DNA from: Globisporangium splendens
Taxonomy: Eukaryota > Oomycota > Peronosporomycetes > Pythiales > Pythiaceae
DNA length: 64,000 nt
NCBI GenBank assembly: GCA_006386115.1
Contig: VFIW01000010.1
Location: forward strand, 496,001 to 560,000
Reading direction: 5' to 3'
Below the pieces are notes generated by a model that worked only from the letters and a program-made list of their open reading frames with translations, was not told the DNA's origin and ran no database searches. This document shows, piece by piece, positions 1 through 64,000 of the stretch. The position numbers were made by a program, and so were the translations under genes. The first letter of the stretch is position 1; every line of letters begins with the position of its first letter.

Positions 1-250
1 GCTTGACTGGGCTTTTTGACCAGCCAAAAGCAACAAGGCGCAACCAATCCACTCAGCGGTAATTTACGCACTCGGTTCGTAACGTTGTCAGCGGCTATGT
101 TTCAATTCCGTAAACTACGTGCAACAAATGCGATACATTACCGCCATACAACCAATCATATTGCACCTTGAAAGTGAGGTTTTTTAGCTTGTTGTGTCTG
201 TGACCAGCCGCGTTTTGTCTCTCACACAAAACAGTCAGGAAGCAGCGAAT

Positions 251-457
251 ATGGAGGGAGGAGCGACACCTGCAGCTGGCGCGCCGGGCCGAGAGAACGT
301 GACGGTGGTCAAGGACCCGGAGATCAAGTACATCTGCGGCGACTGCGGCATCGTCAACTATTTATCGGCGCGCGACCCCATCCGCTGCCGCGCGTGCGGC
401 TACCGCATCATGTACAAGGCGCGCACCAAGCGCCTCATCCAGTTCGAAGCCCGATAA
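251..457 (+). CDS. RPB12: RNA polymerases I/II/III shared subunit RPABC4 (Rpb12)
   Basis: Single-exon gene for a 68-residue protein. Two CxxC pairs (CGDCG and, 17 residues on, CRACG) form the one-zinc ribbon of the Rpb12/RPABC4 family. The basic C-terminus ([19 protein letters not shown]) is the hallmark tail that packs into the Rpb3-side assembly platform. It is a shared subunit of all three nuclear polymerases. The usual length is 58-70 residues, so it is complete. The ATG at 251 was chosen; an upstream in-frame GTG would only add a non-conserved leader. CCAAT-like motifs (accaat) lie near 43 and 149. The Ala/Gly-rich N-terminus before the finger varies in the family. Identity is near certain. 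Confidence 0.96.
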
Positions 458-988
458 ATGCAACGCACAAGAAGAAACACAAGATACAAGGAAGCGCCAG
501 GACAACGTGCAAGCAGCTACTGAGGCATAGATGACTGGCAGACAAGCAAACATGAGGAACGCGCAGCGCTGAAGACTCGGCAGCTTTCACAGAAGAACGC
601 AAGTGAATGAAGACCACGCGTGCATTTCAGGCAGCCTCAAGGTGCACCGCGCGCTTGTTTTGCGGATAGCTGCTCTTATGGATGCATGTGTGTATGTTTA
701 CTAGATTGTTGCTCTCTCGCTGGGTTTAATGGCGATTTCTCTCTAAACTACAGAAAGAGAGAAAACAATATATTATGCTTCTTGCGATGCGCAATGAGGA
801 ACTCCTTCCACAGTCTCACAAGCATGCATGCATGCAAGCGATAATCAATTGCATTGTGCGCCGATTAATGTGTGCATATTAGTGCTGTAGTAGCAGCAAC
901 CGTCCTGAAGAAAGAAAAACATGTACATCTATTTGCCTGTTAATGAGTGTGTCTTAGCTAGTTGCTCTTGCCAGTTGCTTTGCCCGCT
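458..988. other. Intergenic, 3' flanks of convergent RPB12 and UTP6
   Basis: About 530 bp between two convergent genes. I see only AT-richer sequence with tandem 'gcatgcatgc'-type runs near 823-836 and no convincing coding frame or RNA gene. Confidence 0.6.
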
Positions 989-3289
989 TTACAAGCTGCC
1001 GCCTGTGAGCGAGATCTGCGCGAGGCGCGGCGAGTCCTTCCACGCGCGCACGGCGCGCTGATGCACCTTGACGGCATCGGCGTAGAGCGCGTGGTCGGTG
1101 AAGAAGCGGATGTACGCGATCCAGGCGTCCTCGTGGGTCTTGCCGAAGACGTCCACGAGCTTCTCGAACAGCAGGCGCACCTGCGCAACGTGCGCGTCCT
1201 GAGCCACGACTGACGTCTCGACGTCCACGCAGAGCAGCAAGAACGCGTACGTGGCGTCCGTCGGCAGCAACTGGCCCTCCAGGAACGTCTTATACAGCGA
1301 ACGCACGCGCTCCACCGAGTACACACTGGCAGCCCAGGCGACAAACTGCTGACGCAGCGTCGACCATTGACTCGAGTTCAGCACTTGCGCCGCCATGGCG
1401 TTCTACACACACCAATAATGCCAACAGAGAATGAGCGATTAGCGTTTGTCAACAACATGCAAAGGAATGGGGACATAACATACCTGGAAGGTCTGGTGGA
1501 TCTCTTGCGTGTTCGTGGTCGCGTTGCCGATGAGCAGCTCGAGCAAGCGCGTGACCACTTCCAGCTTGCCGTCGTAGTCGTCTTGTGCGAGTTCGCTAGC
1601 GGCGGTATCTTCCAGGATCGCGATGGCTTCCGCCACGGGGTTCGGATTGTGCTTGCTGCCGTTGCCGGTGTTGCCTGCGATCTTGTTGTCGGTCGACGTG
1701 CGTCGGCGCTTGACAGACGGCACGTCTTGCGTGGCATTCTTGTTGTCGCCAGAAATGGTTGGTTGGTGGAGAACCAGCTGTGCATACAGCAGCCACAACG
1801 GCGCCTCACGCGCGTGGTGCTTGCTCAGCAGCAGCTTGGCCGCGTCAATAGCCGCCAACGTGCCCTCGGTGCGGTGCACAAAGTCCACGTACTTGATGGC
1901 CAACGCGCTCGAGTCACTCGCCGATTGCTTGAGTTTCTTGGCCGCATACTCGACCGACAGACCCTGGGTTGTCGACCTATCATGTGCCGCCTTGACTGCC
2001 AAGCGCTCGACGATCCAGTTGGCGAACTGCTCCTGCATCACGACCGAGTCCAACTGCACGATGCTCTGCTCAAAGCTCTGGATCGCGAGCGTCTCGGCGT
2101 GAGTGACGCTCACAGCATCCGTCGCCGACTCGTCGAGAGCCGCAAACGGCCGCAAAGCCTTGACCTTGTGCACGAGCTCGCTGCTGGGGAAATCCCGCAG
2201 GCATGCATCCAAAATGAACTGCGACAGCTCCGAGGCAAACGCGTGGTGCACGACGAACAAGTCACTGATCTCGATGAACCGCAGGCGGAACGCAATGTCG
2301 TCGGCGATCGCCGCGATCGCGTTGCTGTAAATAATGCGCGGAATCGCACCCTGGAGGATCACCTGGCGCGCCTGGTGCTTCTCGTTCGCCTCGGCAAACT
2401 CGGCGTCATTCTCGCCGTCCTTTGTGGTTTCTTCCGGCAGCTCGTCGATCAGCACGCTTGCACCCGTGTCAATGTTCTTGTCCTTCGCGGAGTCGGCGTC
2501 CAGCTTCAGGATCTCGCGACGCACGCTGTCCAGTCATTCCCAATCCATATCATCAGCATTAACCATGCCAATCCACCATTATAAACAGAGAGTATAATGA
2601 ATAATGCAACGTACGTGAGCTTCTGGATGTAGAGCAGTTCCAAGCGAAAGTATTCGTGCCAGAGTCGCTGGCAGCTCTTGTTGATGCGGATCGCGCGCTG
2701 CATGAGCACACGCGCCGACTCAATATTGAGATTCGCCGAGAACTCGAAGGACGCAGCCTCGACCCAGATCTCGGCGCTGCGTGGGTGCACCTGCAGCGCG
2801 CGCGAAAACACGTGGGAGAGCACGCGCGAGCTGCCCTCTGTCTTGCAAAACGCGATATACTGGAGCCAGAGGTCGATGCTGCCGCGGTGCTTGTAGATCA
2901 CGCGGTCGAAGATCGAGTGCACACGCTTGATGCCCGCCGTGTCGCTCAGCGACGCCTTCTGCAGACCGCTGCGCTCCTTGCGCTTCTGGCGCAGCGCGTC
3001 CAGGTTGAGTTCGTACTCGATGTACCGCAGAGCGTCGATCTTGCGCAGCGGCGAGCGCTTCATCATGTACTCAAAGTCGCGGCGTCGCTCGACGATCTGG
3101 TGGATCTCATCCTACACAATCGCATACACAGAGAGAGCATATAGACAACGTCATTGAGCCACCATTCAGTGTAGCAAAGCGACCATAAATGCGGCAAATG
3201 GGTGTTACCTTTGTGAAGAGCTTCTTTTCCTGGAGATCCTCCAGCTCCGGGATCATCTTCTCCATCATCACCTGCACCGTGTCCGCCAT
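989..3289 (-). CDS. UTP6: U3 snoRNP protein UTP6 (HAT-repeat, SSU processome)
   Basis: Four exons on the minus strand, complement(989..1402, 1484..2525, 2615..3111, 3209..3289). All joints have GT-AG sites and keep frame, giving 677 residues. The N-terminus MADTVQVMMEKMIPELEDL, followed by a 'KKLF' segment, 'EIHQIVERRRDFEY' and 'LRYIEYELNLDALR', is the UTP6 signature. HAT (half-a-TPR) units follow (SIDLWLQYIAFCK, SAEIWVEAASFEF, CQRLWHEYFRLEL), and further helical repeats fill the C-terminal two thirds. In other eukaryotes UTP6 belongs to the U3 snoRNA/SSU processome that cleaves pre-18S rRNA in the nucleolus. It is slightly longer than the roughly 600-residue animal protein, mainly in the middle. 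It is divergent with the metaxin gene across 348 bp. Confidence 0.9.
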
Positions 3290-3637
3290 GGCTGCTGCTG
3301 CTTCTTGTCGTCCTATAGACACACACACTCTCTCTTGTAGATGCGCGCACACACAGACGCGCGCTTGGACTCTCGTTGCCTCGTGCTTTAAGCCTCTCCC
3401 TGCCAACAGAATGCCGCTGCTTGTGTCTGTTGGCGGCTGGCGCCGTACTTAGCTGAAGCATGCACGGTACGCCAACGACCCATTACATTAGCCTCTATAT
3501 TACAACTATTCCTTTATTATGATTCATTTACATTACTGCAACTCACCAGCAATACCTCTCTATAATATCTTACTATTTTTGAAGGGCACATACCAACCGC
3601 ATTGACACGTTTGACCAGCAAAGCCCCAATAAGCACG

Positions 3638-5110
3638 ATGTTCCCAGAAGACCGCTTCAATCCGCTGCTGCCGAACGCCGAGAAGCTCCACGAGGACCTG
3701 TGGGAGGCCGCGGAGCTCGAGTTCACGCCGCGCACGTCGCGCGAGCTCGGCTCGAAGCTCGTGCTGCACCAGTTCCTGCCGGCGTGGGACGTGCAGGCGT
3801 ACATCCGCGTCGCCAAGCTCCAGCTCCACGTGCACAACTCCAAGTACCCGTCCTACGAGGCTACCGGTATGTGTGTGTCTGTGATAAGCAGAATGCGGTG
3901 CTCATTATGCTAACGCCGCTGTTGGTGTCGTGTGGTTTGTAGGCGAGTTGCCGCAGCTGAACGATGGCAACTTTTTGGTGCCCAAGGAGGAGATCCTCAT
4001 GCACTTGCAGACGGTAATGCGCGTGTGGCTCTGTGTACATGCTGAATGATCTGCTGACGCGCTTACTAATGATCTCTGTTCTGTTTGCTTATATATGCCT
4101 GTGTGTGCATGTATCCTGCCAATGCCCACACACATGTAGTTCCACAAAGACATTGACGAGTTCCTAACGGACGAGCAGCGTAGTGAATCGTTTGCGTATC
4201 GCTCCATGATCTCGGAGAAACTGCACCGCATCATGGTGCGTTTCGATTGTCTGCCTTTGTTGTGTATATATGCGTGTGCACTCACTCAATTATGCATCAC
4301 CCATACGCGTAGCTGTACTGCCGATGGGTGGACCCCGTGACGTACCGTGAGGTCACGCGGCCGCAGACCAAGAAGTACATTCCGTTCCCGCTCAACCAGT
4401 TTCTGCCCAAGAAGATCCACATGGACACCATGGCGGCGCTGCAGCAGTTCGGTATCACGACCAAGGAGCAGGCGTACGTGATCGCGCGTGACTGCTACAC
4501 GGCGCTCAACGCCAAGCTAGCGAGCTCCAAGAGCGCCTACTTCTTCGGGGACCGTCCGAGCGCGCTTGACGTCGCCGTGTTTGGTCACATTGTCGATGCG
4601 CTCGGCAACGTGCAGCTTGGTGCGACCGTGTACCAGCACGCGCCGCTGCTCGTGACGCTCGCCGAGACGATCCGCGACGCGTACTTTGCTTCGCCTGGCG
4701 AGACACCTGGGAGTCTCTCGGCCGAGTCCTTGGCAATGTACACGGAGAACCAGACCAACTACTTCAGCACGCTGGACAACAGTTCGTTCATGAACCACGT
4801 CGCACCGTCGATGCATGTGGCGTTCCTGGAGCCGTACCGCAGTCTGAACTGGGGTCGTCGGGAACTCGCGCAGGAGATCGCCGCCAAGAAGAAGCATGAC
4901 GCCAATGCCGCCAACGGAGAGAATCATGCAATCGGCGCTGAGGGATTCGAAAAGGGCACGCGGAATGTGATCATCGGCGCGATCGCAGCGATCTTGTTGT
5001 ACGCGTTTGCCGCACTTCCGCTGCAATTCAAGATCATCGACGACGAGGACGACGAGGACGATGAGGACCTGGATGACGATGACTTTTATGACGACGACGA
5101 CGACGAATAG
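3638..5110 (+). CDS. Metaxin / SAM37-like mitochondrial outer-membrane protein
   Basis: Exons 3638..3866, 3943..4013, 4140..4235 and 4313..5110 encode 397 residues. The order is typical of metaxins: an N-terminal thioredoxin-like GST half ('VHNSKYPSYEATGELPQL', 'GNFLVPKEEILMHL'), then an all-helical GST_C half with the diagnostic 'SAYFFGDRPSALDVAVFGH' block. A hydrophobic helix near residues 352-374 (NVIIGAIAAILLYAFAALPL) is a likely tail anchor. The last ~20 residues are almost all Asp/Glu. Metaxins sit on the mitochondrial outer membrane with the SAM beta-barrel assembly machinery. The start is the first ATG in a frame that gives the family N-terminus. A poly(A)-signal-like AATAAA is at 5177. 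The extreme acidic tail after the anchor would face the intermembrane space and is unusual. Confidence 0.85.
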
Positions 5111-5622
5111 ACGGCAGGCATCATGGTGGAGAAGACATTGCCACCACCACAAGCATCCACACAACAACAAAAAACAAATAAAAGCGCAACAAAAATATAC
5201 TTCCCACATACATATGTATAAAAAAGAGTTGTGTGGCGTTGAGCGGCGCGTCTTCTTTTCATAGCCGCCGCTTGAGGACTTGCTTGTTGTCTTCGCTGCA
5301 CACTTAAAAAAGTACTCACCTCGCTTTCGTCTTCTTCATAAGAAACAGGATTTGCTCTTCTCCCCTCATCAGCGCTCCTTCGTGTCCCCTCGCCTTTATA
5401 ATAATTTACAATGTCTTTGCGATTGCCTTCTCTTGTTTTCTTTCTCTCCCCATGATGCAGGTTTTCACATATACACAAATGCCCGCATGCTTCCCTTCCA
5501 GCGACCATCACACAGTCGGCTACTCCCCCACTGGCGTCTCAATAATATCGATCGCATCGTCTACATGCAAACAACACAAGCGCAAACACAACAATGAGTC
5601 AAAAATTCCATTGCTACTTCAA
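5111..5622. other. Intergenic between convergent metaxin and MYB genes
   Basis: About 510 bp of 3'-flanking, A/T-rich sequence with AATAAA at 5177. No supported gene or RNA. Confidence 0.6.
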
Positions 5623-8600
5623 CTAATCGTGTCCAACGGACATACCTCCAGCCATGATATCCCCAATGAGCTCTTCGTCCGTTGGATCCAAGCCAGACAG
5701 CGCCACTTTTTCCAAAAAGCCGTCAAACCCTTGGCCATCATCCAGCGCCGAGAGATCCTAACGCATAGAAGCAAGCAAAAGGTTTCCAGGGTGTGAGCAC
5801 ATTCAGGTTGTGGCAACACATCCGGAATTGTTCTTCCATTGCATAAGTGCATTTACGTACCGAATTGTACGCCGTCATCGCTTCGACAGCACTTTTCCAA
5901 CCTTTTTGCATGATCGCTTGGCGTTTCTGGCGCTCTTTGTTCGCTTCGAGCTCTTTCGTGAGCATGGCTTGACCTGGGGACGGCGCCGAGGACAGCGTCA
6001 GCCCGTGCTTTTCCCGTTCTTGCAGCATCAATCGAACGCGCTGCTGGTGGAAGAGTTCGTAGGCCGACGCATGACCCTCGGTCAGTATCATCTGAGAGCG
6101 TGGGGTCTGTGAAGAGCCCCACTCTTCTCGTGGCGTATTCAGCATCTTGGCTGCTGCGGCTGCGGACGACGGCGGTAAGCCGATGTTCATGCCATTACTC
6201 GTAGGCGGGAGTCCTCCGGGTGCAGCACTGGATGGCGTATTGAGCGCAAAGTTGGCGTACATGTTCGCCTGCATGGCGGCGTTGTTGAAGTTCTGGTTCG
6301 GGAGCTGCGCTCCGGTCTGTGGCGCGAACCCGTATCCCATTCCAGCAGCGTTTTGTGCTTGATACATGGATCCTCTCTGTGGTGGAGCGAATCCTTGCTG
6401 GTGATTGAAACCCTGCGGAACCTGCTATTTTCAGTTCATGCACGTATACACCCACTCGAGTTAGCACCAGAAGGAAGATAGACGATCGAGAAACGCACAC
6501 ATATACTCACGGCATTCATTCCATTCGGCAGGCCATTGTAGAATTGCATCTGCTGTTGCGACATCGTCATCTGTGATGCAACCCCGAAGCCATAGTTCTG
6601 TCCCATAGCTGGGCTCGTCGACTGCATCGGGTTGAACCCTTGTTGCTGCTGTTGCTGAACATGGAACGAATTGGGTTGGGCTGAGAGGTTGATATTGGCG
6701 TTGTATCCGTTCGATGAAGCCGAGTACATTGCATGGTTGACGGGCGAAATCGTTTGAGACACGTTTTGCGCGTTGGCCGCGAACACGCCGCCGCCAGCAT
6801 TTGCCGCAAGGTTTCCTCCTGCGCCATTGCTTTGTTGATGAAAGCGCTGGCTCATCTGGAAATTGTGGATCGACGTCGCGACGAGATCATCATTGACACT
6901 TTGAATGCTGCTCATCGCAGCCGCAAGCTCTGCCGGGTCCAGGCCGTCCACGGCACTCAAACTGCTGCCTACCGATGGCAAGTCTGCGGGTTCGAGGTCG
7001 ACCGGTGCTGGTACCATCGACGCTGCAGCGCTTGTAACGTTCATAGCCTGATGATCCACTGACGCCGATCCTACCGCATCATTTTCGAGCTTCACCACGG
7101 GTGATGCGGCACGTGTCTTTTGCCGTGCAGGTGTCGATTTAGTTGCTTTGGGCTTGGGTTTTTCAGACGAAAATCCACTACTTGGACTTTCTTTTGCTGG
7201 GGACGATGCAATCGACGACGAATTCGACGACGTCGGTGCGCCTGAATGGCTCTTCTCGTCTTTCATAGCAGCGCGCCGTCCTCGCATGAGTGACTTCCAT
7301 CGAATCTTCACGGCATCTTCGGTTCTCCCCTGTTGTTTTGGTTTGGTTCGTTTGTCGTGAGTCAAAATCAAAAGGCATAACAATTGGAAAACTCAAAACG
7401 ACTTGCTTACCTTGAGCTGCTGGGCAATAATGGACCAGCGGTTCCCCAGTTTTGCCTGCATTTCGATAATAATCTTGTCCTCATCCTCTGTGTACGACCT
7501 GAGGAATAGGAATGCATATCATACATCATCATGTTAGACTGCCATGGCGAGGCAATGGCAATCCAATCATTGGATCACTTACCCTTTGTTGATGTTTGGG
7601 TCCAGATGATTACACCAGCGCTCTCTGCATTGCTTGGAACTAGAACACAACAAGATACAAACGAAACAAACAAGCAGAGTATGAGGCAGAAGATCAGATA
7701 AAGCGCAATCGAAGAAGCCGTTGTCGTCTCGTACGTTCGGCCAGGAATGAGCGACGCGACTTGACCCCAGTTCTTCTTTTCCTCTGTGACGAGCTCTCGC
7801 AACTTGGTGTCTTCCTCCGGTGTCCAGTGGCCCTAGGGAGCATGAGCACCAAATGAAAGGTCAGTCATCAACTACAGTTACATATAAAAACCATAATGAG
7901 GACGCACCTTAATAAGACCGGGCTTTAGCACTTTGGTCCATCGCTGCAAGCACTGAGTGTGGTTGCGTCCGGGCACTTGGTCGGCGATCGCTTTCCAGTT
8001 GCGCTCTCCGCTTCGCTCGACAGCCAAACGAAGCGATTCGTCCTGTAGGTGGGATAATAATACAAGAGGTCCATATAGGTGAATGAGCTCCTGGGATGTC
8101 GATTAGTTTGCTGCTCCATCGTTGGTACGCACCTCGTGCTTGGACCAGCGTCGCGGATTCGATTTTTCCTTTGCAGGCGGCGCTTGCTTGACGGCATTGA
8201 TGATCAAGTGGGGTCTTGGAACTCCCATGCCCGCGCCTGTGCGGTCCTTCACGAGCAACTTCGTCGGCTGGGGCTTCGGGGCGACACCGCTGATCAGCGC
8301 GTCCTCGATCGTGCACTCTCCGGACAAGTCATCGCCGTTTTTCTGCTTGTGTCGCTGTGAAGCGGGTGCTGGAAGCATTTTCTTCAAACTGTCGGTACGT
8401 CCTCGTTTCTGGGACTTGGTGGGCAGATTCTTGAGCGGCGCTGGTGCCGCCGCGCCAGCATTCGCACTCGTTGTCGCCGTAGACAGGGAGCCATCCTGCA
8501 GTGCAGACGCCGCCGCATTGTCATCCGAGTCGTCGTCATTCGGCCCGGCCATACCGAAATCGTCGCCGTCCTCGGTGCCGGCGCCGTCGTCGTCGTCGTC

Positions 8601-8870
8601 TTCGTGCGCTCCGTACTCGCCGGCGGCGTACTCGTCTTCCTCGTAGTCGTCCTCCTCGTCGCCTTCATCGGCGTCATCCTCGTCGCCTTCGTCGTCGTCT
8701 TCGTCGTCGCACGCCTGACTGGCGTCCGTGAGCGAGCCGGCGACGGACGCCGACGAGATCGTGGTCTGGTCCAGCGCCTTGCCGAGCTCCGACACGTGCG
8801 ACGCGCTCACGGCGGCCAGCGACGACGATGCGCCGGCGTCCACGCCATTCGCCTGCATGAACTCCGCCAT
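5623..8870 (-). CDS. R1R2R3-type MYB transcription factor
   Basis: Eight exons, complement(5623..5757, 5861..6424, 6511..7329, 7411..7498, 7583..7639, 7735..7832, 7908..8042, 8133..8870), all in frame, 877 residues. Residues 1-235 are acidic and low-complexity, with a run of Asp/Glu near 60-110. Three consecutive MYB repeats follow: R1 from 'NPRRWSKHEDESLRLAV' to 'LQRWTKVLKPGLIK', R2 from 'GHWTPEEDTKLREL' to 'CRERWCNHLDPNINK', and R3 from 'GSYTEDEDKIIIEMQ' to 'AVKIRWKSLMRG'. The third tryptophan of each helix is present. The C-terminal half is Gln/Asn/Ser-rich, ending in a short conserved-looking 'DDGQGFDGFLEKVALSG' tail. Three-repeat MYBs are animal c-Myb-like cell-cycle regulators; oomycetes have an expanded set controlling sporulation genes. 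The last intron and final 45 codons are the least certain. Confidence 0.88.
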
Positions 8871-9917
8871 CGAGAGAGCGCTTGTGGTTCCTTTTTTTTT
8901 CCGGTCTGCTGGAAGAGAGGGGCGAGGTTATATATAGAGAAATGGGTCAATAAACTCCAGCGCGTCACGACGACACCACCCACACGCACGCGCGTACCCT
9001 GGAGGAGAAGAGAGAGAAGGGAAGGTCTGCGACAGTCACGCGCCAACACAAGATGCCGATAATGCGCCGCGGGTGAGAGATCTCAGTGTGGCAAAGGGCC
9101 AATGGCGCATGCGGCGAGTGATCCACAGAGCGCGCGCGTGCAGGAAGGCTTGCTTCTCAATGTGGCTAATAGGATGGGAGGGGGAGGGCAGGCTTCACAG
9201 CCGCCACCTTGATAGGGAAGGGGGGATGGGAAAAACCGCAGGAGAATGCAGGGGTTTAATTGAGGGGTTCGTGGTGGTTAAAATGGAGGTTTTAGCAGGA
9301 GAACATAGCGGTTTTTATGGGATGGGGAGGTTATTCGGTGGCTGGATGGAGACGAAAAGAATGGGTCGATGCACGCAAAAGCAGGATAAAAATGCGCTTT
9401 GCTGGCGAACCAGACGAGAAAGAGAGAGGCTTCTTGTTCACAACTGATATAGAGCCACAGCGACACCAAAAACGGCTTACAATAATACTATAGAGGAAAA
9501 AAGACTGATCAAACAGAAAATGCACGAGTTGGTATCAGCAAAATATCACTATTGGAGCCATTCGAAATGAAAGGAAACATGCACAAGCGACCCACCCAAA
9601 GTGTGCACTCTTTATTCTGCACTACAGTGCGTCGTTTCCACAAAAGTATTTCCCCGTATGACTTGCACTTGGGCATGTTTATGCACACACCATCTGCGAG
9701 TCTAAATAAATTACCATCGACTCAAATAGATTCCGGAAATTTACGCACGCACACATTGCCCAGCATCACAATATTTACACGATTGTCCACACACAATGTA
9801 CAATGACCCAGAGTCGCACAATTTCATCCAATTAAGAGCATTTACCCGCATAGACACCGTTGATTGGTTGAAAATGAAGAACAAATACACAAACAGCTCT
9901 TTCACATCCAATCCAAC
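8871..9917. promoter_or_regulatory. 1.05-kb divergent intergenic region (MYB / coiled-coil gene)
   Basis: Shared upstream region of two divergent genes. It holds a T-tract at 8893-8901, a G-rich stretch near 9175-9260 and A-rich runs. Open frames here have no recognisable motif and I treat them as chance. Confidence 0.45.
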
Positions 9918-10955
9918 ATGGACATCCACAACGTCGTGCGCGTCGCCAGGGAGCATGCTGTCGATGCGGACAACGCGGCAACGCATGCGAGCGCCGACAC
10001 GCCCGTAGCGACAGGTGCACTCCCGCTACTGTAGGCGTCCTGCTGGTGGTCTGTTTTGCTCACACACACCCTCTTTCCCCTGTTTGTAGTGGACCAAAGC
10101 GACGGCGACGAGACCCTGTTCAAGCGCAAATACGACGAGCTCGACAAGCTTTTCATCGAGACGCAGCAGGTTCTTTTACACAACGCGCGGGCTTAGAGAC
10201 ATTTATACATCTGAGTGTTCTATATGATCGCATTATGTGCGTTTGTTTATATCTAAATGCAGGACCGACAGGAGCTCGCGCGCTGCTATGCTGTGGTGCA
10301 GAAACAACTCGAGCGGGTCCACATGGAAAACGAGTACGCCTGTGTGTATATGACTTCTTCTTGCATATAGTTGTCAAAAGACCAATGGAGATGTTACTCT
10401 TTATTGTGGTATGCGTGGTATGGGCGCCAGATATTTAATGGTCGAGTTGAGTCGGTATGCGCCAAGCGACCTGGAGTCGGACCAGTCGGACATTGAGCTT
10501 CACTACACGCCGCACACACGGCGATCGCTGCTGCCATCGCCGACCACGGCCGAGGTACGACCGCCACTGACTCACAGAGCGTTGTAATTGCTTAGAATCC
10601 GCTCATACGACTCATCTGTCTGATCCTTGCGCATGCATGTAGAGTGACGCTGTCGTTAGTAGCAAAGCCAAAGCCAAGTCGTACTCAGTTGTTAAAGCGG
10701 ACGGGACGCCAACGAAAGACGCCGCAGCGAAACCCAAGAGACGACGCGCGCCGACGTCCACTGCTGTGGTGTCTGCGTCGTCTACTGTGCCGAAGAAGGT
10801 GCGCTGGTTCCTGTTTGCGTAGTCAGGAACCTCAACACCATGCTATTGTTGCTACTTTCCCTATTGACCTCACCTGTTTCCGTGTTGGATGCATGGCTGT
10901 GATGTCATTGTAGCTGTCTGCAAAGACAAAGAAGCCCAAGAAGACCACCGAGTAA
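9918..10955 (+). CDS. Small coiled-coil, Lys-rich nuclear-type protein (INO80E-like?)
   Basis: Six small exons 9918..10014, 10090..10169, 10263..10333, 10431..10554, 10643..10798 and 10914..10955 keep frame and encode 189 residues. Residues ~38-100 form one charged coiled coil: 'FKRKYDELDKLFIETQQDR', then 'ELARCYAVVQKQLERVHMEN', then 'EYLMVELSRYAPSDLESDQS'. An Asp/Ser stretch follows, then a basic tail with KPKRRR and KKPKKTTE, typical of nuclear proteins. The 'YKxKY..LK..F...H...Q..L......L..V..E...L...L..YE' pattern recalls the INO80 complex subunit INO80E, which is also short and has one coiled coil. That link is an impression, not proof. One donor (gttctt) is weak. It is convergent with TELO2, 157 bp away. 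Confidence 0.65.
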
Positions 10956-11112
10956 ACAAACTTATGCTGTGCATTCTCTGCCTCCATGCCAACCCAGCAT
11001 GTGGACACAAATCAAAATGTTGCTGCTGTGTTGCTCATAACTTTGATTTTTCTTCCAGTTCCCACAAGCAAAAAGCGACCACATTCGCACAGTGGTTGAG
11101 GCAAGAAATGAT

Positions 11113-14100
11113 TTATGGCAGAGCGAGCGTGGGGATCGCGTTCGATGCGAGCAGCAACCGCGATCCTTCGCGACAGCCTTCGTCGGGATCCTGCCGCTGG
11201 ACGAGCTGGAGCCATGCGGCCATGTCCATGACGCTGTCGCCAAAGTCCTGGCGCAGTAAGAACGGCGGCACGACGATCAGCACGCGACTCATGCAAAAGA
11301 TCACTTGCCTTCGAATCGCAGCGACGCTGCTGGTACGCTGGTGCCACGCAAACTCGAGCAAGCATTTCGCCATCGGGATCGCCTGAGGCGCGTGGCCCGC
11401 ACACTCCACAAAGCTCGCCAATGCATGCAGCAAGTGCGCGAGAAACACGGACTCGATATCACTCACTTGCATTGCTTTCTTGTCTGCCGCATGCGTACGC
11501 ACGTAGTCCATGTACCCAAACAGCAACGGTGAAAAGAACTGGAGCGCATACTCTGCAAACGCATTCTTTTTCGCCTCCACAACGGGCTCTCGACGGTACC
11601 CCCATCGTCGCGTTTTCAGTTCCCGCGTCGTGCGTGCATCCAAGTCGTCATCGAGCCTTCCGACTTCCTGCTGACCAAGGGACTTCATGTTCGCAGCTCG
11701 CGGCGGGCGGAATGCACCAATTTCAGATAGCTCCTGCGACGCAGTTACCATCGCCTGCAGCACATCGATCCGAGATTGCAGCAGTTGCTCGCGTTCCAGT
11801 GCTTGGCTTTGGAAATACGGGATAGTCTGCAAGGGCGACACTGCGCATGCTGTAGCCAGCGCATTGGCACGCAATTGAATGAAATTGGATGTGCTGTACT
11901 TGTCCTCGAGTCGTAACAGTGCGGTCACGACTGCGGTCGCGTTTTCATGTAAATCCCGTGGTCTCTTCCTCAAGAGCGTCTCTGCTTCGCGAAGCGCAGC
12001 CTCGGTCTTCTCACGGTCATCCTCGGCGTGAAGACCTGCGATGAGATCTTTTAAGTACACTGGACGCTTGGCGCTCAGATCGTCTTCGGGATCGTCCAGA
12101 TCGTAAGCCTCGAGGCTCATGTCGGAATCGGAATCCGAGCCTTCGTCCTCTTCTTCATCGTCATCAGTACCACCACTACCAGTGTCCTCGTCATCGCTGC
12201 CCACCAACTCATCGGGATCGAATGCCACTGCTTGTTTCTTGTGCTTCAGCTTTTTCGTTCCGCGTTTCGTGGTGCCAAACGGAAGACTCATGTGGCCAAC
12301 AGCAGCTTCGCTTACTGCATCATCGACACCATGCAGTGTTGCGACCATCTCGTCCAGGTCAAAGACACCTTCGGTATCTGCTGCTGTCACTGTCTCCATA
12401 CTAATCTTGCAATAGGTCTCGAGTGGATCTTCTTCCTCGATCTCAAAATTGAGCAGATTGTCTGGCGAAAGAATCAGCGACAAAGTCTCGCCGATGCGCA
12501 TCCCCAAGCGCCGTGTTCGCTCCAGTGAGTGGTTCATGTGGTCTTGCACACCCTTGCAGAGCTTGGCGACCCAGTCTCGTTCCACGAATGCCGCTGCTTT
12601 TGCCGGTGTCACCAAAAACGTTTTCATCGCGTAGCGTAGAAAGAAGCAAATGGACGCGTTCAGTGCGTAATCGGCAGTCCCTGCAAACTCGGTCTGACTC
12701 CATCGGGTAAGCACAACATCGAAAATCGTGCTCAATGGTGACGCACTGCGTGTGGTGCGTCCTTGCGAGTCTTCCTGCGTGTCCCCTTCCCGCGCCAGCA
12801 CGTCAACAAGGACGCGTACAAACAACAAGTCTTCGAATGCCTGCTTGAGCAGCACTTTGTGCGCCACCACGTACTGGAATTGTGCATTGCGCGCCAGCTC
12901 CACGGGAAGCAGCACCAGCAGTCGATACTTTGGCGCTCGTGTGTTCATTGCTGAGGCATCCAACTTTGTCGGTGGTTCTCTCGCCAATTGGAGCAAAAAT
13001 GGCTCGTGGCCGGACTCGGGAAGACTCTGCAGCAGCAATCGGTGCACGTACTCCATTTGTCGATCGTACACACGCGTTTCCGGACGCAACCAGCTCTGGA
13101 TGAGCACGGCGACTTGTCCAATGCGCATGAGCTTGCTAGTAATCATGCGAAACACAAATGACACTGGCGGGACATTGCTACTGCTGCGCTGTGACGGCTG
13201 CTTCTGGGCTACCTTGGTGTCGTAGAATCGAATCAAAGTGCTGAATAGCGTCTGGGTGAGCGCTGGGAAATATTCACGGGGTTTGAACACCGACGGTGTG
13301 TCTCGTTGGCGACGATTGTACACGAGATCTGTGGCAAACAGCGAAGCACAGGCAGACTACCTCAATACGCGCCATAGATCTGAAACTGAGTATGTACCTT
13401 ACCTGGCAGTGAGCCCATGTGCGAGACAACCGACTGGAAGACCACCAGGTTTCGCCCGTGCTCAGCTGTTTCCTGAACACACGATGGGTTGGTACACAGA
13501 GCAGATTTCCTGCATACGATTCCATAGACAGACGCGCCATTCGTACCTCCTGCGCGAGCATTTCGCAAACGATTCCATCGACCGCTCCAGCGTGCACGGC
13601 AGTCTCCAGGTAGTGAACGCACTGAGCGATCGTGACGTGCGCGTCCGCTGCTGCGATATCGTCGCCTGTTTCCACATCCACGCGTCGCCCACGTCCGCTT
13701 GCATCGATGCTTCTCGCTAGCTTTGTGGTCGAAAGCGTCGTCGCCAAGACGTCGATCACTTTGCTCGCGGGGACATGCGCGACGTCGAAGAACGGCGCCA
13801 TGGCCGTTTGGCGCTGCTCGTCCGAGAAGCCGGGCTCGAGGTTGATCGCGACGAAGCCCAGCACGAACGCGGCGACGTCACGATAGAAAACGTCCGCGTA
13901 GATCTCCTATTGTGCGCAAATAATGAGTGCATACATGATGATGATGTTTGTCTGCGATGCAACATCGCATTCGTGCAGCATACCTTCCAGTCCGCTGGGA
14001 ACGCTTTCGGTTCGCTCAGCGGGCGCGCCAGCTGCTGCAGCTTGGCCGCAGCGTCCTGGATGTCGTAGCGCTGCTCGGCGGCGCGGATCTCCCGCTTCAG

Positions 14101-14166
14101 TGCGTCGATGTACGCGCGGAGCTGCTGCACGGCGTCATGGCGGCGACCACCATGTGCATTCACCAT
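11113..14166 (-). CDS. TELO2: Telomere length regulation protein TEL2 homologue
   Basis: Exons complement(11113..13328, 13403..13472, 13547..13906, 13984..14166) join in frame to 942 residues. The C-terminal half carries the TEL2 core: 'PVYLKDLIAGLHAED' repeats, 'VVTALLRLEDKYSTSNF', 'ANALATACAVSPLQTIPYF', 'SRIDVLQAMVTASQELSE', then helices with 'FFSPLLFGYM' and 'RRQVIFCMSRVLIVVPPFLL'. Exon 3 carries 'RNLVVFQSVVSHMGSLPD', matching the N-terminal HEAT solenoid. TEL2 works with TTI1/TTI2 and HSP90-R2TP to stabilise PIKK kinases (TOR, ATM, ATR). An Asp/Glu/Ser-rich loop (residues ~575-630) matches the CK2-phosphorylated linker that binds R2TP in other TEL2 proteins. The intron placed after 'EMLAQE' is inferred because reading through would break the conserved frame. 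Confidence 0.85.
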
Positions 14167-14861
14167 AGCTTTCTGCCACTTTGCCGTGCGGATGTATCGA
14201 ACTTGCAAGTTGCAGGAAATAATGACAATGCCGCTTTTATAGCCAATCATAACAAAGTAACATCAATCAAAAAGATGGCGATTGGGTAGAAATAATGCGT
14301 TTCCGCGAAGAAATGCTCAATTATTGTGGCTGTCGTTTATTTCGCCCTCCGTTTTGTGCAGCAATGTCAGGTGAAAAGCGTGACACCAACAATCAGCACA
14401 TTTTCACAATATTCAGCACTCGCCAATTGGCTTGCGCACTTCAATGTTTTTAAGAAGCACTTTTTCAGTCAAGTGGAATGTTTAAAAAACTATTGTGGAC
14501 AAAATGCAGCAGCGCTAAAAGTCAAACAATACATTAAAACCCGGGTTATGTTGAAGAATATTCCTGTTCATTTCACGCATGACACAAAAACCAAGCCCTG
14601 CCAAACTTGATATCACACACAAACGCCACTTGGTTTTCTGCACCATGAAAATGTGTTTCACGAATCATCCACGTCCTGCAGTTTCGGGTGACGTGCAGCA
14701 CGGCGGAAAATGATTCTTGACCGCTGGAACAGTCGTTGAATGGCATCCACCCATTCATTTCGGAGAATGTTCACTCGGCCACTCACGGCGGTCGACTAAC
14801 GAGACTGATCGAGTGCACCCACAGCAGCACCACCAATCACGCTCAATGCTTGCTATGGAGC
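14167..14861. other. Intergenic, no supported gene
   Basis: About 700 bp upstream of TELO2 on one side and of a lectin relic on the other. Short open frames only. Traces of coding-like sequence near 14730-14860 may be the eroded 5' part of the lectin pseudogene. Confidence 0.4.
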
Positions 14862-15282
14862 AATGTCGTCGGCGGATCTGGTGGCAGTACATTCACGGAT
14901 GCGCTAACTCGAGGCGTCGGTTAAGCAGTGAAGTCGATCACTGTCCGACGCAACGCGATGGCTCTATGTGGATTGGGTATGGATTTTACTGACCCAAGCA
15001 CCCCTGGCATCTATCACGACGGCGTTCAAGGCACTGCAATGACAGTGACTCTAGCGCATGGTGAATACGTTCAGTCCATCGTCATCCACGTGGGAACCCG
15101 CCCACGGACGTTCAAGAAATACATCAGCTGCGTGAAATTCACCACAAGCGCGGGCAAAACTTTGGAAGGGAGAGTTGCTACCCGTAACCCGACGACTTTC
15201 ATTGCGCATCGGACTACCGGATCACAGGGTTTAAGGGGTGTCGAGTGAAATTCTGAACTCGCTTGGTGCGATGTTCACCTGA
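14862..15282 (+). pseudogene. Jacalin-like lectin domain, frameshifted relic
   Basis: Conceptual translation shows the jacalin-related beta-prism pattern spread over several frames. 'NVVGGSGGSTFTDALT' is the first strand with its Gly-rich start. It is followed in another frame by 'VKSITVRR', then 'VTLAHGEYVQSIVIHVGTR', 'ISCVKFTTSAGKTLEG' and 'TTFIAH'. After a further shift comes 'RITGFKGCRVKF', and finally 'LNSLGAMFT' with a stop at 15280. This order matches one mannose-binding jacalin repeat of about 135 residues. At least three frame changes and no usable start argue for a pseudogene, unless unrecognised introns or sequence errors explain them. Oomycetes carry jacalin-domain proteins, often secreted. 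No signal peptide is visible here. Confidence 0.55.
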
Positions 15283-16336
15283 CGCTAACAGCATAGGTGC
15301 CATGCAGTCCACCTAACATGGACGATGCGATTCATATGCATATCTGCATTGCCTTGTTTGCATGTTGCATTTTATGGACCTCTTTAGTGAAGGAGGAGAT
15401 CGACGAAAGTAAACAAATGTGAAATTTCATCTGGCCATGGATACACGACGCAGTATCCAAGTTGGTATCGATTCCGGGCGACCAGAACTTGATCTCCTCG
15501 GGCAATTTCTACAGAACGATGTGTGTGATTATCTATCTCGCGCGGAGTGATGTATGTATGATGTACTTATGTCCTCATCATTCATGTTTTCTGTTGTTCT
15601 CTGGAGTTTCAATTCAGAGTTGTTAGTGGAAAGTCAGTGCGAAAACAGTCGTTTTGTGGCGTCTCGATCTCAGCATTTGCCGCAGGCATTTTTGCTCCCC
15701 GTATGACGTACGGAGTACCGAATATCGTGGAAGAGCAATTGGAAACGAAATACAGAAAGCAGACGCAAATCTTTGTGCAGCCCGCGGTTGCTTAACGCCG
15801 CATCGCTTGTTTTTCGCTGCTCCTGTATGCGCTACTTCTTTGTACGTTGACAGAGAAAGGCGCTGGAATGAGATCCACATTTTCACTCGCTAGTTTGTCC
15901 AGCGAGACAACTTGAATACGAGAATGGTCGTCTGCGTGCGATCCAAAAGCAGTGGATTGTCATGTCTGCAGTCTAAAGTTGTTTACTTCGCACTTAGCAA
16001 AAGCATTCAAATCCAGAGCTTCGCCGTGTCCAGCACGGCATTGCAGCGAATTAGTTGTGTGTGTGACAGATTCAGGATGTCTTGTTCGCTTTCGACGCAA
16101 CACAATATTCCTCACTAAAAAACTAAAAAAGGGGGCCAACGACAGCCAGTCGTTGCGTTTCTTCGACAACTTCAACATGGTGGTGGCTCTGGCGTGCTGG
16201 TCATCACTTTTATTAAGGCTCGCACGGTACAACTGTACCACTCGGAGAGGTACATCCACGGAAACGTCGTCGCTTGAAGGGGAAAGCGTGTGCCCATTCC
16301 GCAATCAACCAAGAAGAAGCCAAGAAGACGACGAGA
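15283..16336. other. Intergenic and 5' region of the PDZ-TLDc gene
   Basis: About 1.05 kb without a convincing gene. Open frames on both strands near 15620-16100 lack motifs. The last ~150 bp precede the ATG of the next gene and probably include its promoter and leader. Confidence 0.4.
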
Positions 16337-18391
16337 ATGGCGGTGGTGAACAGCCTCAAGGCGCTCTTCCAGTCCATGTTCGTGGACGAAGACGACGACG
16401 GCGACCCGCGCTCCTTCAAGACGAGTCCGCCCAAGCGGCGCGCGGACGCTGCGGCACACCACTGGGCACCGCGCGCGTATGCAAACGAAAGAGACGAGGA
16501 CCGAGACGACGTTGACGGCGACGATGATAGTGATAAGAATGCGCGTGAGCAAATGTATGTGGCAAAGCCAGCTGAGGGCGAATACAATGTGTGGTTCCAC
16601 GCGCGACCGCTGGGTATGGGACTCGTGCCGAGCACGCAGCTGTACGGATCGTGGGAAGTGAGCTCGATGAGTGCGCACATTACGCAGCACCAAAAGCAGT
16701 ATAATCGAGCACAAGGAGGAGAACATGTCCAGTACGACGACAATGACCAGTACCGCCACCGCATGGAGAGAGGCGATGTGCTCATCGCCGTCAATTTCAG
16801 CTGCAAGCACGCCCAACTGCCGCGCGACAGGCTCTTTGCGTATTTGCAAAGCTGCGTGCTTCCGATCGCTGTGACGCTGCGCAAGCCGTCGATTTATGGG
16901 TCGTTGGACTCACGCTCCATGGTCACGGCGATGTACCCGCTGTCGATCGAGTACGAAGCGACGAAAGAGTTTGCTGGGCACAAGCGATTTACGGGCCGCG
17001 CGTCATCGGCGCAGTGGAAACGCACACTGCAACACCAACTCTCGCAAAATGTGGTCCATGCAAAGCATGAGTCGGCAAAGCAACTCGGACAGAATCTTGT
17101 TAACGACGAGGAAAACGCAAATACCGAGAATCGCAGACCAAGCGATCAGAACGCACGAGACCAGTTCTTCGGGCAGCATATCCCGAATCAGAAACTGAAA
17201 GCAAACATATCGCCACGAAAGCCACAGCGCAGTCCTTCTGCTGCTAGCAGCACTCACGAAGCGACCGAACGCGTGAAGCTCTCAACGATGGGTGAATACG
17301 ATGTCACGTTCAATGAGCACCCGATCCATTTGGTGCTGGCGCCATCTACGCGCATGTACGGCTCTGTGGAAATCTATGATCCAAAAGTGCACGCTGTTGA
17401 TCTCGAGGTTGGTGACGTTGTTATAGCAGTAAACGGCGATACGTCTGTATCACGATGGCCAACAGACGATCTCATTGATTACATTTCGGAGCTGCAGCCG
17501 CCAGTGCGAATTACATTCCGCCGACCCGTGGCGTATCGGCAATACTTGGAGAAATATTTCCGGTCCACCAAGCCCATTTCGTCGCAGTCGGTCGCTAATG
17601 CAATGTTTCCGAACTCCGCCGAGTACAAACGATCTCCGCAAAAGGCAAGAAGCGGTACACGGAAACAATTGAACAGCAACTCTCCTCCACAGCCACGCTC
17701 AGCAAATCCGAAGTACACGAATGAAGACACTCGAGAAGCCCAGCAACAAGTGCTTTCGTCAAGTCAGAGTGTCGATTCCGCAGTATCTGCAGCACAACTG
17801 AACGAACTGCGCGATTTCTCGTTCAAGATAAACTCGACAGATCAGTTTAAGCTCTGGAGTGGAGGCGGACGGAGTGAAACTGCGCAGCGCTCGACGATCT
17901 TGACCGAGAAGCATGTTCGCTTTCTTTGGACTTACCTTCCTCAATACTTGAGTTGCAACGAAATGGAGCTCGCGTACAGCACACGGTACCATGGATGGAA
18001 CTTGCTGAGCTTTTACTCTATGTTGGAGGACAGAGGTCCAACGATCCTGGTCATTCAGGATACCCGCGACAATATCTTTGGTGCATTTTGCTCGTCATCG
18101 TGGCAAAATACTCACAGAGTCTACGGCAATGGACGCTCGTTTGTGTTCACGCTGAGGCCGCAAATGAAGGTCTTCCAGTGGTCAGGTCGTGAAACTTCGT
18201 TCATGTACTCCAAGCGCGACGCGATTTTTGTCGGTGGCGGCAAAAAAGGGATTGCATTGTGTCTTCAGCTGGACGAAATGCGTGGTTTTTCGAAAAGCTG
18301 TGAGACGTTCGACAATCCTCCACTTGCCGAGCGTGAAATCTTCGAATGCGAAGTTTGCGAAGTATGGAGCTTTTCAGGACTGCGAATTTGA
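16337..18391 (+). CDS. Two-PDZ plus TLDc domain protein
   Basis: Intronless, 684 residues from the ATG at 16337, with a short Lys/Asp-rich leader. Two PDZ-like modules share a distinctive core: 'GEYNVWFHARPLGMGLVPST...GDVLIAVN' (about residues 80-200) and 'GEYDVTFNEHPIHLVLAPST...GDVVIAVNGD' (about 335-420). Each is followed by 'I/VTxRxP'. The last ~170 residues are a TLDc domain. 'STILTEKHVRFLWTYLP' starts it; then 'WNLLSFYSMLEDRGPTILVI', 'NIFGAFCSSSW' and 'GRSFVFTLRP' follow; 'GIALCLQLDEMRGFSKSCETF' sits before the terminal 'CEVCEVWSF'. TLDc proteins (OXR1, TBC1D24) act in oxidative-stress resistance and V-ATPase regulation. I do not know this PDZ-PDZ-TLDc order from animals. An acidic linker (residues ~20-75) precedes PDZ1. 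The TLDc call is strong; the PDZ calls are moderately strong. Confidence 0.82.
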   Translation: MAVVNSLKALFQSMFVDEDDDGDPRSFKTSPPKRRADAAAHHWAPRAYANERDEDRDDVDGDDDSDKNAREQMYVAKPAEGEYNVWFHARPLGMGLVPSTQLYGSWEVSSMSAHITQHQKQYNRAQGGEHVQYDDNDQYRHRMERGDVLIAVNFSCKHAQLPRDRLFAYLQSCVLPIAVTLRKPSIYGSLDSRSMVTAMYPLSIEYEATKEFAGHKRFTGRASSAQWKRTLQHQLSQNVVHAKHESAKQLGQNLVNDEENANTENRRPSDQNARDQFFGQHIPNQKLKANISPRKPQRSPSAASSTHEATERVKLSTMGEYDVTFNEHPIHLVLAPSTRMYGSVEIYDPKVHAVDLEVGDVVIAVNGDTSVSRWPTDDLIDYISELQPPVRITFRRPVAYRQYLEKYFRSTKPISSQSVANAMFPNSAEYKRSPQKARSGTRKQLNSNSPPQPRSANPKYTNEDTREAQQQVLSSSQSVDSAVSAAQLNELRDFSFKINSTDQFKLWSGGGRSETAQRSTILTEKHVRFLWTYLPQYLSCNEMELAYSTRYHGWNLLSFYSMLEDRGPTILVIQDTRDNIFGAFCSSSWQNTHRVYGNGRSFVFTLRPQMKVFQWSGRETSFMYSKRDAIFVGGGKKGIALCLQLDEMRGFSKSCETFDNPPLAEREIFECEVCEVWSFSGLRI

Positions 18392-18759
18392 TTGGGACGA
18401 CGATGGATGAAGTGCCATTTACAAGTAGTTGCCTTGGTGGAAATGATGTGTTGTGCGCATTTACAGTATTTTCCGTTCGAGTGGTGAAGTGTATGAGAAA
18501 GAAGAGGAATATGAAAGGCTGAGGGAAAAGAAGATCATTCACTATTTACGAATATGTCTTCTGAAACTACTTGCAACAGAGAAACGGTTGATCTCTTAAC
18601 TGCGGATGGTTTGCAGGCGACACGACTCATGCACCAACGCAAGCACACATTCAAGTGAGTTTTCATGTCGATTCACTACAATTTATCAGTGCAATATTTT
18701 GTTGAAGCGTGGTCTGGCAACCAAGACGCTGTATGTGACCGCATTTAGCTGTAGACTTA
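18392..18759. other. Intergenic, nothing supported
   Basis: About 370 bp of 3'-flanking sequence between the TLDc gene and the GH47 relic. No coding or RNA signal seen. Confidence 0.5.
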
Positions 18760-19215
<456 letters not shown>

Positions 19216-19890
19216 GATTGAGAGAAAGGAATCGCATTTTAGCGACCAAGGAAGAGACCGGCGCTTCAGCAAGAGAGTGTCTTGTGGACACCACAGTTGC
19301 TCCAAAACTGGCCACCAGCCGAGCGAGTGATTTGACACGGCCAAACAGATCCGACTTTGCGCCCCTAGACTGCGACAGAACCATCTAAATCTCCTGGACA
19401 GATGCTCGAGTTGGCAGAGAGGTGGTGGTTGCGAAAGGCAAGTTGGGAAACGCAGGTTCTTCTTCGCTTACAAAACGCCGATTGGCGGGTGGAGACGGCG
19501 CATGTTGGTCTTTTCGTAGGAGGCACAACCACGAGCAGGCGCAATGCGGCACGACGTTTCGCGTCGGTACGCCTTCAGCAAGTCCGTCAACTGAAACAGC
19601 ATTCCTGCAATTCATGCGCGTTGACATGTGGGACAAATGTTCGATTTACTACCATAGTAAGTTTTAGTCAAATCGATGTTACGTAAACCATATGATTTTA
19701 CCAATGCAATCGCAATTTTATCCAGCATAAATTACTGGATTATTAAGAAAACCCAACACTTGCAAGGTTATTAGCTTTGCCAGTGTTGTTTTTTTCTAAA
19801 GTGACAGAAGATCTTGCTTCAAATAGCATCAACGGAAATTCTCATGGAGTGGTCAATCCCTACAATGGACACTTCATCCTTAACCCTTAC
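19216..19890. other. Unassigned sequence left of the tRNA array
   Basis: AT-rich toward 19680-19880. Two abutting minus-strand frames (19052..19384 and 19385..19636) may be the eroded 5' end of the GH47 relic. Nothing else is recognisable. Confidence 0.35.
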
Positions 19891-20255
19891 AAGGGGTCGT
19901 GGATGCTGGGTTGCGTGGACGCGGTTGTGTGTGTGTGTGTGTGTGTGTGGAGCGGCAGGTAGGGAAGCGCGACGCAACCACGACGCAATGTTTCACAGGG
20001 TGAGGGAGTGGAGTCCAGGCGCGTCTCGGGTTCGAGTCACCGCGCTTGTGCAATGAGCGGGTGGCGAGTGCAGCAAACAAACAAGCGCACGCGCTGACGG
20101 AGAGGAGGAGCGTGCGGAAGGGAGAGTGAATGCAAGCGGCGTGTGGCTGCGGTGACGTTGTTGGCGTGCGGCGTGTTGCGTGTTGCGTGGTTGTTGCGTC
20201 GCGTGTTGTTGTGTTGCGTTGCAGTGTGTTGTGTGAGTTGTTGGAGGAAGCAGTT

Positions 20256-20328
20256 GGTCTTATGGTGTAATGGTTAGCACTCTAGACTTTGAATCTACGC
20301 ATCGCGGGTCAAATCCCGGTAGGGACCT
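20256..20328 (+). pseudogene. Degenerate tRNA-Gln(TTG), array copy 1
   Basis: The 5' half is intact with anticodon loop CTTTGAA. From position 42 on, the variable and T arms are scrambled ('ctacgcatcgcgggtcaaat' in place of 'ctagcgatccgggttcaaat') and an extra G is present in the acceptor 3' strand. The B box is damaged, so it is probably not functional. Confidence 0.7.
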
Positions 20329-20454
20329 CGGTTTTTGTGCGTGTGTGTTGTGTGTGTGTGTGTGTGTTTGTGTGTTGTGGTGGGTTGTGGTTGGTGGTGT
20401 GGATGTGCGCGTCGGGTAGTGCGATGAGGAGCGTGGCAGAAGCGGGAAGGCTCT

Positions 20455-20526
20455 GGTCTTATGGTGTAATGGTTAGCACTCTAGACTCTGAATCTAGCGA
20501 TCCGGGTTCAAATCCCGGTAGGACCT
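20455..20526 (+). tRNA. tRNA-Gln(CTG), array copy 2
   Basis: 72 nt with all stems paired. Acceptor GGTCTTA/TAGGACC with a T discriminator, A box TGGTGTAATGG, anticodon loop CTCTGAA (anticodon CTG, reads CAG), B box GGTTCAAATCC, T run just downstream. Confidence 0.95.
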
Positions 20527-21071
20527 CGTTTTTTGCCACTTGCCACTTGCCACTTGCGATGCCGTCGCGCTCGTGCCTCTCTATTCTCTTCTCTCTTTTC
20601 TACCCGTGTTCGCAAGACTGCGTGTGTGGCTGCCATCTCTTCGTGGTCGGTTGGTCTCGGCAACGCAGCCCTCCTCGCACCAGACGTGGACACCGCAGTG
20701 GAGAGCATACAAGGGGTCGTGGATGCTGGGTTGCGTGGACGCGGTTGTGTGTGTGTGTGTGTGTGTGTGGAGCGGGAGGTAGGGAAGCGCGACGCAACCA
20801 CGACGCAATGTTTCACAGGGTGAGGGAGTGGAGTCCAGGCGCGTCTCGGGTTCGAGTCACCGCGCTTGTGCAATGAGCGGGTGGCGAGTGCAGCAAACAA
20901 ACAAGCGCACGCGCTGACGGAGAGGAGGAGCGTGCGGAAGGGAGAGTGAATGCAAGCGGCGTGTGGCTGCGGTGACGTTGTTGGCGTGCGGCGTGTTGCG
21001 TGTTGCGTGGTTGTTGCGTCGCGTGTTGTTGTGTTGCGTTGCGTTGCAGTGTGTTGTTGGAGGAAGCAGTT

Positions 21072-21143
21072 GGTCTTATGGTGTAATGGTTAGCACTCTA
21101 GACTTTGAATCTAGCGATCCGGGTTCAAATCCCGGTAGGACCT
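21072..21143 (+). tRNA. tRNA-Gln(TTG), array copy 3
   Basis: Same 72-nt body as the CTG copies but with loop CTTTGAA (anticodon TTG, reads CAA). Intact A and B boxes and a T7 stop. Confidence 0.95.
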
Positions 21144-21284
21144 CGTTTTTTTGGGCGTTTCTGTGTGATGTGTGTGTGGTGGTGTGTTGTGTGTTGTGGT
21201 GGGTTCGCTGGTTGGTGCGTTGTGGACTGCGCGCGTAGGGTTAGTGCCGATGAGGAGGGTGGCAGACAGAAGCGGGAAGGCTCT

Positions 21285-21356
21285 GGTCTTATGGTGTAAT
21301 GGTTAGCACTCTAGACTCTGAATCTAGCGATCCGGGTTCAAATCCCGGTAGGACCT
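21285..21356 (+). tRNA. tRNA-Gln(CTG), array copy 4
   Basis: Intact CTG copy. Its upstream flank is CTG-type (gggaaggctct) but its downstream spacer is the short TTG-type, so it appears to be a recombinant unit. Confidence 0.95.
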
Positions 21357-21498
21357 CGTTTTATGTGCGTTTGTGTGTGATGTGTGTGTGTGTTGTGTGT
21401 TGTGTGTGTGTTTGTGTGTTGTGGTGGGTTGTGGTTGGTGGTGTGGATGCGCGCGTCGGGTAGTGCGATGATGAGCGTGGCAGAAGCGGGAAGGCTCT

Positions 21499-21570
21499 GG
21501 TCTTATGGTGTAATGGTTAGCACTCTAGACTCTGAATCTAGCGATCCGGGTTCAAATCCCGGTAGTACCT
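21499..21570 (+). tRNA. tRNA-Gln(CTG) with acceptor mismatch, array copy 5
   Basis: Anticodon CTG. A G-to-T change at 21566 (ggtagTacct) breaks one pair of the acceptor stem, so processing or charging could be weaker. Boxes A and B are intact. Confidence 0.9.
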
Positions 21571-22110
21571 CGTTTTTTGCCACTTGCCACTTGCCACTTG
21601 CGATGCCGTCGCGCTCGTGCCTCTCTATTCTCTTCTCTCTTTTCTACCCGTGTTCGCAAGACTGCGTGTGTGGCTGCCATCTCTTCGTGGTCGGTTGGTC
21701 TCGGCAACGCAGCCCTCCTCGCACCAGACGTGGACACCGCAGTGGAGAGCATAGAAGGGGTCGTGGATGCTGGGTTGCGTGGACGCGGTTGTGTGTGTGG
21801 AGCGGCAGGTAGGGAAGCGCGACGCAACCACGACGCAATGTTTCAAAGGGTGAGGGAGTGGAGTCCAGGCGCGTCTCGGGTTCGAGTCACCGCGCTTGTG
21901 CAATGAGCGGGTGGCGAGTGCAGCAAACAAACAAGCGCACGCGCTGACGGAGAGGAGGAGTGTGCGGAAGGGAGAGTGAATGCAAGCGGCGTGTGGCTGC
22001 GGTGACGTTGTTGGCGTGCGGCGTGTTGCGTGTTGCGTGGTTGTTGCGTCGCGTGTTGTTGTGTTGCGTTGCGTTGCAGTGTGTTGTGTGAGTTGTTGGA
22101 GGAAGCAGTT

Positions 22111-22182
22111 GGTCTTATGGTGTAATGGTTAGCACTCTAGACTTTGAATCTAGCGATCCGGGTTCAAATCCCGGTAGGACCT
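22111..22182 (+). tRNA. tRNA-Gln(TTG), array copy 6
   Basis: Intact TTG copy. The upstream flank is TTG-type but the downstream spacer is the long CTG-type, the reciprocal of copy 4. Confidence 0.95.
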
Positions 22183-22706
22183 CGTTTTTTGCCACTTGCC
22201 ACTTGCCACTTGCGATGCCGTCGCGCTCGTGCCTCTCTATTCTCTTCTCTCTTTTCTACCCGTGTTCGCAAGACTGCGTGTGTGGCTGCCATCTCTTCGT
22301 GGTCGGTTGGTCTCGGCAACGCAGCCCTCCTCGCACCAGACGTGGACACCGCAGTGGAGAGCATACAAGGGGTCGTGGATGCTGGGTTGCGTGGACGCGG
22401 TTGTGTGTGTGGAGCGGCAGGTAGGGAAGCGCGACGCAACCACGACGCAATGTTTCACAGGGTGAGGGAGTGGAGTCCAGGCGCGTCTCGGGTTCGAGTC
22501 ACCGCGCTTGTGCAATGAGCGGGTGGCGAGTGCAGCAAACAAACAAGCGCACGCGCTGACGGAGAGGAGGAGTGTGTGGAAGGGAGAGTGAATGCAAGCG
22601 GCGTGTGGCTGCGGTGACGTTGTTGGCGTGCGGCGTGTTGCGTGTTGCGTGTTGTTGTGTTGCGTTGCGTTGCAGTGTGTTGTGTGAGTTGTTGGAGGAA
22701 GCAGTT

Positions 22707-22778
22707 GGTCTTATGGTGTAATGGTTAGCACTCTAGACTTTGAATCTAGCGATCCGGGTTCAAATCCCGGTAGGACCT
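22707..22778 (+). tRNA. tRNA-Gln(TTG), array copy 7
   Basis: Intact 72-nt TTG copy followed by the short spacer. Confidence 0.95.
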
Positions 22779-22920
22779 CGTTTTTTGTGCGTTTGTGTGT
22801 GATGTGTGTGTGTGTTGTGTGTTGTGTGTGTGTTTGTGTGTTGTGGTGGGTTGTGGTTGGTGGTGTGGATGTGCGCGTCGGGTAGTGCGATGAGGAGCGT
22901 GGCAGAAGCGGGAAGGCTCT

Positions 22921-22992
22921 GGTCTTATGGTGTAATGGTTAGCACTCTAGACTCTGAATCTAGCGATCCGGGTTCAAATCCCGGTAGGACCT
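22921..22992 (+). tRNA. tRNA-Gln(CTG), array copy 8
   Basis: Intact 72-nt CTG copy followed by a long spacer carrying the longer GT tract. Confidence 0.95.
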
Positions 22993-23539
22993 CGTTTTTT
23001 GCCACTTGCCACTTGCCACTTGCGATGCCGTCGCGCTCGTGCCTCTCTATTCTCTTCTCTCTTTTCTATACCCGTGTTCGCAAGACTGCGTGTGTGGCTG
23101 CCATCTCTTCGTGGTCGGTTGGTCTCGGCAACGCAGCCCTCCTCGCACCAGACGTGGACACCGCAGTGGAGAGCATACAAGGGGTCGTGGATGCTGGGTT
23201 GCGTGGACGCGGTTGTGTGTGTGTGTGTGTGTGTGTGGAGCGGGAGGTAGGGAAGCGCGACGCAACCACGACGCAATGTTTCACAGGGTGAGGGAGTGGA
23301 GTCCAGGCGCGTCTCGGGTTCGAGTCACCGCGCTTGTGCAATGAGCGGGTGGCGAGTGCAGCAAACAAACAAGCGCACGCGCTGACGGAGAGGAGGAGCG
23401 TGCGGAAGGGAGAGTGAATGCAAGCGGCGTGTGGCTGCGGTGACGTTGTTGGCGTGCGGCGTGTTGCGTGTTGCGTGGTTGTTGCGTCGCGTGTTGTTGT
23501 GTTGCGTTGCGTTGCAGTGTGTTGTTGGAGGAAGCAGTT

Positions 23540-23611
23540 GGTCTTATGGTGTAATGGTTAGCACTCTAGACTTTGAATCTAGCGATCCGGGTTCAAATCC
23601 CGGTAGGACCT
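23540..23611 (+). tRNA. tRNA-Gln(TTG), array copy 9
   Basis: Intact 72-nt TTG copy followed by a slightly shortened short spacer. Confidence 0.95.
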
Positions 23612-23739
23612 CGTTTTTTGTGCGTTTGTGTGTGATGTGTGTGTGTGTTGTGTGTGTGTGTTGTGTGGGTTGTGGTTGGTGGTGTGGATGCGCGCGTCGG
23701 GTAGTGCGATGAGGAGCGTGGCAGAAGCGGGAAGGCTCT

Positions 23740-23811
23740 GGTCTTATGGTGTAATGGTTAGCACTCTAGACTCTGAATCTAGCGATCCGGGTTCAAATCC
23801 CGGTAGGACCT
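23740..23811 (+). tRNA. tRNA-Gln(CTG), array copy 10
   Basis: Intact 72-nt CTG copy. The following long spacer lacks ~25 bp of the GCGTGTTG-rich end. Confidence 0.95.
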
Positions 23812-24326
23812 CGTTTTTTGCCACTTGCCACTTGCCACTTGCGATGCCGTCGCGCTCGTGCCTCTCTATTCTCTTCTCTCTTTTCTACCCGTGTTCGCAA
23901 GACTGCGTGTGTGGCTGCCATCTCTTCGTGGTCGGTTGGTCTCGGCAACGCAGCCCTCCTCGCACCAGACGTGGACACCGCAGTGGAGAGCATAGAAGGG
24001 GTCGTGGATGCTGGGTTGCGTGGACGCGGTTGTGTGTGTGGAGCGGCAGGTAGGGAAGCGTGACGCAACCACGACGCAATGTTTCACAGGGTGAGGGAGT
24101 GGAGTCCAGGCGCGTCTCGGGTTCGAGTCACCGCGCTTGTGCAATGAGCGGGTGGCGAGTGCAGCAAACAAACAAGCGCACGCGCTGACGGAGAGGAGGA
24201 GTGTGTGGAAGGGAGAGTGAATGCAAGCGGCGTGCGGCGTGTTGCGTGTTGCGTGGTTGTTGCGTCGCGTGTTGTTGTGTTGCGTTGCGTTGCAGTGTGT
24301 TGTGTGAGTTGTTGGAGGAAGCAGTT

Positions 24327-24398
24327 GGTCTTATGGTGTAATGGTTAGCACTCTAGACTTTGAATCTAGCGGTCCGGGTTCAAATCCCGGTAGGACCT
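24327..24398 (+). tRNA. tRNA-Gln(TTG) variant, array copy 11
   Basis: TTG copy with one A-to-G change in the variable region (ctagcggtccggg), outside the stems and the B box. Probably functional. Confidence 0.93.
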
Positions 24399-24521
24399 CG
24401 TTTTTTGTGCGTTTGTGTGTGATGTGTGTGTGTGTTGTGTGTTGTGGTGGGTTGTGGTTGGTGGTGTGGATGCGCGCGTCGGGTAGTGCGATGAGGAGCG
24501 TGGCAGAAGCGGGAAGGCTCT

Positions 24522-24593
24522 GGTCTTATGGTGTAATGGTTAGCACTCTAGACTCTGAATCTAGCGATCCGGGTTCAAATCCCGGTAGGACCT
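24522..24593 (+). tRNA. tRNA-Gln(CTG), array copy 12
   Basis: Intact 72-nt CTG copy followed by a long spacer. Confidence 0.95.
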
Positions 24594-25133
24594 CGTTTTT
24601 TGCCACTTGCCACTTGCCACTTGCGATGCCGTCGCGCTCGTGCCTCTCTATTCTCTTCTCTCTTTTCTACCCGTGTTCGCAAGACTGCGTGTGTGGCTGC
24701 CATCTCTTCGTGGTCGGTTGGTCTCGGCAACGCAGCCCTCCTCGCACCAGACGTGGACACCGCAGTGGAGAGCATAGAAGGGGTCGTGGATGCTGGGTTG
24801 CGTGGACGCGGTTGTGTGTGTGGAGCGGCAGGTAGGGAAGCGCGACGCAACCACGACGCAATGTTTCACAGGGTGAGGGAGTGGAGTCCAGGCGCGTCTC
24901 GGGTTCGAGTCACCGCGCTTGTGCAATGAGCGGGTGGCGAGTGCAGCAAACAAACAAGCGCACGCGCTGACGGAGAGGAGGAGCGTGCGGAAGGGAGAGT
25001 GAATGCAAGCGGCGTGTGGCTGCGGTGACGTTGTTGGCGTGCGGCGTGTTGCGTGTTGCGTGGTTGTTGCGTCGCGTGTTGTTGTGTTGCGTTGCGTTGC
25101 AGTGTGTTGTGTGAGTTGTTGGAGGAAGCAGTT

Positions 25134-25205
25134 GGTCTTATGGTGTAATGGTTAGCACTCTAGACTTTGAATCTAGCGATCCGGGTTCAAATCCCGGTAG
25201 GACCT
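25134..25205 (+). tRNA. tRNA-Gln(TTG), array copy 13
   Basis: Intact 72-nt TTG copy. Its short spacer is interrupted 30 bp downstream by a 381-bp insertion. Confidence 0.95.
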
Positions 25206-25235
25206 CGTTTTTTGTGCGTTTGTGTGTGATGTGTG

Positions 25236-25616
25236 ATAAAGGTCAAGAGTGCAGAGGAAGGATGATTCGAACTTGAGATGTCAAATTGGAAAGTAAGATT
25301 GTTTAAGGTTGGTCTCCTACCCGTGCGACACTGAGCGTGTCCACTCGGTGTTGGACACAAACGGAGGTTCCTGTGAGCCACAAGATCCTGAGATGTACGG
25401 AGAGGATCTAACCAATCAAAATGCACTATCCTACGCTGTCACCCTAAAGATTCCCCAACATTCAATGACTATGCTACGAGACATGAACAATGCTTACGCC
25501 CTATGATAAATTCCAGTGTTTACGCTTGGCGTAAACAAGTGTCCCATACGGGAACGTTCCACGAAAGAGACGTGCGGTTGGCATCGTTCGTACCACAAAC
25601 ACGGTACATCTCAATA
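25236..25616. mobile_element. 381-bp insertion in a tRNA spacer with 7-bp target duplication
   Basis: Non-repeat sequence interrupts the short spacer after copy 13. ATGTGTG occurs on both sides (25229-25235 and 25617-25623), and removing the insert plus one copy restores the spacer seen elsewhere in the array. It contains no long open frame. It has a 9-bp inverted repeat (tgtttacgc/gcgtaaaca) near 25516-25536. On the minus strand a perfect B-box-like GTTCGAATC lies near 25264-25272, with an A-box-like segment about 50 bp upstream of it. A short non-autonomous element is the simplest reading; the class is unclear. Confidence 0.6.
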
Positions 25617-25735
25617 ATGTGTGTGTGTGTTGTGTGTTGTGTGTGTGTTTGTGTGTTGTGGTGGGTTGTGGTTGGTGGTGTGGATGCGCGCGTCGGGTAG
25701 TGCGATGAGGAGCGTGGCAAAAGCGGGAAGGCTCT

Positions 25736-25807
25736 GGTCTTATGGTGTAATGGTTAGCACTCTAGACTCTGAATCTAGCGATCCGGGTTCAAATCCCGGT
25801 AGGACCT
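25736..25807 (+). tRNA. tRNA-Gln(CTG), array copy 14
   Basis: Intact 72-nt CTG copy. Its long spacer has two instead of three TTGCCAC heptamers and is cut at 26187. Confidence 0.95.
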
Positions 25808-26265
25808 CGTTTTTTGCCACTTGCCACTTGCGATGCCGTCGCGCTCGTGCCTCTCTATTCTCTTCTCTCTTTTATACCCGTGTTCGCAAGACTGCGTGTG
25901 TGGCTGCCATCTCTTCGTGGTCGGTTGGTCTCGGCAACGCAGCCCTCCTCGCACCAGATGTGGACACCGCAGTGGAGAGCATACAAGGGGTCGTGGATGC
26001 TGGGTTGCGTGGACGCGGTTGTGTGTGTGGAGCGGCAGGTAGGGAAGCGCGACGCAACCACGACGCAATGTTTCACAGGGTGAGGGAGTGGAGTCCAGGC
26101 GCGTCTCGGGTTCGAGTCACCGCGCTTGTGCAATGAGCGGGTGGCGAGTGCAGCAAACAAACAAGCGCACGCGCTGACGGAGAGGAGACTGCGACGTTCA
26201 CATATTCGCTTGAAGTGGCTTGTTCTTGTCGCTTCACTTCATCTTCTGCTTCTTTTGTGTCTTGA

Positions 26266-26964
26266 TCAGGGACGCTTGCAGATCTTCGTTCTTCTTCGTC
26301 GGTCTTCTTTAACCCTGCCAGTGCGGAACTCTTCATCGCTCTTGGCTACAGGAGTAGTCTTTTTCTGGCGCCTGACTACTCCACCTCTAGTGGTCTTCAC
26401 GGGCTTGTCATTTGAGTGTGAGGGGCCATCGCACGCCTGACTCTCATTAGACACATCTTCAACAGATGTATATGCCCAAATCACCTCTCTTGCTGCCTGG
26501 CAGCTGAGGTCTTCGTCGACTTGCTTGTCGACGCTGATCTTCTTCTTCTTCCAGTCAATGCTCGGTTGGTGCCTTCTCAACCAGGGCATTCCCAGAATCA
26601 GATCAAACTTGTCATCGAGGTCGAGTGCTATAAACTCGTCTTCACCTCGGAAATCATCACATTCGATTGCCATACGCAACACGCGCTTAGGCATCGTCAC
26701 TTTCGATCCATTCGTCAAGCGAACGATCATTTCCTTGTTCGAGATAGGCAGGTCCAAACCTTGCCTTCTCACCACTTGTGTGCGGACAAAATTGTTCGAC
26801 GCACCAGTGTCTACAAGAGCCCGTAGAGGTTCTGAGTAACCATCTACCTTAACCTTGTGGACTATCAAGGCTGGCTCTTGCTCGACACGCTCACATCTGT
26901 TCGCGGAAACTTCATGTGCATTGCGCACACCGGGGCAAGAGTTCTGCGCTTCCACGACATTCAC
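26266..26964 (-). CDS. Retrotransposon aspartic protease (gag-pol fragment)
   Basis: 232 codons in the frame after gag. 'ALVDTGASNNFV' carries the retropepsin DTGA catalytic motif. It is followed by 'IALDLDDKFDLILGMPWL', with the flap/second-strand 'ILGMPWL' motif common to Ty3/gypsy-type pol, then a basic linker. The pol frame stops at 26266, and element sequence ends at 26188, so reverse transcriptase and everything beyond it are lost. Expression would have needed readthrough or a frame change after gag. It is a fragment and cannot support transposition alone. Confidence 0.8.
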   Translation of the reverse strand: MNVVEAQNSCPGVRNAHEVSANRCERVEQEPALIVHKVKVDGYSEPLRALVDTGASNNFVRTQVVRRQGLDLPISNKEMIVRLTNGSKVTMPKRVLRMAIECDDFRGEDEFIALDLDDKFDLILGMPWLRRHQPSIDWKKKKISVDKQVDEDLSCQAAREVIWAYTSVEDVSNESQACDGPSHSNDKPVKTTRGGVVRRQKKTTPVAKSDEEFRTGRVKEDRRRRTKICKRP

Positions 26965-26999
26965 AGAACTCTTTGTTCGCCCAGTAGGGAGCCCCGCTC

Positions 27000-28043
27000 C
27001 TACTGGTCGTTCCCGTTTTTTGGCTGTTGGGAACGCTCGAATCGTCGGCCTCTACCTGATCGATTCGATCGCGAACCGTGTGTCGCTTGCTGGCTTGGCA
27101 AGGACACCTTGCAATTTCTCGCGATGTGGCCGGGCTTGCCGCAACGGAAACACTTCCCGTCATTGCGTGGCTGTCTGTTAGCGGTCGCATCGGCATACGA
27201 GATGTCCATCGGTTCTGGACCGTCGTGTGTGACTGCGTGTTGTCGAACAGGGCGAGGGCCGAAACCGTTGAACTTGGCTTGCTTGATGCTGAATTCTTCT
27301 TGCATCGCTCGCTCGATAGCTTCATCCAGCGTCTTGGGGTACTCGCGGAACAGCTGGTTCCGAATTGGACCATCATTGAGCCCTGCCATGAATGTCACAA
27401 CTTGCGTTGAGGCATCAATCGGCTCATTCACGATACTTGACACGAGGTATCGTGCTCGTTGAGCGTACGAGTGTAGGTCGTATTTACCCTGACGAAGCTT
27501 TAGGAACTCAGCGCGAGCCCGAAATTCGCTCTGCGGAGGCTCAAAAGCCTTCTTCAGCTCTCGCTTGAAGTCGTCCAGGTCGTAGAAGCAATGTGGCTCT
27601 GCCAATCGCTTCCCATACGCCCAACTCTTCGCTCGACCCGCAAGGTTTGACATCGCAAACAACACTTGCTGCATTGGGTCCCGTAGTTGTCTTGCAGTGA
27701 TTGCTGCATCCAACTCAACGAACCATCTCGCTAGAGGTTCGTTCTCTCCGCCACGGTACGGAGATACATCGAGCTTCAGAGGTGCCACTCTCATCGTCGT
27801 GACAGGAGTTGCGGGCTGTCGATGAGAGTTCATGATCTCGTGATGCATGAAGCTCGTAGCCGCGTTCCTCTGCTCATCCGGTGACGCTGATCTCAGCAAG
27901 CTGATCACAGCCGCCTCACCGATGACCGCTCGCATACGCTCGAGGGCTGCCCACTCGTGGCTCGACAAATGAGGAAAATGCTCATTCGTCAGCTCCACGG
28001 TCTCTCCAGGCATCGAACCCATCGGCGTCTCAATCCCTTCCAT
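27000..28043 (-). CDS. Ty3/gypsy-type Gag with CCHC zinc knuckle
   Basis: 347 residues from the ATG at 28043. The central part is a retrotransposon-gag capsid region: 'PLARWFVELDAAITARQL', 'KSWAYGKRL', 'FKRELKKAFEPP', 'LRQGKYDLHSYAQRARYL', 'FMAGLNDGPIRNQLFREYP'. The C-terminus has one zinc knuckle CFRCGKPGHIARNC (CX2CX4HX4C) and a basic Gly/Arg/Ser tail for nucleic-acid binding. The frame is intact, suggesting recent activity despite the truncated pol. About 105 bp upstream, on the minus strand, 'TGGTAGCACTTCG' could be the primer-binding site next to a 5' LTR. Confidence 0.88.
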   Translation of the reverse strand: MEGIETPMGSMPGETVELTNEHFPHLSSHEWAALERMRAVIGEAAVISLLRSASPDEQRNAATSFMHHEIMNSHRQPATPVTTMRVAPLKLDVSPYRGGENEPLARWFVELDAAITARQLRDPMQQVLFAMSNLAGRAKSWAYGKRLAEPHCFYDLDDFKRELKKAFEPPQSEFRARAEFLKLRQGKYDLHSYAQRARYLVSSIVNEPIDASTQVVTFMAGLNDGPIRNQLFREYPKTLDEAIERAMQEEFSIKQAKFNGFGPRPVRQHAVTHDGPEPMDISYADATANRQPRNDGKCFRCGKPGHIARNCKVSLPSQQATHGSRSNRSGRGRRFERSQQPKNGNDQ

Positions 28044-28149
28044 TGTTTCTCACAATCGGACAGGGGTCTTGGAATGTCCGCGCACGCTACACAAGCGGCC
28101 TATGCAGACTCTTGACTTGGTCGTTGGAAGGACTACGAAGTGCTACCAG

Positions 28150-28740
28150 GTGTAAGAGGCTATCCGAGACAGCCTCAAACACGGCACGCACGCTTGCGCT
28201 TGAAGAGGAAGACTTGAGAGGAACTTGGCAAATATGCAACTGAATTGAAATGAGCTTATGGTTCCTGACACTACATGTAAAACACCACTAGGGCTCCTAG
28301 AGGTTTTATAACTATAACCTAAACATGCACAATAAAACCTATGAATATGATATATAAAACCTTGGGTACACTGAGGTTGAACCCAGGGGATCTTCGAGAA
28401 ACTTGAACTTGAAGTCCCGTGGAAAATTCCCTGCAAAGTGATTGGCTCGCGCCACTCACTTTAGGTGGCAGACACACGTCGGTCTCATCACCAGTGCAGT
28501 TTCCCAAGTAGGAACCATCACTCACATGTCTAGAGTATTGTTGTGCGTAATCACGCCGAATCTCAATGATTGCGAGCGACCAACACTCAACTCAGACACA
28601 GATTGCTCTGACGTCAGACTATGACGTCACCTGTGCATGTGGGGATCACTTTTATGTGTTTCACCCAATATCTTCGCACCCACAATGCACTTCCACAAGG
28701 TGGTGTGTGACACACACAAAGAGCCACCTTGCATGTAATG
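28150..28740 (-). promoter_or_regulatory. Probable 5' LTR/leader of the gag element
   Basis: Lies directly upstream of gag on its strand, ends next to a possible primer-binding site (tggtagc on the minus strand, near 28150) and carries no gene. It contains two perfect TGACGTCA palindromes at 28609-28616 and 28622-28629, five bases apart, typical of bZIP/CREB-type binding and a plausible LTR promoter. The outer boundary was not found. A 10-bp inverted repeat (catgtaatgg/ccattacatg, 28733-28762) marks the junction with the next segment. Confidence 0.4.
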
Positions 28741-28746
28741 GCAGCC

Positions 28747-30233
28747 TTAGCCCATTACATGATTCAGATCGCAGAGCAGACCCATGTAGTCGCTCTGCAA
28801 CTTGTCGAAATGGTTCTGAATAGTCAACTGACTCTTCAGCAAGCCACGATTCTCCTCGCGGAGATCGTCAACCAAACGTGCGAGTTCCTGAAGCCGGGAC
28901 TCGTGACGCAAGATCACATCGTGCATCTCCGCGACGGACTGTCCAATAGCATTCTGTTGGACAGCAGGTGTTTCCCCCACCGCCGCCACTGGTGGTTGAT
29001 AGTTCTGGTAACAAGCGCTGGATTGTCAAGCGCTTGCTTGACCGCAGGGATCGCCAACTCGGGCGTATCGAGCGTACCGAGTACTTGGTACGCTACCTTG
29101 GTTCCCCTTCCAGCTTCGACTCATAGGAGCCAAAGCTGCAGCTTGAGCAGGACGTGCTTGACTTGGTGCGAGCGTACGAGAACCGCTCGCTCGCGGATCG
29201 CTCTCATCAGAGCGACCGTGTCGCTCGTTCGAATTAGCATTCGAGCGCAAGGTGACAAAGGCATCGACCATGTCTTTGACGGTGTTGGGTACGAGGTTAT
29301 CCCCATACCCATTCAGATCATCGTATGAAATCCGTTCTGCTCCGTTTGGGCAGATCGGACAGTGAATATCCGTCGGAACTCCGCAAGGAATTCCGGTAGC
29401 AAGGCTGGCGAAGTGGATTGCCCACCAATCGAATGCTTTTCTTATCGTTTGCGCGCAGCGCGTAAACGATCAATGAACGCCTTCGGACATTTATTAGAGT
29501 TGTCAATAAATGCGTTCCACAACTGCAAGAGTGCAGCCGTGTTATCGCTGTTCTTCCGAGCTCTCTTGCGAGATGCGTAGTGACGCATCTGGAAAAACAG
29601 ATCGATGTAAAACCGATTCCGATCATCAGTAATCGGATCGAGGTTCAAGCTCTGAACGTATGTGTCGTCCTTCAGAGCTTGCGTTGCGAACAACGCGTGG
29701 TCATACTCAGGACGAGTAGCACCACGATTGTGTGGGTCAAGGGCCCACGATGGGGTCCAATGATCAACGACATAGGGAGTGTGTTGGCGTTCCAACACAC
29801 TCGAAGACAAGCATGCAGCCTCTGTCTTTTGTTTCTTCTTCAACGACTCACGCGAGTCGTCGCAACCGTTGTCGTTCTTCTTCTCGTCGGAGGAGGACCC
29901 TCCGTACGCTGAATCACCGTCGAAGAGAGAGGAGATGTCGCTCTCTTCGTAGTCGACGCAGTCGACACCGTGTCTGTCTTGTGAGCTGGAAGGAAAGCGC
30001 TCGATCTTCGGGAGCTCCTTCTCCTCCAGCCCATCGGATACTGCGCAAGCAGCATCCGCACCAGAATCACACATTCGGACATCATCCACAGCGGATGATG
30101 TCGAGTTTGACGCAGCATACTTTGCAGCATGAAGCGTTTTATACGCTTGCACCGACAAGCGCACGCTTGCGACGCTTTCGCTGCTGCTTTTGCAGTCGCT
30201 ATTGCTAGCGCTGTTGCCTTTATTCGTACTCAT
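28747..30233 (-). pseudogene. Unrecognised ORF next to the LTR, one frameshift and one stop
   Basis: Reads from an ATG at 30233 through a Ser/Asp-rich N-terminus with 'DYEESDISSLFDGDSAYGGS', then a conserved-looking core ('YVVDHWTPSWALDPHNRG', 'TDDRNRFYIDLFFQMRHYAS') to 'FIDRLRAARKR' and a stop at 29442. A frame change near 29450 continues into 'IRKAFDWWAIHFASLATGIP' with a CPICPNG motif and 'DNLVPNTVKDMVDAFVTL', to a TGA at 29026. The same frame then goes on with a coiled coil ('MHDVILRHESRLQELARLVD') to 28747. Together about 490 residues. I do not recognise the family. It could be the first ORF of a minus-strand element or an extra antisense ORF of a plus-strand element. Codon bias supports real past coding. 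Confidence 0.5.
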
Positions 30234-30374
30234 GTTGCTGTCAACGTGAGCGTGCAGTGCGAAATGATCGGTACCAACAAGTGCTGACCCAATACGTTTG
30301 ATCAAGCTAAACGACCAAATGCAACCGCTCAGCCAGGTCTAAAAATAGATCAAACGATTTTGACGGGGGGATGG

Positions 30375-30783
30375 TGTAACAGGGTAGCCTGTTACACAGT
30401 CCGCAACTATTCGAATAATCACAGTGCTACACTTCACTGTGAGCATTGACTTAAGTACGAAGTCGTACTTAAGAAGAGACGAACTATTGCCTCATACAGG
30501 CAATACTTTGTGAGCAGCCTATTGGACAATATTATTGAGGATCTCTTTTATTGTCCAATCAGAGTGTAGGAATTGTAGGAAAATCTGTGAGCCAATGGTT
30601 TTTGGTCCAATCACATCAATTAGGCTAGGGACTAATTCGATGTAATCTCACTCTCAACTTTGCCACCAATTGCATACGTCTTTATTCAATTGGGAGCGAC
30701 TCAAGACAGGCTTGAGTCGTTCATAGCACGTTTCCTCAACGCACACCTACGGTGTACGCAGTTGTAACAGCCACCCTGTTACA
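30375..30783. repeat. 409-bp LTR with TGTAACAGGG/CCCTGTTACA ends
   Basis: Perfect 10-bp terminal inverted repeats with TG...CA ends. On the plus strand it is preceded directly by a purine run (gacggggggatgg, 30362-30374), which fits a polypurine tract and hence a 3' LTR of a plus-strand element. Read the other way it would be the 5' LTR of a minus-strand element, but no tRNA-complementary primer site follows it. It ends exactly against nucleotide 12 of a tRNA-Gln gene. Confidence 0.75.
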
Positions 30784-30844
30784 GTAATGGTTAGCATTCT
30801 AGACTCTGAATCTAGCGATCCGGGTTCAAATCCCGGTAGGACCT
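30784..30844 (+). pseudogene. tRNA-Gln(CTG) cut by LTR insertion, array copy 15
   Basis: 61 nt identical to the CTG copies from nucleotide 12 to the discriminator, apart from one C-to-T change in the anticodon-arm side (gcattcta). The first 11 nt, including the 5' acceptor strand and the start of the A box, are replaced by the LTR end. The normal short spacer follows to about 30930. It cannot form an acceptor stem. Confidence 0.9.
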
Positions 30845-31029
30845 CGTTTTTTGTGCGTTTGTGTGTGATGTGTGTGATGTGTGTGTGTGTGTTGTGGTGG
30901 GTTGTGGTTGGTGGTGTGGATACACGATTCATGTTTTCAAGTATACTGACGTTGTTGCAGTGGGGGAGAAGATGAGATGGCTGTCAAAGTATGTGGCGGT
31001 GTTGGAGTTTGTCTCTGCGTGCTAATTAT

Positions 31030-31393
31030 GATATTCCAGAACGATAAGTGCAGTTACCCCATTCGAGGTCTCCAAGACAATGTGCTTGGTGTGCGTTATC
31101 GCTCGGGAAAGAAAGGCTGGATGGACGCTCGCGTGTTTACAGAGTGGATCAAAGAGATACATTGCAATCCAGCTATGCCAATTTCCAAAAAGGAGATTGT
31201 ATTCATGGACAATGCAAGCGGGCAGAGCTCCATCGAACATTATGGTACGTCCATAAATCGTCTCTCCGTTTTGGTCATAAACCTGCAGATTTTACCTCTA
31301 CCTGCTCGAGGTGATTGGCAACTGCAGGGTGCGATTTCAGCTTCAAGTTTGCTTGGCTCAAGAAAAAGACGCAGAGGACTGGGTGTTTGCTAA
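31030..31393 (+). pseudogene. DDE (pogo/Tigger-type) transposase fragment
   Basis: 'DNVLGVRYRSGKKGWMDARV', then 'FTEWIKEI' and 'KKEIVFMDNASGQSS', match the middle of DDE_1 transposases, where the Asp of 'DNAxGH' is catalytic. The following 'INLQILPLPA' resembles the expected 'LPPN' strand, after which the frame degrades. The N-terminal HTH part and the last catalytic residue are missing. It is a dead fragment at the edge of the array. Confidence 0.6.
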
Positions 31394-31500
31394 GGCACGA
31401 CAAAACTGAGACTTTTACATTGGTTATCCATGATTTGATAGTGATCCTTGCAATAAAGTTACAAGTAGAGTGCGCCAGTTTGGACGAAAGAGGTGAGCAC

Positions 31501-33051
31501 TCATGACAAGACCTCATGATACTTTCCTAAAGCATTTGCGATGTTCAGAGCTCCATTTCGCATAGCTTGAGCCACGATCTCGGCCGAAAACCCTTCGTTT
31601 CGATGTGTGCGCAAGAAGTTGACGACACCGTCGTGCCCCTTCATCATTGCCTGTGTCAACGCTGCCTTCGTGCACCCTTCCGATCGATTCTCGTGTAGAA
31701 AGCGAACGACTTCGAGATGTCCCTCGCGCGCTGCACTGTCCATAGCGTACGTCGTGCAACTTGCCTTGCCTGTTTGATGCAGGAAACGCACCACATCCAC
31801 GAAACCACGACCAGCAGCTCGGTCCATCCCATATGAAGTGCATCCTTCCGTGCGGTTCTTGTGGAGAAAGTGGAGCACGTCAAGGCATCCTTCACCGGCT
31901 GCACAATCCATCGCTGCTGTGGTCCAACCACTTGTACGATGCTCGTGCAGAAATTGCACGACCGGAAGAGTCAAGTTCCGACTACTCCAACTGATGGGCT
32001 TGTTGGAGAAGCCCTCGGTGCGGTTCTCGCTCAGAAACTTCAACACCGTGAGCTTTCCACTATCTGCCGCGCCATCCATCGCTTTCGTCGTGCAGCCCTC
32101 CGCACGGTGGAGGTGTAGAAATTTCACGACTTGGAGATGGCCATGCCGTGCGGCGTCATCCATGGCGTTTGTCGTGCATCCTTCCGTTCGCATCTCGTGG
32201 AGAAACTGGACAATCTGCAAACGACCGTTTTTCGCGGCTCCATCCATGGCAACCGTCGTGCAGCCTTCATGACGATGCTTGTGTAAAAACTCGAGAGTAC
32301 TGAGATGACCATTCGACGCTGCCAAGTCCATTGCAAGCGTACTACACCCTTCGGTTCGGTGTTCATGAAGGTATTGTATGACCTCGACATGCCCTTCTCT
32401 CGCCGCGTAGTCCATTGCATTTCCAGAGAATGAGTACTTGTGGTCATGCAACCATCGCACGAGGTCCAAATGGCCGAATCCTGCGGCTTGGTCGATATCT
32501 TGTGCCGTGAGCTGCAAACTCTCTGGTGGGCAATTCTCGTACAGCCAATCCAGGAGATCGATGTTAGGAGCTCCATATTGACGAATAGCATGCTCCATGA
32601 GCTCGTCTTCCCACACCAAGCATTGATCTCTCTGCATTCTCTGATGTAGCCACTTGAGCAAATCGAGTCTCTGGTACACGACAGCGCAGCGTTGGACATG
32701 CGTAAAGTCCAATTCTCGGTACACAGTCGCATACAACGGCACGCGGTGCAGCTCATACAGCACTTCAAACACCTTTCGGTTGTCTTCAGCAATCGCGACG
32801 TGGAACAGCCACCCCATCTTCATCAGATAGTGGCTTCGTTGGTGCACACTGGTTGATCTTTCACAAGCACCACCTTTCTTGCTCGCATTCGCCTTGGCTT
32901 GGTTAGCGAAGTCAACGACGATCCGGGGCCATCCGTCCATGAAGTCGGTGATGCAGCGCCACAGCATGGGTTCCGTGAGCACGAGAAGCGCCGACGGCGG
33001 CGTCGCAGCGGCACTCGGGGCTGCTGGTGATGGGCGAGAGAGCGCAGCCAT
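31501..33051 (-). CDS. Ankyrin-repeat protein, 'LHExRxEGCT' family (copy A)
   Basis: Intronless, 516 residues from the ATG at 33051; upstream in-frame sequence looks like leader. The N-terminal ~200 residues form the family's non-repeat domain: 'ALLVLTEPMLWRCITDF', 'FHVAIAEDNRKVFEVLYEL', 'RLDLLKWLHQRM', 'NIDLLDWLYENCPPESL'. About ten 33-residue ankyrin units follow, of the form 'AMDxAAxxGHLxVVxFLHExRxEGCTT'. They end near the C-terminus with weaker repeats. Such proteins are greatly expanded in oomycetes and their function is unknown; the repeats predict protein binding. There is no signal peptide or kinase. It is divergent with paralogue B across ~700 bp, which points to an inverted duplication. 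A break in repeat 6 (SNKPISWSSRNLTLPVVQFL) shows sequence drift. Confidence 0.9.
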   Translation of the reverse strand: MAALSRPSPAAPSAAATPPSALLVLTEPMLWRCITDFMDGWPRIVVDFANQAKANASKKGGACERSTSVHQRSHYLMKMGWLFHVAIAEDNRKVFEVLYELHRVPLYATVYRELDFTHVQRCAVVYQRLDLLKWLHQRMQRDQCLVWEDELMEHAIRQYGAPNIDLLDWLYENCPPESLQLTAQDIDQAAGFGHLDLVRWLHDHKYSFSGNAMDYAAREGHVEVIQYLHEHRTEGCSTLAMDLAASNGHLSTLEFLHKHRHEGCTTVAMDGAAKNGRLQIVQFLHEMRTEGCTTNAMDDAARHGHLQVVKFLHLHRAEGCTTKAMDGAADSGKLTVLKFLSENRTEGFSNKPISWSSRNLTLPVVQFLHEHRTSGWTTAAMDCAAGEGCLDVLHFLHKNRTEGCTSYGMDRAAGRGFVDVVRFLHQTGKASCTTYAMDSAAREGHLEVVRFLHENRSEGCTKAALTQAMMKGHDGVVNFLRTHRNEGFSAEIVAQAMRNGALNIANALGKYHEVLS

Positions 33052-33756
33052 GGAGCGAGAGAGGCGCTTGGGTGCTTCGTGGCGGATTCCGAAGTGAGGG
33101 CTGCTGCTTGGAGAACGAGCGCGTGAGCGGAGGTCTGCTTGGGGCCATGTTTGGACTTCTGCTTGGAGTCGAGAGACCACGAGAATTTCGAAACGCCACA
33201 CACAAAAAAGTTGAAGTAGGTACCGTAACGATTCATTTAAAGACGCGAGATGTAAATGTATATAGATTTGCATGAAAGTGAAAATTTGGTGCGTACTTAA
33301 TCGAGGGAAGTAGGGAGATGGACAAAACGTTTAACAATCACAGTCCATCCTTGCAGAACAACAATCAAGTTGTTGCGGATATTCATCTATAGAGGTTTAG
33401 GACTTTCTGAATATACACTGCGCAAGGGGATTCAAATAGAGAGGCAACAGACAGTGCGTGCAGCAGGAACAAACCCTCTGACTGATGGTTTTTGCAATAT
33501 GATAAAACAGGTGTTGAAAACATCATTTTGGTCAAACAAATCAAATTTACAGCACCAAATTCCCACGTTTGCACGAAACAAAAGAAGCTCCAAGTGTACC
33601 CACTGGCACAGCAGGGGCCAGTATAAAGAAATATACTGAGCATGCGTTCATGCATGTCTCGGAACCTGCACGCGAATGCCACACATTGCATTGCACTCAT
33701 CCACAGTTGGATTTGTGTCGCGGCAGCTAGCACTCTTCCACCTTCACCACCTCCAC
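33052..33756. promoter_or_regulatory. Divergent promoter region of the ankyrin pair
   Basis: 705 bp between two head-to-head paralogues. AT-richer than the genes, with no supported coding frame apart from short leader-like extensions at each end. Presumably holds both promoters; no motif stands out. Confidence 0.5.
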
Positions 33757-35826
33757 ATGACTGCCGTGACGGACCCATTGCAGCCACCCCCAACGCCCGT
33801 GGTCCTCGACGCGTTTGCTGCCGCGCAATCCGAGTCACCAGCGCTCCTCGTTCTCGCGGACCCGGAGCTCCTGCGCTGCATCACGAGCTTCGTGATCGGA
33901 TGGCCGCTGCTCATCCACGAGTTCCAGCGCGACGTCGTGCCCACGTACGACTTTGATCCGCCCAAGAAGGACGTGCGCGACTTCGTGAAACGCGTGTACT
34001 TTCCCAAGCGCGTCGGCATGTTCCCGCATATCGCGATCGCGGAAGACAACGGCAAGGTGCTCGAAATGCTCTTCCACATGAACAAGCTCTCGTACTACCA
34101 GACGTGTCCGCAGATGTACTTTGGCGAAGTCATGCGCTGCACCGCGTTCTACGGCCGCCTGGAGCTGCTCAAGTGGGTGCACCGCATGACGTCGCGGTAC
34201 CCGGAGTGGACGTGGGAAGAGGATCTGATGAAGACTGCGATTCGATGCGACGAACCTGATCTGGAGCTGCTCGACTGGCTGTACAGTCACTGCCCCAGCG
34301 AGAGCATCGTGCTCACGTCGGACGAAGCTAGCCGGCAGGCGGAACTCGGCAACTTAACGGTCCTCCGATGGCTCCACGACCACGGGTACCTGTTCTCGTC
34401 CTCGACGATGGACGAAGCCGCCAAGCACGGTCACTTGGACATTGTCCGGTTCTTGCACGAGCAGCGCACGGAAGGGTGCACCCCTGCCGCAATGAACCAC
34501 GCGGCTCGCAACGGTCATTTCGATGTCCTCTTGTTTCTCCATGAGAACCGCGAAGAAGGATGCACGGTGAATGCGATGAACTGGAGCGCGAAGAGGAACC
34601 ACTTTGCGATTCTCAAATTCCTGCACGAGAACCGCAGCGAAGGCTGCAGCACGGACGCCATGGACGATGCCGCATGGGAAGGACACCTCGAGGTGGTCCA
34701 GTTTCTCCACGAGAATCGCTCCGAGGGATGCACAACCGACGCCATGGACTACGCGGCATGGGGCGGCCGCATGGACGTCCTGAGGTTCCTTCACGAGAAC
34801 AGATCTGAGGGGTGCACGTCGAGAGCGATGGACAACGCTGCGCAAAAGAATCATCTTGAATCCGTGCAATTTCTACACGAGAATCGGTCTGAGGGTTGTA
34901 CGCTGGCTGGGATCGAGTCGTGCGCGAAACTTGGCCACATGGACATGGTAAAGTACCTGCTTGAACACAATTGCTGTCGTGATGGCATTGAAAGCACGGC
35001 TGGTATCATGGAAGCCGCCGCGACTGCAGGTCACATGGAGATCGTCAGGTACTTGCACGAGCATCATGGCGCGGACTGCTCTTCGCCAGCTGCCGTAGTT
35101 GGCGCCGCTGGAAATGACCACCTCGATGTGATCCAGTTCTTCCACGAAAACTACCCCGATGCGTTTACTGCCGAGGTCATGGAGAATGCTGCGTGGACGG
35201 GCCAATTCGAGATTGTCAAGTTTCTTCACGAGAACCGGAGTGAGGGGTGTACATCGAACGCTATGCACTACGCTGCTGCGAATGGCCACTTTGACATTGT
35301 CAAGTATTTGCATGAGCATCGCACGGAAGGTTGCATGCACAACACGATGGACCGAGCAGCAGAAGGCGGGTATCTCGACATTGTCAAATTTCTCCACGAG
35401 CATTACCCAGAGTCCTGCACGAGCGACGCCATAGCGGCTGCAATCGTCAACAGCCACCTTGACGTTGCTCGCTTTCTCCACGAGAATCGAGCTGAGGGGT
35501 TTACGGACATGTACGTCAACCAGCTCAGCCCCGATGCGATAAAGTTCTTATGCGTGCACCGCAGCAGCGACATCTTGCCGGAGATCCTAGCGAGCGCAGT
35601 CCAAGCCGATCTCCCGTACACCGTCAAAGTGCTCTGCGAGTTCTCGAACAAAGGTTGTCTGCTCGAAGCCCGGCAGCTCGCGCTCGAGAAAGGCTTTGGA
35701 GCCGTGGCACAGGTGCTCACTGGTTTTATCGCGCACGATATCGAGTCGTGCTCGCTCGCTGAGCACTCGGAGGACGGCCCGCGGCGCTGTCAGACCAACC
35801 ACCTGAAAGCCTTTTTTCAACAATGA
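33757..35826 (+). CDS. Ankyrin-repeat protein, 'LHENRSEGCT' family (copy B)
   Basis: Intronless, 689 residues from the ATG at 33757 (an in-frame ATG at 33676 would add 27 residues). Same architecture as copy A: N-terminal domain with 'ALLVLADPELLRCITSFVIG', 'FPHIAIAEDNGKVLEMLFHM' and 'DLELLDWLYSHCPSESIVL', then some 13 ankyrin units of the 'AMDxAAxxGHLDIVKFLHENRSEGCT' type, and a less regular C-terminal ~120 residues. Repeats 5-8 are nearly identical at the protein and DNA level, which suggests recent internal duplication. One unit is replaced by 'YLLEHNCCRDGIESTAG'. Function unknown. Confidence 0.92.
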   Translation: MTAVTDPLQPPPTPVVLDAFAAAQSESPALLVLADPELLRCITSFVIGWPLLIHEFQRDVVPTYDFDPPKKDVRDFVKRVYFPKRVGMFPHIAIAEDNGKVLEMLFHMNKLSYYQTCPQMYFGEVMRCTAFYGRLELLKWVHRMTSRYPEWTWEEDLMKTAIRCDEPDLELLDWLYSHCPSESIVLTSDEASRQAELGNLTVLRWLHDHGYLFSSSTMDEAAKHGHLDIVRFLHEQRTEGCTPAAMNHAARNGHFDVLLFLHENREEGCTVNAMNWSAKRNHFAILKFLHENRSEGCSTDAMDDAAWEGHLEVVQFLHENRSEGCTTDAMDYAAWGGRMDVLRFLHENRSEGCTSRAMDNAAQKNHLESVQFLHENRSEGCTLAGIESCAKLGHMDMVKYLLEHNCCRDGIESTAGIMEAAATAGHMEIVRYLHEHHGADCSSPAAVVGAAGNDHLDVIQFFHENYPDAFTAEVMENAAWTGQFEIVKFLHENRSEGCTSNAMHYAAANGHFDIVKYLHEHRTEGCMHNTMDRAAEGGYLDIVKFLHEHYPESCTSDAIAAAIVNSHLDVARFLHENRAEGFTDMYVNQLSPDAIKFLCVHRSSDILPEILASAVQADLPYTVKVLCEFSNKGCLLEARQLALEKGFGAVAQVLTGFIAHDIESCSLAEHSEDGPRRCQTNHLKAFFQQ

Positions 35827-36584
35827 GTGCGCGCTTCATGCTATTTTGCATGTTGATGGTGGTTGGAGCGCGTGATCACGTTTTCGCAGCTTTGTTGGCG
35901 GCATGGTATGCGTTTTGCCAAAGTACAGCAATGCCAACAGCTTTTTCGTTGCTTTACTGCGTTGAGTTCAATGCGCTAACGCCCTTAATATTATGTACCT
36001 GAGTTCGTAGGGTTGGTGCACACAACGCAATTGGCTTCAACACTCGTCATACACTGTCCACTGCAACGCCGTAACAGGTGGCACTTTCCGGTCACATTGG
36101 CTCGTATCGACAGAAATCATCGTCTATCACCTTGAGACTGAACGTCGCCGCAGCAATAGCACCAGGAGATGGGATGCTTGGTCCGCGGGAGCTTGCATTC
36201 TTGTTGAAGTGCATGCTCTCGGACAGTGCCTTCTATCAATATTGCGTCTCAAAGGTGAGGACAATATTGTAGACTTCGGTACTTGATTAAATTGCAAGGA
36301 ATCAATCAATCAATCAAATGGACTAGCCACAGTGTACCCCATCAATTCGTATAGCCTACCATTCATAGGCTATACTCGAAGCAAATTACAATAAAACACC
36401 TCTTCCAATATCGCAGCTAAAAACACGCGTTCGATATCTGGAGAGTGTGTTGTGCTCAGCGTACACATACAAAAAGCAAGTGGCATATTCTCGTGTGAGC
36501 CACGTTCTCATTTGTCCCATACACGCAACTGCAGCATACAACAAGCAAGGCAAGAAGAAGCAAGATCGACGACGCGAGAAGACC
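35827..36584. other. Intergenic; hairpin and ATCA microsatellite
   Basis: About 760 bp. Contains four ATCA/ATCAA units near 36300-36318 and a perfect 10-bp inverted repeat (gtatagccta/taggctatac) with a 7-nt loop at 36349-36375. Otherwise no gene seen. Confidence 0.5.
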
Positions 36585-37016
36585 ATGGTGCACATCATTA
36601 ATGGCGAGATCGTGCAGGACGACGACCCGCGCGTGCTGGCGCGCAAGCCGCCGACTTCTGCGGCGAACGCGGCGTCCAGTCGCCGCGGCGTCGCGGGGTT
36701 CGGCTCGCTCAACAGCGGTGGCGGTGCGCCACAGCAGCAACAGCAGCAACAACAACAACAGCAACAAGGCTTCGACCAGCAGGCGTCGCCGATGCAGGGC
36801 CTGGCGCGCATGCTCGGCATCGAGGGCACCGTGACGATCCCGGCGGTGCTGGGCTTCCCGCCGCGCCAAGTGGAGAAGATCTACCTGGCACTGGCGGCGC
36901 TCGCGATGTTCCTGTTCGGCTGGCGCGCGCTCATCTTCATCGCGTTCGCGGTCTTCCTGTCGTCGCAGCAGCCAGCGGCAGTGGCGCCACCTGCGCCGCC
37001 CCAGACGCGACAGTGA
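36585..37016 (+). CDS. FAM241 (DUF4605)-like small ER membrane protein
   Basis: Intronless, 143 residues from the ATG at 36585. The N-terminus 'MVHIINGEIVQDDDPRVLAR' is the FAM241B signature (NGEIVQDDDPRV). A Ser/Gly linker and a run of 12 Gln (CAG/CAA mix, 36730-36770) follow. A membrane-near segment 'GFPPRQVEKIYLALAALAMF' leads into one hydrophobic helix (~105-130) and a Pro-rich tail. Animal FAM241 proteins are small single-pass ER/lysosome-associated proteins of poorly known function. The polyglutamine tract is specific to this copy and may vary in length. The family call rests on the N-terminal motif and overall layout. Confidence 0.8.
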   Translation: MVHIINGEIVQDDDPRVLARKPPTSAANAASSRRGVAGFGSLNSGGGAPQQQQQQQQQQQQGFDQQASPMQGLARMLGIEGTVTIPAVLGFPPRQVEKIYLALAALAMFLFGWRALIFIAFAVFLSSQQPAAVAPPAPPQTRQ

Positions 37017-37881
37017 AGCAATGGTGGGTATTTTGGCGCATTAGCACGTGACGAATGGAGATTTTGGGCAATTCGACAAACAGCAAGCTCATGAGCACAC
37101 AAACACATAAACAGACAAGCAAGCAGGCAATAAGTGAGGGAGGACACGAGACATGGTGGTGTAATATACATACTCGAAGCAGAAAACAGATCGGACGCTT
37201 TCTTTGTTGCTGTTTTGCTTTATTTACTTATTTCTTTGCTGCTGATCTCACGTCTCCATGCAACTTCAACTCGCACATTAACTCCGAGTTGGTCCCGTTT
37301 GTCAGTGCCTGTCGCCGCCTCCGTGTTATTGCTAATTTATGGGTTGCTTGATCTGCAACGGACAAAGAATAAAGAACGGCATATGGGCGGACGAACCCAT
37401 GCATGTGTTGCTCCAGCAGCTCTTCCCTCCAGCTGTTTCGACCCATTAGCAACAATTACTTACAGTGCCAGCAAGAGCATGAGCGATCTTTCCATCAAAT
37501 GTTTCGTGGCAAATCACATCATGATGCATTCTTTCGCGAGTCACACCTGCATACAGATGCCACTCGTGTCCATCACCTAACAGACAGATAAACAGCCGCA
37601 TTCCCCTCTTTGATCATGTCGAACGTCGTCGTTTTCTCCCAACCCCTTGCAGCATTGTGACAAGCACCAGCAATCTTCCCATCGATTGCCTTCATGGCAA
37701 CTTGAAAGCAAGTGCAAGTCTGGTTTGCTTGTCCAAAATAAATAAATAGCATTATTCGCTTACACTTGTGGTCATTTTGCTCTAGTCGACTCCTATTTGT
37801 ACATAGATTACGATGTGGTCTTGTTGGTGTACACGGCACTGGCGCGTGTGGGCTTTGCTTTTCGCTCATGACGCGATGCGT
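37017..37881. other. Intergenic, 3' flanks of FAM241-like and kinase genes
   Basis: 865 bp between convergent genes. AT-rich, several short frames without motifs, AATAAA-like signals near 37369 and 37737. Nothing else supported. Confidence 0.5.
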
Positions 37882-39021
37882 TTATGCGGCGATCGAGTTC
37901 TTGGACTCGGTGCTGTCTCTTGTGGTGGTGGTGGTGGTGGTGGTGGTGGTCGGGGGGACGGCCATAACGCGCTTCGACTTGCGACGGCGCAGCAGGCGGT
38001 TGAACGTCGTCTTGATGTACCCGTGGCACCGCTGCACGTCCGCCGCGGACGACGAGGCGCCCGCCGTGGTCGTCGTGCTCTCCACTTCGGTCATGCGCTG
38101 CTGCTGCTGCTTGGCGACGCTGTCGCTCGAGAACGACGAGTGCAGGCGGCGGAACACGGACGGCGACGCAGGCTTCAGGAACGGGTGGTTCACAACCATG
38201 TCGATCGAGAACCGCTTGGCGGCGTCCACGTTCAGCATACCCTCGATCAGATCAATCGCGGCTGGTGGCAGCTCGTTGGTCAAGCCCCAGCGCTCGATGA
38301 GCTTGCGCACACCCTTGGACGCGATCAGGCGGAAGCGAGCGTCGTTGTTGGAAGCCGACTCGACTGGCGGCGCACCGATGAGCATGATGAACAGCATGAC
38401 GCCGAGCGACCACACATCAGCCTTCTTTGGGTCGTACTTGACGCCGGCGAACACCTCGGGCGCCATGTAGAACATCTTGCCGACCGTCTCCTTCGTCTGC
38501 TTGCACGCAAGCGCCGCAAGTCCAAAGTCGCACACTTGGCACACGTCGTCCTTGGTCACGAGCACGTTCTCGAGGGACAAGTCGCGGTGCGCGTAACCGC
38601 TGCGGTGCACAAACTGCACGCCCTTGGCGATCTGGTTGGTGTACTTGCGCGTGGTGGTCAGGTCCAGTTTGCCGTCGCTGGCCGCCGACACGAGCTCGTA
38701 CAGCTCGCCGCGGTCGCAGTAGTCGAAGATCATGTACAGGTAGCCGTCGAACTCGATCTCGTCGCGCAGGCGCAGCACGTTCTCGTGGCCGCGGCCGTCG
38801 TTCTGCGCCTGGAAGTGGTGGTAGAGCGCGCGCTCGAGCGCCACGTTCTCGCGCACGCGCTTGTCGGTGGCCAGCGTGCGCTGCGCCTGCGCGGCGCTCA
38901 GCAGGATGCGCTTGACGGCCACGAGGTCGCCCGTCGGCTTGTGCACGCAGAGCAGCACGTCGCCGAAGAGCGCGGCCGCCAGTCGCTTCTGGATCACGTA
39001 GTCTTCGAGTTGCCGTGCCAT
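37882..39021 (-). CDS. CAMK-like Ser/Thr protein kinase
   Basis: Intronless, 379 residues from the ATG at 39021 (MARQLEDYVIQKRLA). The order of kinase motifs is complete from subdomain II on: VAVKRI (Lys), 'NVALERALYHHF' (Glu helix), hinge 'MIFDYCDRGELYELV', catalytic loop HRDLSLENVLV, CDFGLA, 'GKMFYMAPEVFAG', 'DVWSLGVMLFIMLIGAPP' and a final 'RFSIDMVVNHPFLK'. The glycine-rich loop is degenerate: 'RLAAALFGDVLLCVHK' has one of the usual three glycines. The C-terminal ~75 residues are low-complexity, with a Thr run (from a GGT repeat on the plus strand, 37921-37950). HRDLSLENVL kinases are numerous in oomycetes. Substrate unknown. Confidence 0.9.
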   Translation of the reverse strand: MARQLEDYVIQKRLAAALFGDVLLCVHKPTGDLVAVKRILLSAAQAQRTLATDKRVRENVALERALYHHFQAQNDGRGHENVLRLRDEIEFDGYLYMIFDYCDRGELYELVSAASDGKLDLTTTRKYTNQIAKGVQFVHRSGYAHRDLSLENVLVTKDDVCQVCDFGLAALACKQTKETVGKMFYMAPEVFAGVKYDPKKADVWSLGVMLFIMLIGAPPVESASNNDARFRLIASKGVRKLIERWGLTNELPPAAIDLIEGMLNVDAAKRFSIDMVVNHPFLKPASPSVFRRLHSSFSSDSVAKQQQQRMTEVESTTTTAGASSSAADVQRCHGYIKTTFNRLLRRRKSKRVMAVPPTTTTTTTTTTRDSTESKNSIAA

Positions 39022-42000
39022 GGTGCTGCTGCTGGTTCTCTGTAAATTGCTGTTGCTGCTGTTGAGGTGCTTGCGAGCCAGGAACAGCGCGAATGACGCG
39101 TGGATTTGTCGGTCTATGGTGGCGGATCTGTGTGTGTAATCTGCAGGCACGAGCTATTCGGTTTTGCCTGCAACTGGTTGTTTGTCACTTTATGTGGAAA
39201 ATGTGCAAGTGGTTCGGGTCGAAGCGCGCAAATCCGGGAATGAGCCACTCACAGGGGTGGCGTCAGTGGTTGGGTGTTTGGTTGTTGTGGCTTCGCTTTG
39301 CACACTCGCCTGCAGAGAGAGTGTGTGTGTGTGTGCAGCAAGGGTGGCTCGTCCGATCGAAGCTTCTCTCGGATTGCGGCGTGTCCGTAATTGGTTGAAA
39401 TGGCTCAAACAGGCGCTTTTCGCATACGGCGAACGTTCAGGACATCACAACGACACGACGACGTGGACCCTGGGAAAAATATGTGAGCAAGGAATTGCTC
39501 GCGTAAAGCAGTAGATTCATCGAGGGTTCAAAACGGGAGGATATAGGTGCAGCGTGTGGTTTTTGACTAGGTTGAAGGCAACATACTGAGTTGAGTGATT
39601 CTCAAAACGACTTAATCGACAGGTGCCAGATAACTGACTAACTGGATGCAGTTGTCACTTGTCAACTGCAAGCCGAGACATGTGTCGAGCCATTTGCGCA
39701 TTACTCACATTGTGCCGTTGCTCCATTCGGGGGAGAAAGTTGCTGACCACCACTCTTGTGCAGTCTGTCAAGCAAGTTGCGACCGTTGTCTCTCTCTCTA
39801 TGTAAACGGGCTGGACATCTCGCTGACTATCTGCTTGTTCCATACGGAGAGATAGCTGCGCCAGGGTGGATAGACCGGAAGCACTGCTGCAAACACGCCA
39901 AGAAAAGGTGCAAACCTGCGAGGATTTAACGAGTCAACAATCTTCAAAATTTTCAGCCTGGCGTCCTCGTCTAGCTATAATAGAGCCATTCGTTGCTGTA
40001 TCTTTTTCCGCATTTTGCACAGCGGCAATGGAACTGCGGAACAAGGATTCATACCGTGACACACGTGAAAGCACAGGTTTGTTTATGATCGACAAACCGA
40101 GATGCGCAGGATTTGCTGCTGGAGGTTCTGCATTTGACCTTTGTAAAACCATCTCTTTTCTTTGTCTGTCCAGATTTGTATAACCACGAAGAAAAGTGAA
40201 TTTGGCGGAAAGTTCTGGTAAATTGCAGCACTCTCGGAACACCGAGACACTGATTCATCACAGTGCCTGGTTGGCAAAACATGGATGGAGGCAGCTGATC
40301 CGAGTTAAAATTTGATGAGGGTTTGTAGGTTTTATTTCTTCTCAACGATGTGGCAATAAGGTCTGGATTTATTTCTATCCTTTTTTGCTTTCCTCCCGCC
40401 TCAGTTTTAAGTTCGTTTTTTTGTTTTTGTTTTTGTTTTTGTCACGCAAGAGTGGTTTTTGAGTCCTCAAAAGATCTCTGTGGCTTTTCAAAAAAGCGAG
40501 AGGGTCGAGCTGTACTGTAGGAAGAGAACATTCCTGGCCCCACAAAACGTGTCACGTCCCGCACAGCCAAAACACCAAGTGGGTGGTCGTTGCGTCGCGC
40601 TTTTGACTTTGACGCGCGCGCCTCCCACTCCAGTGAGACTCCACCCAAGTTGTCCACCTCACAGCAGCATATCGCATCCCATCTCAGCGCTTCATATCGC
40701 ACACGGGGAGTGTATCCAACACGCATGCAAACTCAGGATGAGTCTCTACAATCGGCAGTAGGATTAATGCAGAGTATCGCACACTTTGAAGTGAGCCCCA
40801 CACGCATACGTCAGTCGATGATCGTGTCGTTCCATTTCACGTCTCAGATTTGCCAAAGCGCCTCCCGAAGCAATCACATCACATCTGCTTTCGTCCTCTC
40901 ATGCGTACAGCAAGCGTCCGATCCTCTGAAAGGCATCCCTTCGTGTCTCCACTTTTTGACGCTACGGTATGACTACAGAACGCGAAAGCTCACCATGCGG
41001 ATGGATGCGCGGACTGCGCTCGCGTTCCATATGTGCCCGCGACAGACCGAAAGACGTGTTTACTGTTGACGGACGCTGCATGCCCAGGAGCGCGCGTCAA
41101 AGAGAGCAGTGAGGCTTGAAGGCAAGCAAGGCGGCTTTGCTTGATTCGATTTGGTGCATCCTGATTGGCTCTCGTCGTGAGTCACAAAGTGTCCTATTTT
41201 GTGTCCTATTTTTGCAAGCAACCGTTTTTACGAATTGTGGAACGGACGAGAGTGTAATTACGTCTGTTTCGCAAATTGCTGTAGGAGTAGCCCCACCAGT
41301 CAATTGACTCGTTCGCTCGTTTGCTCCACAGCTCCATCCACCGTGCTCCAGACGCATCATTCGCTAAAGCATCGCCATCGACTCCAGTCTGCGTGTGTTC
41401 AGCGCTCCTGCTGCAATCAGTGCTTCAGTTGGTCCCGTGCCACTGCGCTTGAGCTGCTGTTTGTTTGTTTGTGTGTGTGTGTGTGTTGTGCATGTTGGGG
41501 TTGCCGTATTTCTTGAGAGAAGGTTCCAATGATTTCCTAATCTTTTTGATTTGGAATTACCGTCCGAGCTCTGCTCCAAGAAGGAGAGAGCGCTTCTGAG
41601 GATACAAATGGCTGTTTGCTGAGGAACCTTGTATGCAAAGTATGTGTGTTGTATATATGCGTGTGTGCGGATTGTACGAGAAAAGAAATGATGAATAGCT
41701 TTGTATTCTGACACCTCTTGTATGAGTGCGGGGATAAGCGGCTTCACCGCGTGTTGCTGCGTAACTCGTGCGTTGAGCAGAATCATGCTTTACTTTCTGA
41801 ATCTTTTTGAGCGTCAGTTTATATTATGCGCAATGCATGATCGATAGTGTTTATATATACGTCAATGCGCGTCGTCAAATGGAGTTCAGTGAGGAGAAAA
41901 TCCTTTTTATCTATAACTTTCGTTCTTCCGAGATACATCGTGCGGAACCACTTGCTCTGAGAACTGCCAACACGCCATCGTGCATTCGAACGCATATACA

Positions 42001-42295
42001 CATACAGAATAGGCATACGATAAGAGCATATGCACTCAAACATTAGCTAGCATAATCGCAAACGAACTCCATAAAGCTCAATGCAAACAGCCTCACCATA
42101 CTCGAGTTTTGCCAGTTTTGACTATCTGAACACCTTTATTGCTCGCTGTTTGACTCCCTGGCAGTCACTTTGTGCTTCCTCAATGCAGAAGAGTGACTAC
42201 CGACACAAGAGTACCGTAAGTATCCTAACCCTCGAAAGTACGATTCGGTTCCTCCCACATTCCTGCAGCGATTTCGACAGTAAACACAGACGGAA
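39022..42295. other. 3.3-kb gene-poor stretch
   Basis: No gene can be supported. Present: a GT run at 39321-39333, a (TTTTTG)-like repeat at 40417-40441, another GT run near 41470-41484, and scattered minus-strand frames (39934..40345, 41364..41786) with no motif or consistent splice model. The final ~200 bp are the GRASP upstream region. A diverged or lineage-specific gene, or a non-coding RNA, cannot be excluded. Confidence 0.45.
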
Positions 42296-43854
42296 ATGGG
42301 CAACGAGAGCTCGACGCTGGCCCACGACGACGCGGGCGACGGGCACCACCGGCCGCGGCGCGCGTCGTCGGCCGAGGGCGCAGAGCTGGAGGCCGCGTAC
42401 TGCGGCTTCCGCGTGCTGGGTATCCAGGAGCAGTCGCCTGCGTCCCGCGTGGGCTTCGTGTCGTTCTTCGACTTCATCCTCGAAGCCAATGGCATCCGAC
42501 TGGTACCTGTGCATGGAGAACTGCGTTATGGGATGATACCTTCACTGTTTTTAATATATGTGCTGTATGTGTGTATATAGGATACGAAAGACTCGACGCT
42601 GATGGAGCTGATCGCGCAGAGCGAGGAGCATCCGATGCAGCTCACGGTGTACAACGTCAAAGCCCAGACCACGCGCGGTGCCGTAGCCCTCCATGCGCTT
42701 GTCTTTCCCTGTCGTCATTAAACTCACAGATTCGCGTGCATTCGTGTACGAATATATACAGAATTGGAGCTAACGCCAAGCCGCGAGTGGCCGGGCAAAG
42801 GGCTCTTGGGCGTCACGATCCGCTTCGATTCGTACGAGGGTGCCGAAGACCAATTGCTGCATGTGCTGGTCAGTATTTCATTCATTCCGATGCGTTTTTT
42901 AACAGTGCTTGTGGATAAATCTGAGTCTCTCTATCTATTGTGCAACGCTGTGGATGTGGCAGAACGTGGTGCCGAAATCGCCTGCGGACCGTGCCGGACT
43001 GAAACCCGAGACGGACTATCTGTTGGGCACTCCCGAGCGCGTGTTTCGCGATCCGGAAGATCTGCAGGACGAGATCCTCGAGGCACTAGAAGACACGTTC
43101 CAGTGCTATGTCTACAAGTGAGTACTGCGCCTGTCTTCTATCATTGCGACTTTGTGTCGTGCTCATTGCCTTTTTGGAATTGTAATTACCTGGTGACTAT
43201 AGCACGGAACTGGATCAAGTGCGGATTGTGTCGATCGCGCCGAGTGAATACTGGGGTGGCGACGGTGTCCTAGGTGCCGAAGTCGCGCATGGTGTACTGC
43301 ATCGGCTGCCGACGTCCACTCGCCACACCATTGGCTCGTCGGTCGGGTTTGTCAACTTGTCCAAGGATGCCAAAGCCGCCACGGACGCCTTCAGTACGTC
43401 TATTTAGTTGAATAGCCTTCGTGGAGCTATGTGCTTATAATTGGTCATGTTTGTGTCCTCAAATGCGTTTCTAGTGAAACGAAGTCGACCATTGACGGAG
43501 TCTGAGTCAAACACAGCTGTAGTGGACGGCACCTCAGAGGCAAAGGACGATGCTGCTCAAGACCAGCAGGAGGGTTCTATAGCAGCCGGTCGACAACAAG
43601 CAACAGGCGTCGAAGACTCCAGTTCAGCACTGCAAGATCAAGCGAACGAAGCCGTTCAGCAGGACGCAAAAACACAAGAATCTCCGTCCGTTGACGCTCC
43701 TGACAACGACCGAAAGCAGCACGAGGCGACACCAGAGCAGCCATCGCCTCCTGCTCCTTCGCCGCCTCAAAAGCCCCGATACACTGCGCGCACTGACATG
43801 CGGTTCCCAATGTCGACGGTCGAAGTCTACGTGGATCCCTACCAACTTTCCTGA
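42296..43854 (+). CDS. GRASP: Golgi reassembly stacking protein (GRASP55/65)
   Basis: Six exons 42296..42502, 42581..42677, 42762..42868, 42963..43117, 43203..43393 and 43475..43854 join in frame, 378 residues. 'MGNESSTL' offers an N-myristoylation site at Gly2. PDZ1 begins 'GFRVLGIQEQSPASRVGFVS' with 'FFDFILEANGIRL'. PDZ2 begins after 'VTIRFDSYEGAEDQLLHVL' with 'NVVPKSPADRAGLKPETDYL' and ends at 'VRIVSIAPSEYWGGDGVLGA'. The last ~140 residues are a Ser/Pro/Gln-rich tail, as in other GRASP proteins. GRASPs tether Golgi membranes and serve unconventional secretion. The Golgi-anchoring glycine and both PDZ folds are intact. Convergent with the Sel1 gene, 133 bp away. Confidence 0.93.
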
Positions 43855-43987
43855 GCTACACGTTACCGCCATAGGAAACACAGGGGCTAAATGCGTGTGC
43901 GACATGTATTTGTACAACTCAGTCCATCATGCAGGGCTCTTTTTCTTATTGCTTTTTTTTTCTGTTCTATTTGGACGTATAAATGCC

Positions 43988-45750
43988 TTATTCCTCTTGC
44001 TGCTCTTCTTGCACTTTTCGCAGCATCTTGAGAATCGACTCGGCCGTGGCTTCGTTGCGCGGCACGCCGCGGCCGAACGAGTACATCTCGGCGAGGTTCT
44101 TCCACGCCTCCATCGAGTGGCGGTCGGCAGCCTCCTGGTAGTAGTAGAACGCTCGCTCGTAGTCCTTCTTCACGCCGAGACCCTGATAGTAGATCGTGCC
44201 GAGGCAGCAGAACGCGTCCGCGCTCCCAGCGTCGGCCGCCGCCAGGTAGAAGCGGCGCGCTTGCTCCAAGTCCTCGGGGAACTCGTCGCTGCCGTGGAAG
44301 TAGATGTCGGCCATGCAGAACAACGCGTCTTCGTCTTCCAACTCGATCGCGGCATCCAGGTGCTCGAGAAACTTGGGCTGATCCGCCTCGACCTTGGCCA
44401 CGGGGTCACCCGAGCGGTACAGTTGCGCCAAGTAGAAGTGCGCGCCGCCGTGACCCTTTTCCGCAGCCTTGTTGATCAGCATGAGCGCGCTGTCCATGTT
44501 CGCCTCAATGCCGAGCTCTTCGTCGCCATGGTGCAGCAAGTGGCCCATAAAGAATTGCGCCGAGGCGTCTCCGACTTCGGCGGCTTTGACGAAGTACGGG
44601 ATCGACGCGCTCTTGCTGGCCGGGAATGGCGGCTCAGCGTCCTCCACGCCGTCATAGAGCATCAACCCGAGGTTGTAGAGCGCGTCGGGGTGCGGGTTCG
44701 GATCACGCGCCGACGCAGCGCGCGAGTACCATTCGCTCGCGGCAAACGCAAGCGGTGGCTCCTGGCTCAAGCAGAGGTTTCCCAGCTGCACATGTGCTTC
44801 ACGGTGGCTAAGATAAAGCAATACGATCGGGATTAGTACTCCTTCAACGCCACAACAAATCCAATATATACGATTCGTACTTGTTGTCGGCCGCACGTCG
44901 GATCCATTCAACCGCCTTTGTCGAGTCTGCCTTCTCGAGCTGTTCGAGCTCGCTGCCATCTTGCAGGTCCTTCAGCGGACGCACCTTGATCTTCGGATCC
45001 AAGAATTGCTTCAGTGTCGTGCCAAACGCGCGATCGAGTTCATTCACCGTCGCATGCTGGACGATCGACGTCTTGCCTTTCTTGCCCATGCGACCAATCG
45101 GCTTCGCAGAGCTGTTCGCTTGCAGATACTCCTTGTACGCTTTGCGTGCGCTCTTGCGGATACTGCGAATGTCCTGCGGATCGTCGGCGCGGTAGTTCTG
45201 ACGGCGCTTGGTCTCCACGTCCAGGACGAGCTTTTCGTCCTCATCGTCGCCTTCTTCTTCATCGTTCGCGCCATGCTCGTCGTCTTCATCGTCGTCCAAG
45301 AGCAGACTGCCCAGCAGGTACTGCGCTTCGCCGATGTCATCGTTCGCCGCGACGCCGAGGTACCCCATCGCGCTTTCGAGGTCGTCATTCTCGATCAGCT
45401 CCTTCGCCTTCTTGAGCGCACGAAGACCCTGCGCATATACGACAGCGATCACGTTAGCATCGTCATGCCAGCTAGACTGACTGAGAGAACATCGCGAGTG
45501 CGCAACCGCTTCATAAGCACCGCTAAAAGCGTACCTCATCGCCACTGGCGGACGCGCTGAACGCTCGCACAAGCGCCTGACGAGCGACACCAAATGATTG
45601 CGCTTGCTGCTGAGCGCAGGACGCGACGGCGCTGGTGAACTGTAGCGACTGGCGCACCACGTGACGCATCACGTGACGCTGCGCAGGCGCACCGGCATGC
45701 GCGAGGACCGCGCGGCTCAAGGCGCCACTTCGACGCACCACGCGTTGCAT
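43988..45750 (-). CDS. Mitochondrial Sel1-repeat (TPR-like) protein
   Basis: Exons complement(43988..44807, 44881..45428, 45535..45750), 527 residues. Exon 1 encodes a classical mitochondrial presequence: 'MQRVVRRSGALSRAVLAHAG' through 'ALVRAFSASASGDE', rich in Arg/Ala/Ser and poor in acids. The middle has an acidic stretch (DDDEDDEHGANDEEEGDD). The C-terminal half is a run of Sel1-like repeats: 'AHVQLGNLCLSQEPPLAF', 'DALYNLGLMLYDGVED', 'ASAQFFMGHLLHHGDEEL', 'GGAHFYLAQLYRSGD', 'DALFCMADIYFHGSDEF', 'ADAFCCLGTIYYQGLGV', 'MEAWKNLAEMYSFGRGVP'. Sel1 repeats usually scaffold complexes. The precise mitochondrial role is unknown. The start was chosen for the presequence; an in-frame upstream ATG exists at 45795. 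Confidence 0.85.
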
Positions 45751-45859
45751 TATCCTTTCTTGTGAATTCTTGTGGAATGCCACCAGCGCTGCCATGCGAA
45801 TCAATCGATCTCTCGAGTGTATGCATTGGTGGATCACATGCATCCGCTCCACTGTTGTG

Positions 45860-45984
45860 GCGGATCCGCTCCTTCCTACAGTGCATCCGCTCGCTGAGAA
45901 CTTCAGTGGATCCACCTGAAGAGTGGATGTAGCTTTCGTGGATCCACCTTGATCCGCTGATGTGTCGTTGCGAAGTGGATCCAC
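45860..45984. promoter_or_regulatory. Cluster of GTGGATCCAC palindromes in a divergent promoter
   Basis: Three perfect copies of the 10-bp palindrome GTGGATCCAC (45906-45915, 45938-45947, 45975-45984) and one variant GCGGATCCGC (45860-45869). They lie in the 327 bp between the start codons of the Sel1 gene and the EGF-repeat gene. Related half-sites (gcatccgctc, tgatccgctg) lie between them. Spacing is 32-46 bp centre to centre. Likely binding sites of a dimeric factor, or possibly structured leader RNA. Confidence 0.5.
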
Positions 45985-46077
45985 CGCGAAACTGACAGGA
46001 TGATCATCAAACGGCGTGGCTCGAAGAACGGCACATTTGGCTGCGCACACATCAATTCGCGCATTCATCTGACGGTA

Positions 46078-47282
46078 ATGACGCGCTCCGTGCAGCGGTT
46101 CCACAGCACAGCTCTGCTTTGGGCTGGACTACTCCTGCTGCTTGTGACGTTGCCGATCAAAGTGCACGCTGAGAGCTGTTGCCCGAACCAGCGCAGCGAC
46201 CATGGCACGTGCACGACCATGGGCAACGGCTGCGTCTGCTCGTGCTTCAAAGGATTCCTCGGTGGCGATTGCTCTCAGCGTACGTGTCCATAGCCTGTGG
46301 AGTACTACCATGCAGTTGCCTAATTGTTTGTGTCGGGATTTGACAGGCGCGTGTCCGATGGGGCCGGCGTGGAGCGACATCGCGGTGGCGACGGACCGAG
46401 CGCACTTGCCGACAGTCTGCTCGAATCGCGGTTCCTGCGACTACAGCACGGGAAAATGCACGTGCGACTCCGGATTTACTGACCTCGCTTGCAACCGACG
46501 TGCGTCAGATGTCGATTCTGTTTCTGTGTGTGTGTGTGTGTGTGTGTGTGGATGCTGTTGTTGTCCGTCACTCTGACTTGGATGAGTATGTGTTTCTAGT
46601 CGCTTGCGCCAACGATTGCTCGATCCGCACATGCCCCAGTGGCATCGCGTGGTTCGACTTGCCCATCTCGGACAATCGCGCTCACAGAGTCGCAGTTTGC
46701 TCGGGTGTCGGTGTCTGCGACACTTCCAAGGGCGAATGCGTGTGCCCTGCACCATTTGAAGGCGCATCATGCGAGCGTATGAAGTGCTCTGGCATTGAGC
46801 AGCCTTGCAACGGTAACGGACGATGCGTGACAATGGCCGAATTAGCACGCCAAGCGCGCAACAATGGGGAGCCGATCGCGATTACCTACGGGAAAACGCC
46901 AAACAATCCAAAGATCTGGGACTTCAATAAGATCCAAGGCTGCCTTTGCGACGAAGGGTTCGAAGGTCATGATTGTTCACTTCGATCCTGTCCACGAGGT
47001 GATGATCCACGCACCACAGGACAAAGGCGCGAGGTCCAAACGATTCTGTGCTCGCATACGCAGGTTACGACGTTCACGCTCAGTTTCCGTGGCGAGTCGA
47101 CGCAGCCTTTATCATCCGATATCACCGCTTTGAACCTTCAGAATGCCCTAGGCGCAGTCAAGTCGATCGGGCTGGTCAATGTCAAGTACTCGAGCGGCAC
47201 CAGTGCCTGCACGCTGACTGGAACAAACAAGATCTCGATCGAGTTCATCTCGGCGCTCGGAGACGTTCCCCTCTTCGCGTGA
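46078..47282 (+). CDS. Secreted EGF/tenascin-like repeat protein, 3' end damaged
   Basis: Exons 46078..46279, 46347..46499 and 46600..47282 keep frame. The N-terminus has a signal peptide (cleavable after 'LLVTLPIKVHA'). Three or four Cys-rich EGF-like modules follow: 'CTTMGNGCVCSCFKGFLGG', 'CSNRGSCDYSTGKCTCDSG', 'CSGVGVCDTSKGECVCPAP', and 'GCLCDEGFEGHDCSLRSCP'. 'DRAHxxxVCSxxGxCD' units are shared with oomycete secreted proteins. A beta-rich module ends at 'SALGDVPLFA' and a TGA. Coding sequence continues in another frame (47285-47390, 'FTIDCDSVGTSIRGTVENAE') and, after a likely intron, 'GICNYGTGRFACFDG' to a stop at 47611. So a frameshift near 47277 and a lost splice donor near 47390 probably truncate the gene. 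Confidence 0.7.
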
Positions 47283-47613
47283 ATCTAGGAGCAAACGCTG
47301 CTTTCTTTCCAGTGTTCACCATCGACTGCGACAGCGTTGGCACCTCCATTCGTGGCACGGTCGAGAACGCCGAATGCTCCAACAAGCGAATAGTGCTCGC
47401 TTTTACTTCGCCTTCATGTGTGATCGTTCGTTGACTTGATTTTGAACTGTTTGTGCATCCAGCGGCATTTGCAATTACGGCACAGGACGATTCGCCTGCT
47501 TCGATGGAATGATCAGCAGCAATGGGCAAAGCGCGATCGGCCTTCGTGAGGACTGTGGGTGCATTTTACCACTTGAAGATCCCCTCGCAAAGAACCTGCT
47601 GCTTCAAGGTTAG
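47283..47613 (+). pseudogene. Continuation of the EGF-repeat gene in shifted frames
   Basis: In the +1 frame 'NLGANAAFFPVFTIDCDSVG' and 'TVENAECSNK' continue the preceding protein. The expected donor after 'CSNK' reads 'cgaata', not GT. The next exon begins at 47463 ('GICNYGTGRFACFDGM') and ends at a TAG (47611). Either an eroding 3' half or errors in the sequence. Confidence 0.5.
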
Positions 47614-47844
47614 CCTTGATGATATTGCTTTTTCTACGATACAACATCAGATTAGCGAAATGCCATCTAAAGAAGCAGAAGTGTCCATTTGATAGATACG
47701 TGATTCACCTACCATTTCCCTTTGCTCTGGTACCTTCGATGCTACATCTAATACACTTTGTTGCGAATTCTCGTCGATATAACCATTTAAAATAGCGAGA
47801 GACACAAAATACCGTCGATAGATACATATGGGCGATTTTCCTTC

Positions 47845-50800
47845 TCAGCTGGCTGTGACTTCGTCCCACTCGTATCCAAGCACACGCGCCATGAACCCAG
47901 ACTTGGACTCTTTCTGAGCAGAGCGCATCTTGAACACAGCGTGGCACGTACGACACACGCGCTGAGGGTCCTTCACAGACTTTCCTCCACTCGTGAGCCG
48001 ACCAGGGAAATCCTTCGGGAAGTGGTGCATTTCTACCGTGAATGAGGAGCAGTCCGAACAGCAAATGCGACCACAGTGACGGCAGTGGTGGCGACGGTTG
48101 CCAAACTTGAAGTTCGAGTTACACAGCATGCACATCTTGCGCGACTTCTCGTCGATCCATGTCGGCGGCTGGGTAATCGCGCTAAATAGTTTCTTCATGT
48201 ACTTCTTATTCACGACCTCGACAACCAGGCGCCCCTTGTCGTCTGGTTGGTTCAGGTAAGCGCCATGACGAATCAGCGTGCACGCAATGTCAATGAGTTC
48301 CCGCTCAACAGCCACGTGCAGCAAAGTCGAACCGTCAGGAAGAACGACGTTTGGATCGGAGCCCTTCGACAGGAAAAGTTCCGTGATTGCAGGATCTGTT
48401 TGTCGTGTAGTCAAAACGTGAACGACCAAAGGCGTTTGAAGACGAGCGTTCACTTTATCAACCTCAGCACCATGCTTGACCAAGTAGTCGACCAATCGGT
48501 ACCCATTCTTACGGTCGCGAGCCACAGCAAAGTGGAGAGCATTGTTCTCGTTGCGATCGGTCAAAAGGATGAGATCTCGAACGTCTTCGGCCTTGCAAAG
48601 CTCCATAACGATGGAGTAGTGGCCCTTGCGAACAGCAAGGTGCATCGCTGTTTGGTGGTGCTTCAGTTCGCGGAACAACACGTCCGCTTTGAACTTAAGC
48701 AGCAACTTCACAATTTGAGCGTCACCTCGGTCGACGGCTTCGATGAGTGGAGTACGACCTTCAGCATTCACAATGTTCGGGGTGCAACCAGCTTCAAGGA
48801 GCATGCGAGCCACATGAGCGTCCTTGGTCAAGTGCAACGGCGTGTTGCCATCATCATCAACAGCAACCACATCGGCTTCCCAATCCAGCAAAATGCCAAC
48901 TACTTCCAAGTTGGAGTACATCGACGCCGTGTGAAGTGGTGTGCGCCCACGACGGTTACGTGCATTGATGTCCGACCCGTTTTGAAGTAGCTTGAGTACA
49001 TCACGCTCATTGCAACAGTTGGCTGCTACGTGGAGCACCGTATCACCCGGGTCCATTGCCACAGAGCGAGGTCCGTCGCCAATCGTAGCTCTGCTATCCC
49101 GCATGTCATTGTTGTGGTCTCTTGTGAAGCGAAAGCGTGAAGTTCCGCGCTTTCGCGACGCATCGTCAATGTTGGACACCAGAGGACTTGGAGTACTCTC
49201 TTCCGACGAATCGTCCGACACTGGATCCGAAGAGGCTGATTGGGTGGACTCAGCAGTAAGTCGTCTGCTTTGCTCTTCCTTTTCGATCTCAGCCAGCTTG
49301 CGCTGCTCTTCCATTCGCTTCTGTTCGTCCAGCCGATTCTGCTCTTCCAATCGCTTCTGTTCTTTCTTCTTCAGCTCATCATTACGTCGCTGCTCCTCAA
49401 GCAGTTTTTGCTCAGCCAGTTGTTTTTCTCGGAGAAGAGCGGCTTGCTTCTGGCGATGGCGTTCTAGGAGCACGCGGAATCGACGGCGCGCAATAAAACC
49501 ACGAATGACTCGTTGCGCGACAAGAGATGCCTCCTTCGTTTTCTGAAATCGTCGGTGTCCAAGCATTGCGCGAACTGCAGCTTGGATAAGAACCACGAAT
49601 TCACCGTATCGCTTGGCCAACTGAGCTTCAACGAACTGAATAGCCGACCGACGGAAAAACACACGCGTGACACCGACTTGAATACCAGCCACAGCAAACG
49701 CCTCTTGTTGATTGCTGAAGGAATTGTTTTCCAGTTCAGGGTATCTTTCTGCATGAGCTTTCAGCAAGTATTCAACCAGGAGATTTGATGCCTGTTTTCT
49801 CTCGTCGGCATCGAAAAACTCGTTCGATCCAGCTTCTTCAGGGATTTTGCGCAAGTAGGTGCCATTTGCCAGCGGACGGTATCTCTTGATGAACTGCTGA
49901 TGCGCAATTCTCACTGGATAACCAGCTCGGTTCACTCGAACAGCTTCCAACACTCCGCCTGCCTTGAGCTGATCACAGATGCGCTTGGAGTTGAAAATGG
50001 CTGGCTTCGCAACATCGTTTGGCTTGAGACATCGCACGTAATGACAGCTAGTCACGCTGATCGTTTCGATCAACTCCTTCAGCTGGTTTCGAAATTGAGA
50101 TCCCAAACTGACTCGACCGGCAACACTTCCGGCTCTGCCTTTCAAGATTCCTTGAGGCTTCTTTGGGGCTGACACGCGTCTCCCTTCAGTGAGTTTGAGC
50201 AAGCTACGCACAAATGGTTTGGACGATCGCTTGATCACATTCGTGATTTCTGGGTACAGCACATCCTTGTTCTTCTCGCAGAAGCCAAACGTATCATACG
50301 ACACTTTTCCGGCGTAGTGGTGAATGACGAAATGGTGGTTGGCTTGCTGCGTCTTGTCAGCACTGAAATGCGCATGAGCGTCGTGTTGACGATACAGCTT
50401 CCGGGCAAAGTTGCGGTCATTTCCCTGAGGAACAATACACTCTTCATCCAAGCCATTCAAGATACCGAATGGCTTGCCTTGAATCAAATCAATACAAGCG
50501 CTGTTGTCCGGGAAATTGATGAAACTCCACTTGATCTGCTCTCGCTCGTACATCTCTTGCTCCAAGCGCAAAACTGTAAGGTTGAAGTGCTGCTGCAGAG
50601 TTTCGTTCGCATAGTTGATGCACAACTGCTCGAAGGAGTTGTGCTCCAGGTCTTCAAAGCCGAAAATATCCAGCAGACCGATGAAAGATGTGCTTCGTTG
50701 GTCGCATTCCACAATCTCGTTGATCCGACTGACTAACCAGTCGAACAATTTCCCGTAGATGAAGCGCGCGAGAGCGTCACGGGTGTTTTCCGCGGCGTCA

Positions 50801-52237
50801 GGAAGCAAGCTGATCGTGTACGTCTCATCCTTCGCTTGGATTTTTCGGCTACAGATTGCTTCTTCGAGTCCCGCTTTGTCGACTTCAAGGTAATTCAGAA
50901 CCACTTGCATCGATTCTTCACAAGAGTCCGAGATAGTGGATCCTTCCGTACCAGATTCCAATTGCTTCTCGTCAAACTCAAGGTTGCCAAGGTGCAGAAG
51001 AGCCGAAATCGTCACGAAAATGCTCTCCATAATCTCTTCATCGAAGCCCATGACCTGCATCGCGTTTTTCAGGATCCTGAACTGTTCTGCATCATCGACA
51101 CCATCCTTTCGCTTGATACACGTGCTTTGATTCAGGTAGTGAAACTCTGTCGGAGCCATCAACTTCCATCGCTCTTTCTCCTCACTCGACGCACCAGCAA
51201 TTATTTCGTAGAAAATATGGTAGTTGCGCTCGGATTCGGCTTGGTACCCCAGTCGAACTTTTTCGAGCAAGTACGTCTGGATAGAAGCGCCGATCAAGTT
51301 GCCGCGCTCAGAGAACTGCATCTTGATGAACTTCCCGAAACGACTACTGTTGTCATTGCGGATTGTTCTGGCATTACCAAAGGATTCCAAAATCGGGTTG
51401 GACGACAAGACTTGCTTCATCACGTTCCCATCGTCTTCGGAGCTCTTCTGCGCTTGAGAGATCGTCGCCAAATACTGCATCACGAACTTCGTACTTTCCG
51501 TTTTACCGGCACCACTCTCGCCACTGACAAGGATCGACTGGTTGGATTGGCCGCCATGGGACGCCTTTACGAGTGGACTCATGAGCGAGCGGTAAGCCTT
51601 GTCCGCAATACTGAACACGTGCGGTGGCATATCCGGCACTTCGTTTCCTAGATCCCGTTTGTCTCCGTTGCGGATGTACTTGCGCATGATTTTGTCCGAG
51701 TAAATGCCAATGTCCTTGAATGGGTTGATAGCCAACAGGATTTCGCCTACAACGTCATCATACCCAGCAACACATCAGCACACACATCGTGCTTCCAGAA
51801 TAATCACATTATCACCATCGTACCTGTTAATGTGTAAATCTCGTTGATCTTGAAGCGTTCGTTCAGCGTATGGCAGATCCCCGGCTCATGCAAATGCGGC
51901 AACTGGATCAAGTCTTCCACAAGATCCTACACGCACGCACATCCCAACAACCCATCCAGTTAGGAACAATACACAATACATCAACCCATCAGGAACAAAT
52001 GTATACAAAAACGCTTACCATATCGTGGCTGTTGGCGAGCATCATGTCGTGGATCTCCTCGTTCTCGAGCGCCGCGACGTCGACCGTGAGCATCTGGTCC
52101 TGGCGCGCCAGGGGGCCGTCGCTGTAGCGCACGCTCACCTCGCATCCCGCCGCGCTCTTGGTGAACTTGACGACGGTCGCGCGGTGCCACTCGTCGCTCG
52201 CGCCGTTGCGCATCCAGAGCCCGACGCCCTTCTCCAT
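47845..52237 (-). CDS. Unconventional myosin with IQ, ankyrin repeats and FYVE finger
   Basis: Exons complement(47845..51746, 51824..51926, 52019..52237), 1407 residues. In order: an SH3-like N-terminus (WMRNGASDEWHRATVVKF); the motor domain with P-loop GESGAGKT (~183-190), switch I 'NDNSSRFGKF', switch II 'LLDIFGFEDLEHNSFEQL' and the actin-site 'CHYVRCLKPN'; then converter and IQ-like segments ('VLIQAAVRAMLGHRRFQ', 'VAQRVIRGFIARRRFR'). Next come a Gln/Glu/Arg coiled coil (~830-900), a Ser-rich linker, about seven ankyrin repeats (~970-1230), and a C-terminal FYVE finger with WIDE, RHHCRHCGRICC and RVCRTC. Myosins with ankyrin and FYVE are an oomycete speciality. The FYVE domain predicts endosomal PI3P binding, hence vesicle transport. 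All active-site residues are present. Confidence 0.95.
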
Positions 52238-54006
52238 CGTCTATTAGTCGCCTCTTTAACCACTGGGACCACCCGCGCCACCAGCCGCGCGTCGAACGAA
52301 CTGACGAGTGCGCGAATGTGGGAACGTGTCGTTGCCCTTTTCTTTTGCGGCAGGAGTGATTGTCACGCCAACAGCAAATGCGCAGAAGAGGAAGTCAGTG
52401 CGGGAGGACGAGGGCGGACTTCTGGTATGCAAACGCCGTAGATAAATGGAACGCAGGTCTTCCGCGCGTCGTCCTTTTTGATACTGGGGAAAGCAGTCAG
52501 TGCGCGCGCGCGTGAGTTGTGATTTTCTTCGCGGAGGGAGAACAGGTTGCGAAGACGCTGCTGCTTGTGGGCGGACGCACTGTGTGTTGCGATTGCGTAC
52601 AGATGGACTGAGGCGGCTGTCTGACTTGCTTGCGAAGAAGGCGACGAAGGACGCAGCGTTTTATTGGCAGAGGAGTGATGGTCTGCAAAGATGGCTAGGG
52701 GTCGGGGTCGCAATGTCGCTAAATTTAGCCGCGCTTTCGCAAGGCGTCGCTAGTTGAACCCTAGTCTCGTGCGATTTCAGCCAATGGGAGGATAGAGAAG
52801 ACAGCAACTTGCCTGAAAGAGCCAGCAGAACAGTTGACCCGAGTGTCATATCGGGTGAACAGGTGGAGCGCCAGGTGGCTGGCGTGCTTTTGCCTCGAGA
52901 CACCGTTCAGTTCCCCTTCCCCCTTGTTGTTTCCGCCTCTTGGATGGCTGGATTATAACTTTTGGATTTTTGGCCGAATAAAATGAAAGCGCGAGCAGTT
53001 TACAGCTAAAACGCAGTGATTTAGAGAGAGTTAGTCGAAAGTGGCTGCATCGTGCTGTCGCAAACGCTGTGTGGATGGTCACAGGCTGCTCCAGAGAAAA
53101 TGGAGTTTTTTGACGCGAAAATTCTCTCTTTCTAGTTGCACGCACGCACGCCAGTCAGCTGTGTGGTGGCACGAAGCGAGATGTCATGTGATTGATTTTC
53201 TTTCTGCGGCAGAGACAGCGCCGTTCAAACAGAGAATCGTGCGAGAGGAAGTGATGATGGAAGAATGAGAAGAATGGGGTGTTGATACCATGCTGGATCA
53301 CCGATTCGCAACATCTAAAATCTCAAAGAGAAAAGCGAGAACACACTGTGGAGAACCGAATGCTTGGGTCAAGCGAGCTTGTCTGCTGCATTTGTGCTGG
53401 GGGCGGAAGAGTCGCTGCGCAGATGGTTCTGGGTACTGAACTGGATGTGTGATGGTCAGTCGTCCCCATTTTACTGAACGTGAAGAAGAGCGAGTGGGTT
53501 CACAATTCATTCCCCCTTCCAAATAAGTGTCCTCTCTTTTCAAGGAACATATGCAGTATAGAAAGGTTCGACAAAGATGTAACCTTTTTATACTGAATAT
53601 ATTGCCAACATCAACAGCTCGCACCTGAGTTATTGATCTTAGCAATGTACAGAGCGTATTCGATATGTGGAGGTAAGGATTGCCCAAGAGATCTTTTGCA
53701 GGCGGCGCCGACTTTCACAATGGCACAACGGCGCTGTCACTCGACTTTACATGCCAGATCCAGTCAGATCAGCGTGTGCATATGTCTGTGACCTCATGAG
53801 CTTGACGAGCGTCATGTCGACATGTGGAAAAGCGCGATATGCCGAAATAAATCATTACTTTACGTCTTGACTCCTATGCTATGGTACAGCGAATCTCCAC
53901 TGACTCGAATCAACAGTGCGATCCATGTCTGCAAGCGCGCGCTTACACGACAATGAGCTCATGGCGTCATATGGCTGCGCGACCTTCAACAAAGCGCCTT
54001 CCGTTT
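52238..54006. other. 1.8-kb intergenic, no supported gene
   Basis: Upstream region of the myosin gene and 3' flank of the next small gene. Frames near 52025-52441, 53298-53687 and 53881-54212 have no motif and no matching splice sites. Nothing further to report. Confidence 0.5.
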
Positions 54007-54434
54007 CTACGAGAGCAACTGCTTGGGTGTCACGGCCTTCTCCATCACGCGACCCACGTACGCCTCGCAGAATTTGTGCAGGTCGTCACCTTGTGGTGTG
54101 CTCTCAGCGTCGGATGACGCAGGGCTTGGTGCGAATGCAGCAAATGGCGATGGCGCGCGCGCCGCCGCCAGCTGCAGACCCGTCTCGCGGTCCACTTCTT
54201 TTGCCACGATGAGGCGCTTCCGCGGTGTGCACGGTCTAATACGCGCAACGGATGATGCAGACAAGTCAGCAGAGCTGTATGATGCGATAGCGAGGTGATA
54301 TGCATACACACGCACCGCTCTGCTTCGGACGGCATGCTTGTATGATGAGCCTGTGTATGCATCTTGTGCTTGCGGGCGATGCGTTTTCTGAAGTGCTCAC
54401 CAGCAGTTGAAGTGAAAGCCACAGACTGCAGCAT
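54007..54434 (-). CDS. Small protein of unknown function (115 aa)
   Basis: Two exons complement(54007..54235, 54316..54434), joined in frame by a clean GT-AG intron of 80 bp. The N-terminal third is basic ('EHFRKRIARKHKMHTQAHHT'), the middle has 'PCTPRKRLIVAKEVDRETGL', then an Ala/Pro/Ser stretch. A short helical C-terminus follows: 'DDLHKFCEAYVGRVMEKAVT' then 'PKQLLS'. I do not recognise a family. Nuclear or cytoskeletal roles are possible but unsupported. It is divergent with the next gene across 162 bp. The joint gene model rests on the frame and splice sites only. Confidence 0.6.
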
Positions 54435-54596
54435 AAGATGCGCGCGTGCGTATATTTATCGCCAACACCATCGTGAACCCATCCACCAGTTCACGAGGAC
54501 AGGAGGCAGCAGAACACAGACAAGATGCGTCTCGCTTTTTATAGACACACCAGCACATTTTGAGCAGCATTCCGGCCATGACGCGTGCTATTGAAC

Positions 54597-55274
54597 ATGG
54601 CGCACACTAGAGCACCCAAGAGCAAGCCCGCGCTGCTCGGCACGTGCGTCGTGTACCTCGGCGGCCTCAACTACTTCTTGTCCGTGGACGAGAGATGCCC
54701 CATCGTGTCCAAGATCGGCACGGACGGCGAGCTGTGCATCCGCATCGCGCCGTACCTGCAAGCGCCGTTGGACCAATTTGGCGCTTTGCAGTCAGAGGTG
54801 CGTCTGTAGACTCCACATGCTGTCTGTTGCTGTGGCTTGATAGGATGTTTGTGTGCATGATGCAGGACGATATGTTTGTGCGCTACGAGCACAAGGACGT
54901 TGACGCCGCTGAAGAGCAAGTGTGCGACTACATGGACCGCACGCTGCAGTACAGAGTGCACATCCCCACGGTCACACTGCTGCGCAAGTCGCGCAAATAC
55001 TCGCACATATACGTGAAATACGCGTTCTTCAAGGCCGGGAGTGTGCACACCGAGTGCCTTGCAGTTCTAGAAAGTGGCTGCGATGTGCACGTTGCGCACG
55101 AACGCAAGTACAACGTGGACGTGAGCGACGCGTTCGTCAAGTACGTCACCAGCACCAACCTTATGCTCGAGGTACGTTAGCGGAACATGGCTTCGCATAT
55201 AGAGTGGGTGAGTCCTGAAGGTGCACTTTCATTTGCGTTCCATGCAGGTCTTTGGTTGCATTCGCGCCGACTGA
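54597..55274 (+). CDS. C2-like domain protein (177 aa), unknown role
   Basis: Exons 54597..54797, 54866..55171 and 55248..55274, all in phase 0. A beta-rich protein: 'CVVYLGGLNYFLSVDERCPI', 'LQYRVHIPTVTLLRKSRKYS', 'HIYVKYAFFKAGSVHTE', 'HERKYNVDVSDAFVKYVTST' and 'NLMLEVFGCIRAD'. The 'V..F..Y....L.LEVFG' ending resembles the C2-like beta-sandwich seen in kinesin-3 tails and centrosomal C2 proteins. No calcium-binding aspartates are obvious. There is no signal peptide or membrane helix. The third exon has only nine codons, but its acceptor (catgcag) and frame are good. Confidence 0.7.
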
Positions 55275-55592
55275 CTTCAGATTTCATGCGACATAATACA
55301 GCGTCCAGCAGAAGCACAGCACCCAGTTTTGACATTCGTGATTGGTAAAATAGGATTTAAACGAATATGAACTGTATGCTTGCCTCTTGAACTTGAAACG
55401 ACACGATCGAGACTGAATGATGGCACTTCGCTAGTTTGTGTGGAAGAAAAGTATCTTGTCGCCCATCGCACTCGCACATTGCGCTGAAGGAGCAGCAGAT
55501 GCCACGCTGCTGCTGTGCGAGCGACTTGTCAGTGCGGTGGCGCATCACCAAATTGTTTAGTTGCATTCGCGCACAACTGCGAACCTGGAAGG
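55275..55592. other. 318-bp intergenic upstream of DNAAF5
   Basis: Between two genes on the same strand. Presumably terminator of one and promoter of the other. No specific site recognised. Confidence 0.5.
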
Positions 55593-58376
55593 ATGGCAGC
55601 GCATCGTCCGAGTGATGGCGTCGATGCGATTTGGCAAGAGATGCAGCAGCAGAACGAATGTCGTCGCGTGGATGTCGACAGACTGCTGAAGAAAGCCATG
55701 GTGACCTCCAAGAAGCAACGCCCAAAGAAAGCAGGGATGGCTAAGAGCTCCACAAGCACAATAAAAAGTACGTGCGAGACGGAAACAGAGACTTCGCCAT
55801 CGCGTGCACACGGTCATGGCCATCAACTTGTCAAAGATGGCAATCATACTAATTCCCTCGAACGACAGTCGGAAGCGCAGCCATTTAACTTACAGCGGGA
55901 GCTCAACCGCCTGTCAGATGAGGCGTCACACGTTCGCAAGCAAGCTGCACTCGCACTCGAAGCCCACTTCCTCATACCAGCCAGGCACAAGCAACACGGA
56001 GATGAGCACTCGGCCATTGTCCCAGTGAGCGATCCGACAGATACTGCAGACGATGACGCAATTGAGTTTGGGGAGCTGGCTAAGCCTCTCTTCAAGCGGC
56101 TCAATGATCCGGTGGAAAAAGTTCGTGACGTGAACATCCGCATCGTCACAAACTTCATCGCGAAAGAGGAAGACTTGCTTCGCTTCATCCCGTACTTGAT
56201 GCCTGCGATCACGAACCGCATCAACAGTCAGTACGCGTACGATGAAGAGAATCAGCAATTCACTCGTGACCAGTTCCTGCAGGCGGCATTCGAGCGAGGG
56301 CGGATCTTCGTGGAAGAAGACCAAGTGACCCGAATCAAACCGGAAGAACCCTCGGAGGAGATCCGTCTGTTGTTCCTGGCACTAATTGAAGCGCTCTTGA
56401 GCAACGTCTTCGCGCGCAACGCGTCCTCGATTCTGCATGCGTACATGTTCGACATCTTGGTAATACTCGTGAGCGGGCTCCACGACAACTTCCACGAGAT
56501 AAACATCAAGGCGTGCTCGATCTTGAGATCCATCAGTAACAACATGGTGTCGGTCATGAAGCACTTCAGCGTTGCGATGGTGCGCGCCGCCAAAGATTTA
56601 CTGCTGCATCGCCTTGCACGCGTGCGCATTGCCGGGATTGAAACGATTCGAGCGTTGGTGACGTGTCCAAATCGAGACAAATGCAAAGGGAGTGGCACCG
56701 AAGCCATCGCCGACCTGATCGGACACCGGGACGAGAATGTGATTCCGATTTCCGCGTTCTACACCACCGAGATTCGCTTGAACTACTTTGCAAAATTGGA
56801 CCAGGACGCCAACGCGCTCGTTCGCAAGGTGTTTTTCGACATGATCAGTGACTGGATGACAAATTTGCCCGATCGGTATGATCACGAATCGCGGCTCATG
56901 CCGTACTTGCTCAGCGCCGTGAGTGACGAAAACGACGAGATCTCGCGAGACGCGATGCAGACGCTGGGATTCCTCGGTCGACGCTACGAGGACGAACACG
57001 GCGAGGGGATTCTCGAGATGAAGCAGTACGGTGTCGACGGAAAAAATCCAAACTACAATTATCACAAGCAGCTGCCACCACCATTTCACGATCACCGACC
57101 GTCGCTCGGGACGCGATTGTACGTCCGTGGACACGCGAGACGCTTCTTGAACCCCGTCTTGCGTGAGCTGAACAACTGGCAGTCCAAGACACGAGGTCAC
57201 GCCGCGCGCTTGCTCAAGAGCATCATCATGTACTGCGAAGAACAAATCACCGTCGACGCCCATCTGTTGATTCAGACACTGCTTCGAATTTGGAACGAGC
57301 CTCACATCTCCGACGGCTTAAAAGTGATCGCAGAGCTGACGGGACGGTTCACGGCGCCGGATACGTACATGCTGTTGATCCTTTCGCGCATTCGCGGTGA
57401 TGCTGACGTCACGCAAGTGGTATCGCCAGCCCAGACAGCTGCCGCAATCGAGTTGTTGCAGCTCTTGATGGAAGGTTCGCTGGACAAGACGCTGCTACCG
57501 CATATTCAGGACATCTTGGAGACCACTTCGTGTAACCACATCCTCGCGTTTGAGCATGGCGATGTCAAGCACGCACTGGGGAAGCTGATCTTGGAACTCG
57601 CAATGTTGTTGGAACGTAAGTAGTCCTTGTACAGCGTCGCGGTCGCCACAAAGGTTATTGCACCAAATCGCTTAATGATGTAACTCTGTTGCATGCGTAG
57701 GTCGCGGAAGTGATGCAATGTCGGCGTGCTTTCTGCAGCACGGACGATTGACTAGCATAGAACGCGTGCACGATGGTCTGTTTGACGTTGCGCTCGTGGT
57801 GTCCAAAGCGAATCATGCCGACGCAGTGGCTTGGCGCGTCCTTCTTGGTTTCTTGTGTCTCAAGTTCGCCACACGCTAACTTTATTCCATGTGTATCGCC
57901 CTAATAGCGCTCGGAAAACCTTGGACGTGCTAGCTCAACTAGAATCCCGAAAGTCCTTGACGGAGTTGTTCGATGCGCATTTCGCAAATAGCATTAACCG
58001 CGTGGGTGCTGTTCTCGAGGCGATGACGACTGTGCAATGGACGCCGATTTGCCCGGAACAGTTGATCCTGGAAGCGCTCTTGAAAACAGCCGATCTCGAG
58101 GTCGGTTTGTCACCAAACGCCTCGCCAATGCTCGAACAAATCTTCAGCACGGCGCTCATGGCACCTGTCGATGCAGAGTCGCCGGGTGATGATAAAGGCG
58201 CCGAAAGCGATCGCAGGCGGGCAACGGAGAGACGAGAAATCTACAAGCGCTTGCTGGAAAGCCTGCTCACGCGTGTAAACAACTCCCCACAGCAGCCAGA
58301 AAAAGTTGAGGCATCTGGCGGCATTGTCGAGAGGCTGCAAGACCTGTTGACTTCTTCCCAGGCCGCAGCAGCGTGA
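55593..58376 (+). CDS. DNAAF5: Dynein axonemal assembly factor 5 (HEATR2)
   Basis: Exons 55593..57615, 57701..57863 and 57908..58376, 884 residues (human ~855). HEAT repeats throughout. Family blocks: 'ELNRLSDEASHVRKQAALAL' and 'PLFKRLNDPVEKVRDVNIRI' start the solenoid, then 'SNVFARNASSILHAYMFDIL'. The most diagnostic stretch is 'FFDMISDWMTNLPDRYDHES', then 'LMPYLLSAVSDENDEISRDA', 'GTRLYVRGHARRFLNPVLRE' and 'NNWQSKTRGHAARLLKSIIM'. In animals and algae DNAAF5 preassembles dynein arms in the cytoplasm before import into motile cilia. Its presence implies flagellated zoospores. The second intron is short (44 bp) but has a CTAAC branch-like site and restores frame. Confidence 0.9.
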
Positions 58377-58607
58377 CATTCTCGCTAGAGCAACCTCGAT
58401 GAGATTCATTCGACAGGCCATTTCCACTTCTGTACCACGCATTCCACAATTTGCACAAACGAGAAGCGACCAAAGCCAAAGCAACCCACAAGACAAACAT
58501 AATACAAAAAAGCTTTCATGTACTTACTCGTGTCATATCTATGATAGCGACCAACCGCCTGTAGAATGTGCCAATACGCTCTGAGCTGCGTCCTCATAGC
58601 GAGTCAG

Positions 58608-58877
58608 TTATTTGTCCTTCTTGGGCTCTTCTTGGGCGGCATCCTTGTCGCCCCCTTGCTCTTCCTTCGACGCTCTTGTCTTGAGCCACTTGGCGCGCAC
58701 CACGAGGCTCCAGAGCAGGAGCGGCACGAACGGCAGCAGCGTGATGTAAAAGCCCTCGACGGCATCCGTGAAGCGCTGCGCCACCGCCAGCACGCCGCAC
58801 AACGCCGCGAAGAAGCCGTAGACACCCGCGACGAAATTGTAGTTGATGGACTCGGATGGCTCCAGGATCGCGCTCAT
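58608..58877 (-). CDS. Small two-TM membrane protein, unknown
   Basis: Intronless, 89 residues. Two hydrophobic helices ('VAGVYGFFAALCGVLAVAQ' and 'LLPFVPLLLWSLVVRA') are joined by a short polar loop, with a Lys/Glu-rich tail ending in PKKDK. The KxK-like C-terminus (KKDK) could act as an ER retrieval signal. No family recognised. It lies between convergent DNAAF5 and the divergent reductase. Confidence 0.6.
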   Translation of the reverse strand: MSAILEPSESINYNFVAGVYGFFAALCGVLAVAQRFTDAVEGFYITLLPFVPLLLWSLVVRAKWLKTRASKEEQGGDKDAAQEEPKKDK

Positions 58878-59074
58878 CGTTGCGAGTAGCTAGTTGCTGG
58901 AGGGAGTCGACAGCAGTTCCGAGCAGCTCTGTGTCGCCTTTGATGACGAGAATGGAGGCGTTGACGCTCGAGTTTTAGTGCCGTTGCCCTTTTCCATCCA
59001 ATGAGTGAAATGAACGCGATCATTTGTGACCAATCCGAATTGAAAATCTAAATATGCTGTTTTGATCATAGCAG

Positions 59075-60187
59075 TTGCAATTGTGGAGTTGGGCTCGGCT
59101 CGGCTCGATCTGGAGCTTGAGTGAGAGGGATGCACTCGTGCAACATTCATTATTCAGTGAACAGTTTACCTGGCATCAGCGACTGGCACATAATGACAAA
59201 ACGGGCAAGTTCTGCTCACTCAAGTTATTTCGTGAGGGGGAGGAGACCTCCGACTCGACCTACGAGATCATGGTGAAAGCCTACGAGAGCGGTGTGAACT
59301 TTTTCGACAATGCTGAGATGTATGGTGAGGGTCAATGCGAAACCAACATGGGCCACGCTATCAAGAAGGGCATCGAGAGCGGAGTCTGGACACGCCAAGA
59401 TCTCATCATCACTACCAAAATATTCTTCGGATCGAAGGCTCACACTGGTCCGAACGACCAAGGCCTCAGTCGCAAGCATATCATCGAAGGCACCAAGGCT
59501 TCCCTCAAGCGCTTGCAACTCGACTACGTCGACGTGCTCTTCTGTCACCATCCAGATCCAACGACTCCGATCGAGGAGACTGTGCGCGCGATGGACTTTG
59601 TGATCAATCAAGGCTGGGCGTTCTACTGGGGAACCAGTAACTGGAAATCTGGGGATATCTTGGAGGCATGCGAAATCGCTGATCGTCTTGGTTTGATCCG
59701 TCCCATCACGGAGCAACCCGAGTACCACATCTTGGAGCGCTCTCGTGTGGAATTCGACTGTGTCAACTTGTACAAGAAGTACAAGTTCGGTCTCACGACG
59801 TGGTCACCTCTCGCGTCTGGCATCCTTACAGGAAAGTATAGTCAGGGTATCCCAGAAAACTCGAGATTGTCAGCAGATTGGATGAAAGATTTTATTCCGG
59901 ACTGGAAGGAGCGTGTTGCCAAGACTGACCAACTCAAACCCATCGCTGAAGAACTCGGCTGCTCGCTTGGACAGCTCGCGATCGCGTGGGCCGCGTCGAA
60001 CCGAAATGTGTCGACAGTCATGCTTGGGGCGTCGAGCGTTCACCAATTGGAGGAGAACCTTCGCGCGAACGCGTTCATTGACAAGATCACGCCGGAGATC
60101 AAGGCGCGCATCGACGACATCGTTCAGTTCGTGCCACGTCTTCCAGAGAACCCCTCGTTTTCATATGTGCGGGAAAGACACCTGTAA
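59075..60187 (+). CDS. Aldo-keto reductase, Kv-channel beta-subunit type (AKR6), 5' end unclear
   Basis: Intronless frame to the TAA at 60185. The catalytic tetrad is visible: Asp and Tyr in 'FFDNAEMYGEG', Lys in 'IITTKIFF', His in 'DVLFCHHPDPTTP'. The core also has 'GTSNWKSGDILEACEIA', 'PITEQPEYHILERSRVEFD', 'GLTTWSPLASGILTGKYSQG' and 'TVMLGASSVHQLEENL', the typical NADPH-site block. The sequence before 'STYEIMVKAYESGVNFF' departs from the family: the usual first strand 'GxTGLxVSxLxxGxW' is replaced by 'KTGKFCSLKLFREGEETSD'. The only ATG in frame before the core is at 59270, inside it. So the start is uncertain and the 5' end may be rearranged. The reported start is only the frame limit (TTG at 59075). 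Confidence 0.85.
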   Translation: MQLWSWARLGSIWSLSERDALVQHSLFSEQFTWHQRLAHNDKTGKFCSLKLFREGEETSDSTYEIMVKAYESGVNFFDNAEMYGEGQCETNMGHAIKKGIESGVWTRQDLIITTKIFFGSKAHTGPNDQGLSRKHIIEGTKASLKRLQLDYVDVLFCHHPDPTTPIEETVRAMDFVINQGWAFYWGTSNWKSGDILEACEIADRLGLIRPITEQPEYHILERSRVEFDCVNLYKKYKFGLTTWSPLASGILTGKYSQGIPENSRLSADWMKDFIPDWKERVAKTDQLKPIAEELGCSLGQLAIAWAASNRNVSTVMLGASSVHQLEENLRANAFIDKITPEIKARIDDIVQFVPRLPENPSFSYVRERHL

Positions 60188-60547
60188 GTGGAATGGTCCA
60201 AACAACTAATGCTCGACTACAGTTGCAGTAAGGGAAATAGTTGGAGCATGTGCAGTGCCATCAAATCCTGTTGTATTTGAACTTCAGTTGTCCAGTGCGG
60301 TCAGCACAAAACTAGCTCAGTTTGCTCATTGATTTCTCATCTTCTAATGCAAAGTCTGTTTTGATTCTAAGCACTAAGATGGTGTTGATGCAGTGGCTGC
60401 TTCAGGTCTAAGTTGCCTGTCTGGTTGAGCGATCTATCTAGTGACGCTGCTTCGCTCATCACCACTCTACCAGGAGAGTGCCGAGGCACACACTCACGCC
60501 TACCACCACACCATGGACGACGGAAAAGTCTCAGCAGCAGATCGCTG
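60188..60547. other. Intergenic between convergent reductase and cystatin-like gene
   Basis: 360 bp, no gene or RNA seen. Confidence 0.55.
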
Positions 60548-61416
60548 CTAGTCTGGGGATACTCCGACAAACGTATCAGCGCCACTGGCATCCGATCCAG
60601 GTGGCCCACCGGTGGAGAGAGCAATCGAGAGCACTTGCTGTGCATGTGTCGCCGCGTTCTCGTGCACCCAGATCTCGTATTTCGCGCACGTCGGGTACGC
60701 GGCAATGGGCTGTGTGCATTTGCCAGCATCTAGCACGTCGTCGACACGACACGCGAGACCTTGATACACGAACGTGGGGACAGAATCGCGGTTATCTTGC
60801 TGATAAATGGCGTCAATCGAGAACACACAGACACGCTTTGTGATGGTGCCGGCGTAGCTCTTCTCTCTTCTGAGCGCGTTGTCAATGCGAGCGAGTGCGT
60901 CTTGCATTTGGCCGATGCGGTGCCAGCCACCAGCGAAACCAACATCGATCTCGCTGTCCACGTCACTCGGTGGGTTTCCGTCGCGAGCACAACCGAGAGC
61001 ACAACGAGCTCACTCGTGGCTGGTTCGTCGTAAATGCGGATTGCGTACTTGCCACAATTCGGATACGCTGCCAACGGCTTGGTGCACTTCCCAGCATCCG
61101 CTACGCCGTGGACCTGGCATGCGAGGCTGTGATACTGGAATTTGGTGCCCGCAGCGAGAGCTTGCCGGTAGAGCTTCTCGATTGGGAACACGCACACTCG
61201 CGTTTCCACGGACTCACGGTAGTTCGACTCTTTCTTCAGTGCGTTCTCGATGCGTGCCGGCGTGTCTTCCGCGATGTCGACGCGAGTCCATCCGCCACCG
61301 ATGCCAAGGTCAATGTCCACTGCAACTATTGTCGACGAGGCACTCCACACCAGTAGCCACAACAGCGCGTTCGGCAGAAGCAATCGCAGGAAACCACGGA
61401 CTCGTTGTGCCGGCAT
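60548..61416 (-). CDS. Secreted tandem cystatin-like protein, one frameshift
   Basis: From the ATG at 61416 a signal peptide (LLLPNALLWLLVWSASSTIV) precedes two similar ~125-residue domains. Domain 1: 'DIDLGIGGGWTRVDIAED', 'VETRVCVFPIEKLYRQ', 'LAAGTKFQYHSLACQVHG', 'GKCTKPLAAYPNCGKYAIRI'. Domain 2 (after a shift near 60970): 'EIDVGFAGGWHRIGQMQD', 'TKRVCVFSIDAIYQQ', 'FVYQGLACRVDDVLDAGKC', 'YEIWVHENAATHAQQVLSIA'. The N-terminal Gly, the 'AAGTKF' element and the paired cysteines suggest a cystatin-like protease-inhibitor fold. The strict QxVxG motif is not kept. The frames meet at a site where one base is missing, so this copy may be a pseudogene or contain a sequencing error. Confidence 0.55.
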
Positions 61417-61702
61417 CGGCGCTGATATCGCTCGCTGCTTTTTCTTCTCCTCAGTTTTCGATTCGAAAATGGCGTCATGCGTTGCAATGTCCTTTTTCCT
61501 TGTTCGTTGACGCAAATTGTAGCCTTTCTCGAAACTATTTCACTCCCATGAAGACTGTGAAGAGTTGCAACTCGAGCATGTTACTGTGGGCAACGCGACG
61601 TGAGACTATCTCATTAAAAGAATGGAAATGGGTGCAAACGAGGACACTGACTTCTACTATTCCTCGGCTTGCAATAATGGCAGATTCGACGTGGAGTCAC
61701 CG

Positions 61703-62212
61703 CTAACGAAGCAGATACATGCTCGTACTCAGGCAAATAAGAGTGATCGTCACGATGCAGGCGGATGGTGCTTCGGCTTCCGAAACTTCTTTCGTTGATG
61801 CTGGGGACGGTGTGCTGAGGTACTCGATCTCGAAGTCTTCGGCATCGTTTGCAGCTGTGAGTTCAACGTTGTCCAGAACAGCTTCATCCACGACACTTCC
61901 TGCCGAGCCGCTCGAAGAATCGTCGCCATTACCGAGAGCGCTGCCGCTGCTGCTGCCGTTGTGCTCTGCAGTTCCGCTGTTGTTGAGCTCTGCAGGTTCG
62001 CTCGAGAGCTCGATCGACAAGATGCGCGTCGTATTCGTCCACACCTGCTCGTAAATGCGGATCGCGTACTCGGCACACATAGTATGCGTTTCCACTGGGC
62101 TTGCGCATTTACCAGCTTCCTCTGTGGTATTCACTTGGCATGCGGAGCCTTTGGACTCATGAATCACACTCTGTAGCAGAAGCAGCGACGACACCACAGA
62201 CAACGGACCCAT
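61703..62212 (-). CDS. Cystatin-like half-domain with GPI-type tail
   Basis: 169 residues from the ATG at 62212 (an in-frame ATG at 62284 would add 24). A signal peptide (MGPLSVVSSLLLLQSVI) leads straight into the C-terminal half of the domain seen in the neighbour: 'SACQVNTTEEAGKCASPVET', 'CAEYAIRIYEQVWTNTTRIL'. A Ser/Gly/Asp-rich stalk follows, then 'APSACIVTITLICLSTSMYL' near the C-terminus, with small residues before a hydrophobic tail as in GPI-anchor signals. Probably a surface protein derived by partial duplication of its downstream neighbour. Function unknown. Confidence 0.65.
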   Translation of the reverse strand: MGPLSVVSSLLLLQSVIHESKGSACQVNTTEEAGKCASPVETHTMCAEYAIRIYEQVWTNTTRILSIELSSEPAELNNSGTAEHNGSSSGSALGNGDDSSSGSAGSVVDEAVLDNVELTAANDAEDFEIEYLSTPSPASTKEVSEAEAPSACIVTITLICLSTSMYLLR

Positions 62213-62503
62213 TGCTGCAGCACAACTGGATCTTCTCCTGTCTTCGATCTTCGTCTTGCTGACGTATGTCTCTGTCTCGTCCAATTCGGAAATGAAGCTG
62301 GCTCGCGCCAGCGCGGAATCCCTGCCACCTCGAGAAAGGCAACATCGTGACCATCACTCTCGATCTGACACATAACTGACAGCAACTCCCATTGTCCTAT
62401 TCTAGGGACTCGCGAGAACAGACTCCCTAAAGCAATTTGTGTGCGTCTCTTGAAGACCCATTCGGCAGCAGAAGATCGAGCGAGATCGAGAACTTCGAGC
62501 GCC

Positions 62504-63949
62504 ATGCAAAAGCTCACGAACGTCGAGTCGCAGTGCATGATGGCGGTCATGGGCGACCTCCTGGACCGTCTCAACTACCTCACGTACGTGCCGCTGGATC
62601 CGCAGACCGAGCTGCTCGCGACGCTCCGCGAGAACCGATGCCTCAACTCTGCTGAGCTGCTGCGCGAGCACTGGCGATGGGAGCAACTATACCTGCAGGC
62701 GCTCGATGCGATGGACAGTCGACAGGACGACATCGGCGACCAAGTGCGCTTGACAGCGCGGACGCTGTGTCGCGATCTGAGGGAGAACCCCGTCGCGGTA
62801 GGGATCCTGTACCATCATGGCACGATGTCGCACGACCGGTCCGAGGACATGCAGATGCTCGTGAAGGCACTCTCGGAGCTCACGGACCTTACGCACAGTC
62901 AACTGGAGAAGACGCTTGAAGACGCGAAATCGAAGAAAGAGCTCATGAACGTGGCAGAAGCACGAATGAAGCAGGCAGAGGACGAGCGCGTCTCGATCCG
63001 CGAGAAGCTGAGCGAACTGAGACGCACGAAAGAGGAAGAGCTCGCGCTTCTCGGCTCGCAAGTGCAGAAATTGCGCAATGAGCTCCACTCGATCAATCAG
63101 GTAGTATTGCGCATTGCGCATGATCATAGCGTCTTCTTCTTTGGCTGAGACGGATATATGTTGCGTTTGTGTTCCAATAGAGTACAGCGCATGAGCTGAA
63201 TTTGATCGATGTCGAGCTGAAAGAAGCGCAAAACAAGTCCCATGAAAACCACACGCAGGAGATGAAGATGCTGCTCGACAAGGCCGCTATCCTCCAGGTG
63301 TCCGCGGCAAAGATGTCGCAAGAGCACCAAGAGGAAGAGGATGTACTGCGGAAGAAGAAATGCAAGACCGCGGCCGAAGTCGCGAGTGTCGTCGAGAAGT
63401 ACGATACCGAGATGGTCACCATGGAAAACGAGATCAGTGCGCTCCAAGTCGAGTTCAAGAACGAGAAAGAGCAGTGTCAGGAATTGCACGAGCACTTTAT
63501 CAAGGTGCGTGGGTTTGTGTCTGGGTGCGATCGGACTTCTATTTGCTGGCATCTAAGCATTTTTTGCACCCCTTTAGATTGACGAAGAGCAGCTTCGAAT
63601 CGATGCTGAAGAGAAAGTACTCGAGGAAATCCGAGCTCGCGAGCGCGAGAAGCAGCAGGTGCGTGGATTTCTGTCTGGCTGGCCGCAGTTCAAGTGGACT
63701 TGGTGTACTCATGTATCTTGCTGTTTCCAGTTCATCTATGACGCAGCAACGCGGATCCAAAAGGTGTATCGTGGGGTGCTCGCGCGTCGCGAGTATGCGA
63801 AGATGGCCGCGAAGAGCAAAAAGGGGGCAAGAAAGGCGGCAAGAAGGGCAAGAAGAAATAGAAGTTCGGTCTATTGTCGTGGATACCCGCATAACTCGAT
63901 CACCACGCACTCCTTCATACATGTTGATGCCTCTATAATACGATTTTGA
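62504..63949 (+). CDS. DRC10: Dynein regulatory complex subunit 10 (IQCD), C-end frameshifted
   Basis: Exons 62504..63100, 63181..63504, 63578..63658 and 63731..63949, 406 residues. The N-terminus 'MQKLTNVESQCMMAVMGDLL' matches the DRC10 start; then 'VAVGILYHHGTMSHDRSED'. A long coiled coil follows (~150-320), with the diagnostic 'DVLRKKKCKTAAEVASVVEK' and 'YDTEMVTMENEISALQ'. Exon 4 is an IQ motif (AATRIQKVYRGVLARREYAK). In Chlamydomonas and humans DRC10 is part of the nexin-dynein regulatory complex of motile axonemes. The expected Lys/Gly tail 'GKKGGKKGKKK' with TAG at 63859 is in the neighbouring frame. A one-base loss in 'aaaaaggggg' (~63821-63830) makes the given frame run to 63949. Divergent with the cystatin-like gene. 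Confidence 0.87.
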
Positions 63950-64000
63950 TTCCGAAGCAGATTTACCTGCGAGATATGACTTTGAGCTTCTCGAATATCA

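What the first reader, a model, noticed from the sequence alone, without database searches (positions are those of the whole stretch)
19891..30930. Tandem array alternating two glutamine tRNA isoacceptors
Fifteen tRNA-Gln copies (seven TTG including one degenerate, eight CTG including one cut) alternate with two spacer types in one locus. The two genes differ visibly at a single anticodon base (C/T34) apart from private mutations, so the CTG and TTG genes arose by duplication and are co-homogenised. Paired supply of CAA and CAG decoders in one array is unusual; tRNA arrays are usually of one isoacceptor or mixed families.
Basis: seen in the sequence. Interest (0 to 1): 0.75.

Follow-up and report, generated by a model that had tools for sequence, protein, structure and literature searches.

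The report
Paired glutamine tRNA tandem array
A real stretch of repeated glutamine tRNA genes in a water-mould genome alternates the two kinds that read the two glutamine codons; the same arrangement has been published for the potato blight organism, so this is a further example and not a new phenomenon.

Summary
The locus has 13 intact tRNA-Gln genes (6 TTG, 7 CTG), a degenerate TTG copy at the left edge and a CTG copy at the right edge cut by a retroelement LTR. The types differ only at position 34, apart from one private change in each of two copies. The unit is dimeric: TTG, short spacer A, CTG, long spacer B. Alternation breaks twice, and 3 of 15 copies carry the other type's 3' spacer, as unequal exchange inside the tRNA gene would leave. 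Full B spacers are about as uniform as the tRNAs (0.56% against 0.40-0.46%), so the array is homogenised. No other nuclear Gln tRNA was detected in the genome. The claim that the pairing is unusual fails: same-isotype tRNA repeats occur on other contigs, and the P. infestans genome paper names tRNA-GlnCTG with tRNA-GlnTTG as its example of a two-anticodon array (PMC9584435). E. coli has both Gln isoacceptors in one cluster. New member of a known kind; low interest.

The parts
19888..30921 (+). Whole tRNA-Gln array, from partial spacer B at the left to the spacer A remnant at the right
20256..20328 (+). Degenerate tRNA-Gln(TTG); five single-base indels in the body against an intact copy (decay or residual read errors)
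20455..20527 (+). tRNA-Gln(CTG), spacer B behind
21072..21144 (+). tRNA-Gln(TTG), spacer A behind
21285..21357 (+). tRNA-Gln(CTG) followed by spacer A: recombinant; T-run of 4
21499..21571 (+). tRNA-Gln(CTG), spacer B behind, private G-to-T at position 68 (62.8 bits)
22111..22183 (+). tRNA-Gln(TTG) followed by spacer B: recombinant that lacks spacer A and a CTG gene
22707..22779 (+). tRNA-Gln(TTG), spacer A behind
22921..22993 (+). tRNA-Gln(CTG), spacer B behind
23540..23612 (+). tRNA-Gln(TTG), spacer A behind
23740..23812 (+). tRNA-Gln(CTG), spacer B behind
24327..24399 (+). tRNA-Gln(TTG), spacer A behind, private A-to-G at position 46
24522..24594 (+). tRNA-Gln(CTG), spacer B behind
25134..25206 (+). 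tRNA-Gln(TTG), spacer A with an insertion behind
25236..25617 (.). 382-bp dispersed repeat inserted in spacer A
   Evidence: 31 other matches in the genome, one of them partial
25736..25808 (+). tRNA-Gln(CTG), truncated spacer B behind (array sequence to 26187)
26188..30783 (.). Mosaic of LTR-retroelement pieces (gag and protease ORFs on the - strand, LTR at 30375-30783) interrupting the array
30784..30845 (+). Cut tRNA-Gln(CTG), nucleotides 12 onwards only, followed by spacer A

Best explanation
An ordinary oomycete tRNA tandem array with a dimeric unit: tRNA-Gln(TTG), spacer A, tRNA-Gln(CTG), spacer B. Shown: intact genes with A-box and B-box sequences and a T-run of 4 to 7 behind each, nearly uniform units, three copies with swapped 3' spacers, no other nuclear Gln tRNA detected, and two mobile-element interruptions. 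Inferred: each gene is transcribed by RNA polymerase III from its own internal promoter; TTG tRNAs read CAA (and CAG by wobble) and CTG tRNAs read CAG; unequal exchange between units, sometimes within the roughly 80-bp tRNA-plus-terminator homology shared by the two gene types, changes copy number and spreads variants; edge copies escape homogenisation and decay. One Gln gene duplicated and changed at position 34, and selection keeps both types.
For: 13 of 13 intact copies score 62.8-69.8 bits and keep the A box, B box and a T-run of at least 4. Mean pairwise substitution 0.0056 per site in six full B spacers against 0.0046 in six TTG and 0.0040 in seven CTG bodies. Three of 15 copies with swapped 3' flank; 14 of 14 with matching 5' flank. 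The tRNA body finds 15 places in the genome at E up to 10, all in this array; a Gln anticodon plus T-arm pattern finds 14 of its 18 matches here, the other 4 being at control level (5). Other isotypes are repeated on their own contigs. Published precedent in P. infestans.
Against: No expression data. Array order and copy number rest on one assembly. PMC9584435 reports much higher diversity in dimeric and trimeric P. infestans arrays than in monomeric ones, whereas the genes here are nearly uniform. A spacers are more variable (0.057 to 0.075 per site), so homogenisation is uneven. The pattern misses tRNAs with another T-arm (it found none on the presumed mitochondrial contig), and the RF00005 search scored 63 of 1890 candidates, so a divergent Gln gene elsewhere is not excluded.
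Confidence: 0.9

Rival explanations
1. Assembly artefact: units collapsed, expanded or mis-ordered, so that copy number, the two breaks in alternation and the degenerate copy are not real.
For: PMC9584435 warns that tRNA arrays assemble poorly. The first copy differs by five single-base indels and no substitution in its body, a pattern that also fits uncorrected long-read errors.
Against: The array sits inside an 895-kb contig; units differ in spacer length, two mobile-element interruptions give unique landmarks, and 3' flank swaps would need coordinated errors.
Confidence: 0.1
2. The pairing is an adaptation that ties CAA and CAG decoder supply in a fixed ratio.
For: Gene ratio 6:7; CAA 115 and CAG 141 in nine hand-picked window ORFs.
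Against: A dimeric unit gives about 1:1 without selection; the codon sample is small and only 3 of the 9 ORFs have similarity evidence. PMC9584435 found only a modest correlation (R = 0.41) of gene number with codon frequency in P. infestans. The array itself contains C-C and T-T breaks.
Confidence: 0.08
3. The copies are tRNA-derived repeats (SINE-like) or pseudogenes and not genes.
For: Many copies, with mobile elements nearby.
Against: Full-length cloverleaves in head-to-tail order with shared spacers; no match of the tRNA body outside the array at E up to 10.
Confidence: 0.01

Closest known systems
Phytophthora infestans tRNA tandem arrays, including tRNA-Gln(CTG)/tRNA-Gln(TTG) (PMC9584435; section 9 read, other passages seen)
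   Same: Tandem array of a dimeric unit with the two Gln anticodons; tRNA families concentrated on single chromosomes; growth by unequal crossing-over proposed there
   Different: Here 15 copies in a 53-Mb Globisporangium genome against thousands of tRNA genes in P. infestans; here the genes are nearly uniform, while the paper reports higher diversity in dimeric and trimeric arrays; the paper's Gln array sequence was not seen, so homology of units is untested
Entamoeba tRNA gene arrays (PMC2652664; passages and part of Table 1 seen)
   Same: Tandem arrays of units with one or more tRNA genes, simple-sequence repeats between genes, concerted evolution invoked
   Different: In the four species of the table rows seen, Gln(CTG) and Gln(TTG) lie in different units; distant lineage
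Escherichia coli metT-leuW-glnU-glnW-metU-glnV-glnX cluster (operon status recalled)
   Same: Two tRNA-Gln(UUG) and two tRNA-Gln(CUG) genes close together; copies within each type identical
   Different: Bacterial cluster with Met and Leu genes among them; the two types differ at 7 positions and not at one; not a repeated array

Membership tests
Oomycete dimeric tRNA tandem array | Head-to-tail repeats of a unit with two tRNA genes and their spacers | tested here: met
   10 of 12 neighbouring intact pairs alternate
Oomycete dimeric tRNA tandem array | Same amino acid with two anticodons, as in the published Gln example | tested here: met
   6 TTG and 7 CTG intact genes; PMC9584435
Oomycete dimeric tRNA tandem array | Oomycete genome | tested here: met
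   100% protein match to a Globisporangium splendens entry and four equal contig lengths
Oomycete dimeric tRNA tandem array | Higher gene diversity than in monomeric arrays, as reported for P. infestans | tested here: not met
   TTG bodies 0.0046 and CTG bodies 0.0040 substitutions per site; a reported tendency in one species, not a defining trait
Oomycete dimeric tRNA tandem array | Unit homologous to, or syntenic with, the P. infestans Gln array | not testable with these tools
   No other oomycete genome was available to search; one scan of viral contigs with a tRNA pattern gave 0 matches
Functional tRNA-Gln gene | Cloverleaf, Gln anticodon, internal promoter boxes, T-run terminator | tested here: met
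   13 of 13 intact copies
Functional tRNA-Gln gene | Expression and charging with glutamine | not testable with these tools

The most novel reading that the evidence does not exclude
This one array is the only nuclear source of both Gln decoders, and exchange inside the tRNA gene, seen as a CTG-gaining product (21285) and a CTG-losing product (22111), shifts the CAA/CAG decoder ratio heritably, so that array rearrangement acts as a quick tuner of Gln-codon translation.
Probability: 0.08. Interest if true: 0.5.

Novelty: new member of a known kind. Interest (0 to 1): 0.2.

Why it matters
It shows in Globisporangium a pattern published for Phytophthora, and because the two genes differ at one base and have different flanks, recombination junctions inside a tRNA gene can be read directly. 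It would matter more if such exchange were shown to change decoder supply between isolates.

Tried and rejected
Targeting of tRNA genes by the retroelement (as Ty3 does, recalled): five other full-length-like copies of the LTR were found (the seventh match is a 29-base piece inside one of them), and ARAGORN finds no tRNA within 1.5 kb of any of the five, so the insertion into tRNA-Gln looks incidental. In the window the LTR end is followed by GTAAT, nucleotides 12-16 of the intact tRNA; the left end of the insertion is lost, so a target-site duplication cannot be confirmed here. One other copy (L061) has GTAAG on both sides.

A tRNA-Gln pattern in viral contigs gave 0 matches. A B-box pattern gave 202 forward and 217 reverse matches in the genome against 64 and 66 for its control; only the first places were listed, so it was not used to count genes. 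The RF00005 search scored 63 of 1890 candidates, so no total tRNA count is given. Of twelve places fetched, three chosen as B-box matches (L080, L081, L082) hold no tRNA.

A first spacer comparison put the insertion-bearing A spacer among the B spacers and gave 0.136 per site; one search corrects it to 0.0056. The 5'-flank label that one search prints for the cut copy is meaningless, because that flank is LTR.

Searches of the open-licence PMC library for earlier reports. No search found this Globisporangium array described; papers outside that library were not searched.

Full report
What is there. ARAGORN reports 13 tRNA-Gln genes on the + strand between 20455 and 25808: six with anticodon TTG, seven with CTG. 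Rfam's tRNA model finds the same 13 and adds two weak hits, at 20256 (35.2 bits) and 30775 (31.2 bits; cut-off 29). The first is a degenerate TTG copy. The second is a CTG copy of which only nucleotides 12 onwards remain, directly behind the end of an LTR. The 13 intact genes differ at position 34 alone, except for one private change in 24327 and one in 21499. All 13 keep the A-box and B-box sequences and a T-run of 4 to 7.

Unit structure. Six of 7 TTG copies are followed by spacer A (123-142 bp in the six uninterrupted spacers, TG-rich), and 6 of 8 CTG copies by spacer B (515-547 bp in six full spacers). The unit is therefore dimeric, about 0.8 kb long. Alternation holds for 10 of 12 neighbouring intact pairs; by label order alone 3338 of 100000 shuffles do as well. 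All 14 copies that have a 5' flank carry the flank typical of their anticodon, but three of 15 copies carry the other type's 3' spacer: CTG 21285 and the cut CTG at 30784 are followed by A, and TTG 22111 by B. The two gene types share about 80 bp with one mismatch. The simplest reading is unequal exchange with breakpoints between position 34 and the T-run; one kind of product gains an A-CTG piece (C-C order), the other loses it (T-T order). This is inferred from the junctions.

Homogenisation. Mean pairwise substitution is 0.0056 per site among six full B spacers, 0.0046 among six TTG bodies and 0.0040 among seven CTG bodies. Spacers without obvious constraint are about as uniform as the tRNAs, which points to homogenisation and not to purifying selection alone. 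A spacers are more variable: 0.057 per site in five, 0.075 with the one next to the degenerate copy. The two defective copies are the first and the last, as expected if edges escape homogenisation; but the left one differs by five single-base indels, which could also be read errors.

Genome context. The window is G000:C12:496001-560000, in an assembly of 53310241 bases and 195 contigs. A protein named as Globisporangium splendens matches G000 at 100%. Of seven distinct contig lengths given for G. splendens rows among the 120 listed, four (399652, 158708, 220970, 54572) equal lengths of G000 contigs; the other three were not among the contigs fetched. The tRNA body finds 15 places in the genome at E up to 10, all in this array. 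A Gln anticodon plus T-arm pattern has 18 matches, 14 of them here; the other four are at the level of the control (5). This is the only nuclear source of Gln tRNA detected, with the limits that a gene with another T-arm would be missed and that the family search scored 63 of 1890 candidates. Of those 63, 19 lie on C48, presumed mitochondrial (inferred from packed tRNA genes and inverted repeats, not tested). Of the other 44, 40 lie on six contigs with several hits each (C12 6, C34 4, C70 9, C111 13, C117 2, C179 6) and 4 on C122 and C153. ARAGORN on fetched pieces names Thr(TGT) on C34 and C117, Lys(TTT) on C70 and C111 and Ile(TAT) on C179, plus Ile(AAT) repeats on C35; the pieces on C122 and C153 hold Trp and Gly. 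Not every hit was fetched. Repeats of one isotype are thus common in this genome.

Interruptions. A 382-bp repeat with 31 other matches, one of them partial, sits in an A spacer at 25236-25617. From 26188 to 30783 lie pieces of LTR retroelements: gag and protease ORFs on the - strand and an LTR at 30375-30783 with five other full-length-like copies, none with a tRNA within 1.5 kb. Comparison with those copies shows a mosaic. It was described only.

Codon use. Nine ORFs picked by hand from 47 of at least 180 aa contain 115 CAA and 141 CAG, near the 6:7 gene ratio. Only three of the nine have similarity evidence, and a dimeric unit gives about 1:1 anyway.

Comparison with what is known. PMC9584435 (section 9 read in full) reports for P. 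infestans that about 64% of tRNA genes are in tandem arrays of one gene and 36% in arrays of dimeric or trimeric units, and gives tRNA-GlnCTG with tRNA-GlnTTG as the example of one amino acid with two anticodons. It reports that about two-thirds of families reside on one chromosome, and its discussion proposes unequal crossing-over (passage). A figure legend lists a G. splendens assembly among those counted; whether that is this assembly was not tested. It also reports much higher diversity in dimeric and trimeric arrays than in monomeric ones, which this array does not show. E. coli K-12 has two UUG and two CUG Gln genes in one cluster, with 7 differences between types. Entamoeba has tandem tRNA arrays with short tandem repeats between genes; in the four species of the table rows seen, the two Gln isoacceptors lie in different units.

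Verdict. A real, probably functional, homogenised array; a new member of a known kind. The recombinants inside the tRNA gene and the apparent sole-source status are the details worth keeping. Interest 0.2.

Noticed in passing
window 25236-25617: A 382-bp dispersed repeat, 87-98% identical in 30 other near-full-length places and one partial one, several of them near both ends of contig C12 and at about 4.4-kb spacing on C150.
   Followed up: partly
window 26188-30783: LTR-retroelement mosaic with gag and protease ORFs on the - strand and an LTR that ends inside a tRNA-Gln gene; the remaining polymerase part and the left end are missing from this stretch by inspection of the ORF list and Pfam hits.
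   Followed up: partly
window 31501-33273 (-) and 33676-35826 (+): Two divergently oriented ankyrin-repeat ORFs right of the array; the first has Pfam ankyrin hits, the second was judged by eye only.
   Followed up: no
G000 contigs C128 and C194: A large family of potassium-channel beta-subunit-like (aldo/keto reductase) genes: 72 matches in the genome with one query, most on C128 and C194, against a single match on the window's contig.
   Followed up: no
window 20290-20345: The first tRNA copy and the start of its spacer carry a cluster of single-base indels that could be residual sequencing errors.
   Followed up: partly
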